30,164 bases of DNA from Phoronis ovalis. Lineage: Eukaryota > Phoronida > Phoronidae. The notes below the pieces were generated by a model, which was not told the DNA's origin, made no database searches, and saw only the letters and a program-made list of their open reading frames with translations. The translations under genes and the position numbers were made by a program. Location of the stretch: assembly GCA_028565635.1 (NCBI GenBank), contig JAOXYB010032730.1, positions 1 to 30,164 of the forward strand. The letters are read 5' to 3'. Positions within the stretch are counted from its first letter, which is position 1; every line of letters starts with the position of its first letter. Below, one piece after another: positions 1-30,164 of this stretch.

Positions 1-464
1 CGATACCTACGATGTGTGAAAAGATCATGATTCTACATGTAATAGTTTTGAAGATATTTGGTGGAAAGAGTGACAGATGGACACTCGAGATTTAGTAGTA
101 TAGAAATCCATTTGCCCAGGTGTTGTTTTTCGGCTAGCTATAGACATACCATGAAAGGTGGGCAAAGTGTCTTTATGACAATAACGGTGACAATGGTGAG
201 GGTATCATCATAAGCTGATTCACTCATAATGTTACATTATTATTTAATTTCTGTATGAGCAGTAAATCATTCTTTTAATCTTCCAAACTAATTTCTTCAA
301 CTTTTTATTCCCAGGTTATCTATGTTTAAGGATCTATGCAATATCAAGACTATCCAAGGCAAGTATTTTGTATATGATGAAGCCCTGTTAGTATGAAATT
401 CACCGACAAGCACACTCTGTATGGTTGGGATTCAAGACTATTGGTTACTTTAATGTGTACTTGC

Positions 465-2365
465 CTGAATAGATAGTCTGGATGGTTCTTTACGTTGTCT
501 ATTACTTCGTCGTACTCCATATAAATCAGGCTTTTCTTCCCATTGCTGCAACAAGGACATACAAATATTTGTAGGAGCTCCTCTGAACGATACCCCCCTC
601 GGTATATTGTCAGCCATTTGTCTAATGTACCAGCCAGATCTGATATATTTTTAGCTTCTTATTATTTTATTTTTTAAATGTCATTTGTGGAATAAATTAA
701 CTAAACAGTTTTAAATTATAACAGAGAGTTCAGATCTGTGCTCCCTTAAAATAAATAATATAAAGATTACAAAAATATGTAATAAGAAGAACAGGTGTGT
801 TTTGGGAAATCATCCAGGCCTATTAGTATGAAAAGCAACAGCTATGTCGATCATGGATTACATTTACCTTTTTGAGGTCCTTGAGCCTTTCCTTCTTTGT
901 CTTAGTTTTGTTTGAGTTGGCCGGTGACATATTATCTTGTGATTCCTCATTGTCACCAGTGTTTGCCATATTAATTTCAGTTTCGCTGGCTTTGTCCATG
1001 CCTTTGTCTGTATCACTACCAGAGACACTATCTGACCGACAGCCATTCTTTGAGCTATCACTGGATGCATTGCCTGAGCTTGATATACTATCAGATTCAC
1101 TGAAAATAGGCAAAACACTTCAAATGGCAAATTCAACTTATGCTGAAAATGACTGCATTAAGCACATGCATGCATATGAGGGTTTAACCAATAGCTGTTT
1201 TTAAAAGTTGATAAATTCATTTACATAAAGCCGAATTTGTTCTTCCATGTAAAAGAAACAAAATATGTGTGTTGTTAACATAGTAAAACACAATAAAAAA
1301 CTTTATTTAGTCTAATCCATGTTGATGAGTAAAAGTACCAAATTAAAGGCTTTTACACAAGTTGTGAAGTAGTATTAACTGATCATTTATATTTCTGACT
1401 TTTCAGATACAAAATGCTGCGACTTTTAAATGAGTAGTATGAAAAACTACTCTTAAGTTATACTTGCAATTTGAAAAGAGAATGTAACTATTTACCTGGA
1501 TTGACCTGACCCTGAATCTGAACTACAATCAGATGCAGAATCTACTACATCCTCTTTTTCTTTGTCATTTTCTTCAGCCTTCTTATTTTGAGCAAAAATG
1601 CCACCCTGAAAATCTCCAAAGCCAGCAATACCAAACTAAAACAAAAGAAAATAATCCTACAATGAAAATCTGAATGTTTTTTATATGAATACAATGGAGC
1701 CCTTGTTAAATTATTTGCATAACTTGTTTACAAAAAAGTAATTAAGATGTTTTATCAAAAATAAATTCAATCAACATCTAATTTTTTTAATGAAATATAT
1801 TTAATCATGTTTATATGTTGCAATTATGGTAATCTTAAGGAAACATTAAGCTTGAAAAATCTTAACTTTACAAAAATGGGTCCCATGAAAAATGAGTAAA
1901 TTTCAAGGTCATTTCAATGTCACATGGTTCAACTTCAGAACTTAATAGTCAAAACAGTGGTCCACATTTAATTATGAATTTTTTTTAAGTATTTGTGATT
2001 ACAACTACGGATTAAGCAGCAATTCGGCCAGATTTGCATGTCGGACTTCAACAAAGTCATGGCAAATTTTCCGTCATAACATAACTTTATTTAATCAGTT
2101 GTTGCCTTTACAAGTACTTTAAGAGTAACTTTAAACAGTATGTGTAAATACGATTTCTACAGGCCTACCAACACAAGGTTTGCTAATCAACTCTCCGGAA
2201 TATGGTTCAATCAAAAACTGCAAGTTTTTCAAACCATGCTAATAACTTAATAACCTGAATAACATATGAAGAATTACAGAGGTTATTTAGTCGATTAAAG
2301 GAGAAAAAATTGACCATGTATCAAAAAAACTGCAATATGTCTCTAAGTTTTACCTGGGAAGTCAT
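465..2365 (-). CDS. CHD1: CHD1/CHD2-family chromatin remodeller, N-terminal exons (partial, runs off the left edge)
   Basis: Four coding pieces on the minus strand join in frame: 2354-2365 (MTSQ, donor CAG|GTAAAA), 1496-1635 (46 codons plus AG), 868-1099 (completes the split Ser codon, 77 codons, donor AAG|GTAAAT) and 465-545 (27 codons). Acceptors are TTTTAG, TTTTCAG and TTGCAG. The first 120 residues are Ser/Asp/Glu-rich and low in complexity, as at CHD1 N-termini. The last piece reads QWEEKPDLYGVRRSNR followed by a basic stretch and EPSRLSI, the conserved block that precedes the chromodomains in CHD1 and CHD2. The family are SNF2-type ATP-dependent nucleosome spacers that bind H3K4me3 in the nucleus; the chromodomains and ATPase would lie left of position 465. 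The start Met is chosen because MTSQ joins at phase 0 to the next exon, which has no Met. The family call is firm. CHD1 rather than CHD2 is inferred, since invertebrates usually keep one copy. The last donor is GC, not GT. Confidence 0.85.
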
Positions 2366-2455
2366 TTTGCCTTACTCCGTCATTATCTTGCTTTTGTAGA
2401 TGGTCACAGAATGCTTTCATATACAGATCAGAATACTTAGTACATAGTTTCTTTC
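2366..2455 (-). other. 5' UTR part of CHD1 exon 2
   Basis: The exon begins after the acceptor ...TTTTCACCATAG (AG at 2457-2456) and continues into the start codon at 2365. It carries upstream ATGs, one followed at once by a stop (ATG TAC TAA) and another opening a frame that overlaps the main start. The exon's other open frame has no homology that I recognise and does not join in frame to the following CHD1 exon, so I treat this stretch as leader. Confidence 0.55.
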
Positions 2456-2794
2456 CTATGGTGAAAACACGAGGAATTTTATAAAAGGCCATATTGATAA
2501 GAAATAATAAACAATGTTGCATAATAAAGGCTTGATAAAAATTATTAACAACGAAGAGATTAGCCAAGATTTGTATTTGTAACACCGCTTCTAAAATCAA
2601 ATTCTCCAGTGAAAATGTGAAGCCTTAAGATTAGTTAAAAGACAAACGGAATTTTCATGCAAAAAATTAACTGCATTAATGTGTTTTAGAGTCCATTGGC
2701 TCAAACAACAACCATATGCCTACATATTATCACATATTATTATTCAGCAATAAATGGTAAACGATAAAATCTGAATTACAAATCATGCACTCAC

Positions 2795-2850
2795 ATCTGG
2801 AATTCTAGGAAACCTCGGCAGCCATTTTACTTAGTTACCCGGATGAAGTG
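2795..2850 (-). other. Probable first (5' UTR) exon of CHD1, with a six-codon upstream ORF
   Basis: A strong donor, CCAGAT|GTGAGT, ends an exon at 2795 on the minus strand. Its 5' limit is unknown; 2850 is nominal. Within it ATGGCTGCCGAG starts at 2825 in good Kozak context (AAAATGG) but meets TAG after six codons (MAAEVS), so it cannot start the main protein. The AAAATGGCTGCC stretch also resembles a YY1 site (AANATGGCNGCC), which is common near transcription starts of housekeeping genes. The transcript evidence is only splice-signal logic. Confidence 0.45.
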
Positions 2851-3058
2851 CTGTGGATGCTGGGTAATTTGAAGAAACAAGTAATAAGAATATTTCAAAT
2901 TAATCGCAAGCGTAAGGAGAGATGAAAACAGTTATTAAATTCTATTATGATACTAAAAGTAGTTAGCATACACTTTAAAACAACAAAATAGCTCGCTGCG
3001 AATTTTACCCACGGTAAAATATTATTTATACAAAAACAATTAGTGTAAACTCATAGAG

Positions 3059-3131
3059 GTCACCATAGTGTAGTGGTTATCACGCTCGCCTCACACGCGA
3101 GAGGTCCCCAGTTCGAGCCTGGGTGGTGACA
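3059..3131 (+). tRNA. tRNA-Val (anticodon CAC)
   Basis: The 73-nt sequence folds as a full cloverleaf. The acceptor stem is GTCACCA/TGGTGAC and the D arm holds GTGTAGTGGTTATCAC (internal A box). The anticodon arm is CTCGC-CTCACAC-GCGAG with anticodon CAC, and the T arm is CCCAG-TTCGAGC-CTGGG (B box). The discriminator is A. It has no intron, and CCA is not encoded, as expected in eukaryotes. The body closely matches the usual animal tRNA-Val(CAC). It decodes GUG in cytosolic translation. It lies about 230 bp upstream of the CHD1 first exon, on the opposite strand. Confidence 0.97.
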
Positions 3132-3135
3132 ATCC

Positions 3136-3140
3136 TTTTT
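3136..3140 (+). terminator. RNA polymerase III terminator of tRNA-Val
   Basis: A run of five T residues begins five bases after the tRNA discriminator base, the normal Pol III stop signal. Confidence 0.85.
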
Positions 3141-3427
3141 GTCAGATCCGGGAAGAAGGTTGACTATTTTCTTGTTTCATTTTTTTTCTGTTCAGCTAAC
3201 ACATCATACCGGCATAATGCATCGTCACATAAAAAACATAACTAACTAAAAACTTGTACAAATAAAAATATCAATAAATCAAAATAGTAAATAATTGATT
3301 TACAAGTTTTACAGGTATCACAGTGTGGCAATACAAGTTTTTAACATCATGTACAATGCAAAACTAAGTGTATATAAAATTTGTATTTCACTCTTTTTTA
3401 TAATTTTCTGTTTTGTGTGTACTGTAC

Positions 3428-3630
3428 AAGTTCGAACCGGCTAATTCCCCTTTCCTCAGCATCCAAATCAGCTAGTATAAGAATTTTAAAGTTGTCATTT
3501 CCTTTATTGCTTCAAAAAAAATATATATTACATATTATGCTACAATTAACTTATGTTACCACAAGTTGGAACCGAGCAATTTCCCTTTCGCTAACATACC
3601 AATTAGTAAGATGCTAACATTTGTACTTTT
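3428..3630. repeat. Two degenerate direct repeats, about 135 bp apart
   Basis: A stretch beginning AAGTTCGAACCGGCTAATT at 3428 recurs in diverged form at 3563 (AAGTTGGAACCGAGCAATTT). Both copies continue through CCCTTTC..CTAA/CAGCAT and end in an AT-rich tail. It looks like an old tandem duplication or a decayed repeat family. No coding potential is evident. Confidence 0.45.
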
Positions 3631-3678
3631 AAATACCTATTGGTGAAAAATTGTGGTTATTATTTTACATAATACAAT

Positions 3679-3866
3679 CTATTGCAGCTCTGTTGTCACT
3701 GTTCTACGGCAAGTGGTCTTGGGCCTGCCTGACTTTCGTTTACCAGTTGGTGTCTAACGGAGGGCTATCTTGGGGATTCGATCTTGAGGCATTCTCAGTA
3801 CGTTGCCCAGCCATCGGAATCAGCGCCTTTTGATTTCCGAATAGCAATGGGATCGCCAGAGCTGCC
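3679..3866 (-). mobile_element. Non-LTR retrotransposon (LINE) C-terminal remnant, inactivated
   Basis: Read on the minus strand, the fragment gives SEIKRR, stop, FRWLGNVLRMPQDRIPKIALR, stop, then TPTGKRKSGRPKTTCRRTV and a final stop. This is the conserved tail of many LINE polyproteins downstream of the reverse transcriptase, (R)WLGHVLRM..(R)IPK.AL.W.P.GKRKRGRPKTTWRRT. At least two in-frame stops and a Trp-to-Cys change show it is dead. Base composition is visibly more GC-rich than the flanks. No reverse-transcriptase core or 3' tail is present nearby, so the piece is heavily truncated. The family (RTE-, CR1- or Jockey-like) cannot be told from this tail. Confidence 0.75.
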
Positions 3867-3869
3867 AAA

Positions 3870-3907
3870 CTTCTTCACCACGTTAAGGTGGTGACCCCAC
3901 GAAGAAG
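3870..3907. repeat. Short stem-loop beside the LINE remnant
   Basis: CTTCTTC at 3870 pairs with GAAGAAG ending at 3907, and an inner TCACCAC/GGTGGTGA stem encloses a short loop. It abuts the sense-strand start of the LINE fragment and shares its GC-richness, so it is probably part of the same insertion. Confidence 0.4.
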
Positions 3908-3909
3908 CA

Positions 3910-6900
3910 TAAAAAGAGAGTGATGTTAACAAATTCTACAAAAAGTATTTGTTTGCTAGCTTATCTGAACTTCATTAGTTATACAATATTCTTCATGCAC
4001 TCCTGGAAAATTCACAAAAAAGCTGAAAAAATGTTGCTTAGTGATCCTGGAGTTTTGTACAACTATAGCCATGCAACTAAAATGAGCATATAAATAATTT
4101 TCAGTGGCCGGAATCCATTCACATCACCGCTTTTATCAATTATTTATTTACAGCTCAAGACATTTTTTATCTCCAAAACCAGATTCGAAATAAACTAAGC
4201 CCAAACATTGCGGTTGCACCTTTCGATCAGTATTTGTTAAAATTATCAATTTTTTTCTGACTGAAAGCACATGAAGAATATTTTGTAACTAATGCCACTT
4301 GTGTTCATTTTCCGCTAAAATATTCAGAAAAATCGTTTAAAGTGTTTGGAAACTTCCACCTCAGGGCGATAATCAGAGAGAAAAGTAGTAAAAGCAAAAA
4401 CAATCTTAAAAACTTGTAGATTGTTTTATTAAATACTTGTCTTTTAGAGCGTTTTCATTTTTTGATATTTGTTCGAATCTCAATCTGGTTCTGAATATGA
4501 ATCTAGCTATCATTTTAAGTTCGTCATTTACTACTCACAGTAACAAATGCTCTCGCAATTGGCTTTGAGATTCGGACCTGGTTTCTCATGCATTTTTATT
4601 GTGTTTATGTGTGTTTTGATATATTACTGGTACTGGACTTTGAATGGTGGTCTTCCTGTGACCTCGGATAGTAAATGATTCCCGTACCGCCTTTAAGCAG
4701 TGCTGTAGGTGCCTGCATGCCAAACAAAAGAAACTGTCCCGTTTTTTAATTGATATGCTGAAGGCAAGTACATAATTCTAATAAAACAATAAACGCATGC
4801 AAATCGCAAATAAAAATTAAACATAGTACATTCAAATCTATTTTAACATCCTGTGCCACAAATAAAAAGATTGAAGTAGAATAAGTTTAAATTTAATAAA
4901 TGTGTGCGGCTTAGTAATTGTGGCTTCTTTTTAGAAGATAGGATACTTTAATAATTGTAATTATATTTTCTTTGCATTTTTATATCTAGGATATATAAAA
5001 CTCTTAAGTTGGAGTTTTACATAACCTAGTTCAAACTGACTGGCTTCATGAAGGCCACATATTTCATTTTACAGCTTTACGGTTTTCTTTTTTTACCGTG
5101 TCAAATGGTAATGAAATTTTATAATATTTGAATCAGGTTTTTTATAGGTTTAATATTTGAATTAAGTTTTTTGATAGGTTTAATTTGAGAATTTCTTTTT
5201 TACAATTACATTTTTAAAGTGATGTAAGTACTACACAATTTTAGTCACTTGTCTAATATTAAAGAAGTTAGTGGATTTTTTCTGCTTTCGTTTAATTGGC
5301 TATACGCTTGCTATGTTAAAAAATATTAATCTTCAGAGTATAAACATTATCAGTGGAATAGAGCCGATATATTCATTTTTATAAATTAAACCTTAAAAGC
5401 TTGAAATATCAAAAAGGCTGCATTTCACAAAAAGCTTTAAAAAAATTCAAAATATTCCACTGATGACATTTTAATTTAAAAATGAATACAAAAATCCTTT
5501 GCCAAGTCTTGGAAATAGTTGATAGAAAATCAAACTTTTACAGAATGTCAGATATAGCACATTTCCGGTAGAAACTTTATTATAAAACAGCCTTTATCTT
5601 TTTACGTTTAATTCGAACTTTTATGCAAAAATCTTGTTTAATCTGAAAAATGAACTACATTAAGGCGTGCATTTGCGGTGATCGAATTCTGATGTAAGGC
5701 CACACCAAAAGGATGAGTTGTTTTTAAAAACGGAGTCGGTCGTTGTTTTAGTGTTATTGGCTTGATCCATGTTACAAAAAACAAAAAGTGTATCAGTAAC
5801 ATAGTAATAAAACATATTCAGATTGGTCGTAATAATAGAATTTTACTTTCAAGTCTAAATTTCCAAACACATTTGTATTCAATAAGCATTTTTGCAAAAT
5901 TATGAAATTAATCGATTTTTTTTTACTTTGTTTTATGATTAAAAACGATAAATGGAGTAATCATATGTACATAATGCTTAACTTTGTAAATATCGCGTAA
6001 AAAACACAAAAGTTTTTATTAACTTTCAACAACGTGCACAAACAATTTACAACTGTAAAACTTATAAATTACAAGTCCATCTTATTCTTAAAACATTATT
6101 TTTTAAAAATATCGTTCTTGTTGTTATTGTTACGGAAAAGTCACCTTTCTCAAAAATCGTCATAAACAGTTACAATGTTAACTAATTTGTTTATGTGCAC
6201 TTCGAAACAAAATCAGCAAAGAATGTATCCCGTCCGTTTTTTGATATAGCCTAACTTCTTTGGAAATCTATTAAGGTACGTTTGTCTGTTCTTCCCAGAA
6301 AAAATAACGCAGCAGGGAATCACGCGTATTTCCATATTCTCAATTGATACGTGATATCGCGCTCAAATCTTTCAATAATCTTAATAGTTTAGTAAGATAT
6401 TTATCCCATTTTGCATTAAAAAAATTGTGACAAGTGAAAACGTAGTTTTATTCAAAATTAAAGTCATATTTCTTTCCGAATTTCTATTCATGATTTGAGA
6501 CCTTTTTCTCGGCTTATTTTGGAAGATCTAACCCATAAAACAGAATTTGTTTTACAAAACTGTATAACAAGCAGCGAAATAAATTGGTTTACAATTATCA
6601 CTATATATATATACATTATTATATTTTATATAGCTATGTTAGTTATGAATCAAATACTTACGTTTCAACTCGATTCACACGGGTCGCTAAGAAACTTCCA
6701 ATGTTATATAAATAAATACCTGTTTATACACTTTAATACTTTAATAGTACAGCCGTCTATATGAAATCGACAGAAATATTTTACACTCGGTTGCCCCATG
6801 GTAGTTTTTGGGTAGTTTGTAAGATCAGTGTAAGAAATTAACATTAAGAATAATGTTAAACGTGTATTAAGCTACCAATAATGATGGTAATCTAGGAATA

Positions 6901-9040
6901 TTGGTGTATCAATTTTAAGTGTTTGACGAAATTCAAGAAAGAATGCCGTTTATTTATTTTTCTTTTTGTTGTTTTATTATATGAAAGACTAGGTTTTAAA
7001 GGAGATTATGTCGAGTCAGTCAAGCAGGAGTGTGTTTAAAGGATATTATTACATTTATATGACCCCACAACAAGGAGAAGGATAGAATACATTTCCATAA
7101 CACGAATCTGCAGTAAAAATCATAGGCAACTTCAAGTAAATTAGATAGATTACAGAAGTACAAGAATTTCGAGGAGGATATAATCTGAGGTAAATATATA
7201 TGCACTCAGAACTTAGTAAGTATGGTTTGTAGAAATCCCAGTAGATATCACGTTTATTATAAACTCTTGATTAGTTAAAAAGCATTTGTTATTTATCAAT
7301 ACACCGTACTGGGGATGTGTAAAAATATTCATTGTGTTACGTCGATTATTGCACTGTATTGCTGGTCCATAATCAGCTCCGGAATCATGCAGCTTCATGC
7401 GGGCGGTGCATTTGTGCGATCATGAGCTTACTGATCGTGCCGCTAGTAAAGAAGAATCATTGAAGAAATTTATATCTCATTATGCTCTGGGATTATCCTT
7501 ATGTACGATTCCTTATTAATATCATTATTCTGTTATTACCAGTTGAAATGCAGATCAAATAACATTATCTTGCATTCTATATATTGATTATTGTGTATGT
7601 TGCATATTTCTAATTTCTGCGAGATAAAGTGAAAATTCCTTTTATCACATTCCCCGGAGAAATTTCCTCGGTACATGTACAGTATAGTTTTGTCGTGGAT
7701 ATTGACCATTAGATTTTAATGCGGGGATACGAGCCGGTGATGCTATGAAAGTTTACACCCTGGTTTACAGTTTTGGAGGATCCAGAGCACTGGAATTGCG
7801 TACCAAACTGCCAATATTATAATGAAAAAATTTGTTCCAGTAACTGTTTTTATTACTTTATCTGTGTATTTAAAACGAACCCTGGACGAAACCCGAAATA
7901 ATGACGAGCTCCATCCATTCCAGTTACGTCTTATAGCTGCACACTTACTAATAGTAATTTCAGCTAATGAAATGATAGTCGGAGCAGAATAATTAAATAT
8001 AGTCGTCATTGTTTAAAATAGCTAAATAATCTGAGTGTATTGATCCCAATATTTTAAATCACAGACAGGCATAATGAAGCATAGGACTTGTTATAACCTG
8101 ACATTAAACGTCGGTAAAAATACGTACTCGGTTCTGACGCAGAAAGTAAAGTTGTGTTTTTTAGTGAGAGCTTTATCCTGGCCGGTGAGTTATTCAGGCC
8201 AGTTTCAGATCATTAATTTTAATTTGGATATACTGTATATGTAGCTAGTAAGATATTCTACCAACCAGAAAGTCGTATAAACCGGCGTATTAAAAAAGTA
8301 TAACAGAGGTATAAAGTTTGAATTTGAATATGGTATTAACCGTATATCAACTTGGTTATCGATACTGATAAAGCACACACTTTATTCATTATATTGTGCT
8401 GTATCTATTGGTCATCAGTTCGTCTTGCGAGAAAATAATCCAACATTCCTTGACAGACATTGACATGGCTGCTGGCCCAATGTAGCTCGGGAATATAGCA
8501 ACGCACACGTTCAGGATGAACAAAGGAAGAACCTGGGACGAAACTTTTTTTAAATATAGATGAAGATACGCTGCTAAATGTCTCGAAGTGACACCGAGTT
8601 TTAAGCTTATCTATTGTTTATTATATAGGCATTTTGCATTCTCTGTTAAGATGAATGTTGCTCGGTTAGTAATGACTACTTGGCCACTTGGCCTCGGTTT
8701 ATATTTATTTAGTAATTATACTAAATTTCTCAGTCTTTACGTATTTACAGTTTTCTTGTTTAATAAATATCAATCTCTAAATTAAAATTTACAATGTTTT
8801 ACAAAATACGAATGTCAAAATGTTGTCAATCTCGCGCCTCTTATTCCGATGGTTATTCTGTATGATTATTCCTACTGACGATATCAATCGTTTACTAAGG
8901 TACTGATGGTTTTAGCCAATTAGCTGTAATTATGTATAAATATATATTGGTTTTTATTTATTAATAAGCTTTAAGTAAACCTCATTATTGAGAATCGTCA
9001 GTCAGTCCCTAAAGTGAGCACCTCACATGACGTTTTGTAC
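3910..9040. other. Gene-poor AT-rich stretch
   Basis: No ORF with protein-like composition, splice-consistent exon or RNA gene could be supported. Short ORFs here are AT-driven and lack conserved motifs. One small tandem duplication is present at 5123-5181. The stretch could hold introns, regulatory DNA or non-coding RNA that cannot be recognised by eye. Confidence 0.5.
5123..5181. repeat. Tandem duplication, two units of about 29-30 bp
   Basis: AATATTTGAATCAGGTTTTT..ATAGGTTT is followed directly by AATATTTGAATTAAGTTTTT..ATAGGTTT. It differs by a few substitutions and one inserted G. A local slippage duplication is likely. Confidence 0.7.
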
Positions 9041-9042
9041 AC

Positions 9043-9448
9043 GGGGGTACTCAAGGTATTTTTTGGTGGGGCTGTGCTGCCCAGTTAAAATTTTGGATTT
9101 TGGATTGTATACTTCTTACTGTATTTCTTTGGATTGCTACCGTAAAGAAATTCAAAAATTTGGATTGCTACCCACTACTTACAGCAAACAATTTGGATTA
9201 ATTTTAGGTTTGTATCCATAAAATAATTTTTGGAATTTGGTTTGCAATAGTCAGTTTGCGTAAAATGGATTGCTACTCAAATATTTTAAAATTTCAGATT
9301 GCTACTCTTATATTTCACAAAATTTGGATTGCTATCTTTATATTTCCAAAAATTTGGATTGGGTTTGCTGCCACAAGCTAAAATTTTGGATTGGGTTCCG
9401 CGGCACATCCCCGTAACAAAAAAAAACATGAGTAACCCCTCCCCGGGG
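9043..9448 (+). mobile_element. Inverted-end element E1 with internal TTTGGATTGCTACC repeats
   Basis: The left end reads GGGGGTACTCAAGG..TTTT..GGGGCTGTGCTGCCC. The right end is its imperfect inverse: GGTTCCGCGGCACATCCCCGT..A-run..CATGAGTAACCCCTCCCC. Between them a unit near AAATTTGGATTGCTACC recurs about eight times at uneven spacing. Short ORFs through it encode repeated FGLLP/LDCY peptides, which explains the ORFs seen here without implying a gene. No transposase is encoded. The architecture resembles a non-autonomous DNA element with tandem core repeats. The related copy E2 lies inverted at 14973-15214. Confidence 0.65.
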
Positions 9449-9976
9449 TTTTGTAATCTGATGAAAGTAAAGAAAATGGTGCACAGTTTCTGTTTACTTT
9501 GTATACGAGCATATTATTTATTCAAGTTATTAGAAATACACTCGCTGTACATGTACAGTAAAAATGTATGATCTGCTTCCCACGATGATTCTCACGAAAA
9601 TGGCGTTACACCGTGTCAATTTATCAATATTTTGGAACAATTGAGAATATTTTCAATGTCTAAATGTTAAACAGTCATTTAGTAGTAACATTATTTGTAG
9701 TAACCTATTCTATTCAGCACTACGATGCGATGTTTTGTTACATTTTGCGTAATCATTGGAAAGATGCCGTTTTAAAATGGTATTTAGAAATTTAACGCCT
9801 TTATGAAATAATCAGTTTAAGTTAAAATGTAAAGAGTACAGGTTAGCTGGTATCACTCCGGGGTACTTCACAAAATGTTGCTTAAAAAAGATTATTAATT
9901 TGTTTGAAGTGATAATACTTGTTTGCTAAACATGACAAACCTTGTTTTTTAATGACAGAAATGAAGTAAAATACCT

Positions 9977-10345
9977 GACCCACTCTGCTAATTTGATTAA
10001 AAAAACGAATCCACTCTATGACAATGAAGTTAGTCCCTTTTTTCTTATTAAATTAATTGTCGGAAAAAGGGAACTATTTTTTTTTATTATTCGAAGTTTT
10101 GCTTTGAATAAGAAAAAAGGATGTAATTCCCTTTTCCTTGTTTAATTTTAAGTCTAGTTTCCTTATTCATATCGAAATCGACTAAGAAAAAGGAAATAGC
10201 TCCCTTTTCCTTATTCAAACCAACATTCTAATAAGGGAAAGGGAAATTTTCCTTTTCCTTCTGAAACCCTAAATCGAATAAAGAAAAGAAACTTAGTTTG
10301 TTGTCACACCCATTCTGCTATTAAATTAGATAAAAAACGAATCAG
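9977..10345. repeat. CTTTTCC-rich inverted and direct repeat block bounded by a direct repeat
   Basis: The block carries many copies of TTCCCTTTTCCTTATTC in both orientations (for example near 10034, 10062, 10104, 10127, 10190, 10202, 10232 and 10248), able to form several hairpins. It is bounded by two similar stretches: CCCACTCTGCTAATTTGATT..AAAACGAATC near 9979 and CCCATTCTGCTATTAAATTA..AAAACGAATC near 10307. The boundaries could be a duplicated target or part of a larger tandem unit. Confidence 0.5.
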
Positions 10346-10557
10346 TTTGGGTTGCACATACCTTTATAACTAGAAGTCTGACAACCACCCCTGTATATCA
10401 CCCAATCTCATTAAAAAAATTCTTTCTAGGCTAACCAGAACAACTTATTGAAACAGTTTTAATAATCAGAGCCCGGCTAGAACGATATCAACACGCTTGT
10501 TTATATTATATTCCATTGGTGACTGCAGCTAAAGAATATACAATGGTGTGATCTGTA

Positions 10558-12169
10558 ATGGTTCGCAATAACAATATGGCTCTACAAACGGGATATACAG
10601 TAACGTCACCTAATTCTACAACTAATCGTGTAAGTATGATACTGTGATGATAGTACAGCATTGCACAGGTTTCATTAAATATTTTTACCACAAGACAAAA
10701 CGGACATTCACAGCTCGCTACATTACGATACATTCACACAAGGTTTCATATTCCCAATTGCTATATCAATCCATTATTTTTGTTTGTAGGTCGTGCATAA
10801 TGATGTAGGCCGGGAGAGACGAACAACTATGCAGCATGATAAGGGCGTTAGTAATCACACAACTCGTGAAAGACATTTGCGTGAATCTATGAAGGCATAC
10901 AGCGACAGGATGACACAAATTTCTCAATCTCGTGGCCTTTTCTTTACACAGCCTTTGAATTCACCAGAAGAGGTTGATGACTCTCTTTTCGTGCGTGCAA
11001 AACATATACCGAAATATCGGCCTTTACCAAAGTTGCGAGACAAGCATAGATTAGACTTATTGGATGATCATTTAAGTCGCTCTTACGAAACATTTAATAA
11101 TGACATCACAAAAGTCAAAAAAGAAATATATACTCGCCACAGCCTGCCCGATTTAAAATTAGAACCTGTTTTACCACAGGCTAGCACAAAGAAGAAATTC
11201 AAAATGAACTTTGTGAGTGCTGCTGATTTGTACGATATTATTGACAAGCAAGCTGTTCATAATGGCGCTATGCTTACTACGACAAAAGCATTAGCATTAA
11301 CGCCCCTAGAAACCAGAGGGACACATGTTAGAAAGAATGATGCAGAGCTTTGTGTAACTTCAAACATAATAAACAAGACGAATCGAGATAAAAATAAAGA
11401 AATCGAAGGCAGCGCAGATCGGACAAAACGCAGCAAAGAAATCAAACGTCAAAAACAAAATAAAAATACGCAACATGACAACCAACAGCCAAGTACTGTA
11501 TCATTGATTGAGAAAGAAGAATACAGGTGGACAAACGAATCAATCATACAAACGGGTCAAGTGCAATCTCCAAAAACGTCGGACGCAATGAAATCATCTA
11601 AACAAATGCTTACAAATAGTTCTGAACAACAAAAAATAACTGACGCTGTTAAGCGAGCTAAGTTTTCTGTTACTGAATTTGACAAGCAGTTACGTCAAGC
11701 AATAGGAAAATCTAAAAAAGCAAAACGAATGAAACTTCAACCTCCAAATCTTGGTGCTATTCCTGAAAATGATATAGTAAGCGAAGAAAGTGAGTCTGAC
11801 GATAACGAACAAGATGCCGTAGCATCTTCTGTTGTAACGAGAAAGGTGCCATCAAGAAAACACAACCCCAGCATATCTCCATTATCACTTCGACCCATGT
11901 TAGCAGCTATTCCCGAAATAACATCGCCTGAAGAAGAAATAAAAGATCCTAAAGGTTTAGCGGCTATTAAAGTTTTACGTAGCTCCATCTCAAAGGATTC
12001 CAGATATCATAAAGATAACGTTATGACGACCCATCAGATGGACGCCAAAAAAATATTACCGGAAAGAACAGCATCTGATGTTGCCAAAGGGAAAGCTAGA
12101 AGGCAACTAAGAATGGAGCGTAATAAATACCGTGCTTCTGCGCATATAAAAGGATATTCTTCTAAATGA
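10558..12169 (+). CDS. Unrecognised basic, disordered protein (gene A), paralog of gene B
   Basis: Two exons are inferred. Exon 1 is 10558-10629 (24 codons from MVRNNN, preceded by an in-frame TGA, donor CGT|GTAAGTAT). Exon 2 is 10790-12169 (acceptor TTTTTGTTTGTAG, phase 0, 459 codons plus stop). The protein is 483 residues. I number residues from the GTG codon at 10793. It is rich in Lys, Ser, Gln and Glu and mostly disordered, with no membrane segment. Motifs shared with gene B are HLRESMKAYSDRMTQIS (28-44), ESIIQTGQ (249-256) and FDKQLR followed by a KSKKAKRMK basic run (296-314). An RPMLAAIP stretch (367-374) is followed by acidic residues. An acidic Ser patch, EESESDDNE, sits at 331-339. 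I do not recognise the family and propose no function. A shorter product starting at the internal ATG at 10829 is possible. Confidence 0.75.
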
Positions 12170-12241
12170 ACTCCTACTTGCAGCTAAATTATCAAATGAA
12201 ATCATACAATGCGTCTGACACAGTTAGTAGTGCATTAGTGA

Positions 12242-12290
12242 AATAAACAGCAGTTGATAGGGCAGCATTTCTTACAAATGATTAAATAAA
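12242..12290 (+). terminator. Polyadenylation signals of gene A
   Basis: Two AATAAA hexamers, at 12242-12247 and 12285-12290, lie 72 and 115 bases after the gene A stop codon, a normal 3' UTR distance. Either could set the transcript end. Both precede the long hairpin at 12381. Confidence 0.55.
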
Positions 12291-12380
12291 AACATCTACT
12301 ATCAGATGCAAACATCCTTAGTCAGGCCTGCCAATCAATCGTTGTACACGAAGTGTCATTCCTCGTTCAATCGCATATAC

Positions 12381-12559
12381 ATTTTCCTGCCACACGGCCA
12401 CATTTCCGTGTACTCAAACAAGCACATTTTGCTAATTTCCGGACACACAGAGAAGAATTACTCGTGTGCCAAAGATCCGTTTATGATACCAGCAAAATGT
12501 GCGAATGTCTAGAAACAATGGGCCGAGTACACGGAAATGTGGTCGTGTGGCAGGAAAAT
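12381..12559. repeat. Long inverted repeat (hairpin) downstream of gene A
   Basis: The 35-bp arm 12381-12415 (starts ATTTTCCTGCCACACGG) is the inverse of 12525-12559 with one mismatch. A second, inner stem pairs GCACATTTTGCT (12422-12433) with 12491-12502, perfectly. Weaker similarity extends a little outside the arms (CGCATA at both ends). The arms are more GC-rich than the flanks. It could be a MITE-like insertion or a structured transcript. Short ORFs over it are by-products. Confidence 0.8.
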
Positions 12560-12569
12560 TATGCGTGAG

Positions 12570-14632
12570 ACAGGCGAATTAGTGTAAAGTCACCTGCTGA
12601 TAGAAAAGTTTGCGTTATGGTAACTTACTTTGTCCGTTATATTGATAAACTTTACAGAATCTTATAATGTGGAGTGTTTGTCTTAGGAATATGTAACTCA
12701 GAGCATACCATTATAATAATATAAAATTACAAAATGTATATATATAAAACGCTTGAGGCTGTAAAACTACCTTTAAAAATCTAAACATTTAAAACAATCG
12801 AAAAACAAATCAAGAACTTATCAAAGCAAAAATTACAGAAGTGAAGATTTCGATTTTTAGGCATTTTTTAGCATTATATTGTTATCCATTCGGCCAAAAA
12901 CAATATGTCTTGCTTAGAATATCTTTTAAAATTTAAAAAATCCGTAAGATCTGTTACATCCCTAGGAGTACACTATTTGCATACACTTGGTGGAGCCACC
13001 CAAACGATCCAAGCATGTGGAATTATTCTGTGAACGAAAAATGACGTAGTACTGCGTGCACTCACTTACTTGATTCATTCACAAAACGCATGCTGAGCTA
13101 ATACCAATAAAAATCTTATGTTCTTTGATCTGAGAAATGCCTTCCTTTTTGTGAGCATATCAATACATAAACAACTATTTATTAATATTTTTTTATTTAG
13201 TTAAATTTTCACCGGTTAAAGCTTTTCTAAAGTCAAATTCAAAATTTTGTGTATAACTAAAGGATGCCGCCGGGTATTGAAAGGGTCTAACTGTGTAGTG
13301 CCTTCAAGTGCATGCAAAAAGTCTACTGAGATAGCAAAGGCAAGCAAAGATAATTATTTTTTACAAATAATTTTTTACAAATAATGCTTGTTGTTTGAGA
13401 TTTAACATCGTTGATGTGGGGAGAGTTGATTTTGAAGTTCAAAATTTCTTCGTCACAGCTTTACAAACAATAATTTATTTAAGCTAATGTGATGTTCCAT
13501 AAAGAAAATTATTTTGTAAGTGCCTATTATAAGTTTTCTATTACCAACGACAGCTCATCAATAAAACGTACACACTGTTAAAAACAAACTATAGGCGTGA
13601 TTGAGATACTGTAGCTTTGAAAATGAATGTGCGTGACTCGATCTACCGAGATCGTTACTGCAATTTGTAAGGGCATTCATCTGTAAAACTTAACTTGTGT
13701 TAAATAGTGATTTCAATGACATGATCTCTCGGGAAATCGTCATATATGGTATAAGGAGTGTCCGTGTAATTGTTCGTTCAGCATTTTGCAAACGATATAA
13801 ATTGTTGTTGTTTTTTAAATAGCCAGTGCAATGTCTCACCAAATTGCAATTAATGACAGAGAAATTTGTCAAACAACAATTCTAATAACGCCCATCTGTT
13901 ACTTGTCGCCAGCCTGTTTGATCTAAAAATACGAAACATACTCTTCGCAAATTTCTCATTCGTTATAAGTATTAAGTGTTTAACTAGCTGAATATACTTT
14001 TTCTTATAGTGGTCTACAATATAGTGAAAGCGGCTGGTAAAGTACATTAATTAACTGGTTTCATCTTTTTGCAATAACGTATATTGAAATAAAGAATGCG
14101 TTTTTTAATTTCCCACAATCTCCGCGACTGAACGAGTACTTATAATGGCAGTATGCACAGAAGTCCAGCTATATGATATAATATGGTTGATGTTGGGGCC
14201 ACTCATGTAAAATAGTGGTAATCGAGCTCGTTAACATAAACGCGTAACAAGGGTGCTTATTTGAGGAACTAGGCACGTAATGAGTTTAGGGAGGAATTTT
14301 AGCAATTTTGAGCAAAAGACATGGTTAAGAGTCTGTTTTCATCACAAGTCTGACTTAAGTGACCAAAAAAGGATGCGGCTTCTAACCCTGGTCTGTTTTT
14401 CACAAATCTTGTTTAGGGTCCATTTTTTGCTTGTCGAAAAATTTTAGTCCTCGAACCTACTCAACCACTTGTTTGAAGGCTTGTGTTGAACATTAACATA
14501 CATGATTACCCGCATTTATTTGAGTGTCCCCGGGAGTTTTGACACAAGCACCAAATTGGCACAAATGTAGTGTTTGACATTGCAACAATTTCAGATATGC
14601 ATCCGACCTACCTAAAAGTTTCCATAATGACC
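12570..14632. other. Intergenic AT-rich stretch
   Basis: I see no gene, RNA or well-formed repeat, apart from a short duplicated TTTTTTACAAATAAT near 13360. Short minus-strand ORFs around 13690-14047 have no recognisable motif. Confidence 0.5.
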
Positions 14633-14786
14633 AGCAAATCTAAGATGGTCGCCAAAAATCATTAAAAATGATAATTTCTTAATTTGGCACCTGTAAAATT
14701 CCAAAGAGTAAACCATGCACATAATGTAAAAAGAAGAATCTTTTAGCAACTTGTGGGTAGCAAATCCAAGATGGCCACCAAAAATT
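14633..14786. repeat. Direct repeats of an AAGATGGCCACCA-type motif, period 126 bp
   Basis: AGCAAATCTAAGATGGTCGC at 14633 recurs as AGCAAATCCAAGATGGCCAC at 14759, and both continue with CAAAAAT. The 27-bp copies differ at three positions, while the sequence between is much less alike. The core resembles a YY1 site. Confidence 0.65.
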
Positions 14787-14972
14787 GTGTGATCTTTTCC
14801 TAAAATGACTTGTCAAAAGATGAACAATGAAGATAATGCATGAAAAGGAATCTGTCAACAATATCAGACATTTTGTACATGTCATTGTTTTTTTACCATT
14901 AAATTAGAATTAGACAATTATCCTTCGGTTACGCTTTTGCTTTTGTCAACAAAGCGGATAGATAGGTGGGAG

Positions 14973-15214
14973 GAGCTCCCGAGGGTACTCATGGTTTTTT
15001 AACTACGGGGATGTGCCGCCCAACCCAATCGCTTGTGGTAGCAAACACAATCCAAAATTTTTGAAATATAAGGGTAACAATCCAAATTTTTGAATTTCTT
15101 TATGGTAGCAATCCAAAAAAATCACAGTATGAAGTACACAATCCAAATCCAAAATTTGCAACTGAGCTGCACACCCTCATCAAAAATAACTTGAGTACCC
15201 CCCGAGGAGGAGCT
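14973..15214 (-). mobile_element. Inverted-end element E2, same family as E1 in opposite orientation
   Basis: On the minus strand the element reads GGGGGGTACTCAAG..GTGTGCAGC, then TTTGGATTGTGTACTTC. Several TTTGGATTGCTACC-like units follow, then GGGCGGCACATCCCCGTAG..CCATGAGTACCCTCGGG. It can be aligned along nearly its whole length to E1 (9043-9448) but has fewer core repeats. The two ends are imperfect inverses of each other (AGGAGCTCCCGAGGGTACTC and the inverse of GAGTACCCCCCGAGGAGG). Confidence 0.65.
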
Positions 15215-15324
15215 GAGAACGATTTTAAAGTCAGGACTTCTGATTCTAATTGCAAAAGCCTTTTTTCAGTAAGCATTTTTGCAAAACAAATACGCAACCA
15301 GTCGATTTCTGCATTCTACCCCGC

Positions 15325-15772
15325 TGGATTACAGACCCGGGGGATCACTTCATATTTATTCATATGGTATACTCGGCTGGGACTTCAAACCCACTGACAT
15401 CCTCTATACCAAAATTTTCCAATTTTTTTTGCCACATCCTCTATAGCAACCCAAAAAATTCGCGGACATCCTCTATACATTTTTATTTTCTTTTTTTTTA
15501 CTTTGCCGCTAGCATTTGCAATTTTTAAGTGCGAGCATTGCACCCTGGGGGGAACCGCTAGCACCCTCCTCTATACCAACCAAATTTTATGGACATCCTC
15601 TATACCTACCAAAAATTAACGCCCTATACCTAAAATAGAGTGAATTTTACGACATCCTCCTTTCCTGAGCTCTAAACTGTGGACATCCTCTATACCGAAA
15701 CCCTGAAAATGGACCTACTCCAGCAGAGCATCCCCGACTGACATTATTATTAAGTAATCCCCCGGATTACGG
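15325..15772. mobile_element. Inverted-end element E3 with internal GGACATCCTCTATACC repeats
   Basis: The left end, CCGGGGGATCACTTCATATT, mirrors the right end (inverse of AATAATAATTAAGTAATCC-type sequence ending CCCCCGG). Inside, about seven copies of a unit near GGACATCCTCTATACC occur at irregular spacing (near 15397, 15434, 15466, 15564, 15592, 15651 and 15677). The core is unrelated to that of E1/E2, but the layout is the same: a GC-rich inverted end, short degenerate units and no protein gene. It lies about 110 bp from E2 and ends about 140 bp past the gene B stop codon. Confidence 0.6.
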
Positions 15773-15912
15773 AAAAGAAACAGCATTAGATAGTATAAAA
15801 CGCTAAATGAAATAGTCGCATCTATTAACTATTTGCAGCCAAAATAAGGATGGTACATTTTTTTATATAGATCAATCAAATAATTCACACTGTGCCTCCA
15901 GTAAGAATACTG

Positions 15913-17494
15913 TCAAAATTGAGTTTGGTCCACATTTTGCAAATTGAACTGCACGGACTTTGACCTGTTCAAATTCGAATCATCCTTCTTCAGTGTAGGA
16001 CGTAGATTTGTTTGCTTGGAATCGCTTTCTTGATTTGATTTAAAATGATTTTGATGATCGAAACATAAATTAAATTCACCATTGTTTGTCAGTTCTTCAT
16101 CATTGTCATGGTGCGTCTGCAGCTGAGAAAGGAGATCACGCGAAAGTGGTCCTGACAACGTTGTAGCTTGAGTAGACGACCGTCGCCTATCTGACGTAAA
16201 GGATACCCTGGCTTGATCGCCTTCCTCGAACACCACCGACGGTAAATCAAACATACTGCGTCTCGTGGCGTGAAGTATCTTACTATTCAGTGAATCTCTT
16301 CGTGTCTCCGTGTAGGTTTGTGGGAGTGCCTGATTAATTAGGGATGAGTGTAAAGCGTCTGAATATTTATACATGTGATGCACAACAAGGTTGTCTATTA
16401 TTCTTGAAGGAATTAACCCTCCTTTACTTGCCAAATCATCTTTTACAGTCGGTTTTGATTCTGTAGCAGCATAAAGAATAGGCGTTAGTTTCGTTTGATT
16501 ACTACCTTTCCGGGAAAGTTTGTTTGTAGGCCTATTCGAAATAAAACTATCTTGTTTTTGAAGTTTTTTCCGCGCTCGTAGCTTTTTATCGAAAGCTCGT
16601 TTTCCTGAGTACTGTTTTGCTGGCACTAAGACTGTTCCTGCATCACGAGTTTTAGCAGGCAAGCTGGGAAATGGACTGATCTCAAGAGAGTTATCTTCAG
16701 ATAAATCACTGTCCTTTTCAATGTTTTCATCTAACAATAACCTAGATTCGGTTTCATTTATTCGATTCGATGTTTCACTGAGGAGTGTTACAACATTTTC
16801 CCCGCTCGTCTTTGGAGAGGATTTTGAATTGACTGCATTTGTTTCAATTTTCATGTTTGCAAGGTCATAAATATTTGGCGTCCTCGGGCAGCCAGTTTCA
16901 TATTTGCTCACATAGTTGCCATGCCCAGTCTGAACTATAGGCTCTGAACGATGTCGAAGATGGTCCTTAGGAACAATTAAATATCGTTTACCATTAGGGG
17001 ATTCTTGACTTGGTAATTTACGGTGTTTTGCATTGGGCAAACCTTTTAAACTGTTTGATGTAGTTGTATTTTTCTTGCGCTTCTCCGTTTTCAGCTTTTT
17101 ATTTTTATCTTGGTAACCTTCTTTGTCTTTCAGTTCTTTCCTAGACTGAGTGTCGCCGAAAGATAACTCGATATCTTCTCGACATAATGAGATTTCTTTC
17201 ATTCGCTGAGTATAAGCTAACATGGATTTTTCTAAATGTTGGCGATACTGATTCATCTGATTGAGTTCCTTGCGATGCAGGCTTTCATATGCCTGCAGCG
17301 TAGAACCCATCTTTCTGTGAACGCTGTTATTGGATGTTGCCTGTTCAGTCTCATGATGGATACGGGAAACCCCTGCATAATTTGTATTACTGGTGACTAT
17401 GTGTTTGCTCTGTCTATGCTGCATATCATATAATTCTTCGTTAGTTAGTAACGGCAAACAATGAGTAAATTTGCGGAGCACGGGATAGAAATAT
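15913..17494 (-). CDS. Unrecognised basic, disordered protein (gene B main exon), paralog of gene A, with PP1-docking-like motifs
   Basis: A single long exon follows a strong acceptor (TTTCTTTTGCAG, exon from 17494) and opens with an incomplete codon, so an upstream exon is expected. A start at the internal MQH (17424) is the alternative. Numbering from the codon at 17481, 522 residues remain. Shared with gene A are HLEKSMLAYTQRMKEIS (82-98), EPIVQTGH (180-187), FDKKLR followed by ARKKLQKQ (297-310) and RRSMFDLP (407-414), then acidic residues. RVSF (425-428) and KSVQF (508-512) fit the RVxF consensus that docks protein phosphatase 1. RRRSST just after the first resembles a basophilic kinase site. 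The protein is hydrophilic with no membrane segment. The family is unknown to me, and PP1 binding is inference from short motifs. The gene faces gene A tail to tail. Confidence 0.75.
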
Positions 17495-17629
17495 CTGCAA
17501 AAGAAATTGTAAAAAACAAGTGAAGTGTCATGCGGAAAAAAGGCACACAGTAGTGTCCCTAAGCTTCATCTCGCTTTCATCCGCAACATAGTTCCTACTT
17601 TTTTCCACGCTAAATAAAATGCTCGACAG

Positions 17630-17637
17630 CTTTTATA
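17630..17637 (-). promoter_or_regulatory. TATA-box-like site upstream of the gene B main exon
   Basis: TATAAAAG on the minus strand lies about 135 bp upstream of the exon acceptor. It could drive a short transcript starting near 17605 and translating from the internal MQH codon at 17424. It competes with the model in which gene B has far upstream exons. Confidence 0.25.
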
Positions 17638-17639
17638 CA

Positions 17640-20600
17640 TTCGCATCACAAATGATTTCATTTTCTGTTTTCTTGGAAACATCGAACTCCGGCTACTTAC
17701 CCGGTATTTTGCACACGGACTGGGTTTCGTAATGAAAGATATAAAATTGCATAAAATGAAGTCTATTTCAACATTTAATGTCGCAGATGTTGGATCTCAT
17801 ATTAGCGAGAAAAAACATATCTAGTTTATCTTTTTAATATTAAAGTGAAAACGATAAACTAACCATATTAAATTCGTAAAAATTTCAATTTTCTAATGAT
17901 AGGTGATTTGTTGAAAAATGTTTTTTGATACCTCATGTTGAAAACGTCCGCCTGCAATCAGGGTTACTGTGAGCCATCTGATGTTCTATTGTTTGAAAGT
18001 AGATCTAGAAGAGTAACAGCCGTTTATGTTTATATTGGAATACATATTGTAATGCGTCAAGTTACCTGAAGTTACTCGGGCAAGCACATTAGGATATAGA
18101 CGCCTTATTATTTTGTTTTCAATGGGACAGCATACAGGTTATTCATGGAGTATCGATGGTAGTTACTTGATCGTCCTATTCATATGATGAGCTTTAAAAT
18201 TAGGTGACGCTTTATCGGATTCAACGCATTTATTTACAAAAAAACTATCATAAGAAAATTCAAAGTTTTGTAGCTGTAGAATGGTTGGTATGTCGTTTTC
18301 ACTTTAGTATCATAAAAATAAACTACGTGTTTTTTTCCTCGGTGATATGAGATGCAACACCTGCGACATGAACTTTAGTGTAAACGGCAATTTAAATCTA
18401 TTTCAAAACCATTTTTATTTATATGGAATAAAATAATGCAATATCAATTACGAAGTTTATCGTTTATTTTAAAATGTACATTATTAATGTATAATCAAGT
18501 AATAGTGTTTTAGAATGTTTGAACGGGCCCTATTAAAAAACAAAGATCATGAAAAGGAAATAAAAATATCTATAAGCAATAAAAAATGCCGTAAGTGAGC
18601 AGGGGTTAGAGAAATATTTGAATTACTCGCCAAATTACAGTAATATTTACAATAACTGTAAATTGTTGATTGAAACAAGTTTCTGTTTGAAATTTATTTC
18701 GCTATTTTTTCGCAAAATGACTCTTGGGTTGTTTCATTTGACTAAATGTGTCATACCGTTGTCTTTTGCTTAATTATAACCAAAATTTGATAATAAAAAA
18801 ATGCCCATTTATTAAAAAAGTACAATATTTAACTTATTTATATCGTTTTGCTCCCGGAAGCCACTACAAAAAACATGAAACTTCTATAAATGATACGTGA
18901 GAGCCCGCATGAGAGTACCCAGGCATCTGATCGTTGATATATTGCAACTGTTTTACTTATACCAAATCGTACGGAAATGTTCATATTCTAAAATCAACGG
19001 AAATTTAACTGATGATTCAGAAAGTGTTAAAAAACATTGTTTTTTATACAAAATATTTTATATAAATTTATTATAATTTGTAAATTGTTAGTTAAATATT
19101 CAAAATACTTTTTTGGGGGAAGGACCTTCTGCGCCCCCTCCCCCGTAAATGCATAGGCGTGCGTTTCAATATTAGCGACTTCTGCAAGTACCCATTGTTG
19201 CTATTCAACGACAAAATACGAAAAAAGTCAAAGAAATATATGCCTAATACAATTTAAAATCAAATCATCTCGCGCCTGTTTCTACGCATACAGGTATACA
19301 ATGTAAAGCAAAAATAATGATAAACATAGGACTTATTCTTTATTTAAAATGTAAAATTCATATTATTCAGACTGATGAAGTGCAAACCCAGGGTCGCAAA
19401 AAGTTAATTAGGTTCAATTTTAGAACTACATCATACACATAAAAAGTAAATACATTTTCTAAAAGATGAAATTTACAAACCCGTGACGACAAAACGGTAT
19501 TAGTCTTTTGAATTCGAAATTTTACAAAAAATGACAAATATTTTAAAGAGTCACGGTGATAAATTGCTGCGTTATGGTCAACATTGATTCGATTTGGAGG
19601 ACGTTATCGCAAACATGCCATTCGTATACGCAAGAACAGATGTAATGTATTTCTCAAAAATTACTTCCGTCCGCTGGTCTTGCTGAGACTCTACTGACGG
19701 TAGCACCAAAGGGTACAATCCAGAACGTTTCAAAGCATGGATCACTTTCTACCCGTAACCATTTTTTCTTTTCTGTTACATTACTAACTGTTTCGCAATC
19801 AAATGGGAAATACTTGTTTAATGCACCTTGCGCCTTAACGCGTACGGCATTCAGTTAATCAAATGCGGACACATTTCTACAAAGGATTGTATCTTTACTT
19901 AACAAATACGTTCTGTACGTTAGCAGCATAAATTTACATATACAAGTAATTCTAATACTGTACTGAAAAAAATGCTCAAATGGCTTATAATTATACAAAC
20001 ATAACTTTTTTGTTTTCCAATCAAGCCACTTTCTATAATTATTTCCTATATAAGTCTTGATATGTGATAAAACTTTGAAATTAAAATTATATCACAGTTT
20101 CTAAAGCAACACTCCAACGTCCTTGGAGAAAATGAAATTTATACTTCACATATCAATCTTCATAATTTAGTCTCGCATGATAAGGACGTAGCACAGTATC
20201 CTGTACAATTCATCGCCTTATCACATATATTTACCTTGTCGTACAGCAACACGATACAAACTTTAATTAACCTCGACGTTTCATCGGTTAACCGATACAT
20301 TCCAGTGAATCAGTAACTATATTGTATAACAAAAAATTAAATTTTCTCCGTATTTTAAACTCAGTTATATTTTAGTAGATAAATCAATGCTGTGGAATAA
20401 CTGGGGACAGAATACTGAATCACGAGTAATGAACCTATTACAAAACACAAACAGGAAAGCTTTAGTTCCATTTGCCTTCACATTGTATAATACATTCCGT
20501 TCGAAATGAGTAACGCGTTAATTAGCACGTTGTATTCATTCAAGCAGAAGCCTATTATTTTCCTAAAACAAAAGAGATAGCTTACTTGTACATATAACTA

Positions 20601-20970
20601 ATAATTGTTTTCTGTCTTGTTATAGTTGTGATGCTTCTAGGTTTCGCGTGCTCTTTAATCAAAAAGGCACTTCTAAACGCGGAACAATATTTGTTTTGAA
20701 TAAAACCAACGCCCTCGAACGTAAAAAAGGGTCGCTCTGATATAAGGTCACTCTTGAAAGCTAAAAATAGAATATAATTCCGAAGACAGTTGAAATTAAT
20801 ATTTAAAATACATTAGAAAAGTTCATTGCTGACGGAAATTTTAGCCTCGCACGATTGTGCCTTTTTCCCAGCAGCTATAGTGTGCTCTTCTGCGTTTTCA
20901 AAGCATAAGGAGGAATATTTTGTAATGATGACATAACAAATTGTATTTTACCTGGTCTCCTTGAAAACTT
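17640..20970. other. Long AT-rich stretch without recognised genes
   Basis: If the upstream exons of gene B are real, this is its intron. Good isolated donors on the minus strand (CCGG|GTAAGT at about 17693, TTCAG|GTAACT at about 18066) have no Met-starting frame that joins the main exon. A perfect 14-bp palindrome, ATCGGTTAACCGAT, sits at 20283-20296. A C-rich patch near 19125-19145 may be a decayed element end. Confidence 0.4.
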
Positions 20971-21010
20971 AAAAGAAGGTTTTCTTATTTTAATAAGAAA
21001 ACCTTCTTTT
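20971..21010. repeat. Perfect 19-bp hairpin with a 2-nt loop
   Basis: AAAAGAAGGTTTTCTTATT (20971-20989) is followed by TT and then its exact inverse (20992-21010). Such a perfect AT-rich snapback is unlikely by chance. It lies just downstream of the putative gene B upstream exon. Confidence 0.8.
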
Positions 21011-21088
21011 TAAAAATAGGTTACTAAAGTTCTGGGAAAATCCTTGATAAGGATGTCATTAAAAAGGTATGGAACTGTCAAGTACTAC

Positions 21089-21379
21089 GCCGTTTTGTAT
21101 TGTGCTTTGCCACCGGGACATCTCGTCGTACAGTGACATTGCGTCGAATGACTTCCTTTCGCACACGAGTATATCTGGCTTTCGAATAACCGTGAAATGA
21201 AGTCTGTAATAAAAATATGTCCCTACAGTCTTTACTGCACTATTTGAATAGCACTACAGTGTTAACTTACAAACTTAAGTACCTTCATTTTGCCAAATAA
21301 ACCATAAAAATAATTAAAGTAACTTACCAGTGTGTCCTGTCGTGGTAAAGGAAGACGGTCTGATCTGCTTAACAGGCAT
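21089..21379 (-). CDS. Possible upstream exons of gene B (or a small independent spliced gene)
   Basis: A strong donor (CACTG|GTAAGTT, exon end 21328) and a strong acceptor (TTTTTATTACAG, exon start 21203) face each other on the minus strand. Starting at the ATG at 21379, 17 codons (MPVKQIRPSSF...) join in frame across this 124-bp intron to a frame of 37 further codons containing SRLFESQIYSCAKG and RCPGGKAQYKT. A weak donor (ACGGC|GTAGTA at 21088) would leave two bases, exactly the phase needed by the gene B main exon, giving ...QYKTAYFYPVLRK. Without that donor the frame ends at TAG (21085), a 56-residue product. All three frames are open over part of exon 2, so the reading frame is not certain. 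The join to gene B would span about 3.6 kb. Confidence 0.35.
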
Positions 21380-21399
21380 CAATCAACCAGGTTCGCTAC

Positions 21400-23220
21400 G
21401 TATACTCAAGGGACCATGCGCATAAATATCGATAGCAACAATTTTGATCTTTTCATAATATCCGAGTCGTAAAGACTTGTTCAGATCGTCGTACTAATAA
21501 CTCCGTACAATAAAAGTGATTTCCATTTTGGGTGTGAAAACAATTCAGGACAAATCGGTATTTGCTCATTTGTATGAGAGATTACAAAGAAGCGCCCAAA
21601 TTACATGAAAGATAACACGAGGGATCAAAGTATGACTATGATAACACTACGGTTATCTTCGAAATAGCGGATAAAAGGTGGACATTTTGAAGAAACTATT
21701 TCTTCATTAAATATTGTTTAGTCAAAACGTATACCTGCCCGGCGATAGTCCCGATCATCTAAAAATTCCAACATTCTGCCGATCGGAATTTGATTGATAA
21801 GTAGAACACAAAGTGTTACATATCACACGACATTTTACAAATTGTCTTTATATGATATAGTATTCATGTATTCTAATGAACATAAATATGAGAATTAGAA
21901 TGACAAAAATAGTGAAAAATAGCTTGTACGCGTGCTAACATCCGAGACCAATACGCACTGAGACAAGTAATATATTAGAAACATACTGACTATAATATAT
22001 ATTGCAGTTAAAACATAATTTCGTTTAACAATGGACAGAACTCAAGAACAACTAATCATCTACCCCGTTGTATTGAGGTATCAAAGTTATGTAATGTGAC
22101 AAATTTCTGTAAACGCCCTCTAGAGGTGAAACGTTATGACACGCTCCCCACGTCATTTTAAATTTAAGATGTATAGCCAACAAGGGCCTGGCCAACAAGC
22201 AGGTTGAATTTTTTTTCTACGTATTTTTAATTTTCCTGTTCAAAGCGTATGCAAAGAAAATTAGTAATTCCACAAATTGAAAAATTTGTAAATACGCAAT
22301 ATACATTAAAAGTTTGATTTCCGTGCTAAACGGGGAAAATACTTGACTTGTATTTATATGCCGGCATTAGTAGTCCCAAAAAAGCGCCCTCCGGGTACTA
22401 AATTTGTCATTATTGGCAGCTTCTCGGACTGCTTTCTATCCTGAAACTAATATAACTAATAGGGTTAATATGTGAATAATATTTATCATACAGTGGACTT
22501 TAAGAGTTATTGAAGATTGATTTAGGGAATAATGGTAATACACCATTATAGCAATAACTGCTGGGAGCCCAACTTTAAATATTTCTAGAAACATCGCTAG
22601 TCAACACAATTACCGAATTGGTTCTACAAAGAAATTATGCTTTTGTGCTCATAGATGTCAGTCAATGAAGACCGGGGCGCAGTCATCTTACTCAAAAACC
22701 ATTTTCCACAAATTTTATGGTTTATCTCAAAAATATTTTCAAATCAGTTCTGTGCATTTTTCTGGCTCATGTATAATTTAAATAACTAAATAAGAAATAA
22801 AGTTGTGCCCCTAACATCGCCAATTTACATTTTAGTCTGATGAATAATCATTTTAAAATTAAACTTTATTGCACAAAAAACAGTTTTCGAATTTGCAGAC
22901 ACATTTTCAAATTGCTTCGATGCTTTTTTCTGCCACACATAGAAAATAAAATAACAAAACAAATATTAATTTTCCAAGAATCAAATAATATCTCAGCAGC
23001 CGAAAACATACCTGTCAAATATCATGTTTTTGCTGCAACACTCTACTGAGTCTAACGTGAATCGTGATGTCATTAACTAGAACACAGAAACGTTAAGTGA
23101 ATACGTGATTTTGTGCGCAATAGCCATGCAACTGAGAAGTCAATACAAGTTTCTGAGCTCGCCTTTAGGTTTCATATTATGTAATTCCGATTAGGAAAGG
23201 GACAAGATAATAATTCTAAC
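21400..23220. other. Intergenic AT-rich stretch
   Basis: No convincing gene. Short GC-richer patches near 22115 (GCCCTCTAGAGGTG) and 22385 (GCGCCCTCCGGGTACT) may be ends of decayed repeats. The ORF at 22840-23049 is AT-driven and has no recognised motif. Confidence 0.4.
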
Positions 23221-23224
23221 TACT

Positions 23225-23469
23225 TCCGGAGGGGAACTTGTCGAAAATGTTCGCAGGGGTGTGCCCCAGGGTAAAAAATAACTCTGTTGTAAATAAAGGT
23301 TACCAAAAATATACTTTGTTGTAAATGAATAATCATGGACAATATATCTTGTTGTAAATAGTTCTTCCAAAATATATACCCTGTCGTAATTTGTAAATTA
23401 TATACAATGCTGTAGATAAATATGTGATTTGGGCGGTACACCCCCGTATGTGAGCTTCCCTCTGCCGGG
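23225..23469. mobile_element. Inverted-end element E4 with internal TTGTTGTAAATA repeats
   Basis: The left end CCGGAGGGGAACTTGTCG..GCAGGGGTGTGCCCCA is matched by the inverse of the right end GGGCGGTACACCCCCGTATG..GAGCTTCCCTCTGCCGG. The core has five diverged units of about ATATACTTTGTTGTAAATA. The end sequences resemble those of E1 and E2 (GGGGTGTGCCGCCC type), while the core unit is different again. Two short ORFs that cross it are repeat-derived. Confidence 0.55.
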
Positions 23470-23474
23470 ATTAA

Positions 23475-24386
23475 ATACTTCCAAAACAAAGTATGCAATA
23501 GTTCTCAGTTTATTCGTACCATTGATTTACACAGTGGGCATATACTATTCTCTACAGTATGTAAATATCGCAACAACTTCTAGGCTAAAAAAACAGTTTT
23601 TACTTAATGATAACTACACATGTAATATTTATTAACTTAATATTTACAATCTTTGTTCAGCAAAACGTGGCAACGATGGAGCCGGCTCTTCAATGTGAGA
23701 CAGTCCATTACATTTAATTTCTTGTTATAAATTCAAGTCCTGTCAAACATTGATATACAAAACAATAAATACCTAAACAAGAGTACAGTCATAACATATT
23801 CGCTAATTACCTCAGACGTTATACATCAAACCAGTCAGTAAAATAATGAAAAAGATAGTTTTAGTAATCATATTTTTGTAATCCGCAAAATGTTATTATA
23901 GGACATTTCAGAAAAGTTAATAATTTACACTTGACTGGTTAGATCATACTGATAAATTTATCTATTTCCTTCAAAACAATCCAGAGGTAATACTTCTATT
24001 GTTAAGCAACAATCCAAAATAAAATCAGTAATATTTCTGTTATCCTCGAACAATGATATTGTGATCATGGTATACGGAGTATTATATTATCAAAAACATA
24101 GTAATAAAAGTAACATTATATCTAATAAATAACAAAAATAAAGAGATATCGGAGGAGTATAAAGAAGCGGTTTAATAAGTAAACAGTAAAATGACGCGAT
24201 GAGGTTTGATATTGATCAGTGCAAGGGTATCATACACGAAATACTGAATTTGATCGAGAGTACAGTGACTGCGTACTTCATTAATTAATGTGTCGCACCC
24301 GTCTTACCAAATACATCTAATCTTCGATCATACCAATAACACCTTCGTAATCCTATTCAGAACAAGGTAAAATGGTACTTTCTATA
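23475..24386. other. Region 3' of the forkhead gene
   Basis: AT-rich, with no ORF of note. It should include the forkhead 3' UTR. The only AATAAA I noted on the minus strand (TTTATT at 23628-23633) is about 750 bases after the stop, so the transcript end is unsettled. Confidence 0.35.
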
Positions 24387-25283
24387 TTATTGCGTTTGTG
24401 GAACTCTTGTTGGTAGTCTAAGGTGAGATGAGTATTGGTTAGAATAGGCACCTTGCTGCAGTTGCGCATATCCCGATTGTCCGTGCAGGTACGAGCTAGC
24501 CGTTCCGAGAGGTGAATTACCCATGGAACCAGGGGTAGGATAATAGGGTGATGACGACGCTACGGTTTGATTCCACGCTTCAGACTTTACTTGATTCTGA
24601 TACTGCTGACCCTGTGATAGCGAAGACAGCGTGAGCGGATTAAACGATGGATAAGGAGCCCCTTTATAGCTTGCTCCGACACTTGGAGAACCAAATAGCG
24701 TAAAATGGCCGTACGAATTTACGTGTTGTATCTGGGCATGATCATCACGTCTTATTTTCGGCAGCTTAAATCGTTTAGCTCTACGCAAGAAACTACCGTT
24801 AGCAAACATGTCTCCACAAGCCGGGTGTAAACCCCAGTAGTTTCCTTTGCCTGGTCGACCGGGGGCACGGGGTACCTTGATAAAACAGTCATTCAATGAT
24901 AAATTATGACGAATTGAATTTTGCCATCTCTGCTGGTTGTCCCTGAAGTATGGAAATCTGTCCATGATAAAGGCATATATCTCATTAAGCGTCATCATAC
25001 CGTGCGCGGAACTCTCTAAGGCCATGGTAATTAAAGCTATATATGAATAAGGCGGCTTTACGTCAGCAAAACGTCGCTTCTCTTGAGATAACGTAGATGT
25101 ATAATGCCCTGACTGAGTAATATCTAATTTAGTTTGAGACTTCAAATGATCTAGATCTTCTTTATCATAAAAATCTTCAGTTCTGTCAACCCGTGGCGAA
25201 GTGGTTTGTAAAGGAGGTGTCGCATCTATCATACAGGACGAATTGTCCCTACGATCAACTAGGCTATTACTATCCATTATCAT
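24387..25283 (-). CDS. FoxAB: Forkhead-box transcription factor, FoxAB-like
   Basis: The protein is 298 residues in one coding exon. A complete forkhead DNA-binding domain spans about residues 76-173: [17 protein letters not shown], helix 2 [19 protein letters not shown], recognition helix [15 protein letters not shown], then [15 protein letters not shown] and wing 2 [20 protein letters not shown]. All canonical contact residues (N, R, H, S of NSIRHNLS) are present. The combination of FoxB-like LHPxCGDMFxNGSFLRR with FoxA-like [10 protein letters not shown] and GRPGKGNYW fits the FoxAB class, known in invertebrate bilaterians and absent from vertebrates. The class is from memory and not a tree. 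The N-terminus is short and polar. The C-terminus is rich in Ser, Tyr, Gln and Gly, as in activation regions, and I see no EH1 repressor motif. The start is the first ATG after an acceptor at 25293; ATG three codons in is equally possible. Confidence 0.9.
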
Positions 25284-25554
25284 ATCTGCAAACTGTAAAC
25301 AGAAAAGAAAATTTCGAAAAAAATAATTAACATGTTATGATATATACAAGAAAACACAAAATATTTATTATCTGTGACCGCAAAGGTAGTAGAAAAGCAG
25401 TGGCGTTTTTAAACTTACAAACATTGTACAAAAAAAATATAAATTTAATAACACTCAACACAGGGGACTGTAAATAATTCTTATTGTAAAAAATCTCGAA
25501 ACTAAACAGTATTTATAAATAAATGAAAACAAATGGTATCGTTACTTAACTCAC

Positions 25555-25660
25555 CTCTTATGATTTCAGGCACTATACAAACAAAAATATATTGATATAA
25601 CTGAGATCGAAACTTTTGCACTAGACGCTCTGTTGACATCAGGGTGTCCGCTTATTCAAT
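25555..25660 (-). other. Probable 5' UTR exon and core promoter of the forkhead gene
   Basis: An excellent donor, AAGAG|GTGAGT (exon end 25555), faces the acceptor TTTTCTGTTTACAG, giving a 262-bp intron (25293-25554). With this acceptor an in-frame TAA lies just before the start, so the exon is non-coding. A TATA-like TATAAGTG at 25684-25691 would place the cap site near 25660, which is how the 5' limit was set. Confidence 0.45.
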
Positions 25661-25699
25661 GAGATCAAAATAGCACATTCAGGCACTTATAGACGTTAC

Positions 25700-28084
25700 A
25701 TCCACGCATGCGCTCTCGAATTTTGAGATTTACGTACACTCACCTGCTTTTACTACGTAATTCTTACGATAATTCTTAACATCCAGCTCAAGCATGCACT
25801 TAATGATGAAAAACTGTCATCGAAATGAGTTGTTCTCTTTCACATTAACATTTACTCCGGACGTTTACAACTTCATTTTCAACAGTGTTACTTTACCCTA
25901 GAATACGCAATGTGTATTGTACCATAATTTATACATGGATACATTATGCATGACATAGGTGGAATAAAACAAAATGACTTATTATAATTCAGATAGAAAG
26001 CTTTGAACTGTACCGCTCATGCGATTAATTAAATTAAGCGTAAACTATACAGCGGAGGATTGTATATGCATTTACCTCTAACAATAACACACTAGGAGTT
26101 CCTTTCTGCTAGAATATATATATCCTAGCTTTCTGACAGTATTTACTATTTTTTGTTGAAAATATATATCTCCGTAAGAACGAGTTAAGTAATTTATGAT
26201 TTCAGTTAAAGAATGAAAAAAATTGTTTTATACATATTAATAATGCTTTTAAGCATTAAAAATTTATTTAAAAATACAAGTTTTATTTGTACGACGAAAT
26301 AGATAGTATTTTGTTAAGCAATTTAGGTATATAACTGCTTCTCGAACTGCTTTCGTTAAAAATATCAAAGGAAATTGTTTTAATGACTGCAAAAATCGCT
26401 ATCACATTATAACATAAATTCCTGCCAAAGCATGCTGTTTTATTAGCTTGTATGATTCAAACTTTATTCATTGTTTCCTTTCGGAAAGGGGCCGTGTTTC
26501 ATAAACTGTTAAATCGGATCAATTAGAAAGTAAAATTTTATAAATACATCTTCAAAAGTGTTACCGAATTCATTGTTGATAAAAGTGGATTATGAGGACC
26601 AAATAAAAATACCCAGGCATTTAAAGGATTTTTCGAATTTTTCTTAAAAGCTAATCCACAGACAAAATTAATTGCTATTATTACCAATTGGGTTTAACTC
26701 CCGGGTGACTGAAAGCAGATATAATTGAATAATTCAGCCAACACACCGGGATATTTATGTTGTCAATTAGACATCCCGTCGAGTAGGCTTATGCCTAGTT
26801 ATAAGATTTAGTAGATCGCGTGTGGATAGATTATCCAGAAAGATTTATTCCTGCCTACATGAAAAGGTACCGACATGCAGGTGGACAATAGGATATGTAC
26901 TGATATGTTGTTTAAAAAATACTGCTTGTGTTTTACTGTTCACCGTTATTGCAAGAATCAAAAATATATTTTTATCAACAATCATAAGCGGAATTTCCTA
27001 TTCTATACATAATCATATATAATACATTTCTTCAAAAACACCATTTGATGATTTTAAACATAATATTATATAAATGTATTTAAAATATTAAACAGATGGA
27101 TAAAGCAGCCTATTGAGACACGAATAAATGTTTTTGCTTACACAATTATTGCTGATCTAATAATTTACCCATGCTATCAATATTGGTCTTGCTAATGTAA
27201 ACAAAGTCATTCAGGCCAACGGGCCCGAGGGCATCTCCAACATACAATCCAAGAAAAAAAACATGTAGAAATAACAAATATTGCTACTGAATCCCTCCTG
27301 CGAGTACAGTGTACCCTTTTTGGTGAGTGTATAACGCCCCATCCCAAGCATTTTTCTTATTTATTTCACACTGTGGAATCTCACTGTCCAGAAGAAAAGG
27401 AAACCCGGGTTCTCAAAGTCTGTTTAAAATAATTTATTTATCTTACTAAATATATCCTGCGCCCGGACCACTGCATTAATTTACGAAGAAGAGGCGCAAT
27501 TAGGCCCAATTGTGAACGAGTTCCTAATCAAAGCAATGTTTATTTTATCACATAATAAATACACAATATTGCTTTTTTTCGTTGGCATCTATGCAATACG
27601 TAATGCTCATTGAACGCGAAACTGGCCCAATTATCACTCAATTTTTCTTTGAATGGGAACAGAATTCTAATAGTGTAGTATCGCCCTGTTTCTGCTTGTG
27701 TAAATTTGAGAATAAATTGAAATCGAATCATCAGCTGTCAAACTATTGTTTGCTATAAAATCCCTTAGATTCCAGAAGGAAGAGTTATAATGAAATAATT
27801 TGTTATTACGCTCGAGGGTCCTCTCAACAATAATCGACAAATAATAAGGCGGACAAAAGGTATTCGTCTTCTGCTTTACCCTGGGCATCAAATCTAAATA
27901 TCATCGAATGTACAATCCATGCAGAAAACTTCGACATAACGAGGCCGAAATTAACGAAAACAACAAAAATATTCAGTTGTAAAAAATGATCAACAACTAT
28001 TATTTATCCGGGCTCTAATATCTGAGCATTTCTGTCATTTTTGTTTTAACCTGGAGTAACGTGACGAGACTCGTTTGGTAGAAG
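25700..28084. other. Region upstream of the forkhead gene, no gene seen
   Basis: AT-rich. Short ORFs (26822-27022 plus, 27540-27891 minus) lack recognisable domains and splice support. This is where forkhead enhancers would be expected, but I can point to no defined site. Confidence 0.4.
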
Positions 28085-28669
28085 TTATACTTTGAGTCGA
28101 ATTTTGGCGGCAATTTAATGAAAAAATAAAGAACTAAAAGTATACACTTTTGGAAAAGTATTTACTTAAGGATTATGAAAACCCCTTTACTTATTTCTGA
28201 CATGATTATGTAATCAGTAAGGGGACCATTTGGGGTAAAAACATGTTTTTGAAAACATAAATTTTTGCAGATACTAAGCTAAAATCTCGCCAAAATTAAC
28301 TTCATCTAGGGACTCTAATAAAGTGTCTCAGATTTTTAAATTTTCCTTAGTTCGGAAATGATGTGCTTCTAAAGATGATGGGTATCACAAATCTGAAACA
28401 CTTTTGGAAATCCCTATTTGAAGTTAATTTTGGCCAAGTTTCAACTGTGTATCTACAATGATGTTGAACTTTTTTTTTTTAAGTTACATTTCTTGAAAAA
28501 CTTTAGTTTTTACCCAATATAGCGTTCTTACTGATTACATAATCATGTACCAGACAAGTAAAATAATTTTTCATAACATTTAGTTAATACTTTTCTAAAA
28601 AACTACTTTTATTAGTCCATTTCCCCCCCCCCCCCATTAAACTGTCCAAAATTCGACTCGAAGTGTAAA
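28085..28669. mobile_element. Foldback (long inverted-repeat) element
   Basis: Two arms of about 285 bp mirror each other. The ends are TTATACTTTGAGTCGAATTT at 28085 and the inverse of AAATTCGACTCGAAGTGTAA ending at 28669. Inner landmarks are a perfect 21-bp inverted match (28201-28221 with 28527-28547, core ATTATGTAATCAGTAAG) and CCAAAATTAACTTCA near 28293 matching TGAAGTTAATTTTGG near 28420. The arms have diverged by substitutions and small indels, including a run of 13 C residues at 28623-28635 on one side only. No ORF for a transposase is present, so it is a non-autonomous MITE or foldback copy. Clear target duplications were not found. Confidence 0.8.
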
Positions 28670-30164
28670 CTGTGAATGAGTTGCCCAAACGGGTTCAGTC
28701 ACCTTAATACATGGATGGTGATCAATAACGTTTTAAAATAGCATTGTAATTCACGCCACTTTCCATTTTTTATTTAACATTTATATGTTTTTATTAAAAA
28801 TACATAGGACTGACACTATCGCGTTCGCCACGCACTTTCGTTGGCTTTGCCTATAAGCTAGGACTAATAAAACTAATATTTATTTTTTGTAACTTCGGTA
28901 ACCCGACTTAACTGCGAACTCACAAGAATGAACGATTACATGACAAATATTTTTACAAAGACACATTTCAATTTTAAATATATACACCTCGAAGGTGAAT
29001 TAGTGAAAGACTTTGGACATAAAAGATAGAAATTATTTGTGAAACGTTACGTAAAATTTTCAAGAAAAGAGAACGAGTTAAGCAAATAGCCCGAAGCGGA
29101 TTTTAGTGCTGAAACAAAATCCCAATAATATGACTGAGTAATTCGTTTCTTTTTTCTCTGTTTTTAAAATATGAAATATATGGTATGCATATGTTGCCAT
29201 ATTGTTTTAAAAAGGTAATTAAAAAAAATTAAAAAGTGCGTTTGTTCAAAAGTTTGATCTCAGTAGTAATACCCCAGGAGGAAGTGTGAATGACAGCAAC
29301 ACCGACAAGTTTACTTTTAAATAGATACACTGCGAAAATGAAATTATTTGTATATACTCGTAAACGTATTGCCTTGTTCTAAGGGCAAAGCCGATACGTT
29401 TATCCCGAACCGACGGTCTGGCTATATCAATTGTATTTACCTTTTCATTATACTAGAACAGTCATGTGTTATTAAGCATTAACTAGATACACATAGTAAA
29501 AAAAGTCCTATAACAGTAATACACGTTGTATCTGACGAAGAAAATATGAAGGTATGACTGTAAAATATTAATTTTTTTACAAAACAGTATACTATTCTGC
29601 TCACTCTAATACGATTACTTGTATACAAACAATTAGCGTATCTATTTATATTTTTGTATCTTTTTCATACAATGATAGCAAACAAAATCACTACATAATA
29701 TGTCAGGTGGTAAAAGTAAAGAAACAGGTGAAATCTCTGAGCCACTTAATATTAAAATCCTTTAAAAGCCTTTACCAGAACTATTCAAATTAAACAATTA
29801 GGATTAACAGGTTGGAATAAACTTGTTTTCTAAGAAAATATTTTCCAGTATTAAATCTTGAACAATATGTTATTGCCTTATTACTGATAGGACTGACAGC
29901 TTAACTAAGAATGATCCCTCTTACTCTCCTTAGGCAGCAATTCATACCGAGAAAACAGCTTAATAACTAAACCGCCAATTCCCCCTAGTGGTGTGTTCTA
30001 GTGCAATTTTTTTGGCGAACCCTACACGCAAAACCGGTAATACAGGGTGACCGGAAGTAAATGCGCCAACGTTTAAAATTTTTTTTTTTTTTTTTTATAA
30101 GTATATTATATAATGCCATGCTAACTGTATAAATATAAATTATATAAATTAGTTAAAATTCAAT
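28670..30164. other. Right-edge intergenic stretch
   Basis: No gene seen. It contains a small imperfect hairpin (29361-29402), a patch of different composition near 29965-30060 (CCCCCTAGTGGTGTG..ACCGGTAATACAGGGTGACCGG) that may be a repeat fragment, and a run of about 18 T residues at 30079-30096. Confidence 0.4.

Follow-up and report, generated by a model that had tools for sequence, protein, structure and literature searches.

A short N-terminal helix is shared by two convergent, uncharacterised genes of Phoronis ovalis

Lophotrochin and trochin are lineage-restricted genes of spiralians (PMC7441323). Lophotrochin has DUF4476, and trochin (accession ELT92671.1) possesses no known domains (PMC7441323). 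Unlike Lophotrochin, the two genes described here, A and B, gave no DUF4476 match in a Pfam scan with a cut-off of E 10; like trochin they are without known domains, a likeness by description only. The closest named relatives of A are uncharacterised bivalve proteins: Sinanodonta ACJMK2_043260 (P0003), Potamilus CHS0354_007785 (P0005), Dreissena LOC127877529 (P0017) and Mactra ACF0H5_013447 (P0019). They share with A an N-terminal module followed by VRAKHIP, VSAxDLYD and KRM[KR]L..P.LG.IPE, in the same order. In addition, these four proteins have the wordings RRPMSFDEL (or its type) and RIEVTQCPPK, both of which are lacking in A. For B, a further comparison is the RVxF-type regulatory subunits of protein phosphatase 1 (PP1), since B shares KSV[QR]F with its one relative, P0027; the motif alone is weak evidence.

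The window, that is, the whole stretch of DNA analyzed, comprises 30,164 nucleotides of a Phoronis ovalis contig. Gene A is encoded on the forward strand (coding 10558-10629 and 10790-12169; 1,452 bases, 483 amino acids) and gene B on the reverse strand (15913..17424; 503 amino acids). The main coding exon of A (10790..12169, stop included) is an open frame backed by 26 relatives at E ≤ 1 and by a match in the assembly. B is a single exon, open from the first ATG to the stop, and is backed by P0027. Both frames thus look real. A ends at 12169 and the stop codon of B lies at 15913-15915, leaving a gap of 3,743 bases. The tail-to-tail arrangement described in an earlier note on this DNA was therefore confirmed by two long, convergent open frames on opposite strands.

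The earlier note had also placed an intron just before the shared N-terminal part of each gene, at different phases. In gene A, a first coding exon of 24 codons (10558..10629, +) is predicted from splice sites and frame. The predicted intron has a good donor (GTAAGT, with GT at 10630) and acceptor (AG at 10788-10789) in phase 0. When exon 1 is counted, the SM of the module is residue 57 (0-based 56), and it falls at 0-based 53-65 in 25 of the 26 relatives; the exception, P0013, is a shorter protein with SM at 27. The resulting N-terminus has the length typical of the family. For gene B, an acceptor-like AG behind a pyrimidine tract is present at 17495..17496 (-). However, the first ATG of B (17424) was aligned with residue 1 of P0027 by BLASTP, so that an intron ending there would be in the 5′ UTR. 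Thus, a coding intron is predicted for A and is unsupported for B, and the claimed difference in phase has no support.

A protein search with A returned 26 relatives (P0001-P0026) at E ≤ 1, 17 of them at E ≤ 1e-3, with a best value of 7.6e-11. Organism names were given for four of the 26, all bivalves. In an alignment with 25 relatives, the identity of A to them was 20-26%. Three blocks characterize the family and are present in A and in 26/26 relatives: DSLFVRAKHIPKY (10979..11017, +; [VI][RQ]AKHIP), FVSAADLYDIID (11210..11245, +; VSA.DLY[DE]) and, from the alignment, AKRMKLQPPNLGAIPEND (11720..11773, +; KRM[KR]). None of the three was found in B or P0027. The RIEVTQCPPK block near the C-terminus was absent from A in the alignment, and also from P0001, P0002, P0004 and P0006; it is therefore not universal in the family. 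By its sequence, A is a member of a conserved, uncharacterised protein family. No published description of this family was found when the literature was looked up by four of the relatives' identifiers and by two peptide words.

Known domains did not account for either protein. In the Pfam scan (cut-off E 10, with HMMER filters dropping most matches above about 0.1), A had matches at E 0.16 and 0.37, neither of which passed the curated cut-offs, and B had none. In the set A2 of 26 members, two families were hit, each by a single protein (E 0.0026 and 0.058), and no family could be assigned; P0027, P0003 and P0001 had no match. Searching the PDB by sequence gave no match for A or for the module profile A4, and the best E-values for B (0.54), A2 (1.3) and the set A3 (0.85) were not meaningful.

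The only relative of B detected by protein search was P0027 (472 amino acids, source label lgn; E 3e-8). Identity between the two is 45% across the first 87 residues, which include the TNYAG box and the module, and 29% overall. The N-terminal box of B, VTSNTNYAG (17371..17397, -), corresponds to VTKQTNYAG in P0027 in the BLASTP alignment. Both proteins possess, in the same order, the VT..TNYAG box, the module, F[DE]LP and KSV[QR]F, and their tails are weakly colinear (1/1000 shuffles reached the score). A second-round search with the alignment of B and P0027 returned no protein; as it missed even P0027, it is not a dependable negative, and P0027 stays the one relative on which B relies. The B family is accordingly defined provisionally, by two members. 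In a full-length profile of the 26 A relatives, B was not listed and P0027 ranked second (E 0.0011). As judged from these comparisons, B belongs to a family other than that of A. Should B and P0027 be orthologous, the A and B lineages would have been apart before the window species and the source of P0027 split.

Near the C-terminus of B, the pattern KSVQF (15946..15960, -) is a candidate PP1-docking motif of the RVxF type, with KSVRF as the counterpart in P0027. A five-residue pattern of this type occurred by chance in 2.9% of B shuffles and 4.1% of P0027 shuffles (5000 each), and a looser pattern is present in 8 of the 26 A relatives. The six-residue consensus quoted in PMC4794898 has an extra basic residue. 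By reading, KKSVRF of P0027 fits this form, and SKSVQF of B is without the extra basic residue. KSV[QR]F of the B family is possibly a docking site for PP1.

The module common to the two families is about 37 residues long, YE..........L..SM.AYT.RM..I..R, with the leading YE missing in A. It lies at 10829..10933 (+) in A and at 17179..17289 (-) in B. A and B matched each other by BLASTP with E 3e-4, and the score of the N-terminal piece of A was reached by 0/1000 shuffles of the B piece. We prepared a module profile from the 26 A relatives, leaving out A, B and P0027. Among 10,006 sequences, A (26.1 bits), P0027 (21.9 bits; E 5.5e-5) and B (19.6 bits) ranked first to third, above all 10,000 shuffles, the best of which scored 11.7 bits. 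Moreover, P0027 matched the bivalve protein P0011 at 1e-3. The block HL..SM.AY..RM..IS, pointed out in the earlier note, is thus real shared sequence. The profile A4 (12 sequences, A and B included) had no match at E ≤ 10 in the PDB, searched as 177,635 distinct sequences; therefore, generic helical proteins do not match it.

The 77.4 Mb assembly was searched as well. A bivalve copy of the module gave weak matches at A and B alone (E 0.012 and 0.27), neither being significant by itself in a search that scores its best candidates only. A and B each gave a single match at E ≤ 0.001, their own. Full-length P0005 found A and not B. Among the best candidates scored with A, B, P0027, P0005 and the bivalve module as queries, there was no third copy beyond A and B.

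The assembly also includes a mitochondrial contig, C1114, for which the invertebrate code applies. On it, twelve protein-coding genes were named by eye: nad1-nad6-cob-nad4L-nad4-nad5 run along one strand and cox3-atp6-nad3-nad2-cox1-cox2 along the other. This arrangement resembles that of chitons; together with the bivalve relatives of A, it makes a lophotrochozoan source probable.

Outside the module, A and B could not be told from chance: 155/1000 B shuffles matched A as well as B does. E.I.QTG and FDK.LR, proposed earlier as shared family motifs, can indeed be read in both A and B; nevertheless, they occur in 0/26 A relatives and are absent from P0027, unlike B, and were abandoned as such. 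The proposed R.M..P motif also failed, as by reading it is RPMLAAIP in A and RSMFDLP in B, with unequal spacing, and a regular expression allowing one or two residues ahead of P matched B only and 0/26 A relatives. Short likenesses are common by chance. At least one 7-mer pair with 5/7 identities occurred in 89% of 500 comparisons of A with shuffled B, and at least one 6-mer pair with 5/6 in 57%. The real counts were 10 against a shuffle mean of 3.68 (7-mer) and 4 against 1.06 (6-mer), reached by 4.0% and 5.4% of shuffles; thus, a slight excess between A and B remains. When the whole of B was compared with six A relatives, 2, 8, 27, 36, 54 and 57 of 300 shuffles reached the score; without the module, this became 13 to 260 of 300. 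Because the full-length profile omits B and full-length P0005 misses it, only the module links the two genes. Hence, the old paralogy suggested before holds for the helix of about 37 residues and not for the whole proteins with four motifs in order; likewise, the similarity is above shuffles in the module and not outside it. These comparisons support an old relationship between A and B that is confined to this helix.

The AlphaFold models of A and B are of overall low confidence. For B (model residue 1 is B residue 2), the mean pLDDT is 44, and 43 of 502 residues are at 70 or above. The top blocks (92, 97, 96 and 85) correspond to the module helix, modeled at residues 32-82, with blocks 41-70 at pLDDT 92-97. 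For A, the mean is 49.7; the module helix is modeled at exon 2 residues 25-52 and contains the top 10-residue block (92), followed by an adjoining block (81) and one in a C-terminal helix (78). The two proteins are similar in composition (charged 0.31 and 0.28; hydrophobic 0.24 each). Helical periodicity is not clean: among six periods, 3.5 is the highest for A and the bivalve protein P0011, and not for B or P0027. According to the models, the tails of A and B are probably disordered.

Our tentatively preferred reading is that A and B are scaffolds, disordered over most of their length, that are ancient relatives or else have the module in common, and that are connected through a helix resembling a coiled coil. 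A less probable account is that unrelated genes gained the same helix by exon movement or fusion, their adjacency being accidental or a trace of the event. The chance-level similarity outside the module would be expected from such a transfer, and the module of A starts about 40 bases past the predicted intron. However, A and B are of similar length and composition and carry the module at a similar place (SM at 0-based 56 and 66), the pair is adjacent in the assembly where no third place matched the module, and rapidly diverging disordered tails would give the same picture after a plain duplication. Convergence of two ordinary helices without kinship is improbable. The block is indeed short and helix-forming, and the 11.7-bit score came from a P0027 shuffle, so letters alone yield some score; A, P0027 and B nevertheless stand well above it, the profile had no PDB match at E ≤ 10, and matches in the 77.4 Mb were confined to A and B.

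We also considered that A or B is one of the 37 spiralian-specific genes already published from a screen (PMC7441323), trochin for example. The named relatives of A, bivalves only, and the lack of a Pfam or PDB family in A and B are in line with genes of that kind. Against this, the Capitella trochin clone is a fragment of 876 bp, maybe partial, compared with 1,452 bases for A, and the DUF4476 of Lophotrochin has no match in A or B; we regard this identity as rather doubtful.

In the scaffold reading, the pair may have arisen by duplication. The helix near each N-terminus has a 4-3 spaced row of hydrophobic residues (L, M, Y, M, I) and would probably form a coiled coil, either by self-association or by binding the other protein or a partner common to both. 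The disordered tail of A would present the family motifs VRAKHIP, VSAxDLYD and KRM[KR]L..P.LG.IPE, and that of B the TNYAG box and the C-terminal KSV[QR]F with its possible PP1 docking. A and B may thereby gather different partners at one place. It would be a bolder and quite improbable step to suppose that A and B form a heterodimer through the helix, as partner scaffolds kept together since an ancient lophotrochozoan duplication, with B bringing PP1 and A its block partners in a lineage-specific structure, e.g., ciliated bands.

As seen so far, there is nothing unusual about A and B among disordered proteins that are still uncharacterised. The A family, for which no description was found, gains a first anatomy, and the B family is tied to it by one helix. 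Relatives of such genes are easily overlooked if only a short piece remains recognisable; the module and the conserved blocks are a handle for locating them in other animals. If the two proteins act as a pair, they would make up a complex that is open to testing and perhaps specific to lophotrochozoans.

Open frames on opposite strands, as claimed in the earlier note, were confirmed at 10790-12169 (+; gene A, 459 aa from stop to stop) and 15913-17565 (-; gene B, 550 aa). In the 77.4 Mb assembly, a search with either gene gave a single match at E<=0.001. When gene A was searched against about 5.8 billion proteins, 26 relatives were found at E<=1 (17 at E<=1e-3; best, 7.6e-11), and all four with a named organism were from bivalves (Sinanodonta, Potamilus, Dreissena and Mactra). 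The alignment with A took in 25 of them, P0008 being excluded. By pattern count, [VI][RQ]AKHIP, VSA.DLY[DE] and KRM[KR] were present in A and all 26 relatives and absent from B and its single relative, P0027. In the alignment, the bivalve proteins possess RRPMSFDEL-type and RIEVTQCPPK wording, whereas gene A has neither. A first exon was predicted at 10558-10629 (+), with a GTAAGT donor and a phase 0 junction. With this exon, the N-terminal helix common to A and B (about 37 residues, here the module) has its SM at 56 (0-based) from the start, as compared with 53-65 in 25 of 26 relatives (P0013 is shorter). Adjoining the 3' end of A, an element at 12290-12590 carries 35-nt inverted repeats (12381-12415 and 12525-12559, 97% complementary). 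It has partial matches on at least seven other contigs (75-91% identity) and probably represents a small transposon of the non-autonomous type.

A comparable search with gene B detected P0027 (472 aa) as the sole protein at E<=1 (E 3e-8). BLASTP showed 45% identity across the first 87 residues of P0027, whose residue 1 paired with the first ATG of B, at 17424. Thus, no upstream coding exon is necessary, and the coding intron formerly proposed before the N-terminal part of B is unsupported; the acceptor-like AG at 17495-17496 (-) may be real, in which case its intron lies in the 5' UTR. Alignment of the B tail with that of P0027 was weak, with a score reached by 1 of 1000 shuffles. A profile search with both proteins was uninformative, since it gave zero matches and missed P0027 itself. 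A faster evolution of B than of A may be proposed, and would rest on one relative against 26.

Near the C-terminus, both B and P0027 contain KSV[QR]F, a candidate PP1-docking motif; patterns of this type appeared in 2.9% (B) and 4.1% (P0027) of shuffles. The strict pattern was present in none of the 26 A relatives and a looser version in eight, and B carries a second loose pattern, RVSF. RVxF is described as the common PP1 docking motif in PMC4482762 and PMC4794898; the stricter six-residue form quoted in the latter fits P0027, not B. Beyond the 3' end of B, at 15386-15695, a 24-nt unit ending GACATCCTCTATAC occurs four times with irregular spacing (69, 127 and 90).

A and B shared one significant BLASTP stretch (E 3e-4). 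B also matched the bivalve protein P0005 (E 4e-5) and the profile of A with its relatives (E 9.9e-5, probability 58), and P0027 matched bivalve P0011 (E 1e-3). A module profile built from the 26 A relatives alone was tested among 10,006 sequences, including 10,000 shuffles. A (26.1 bits), P0027 (21.9) and B (19.6) ranked at the top, and the best shuffle scored 11.7. The full-length profile of the 26 relatives ranked A first and P0027 second, and did not list B. With a 43-residue bivalve module as query, two places among the best candidates scored in the assembly passed E<=10; they lie 6.2 kb apart and correspond to A (E 0.012) and B (E 0.27). Neither is significant alone; the matches count because both fall on one 30 kb contig. 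Full-length P0005 found A only, and P0027 found B only.

The earlier note had explained A and B as old local duplicates sharing four motifs in the same order. The module withstood analysis as one real block. E.I.QTG and FDK.LR are literal in A and B, but are missing from P0027 and from all 26 relatives of A. Of 500 shuffles, 89% and 57%, respectively, contained at least one equally good match; the real match counts were somewhat above the shuffle means, and 4.0% and 5.4% of shuffles reached them. The R.M..P block is spaced differently in A and B, and its pattern was found in 0/26 A relatives. On these results, the chain is one real block with resemblances explicable by chance or composition. 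The whole A versus whole B score was reached by 15 of 1000 shuffles; with the module removed, it was 63 (shuffle mean 53.7), reached by 155 of 1000. Against six A relatives, 2 to 57 of 300 shuffles equalled or exceeded the score of whole B, and 13 to 260 that of B without the module. For P0027 against A relatives, the corresponding ranges were 3 to 18 and 9 to 260.

AlphaFold predicted a 51-residue helix in B (model residues 32-82; pLDDT 92-97 in blocks 41-70 and 85 in the next); the whole model had a mean of 44, and all other blocks stayed at or below 66. In A, a helix was predicted at 25-52 of exon 2 (one block at 92), together with a C-terminal helix (blocks 74 and 78), the model mean being 49.7. 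On reading, the conserved hydrophobics L, M, Y, M and I show 4-3-4-3 spacing, as in coiled coils. A periodicity measure favoured 3.5 in A and P0011 only, not in B or P0027. The proportion of charged residues is 31% in A and 28% in B, and that of hydrophobic residues 24% in both. From sequence and models, A and B might act as scaffolds held by a paired helix.

Elsewhere on the contig, a Forkhead transcription factor gene lies at 24387-25334 (-), its domain in one 315 aa frame (Pfam Forkhead E 8.7e-38); by eye, this domain resembles that of FoxQ2. A tRNA-Val (cac) is located at 3059-3131 (+). Two short frames within 350-1119 (-), 353-658 and 826-1119 (the latter serine-rich and acidic), had no Pfam match at E<=0.01 and may be pieces of one spliced gene. 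The mitochondrial contig of the assembly (C1114; L003, L004, L005; 15.7 kb, 27% GC) contains twelve protein genes under the invertebrate code, named by eye.

Sequence and profile searches gave no fitting Pfam, PDB or named family for A, B and their relatives. Spiralian-specific genes in ciliary bands are reported in PMC7441323; among these, Lophotrochin was not matched by A and B, judged by its DUF4476. A literature search with identifiers of A relatives and family peptides found no publication. Overall, what emerges is modest: the A family, with no description found in the searched literature and databases, and a second family, that of B, tied to it through one helix that may go back to duplication or to module sharing.
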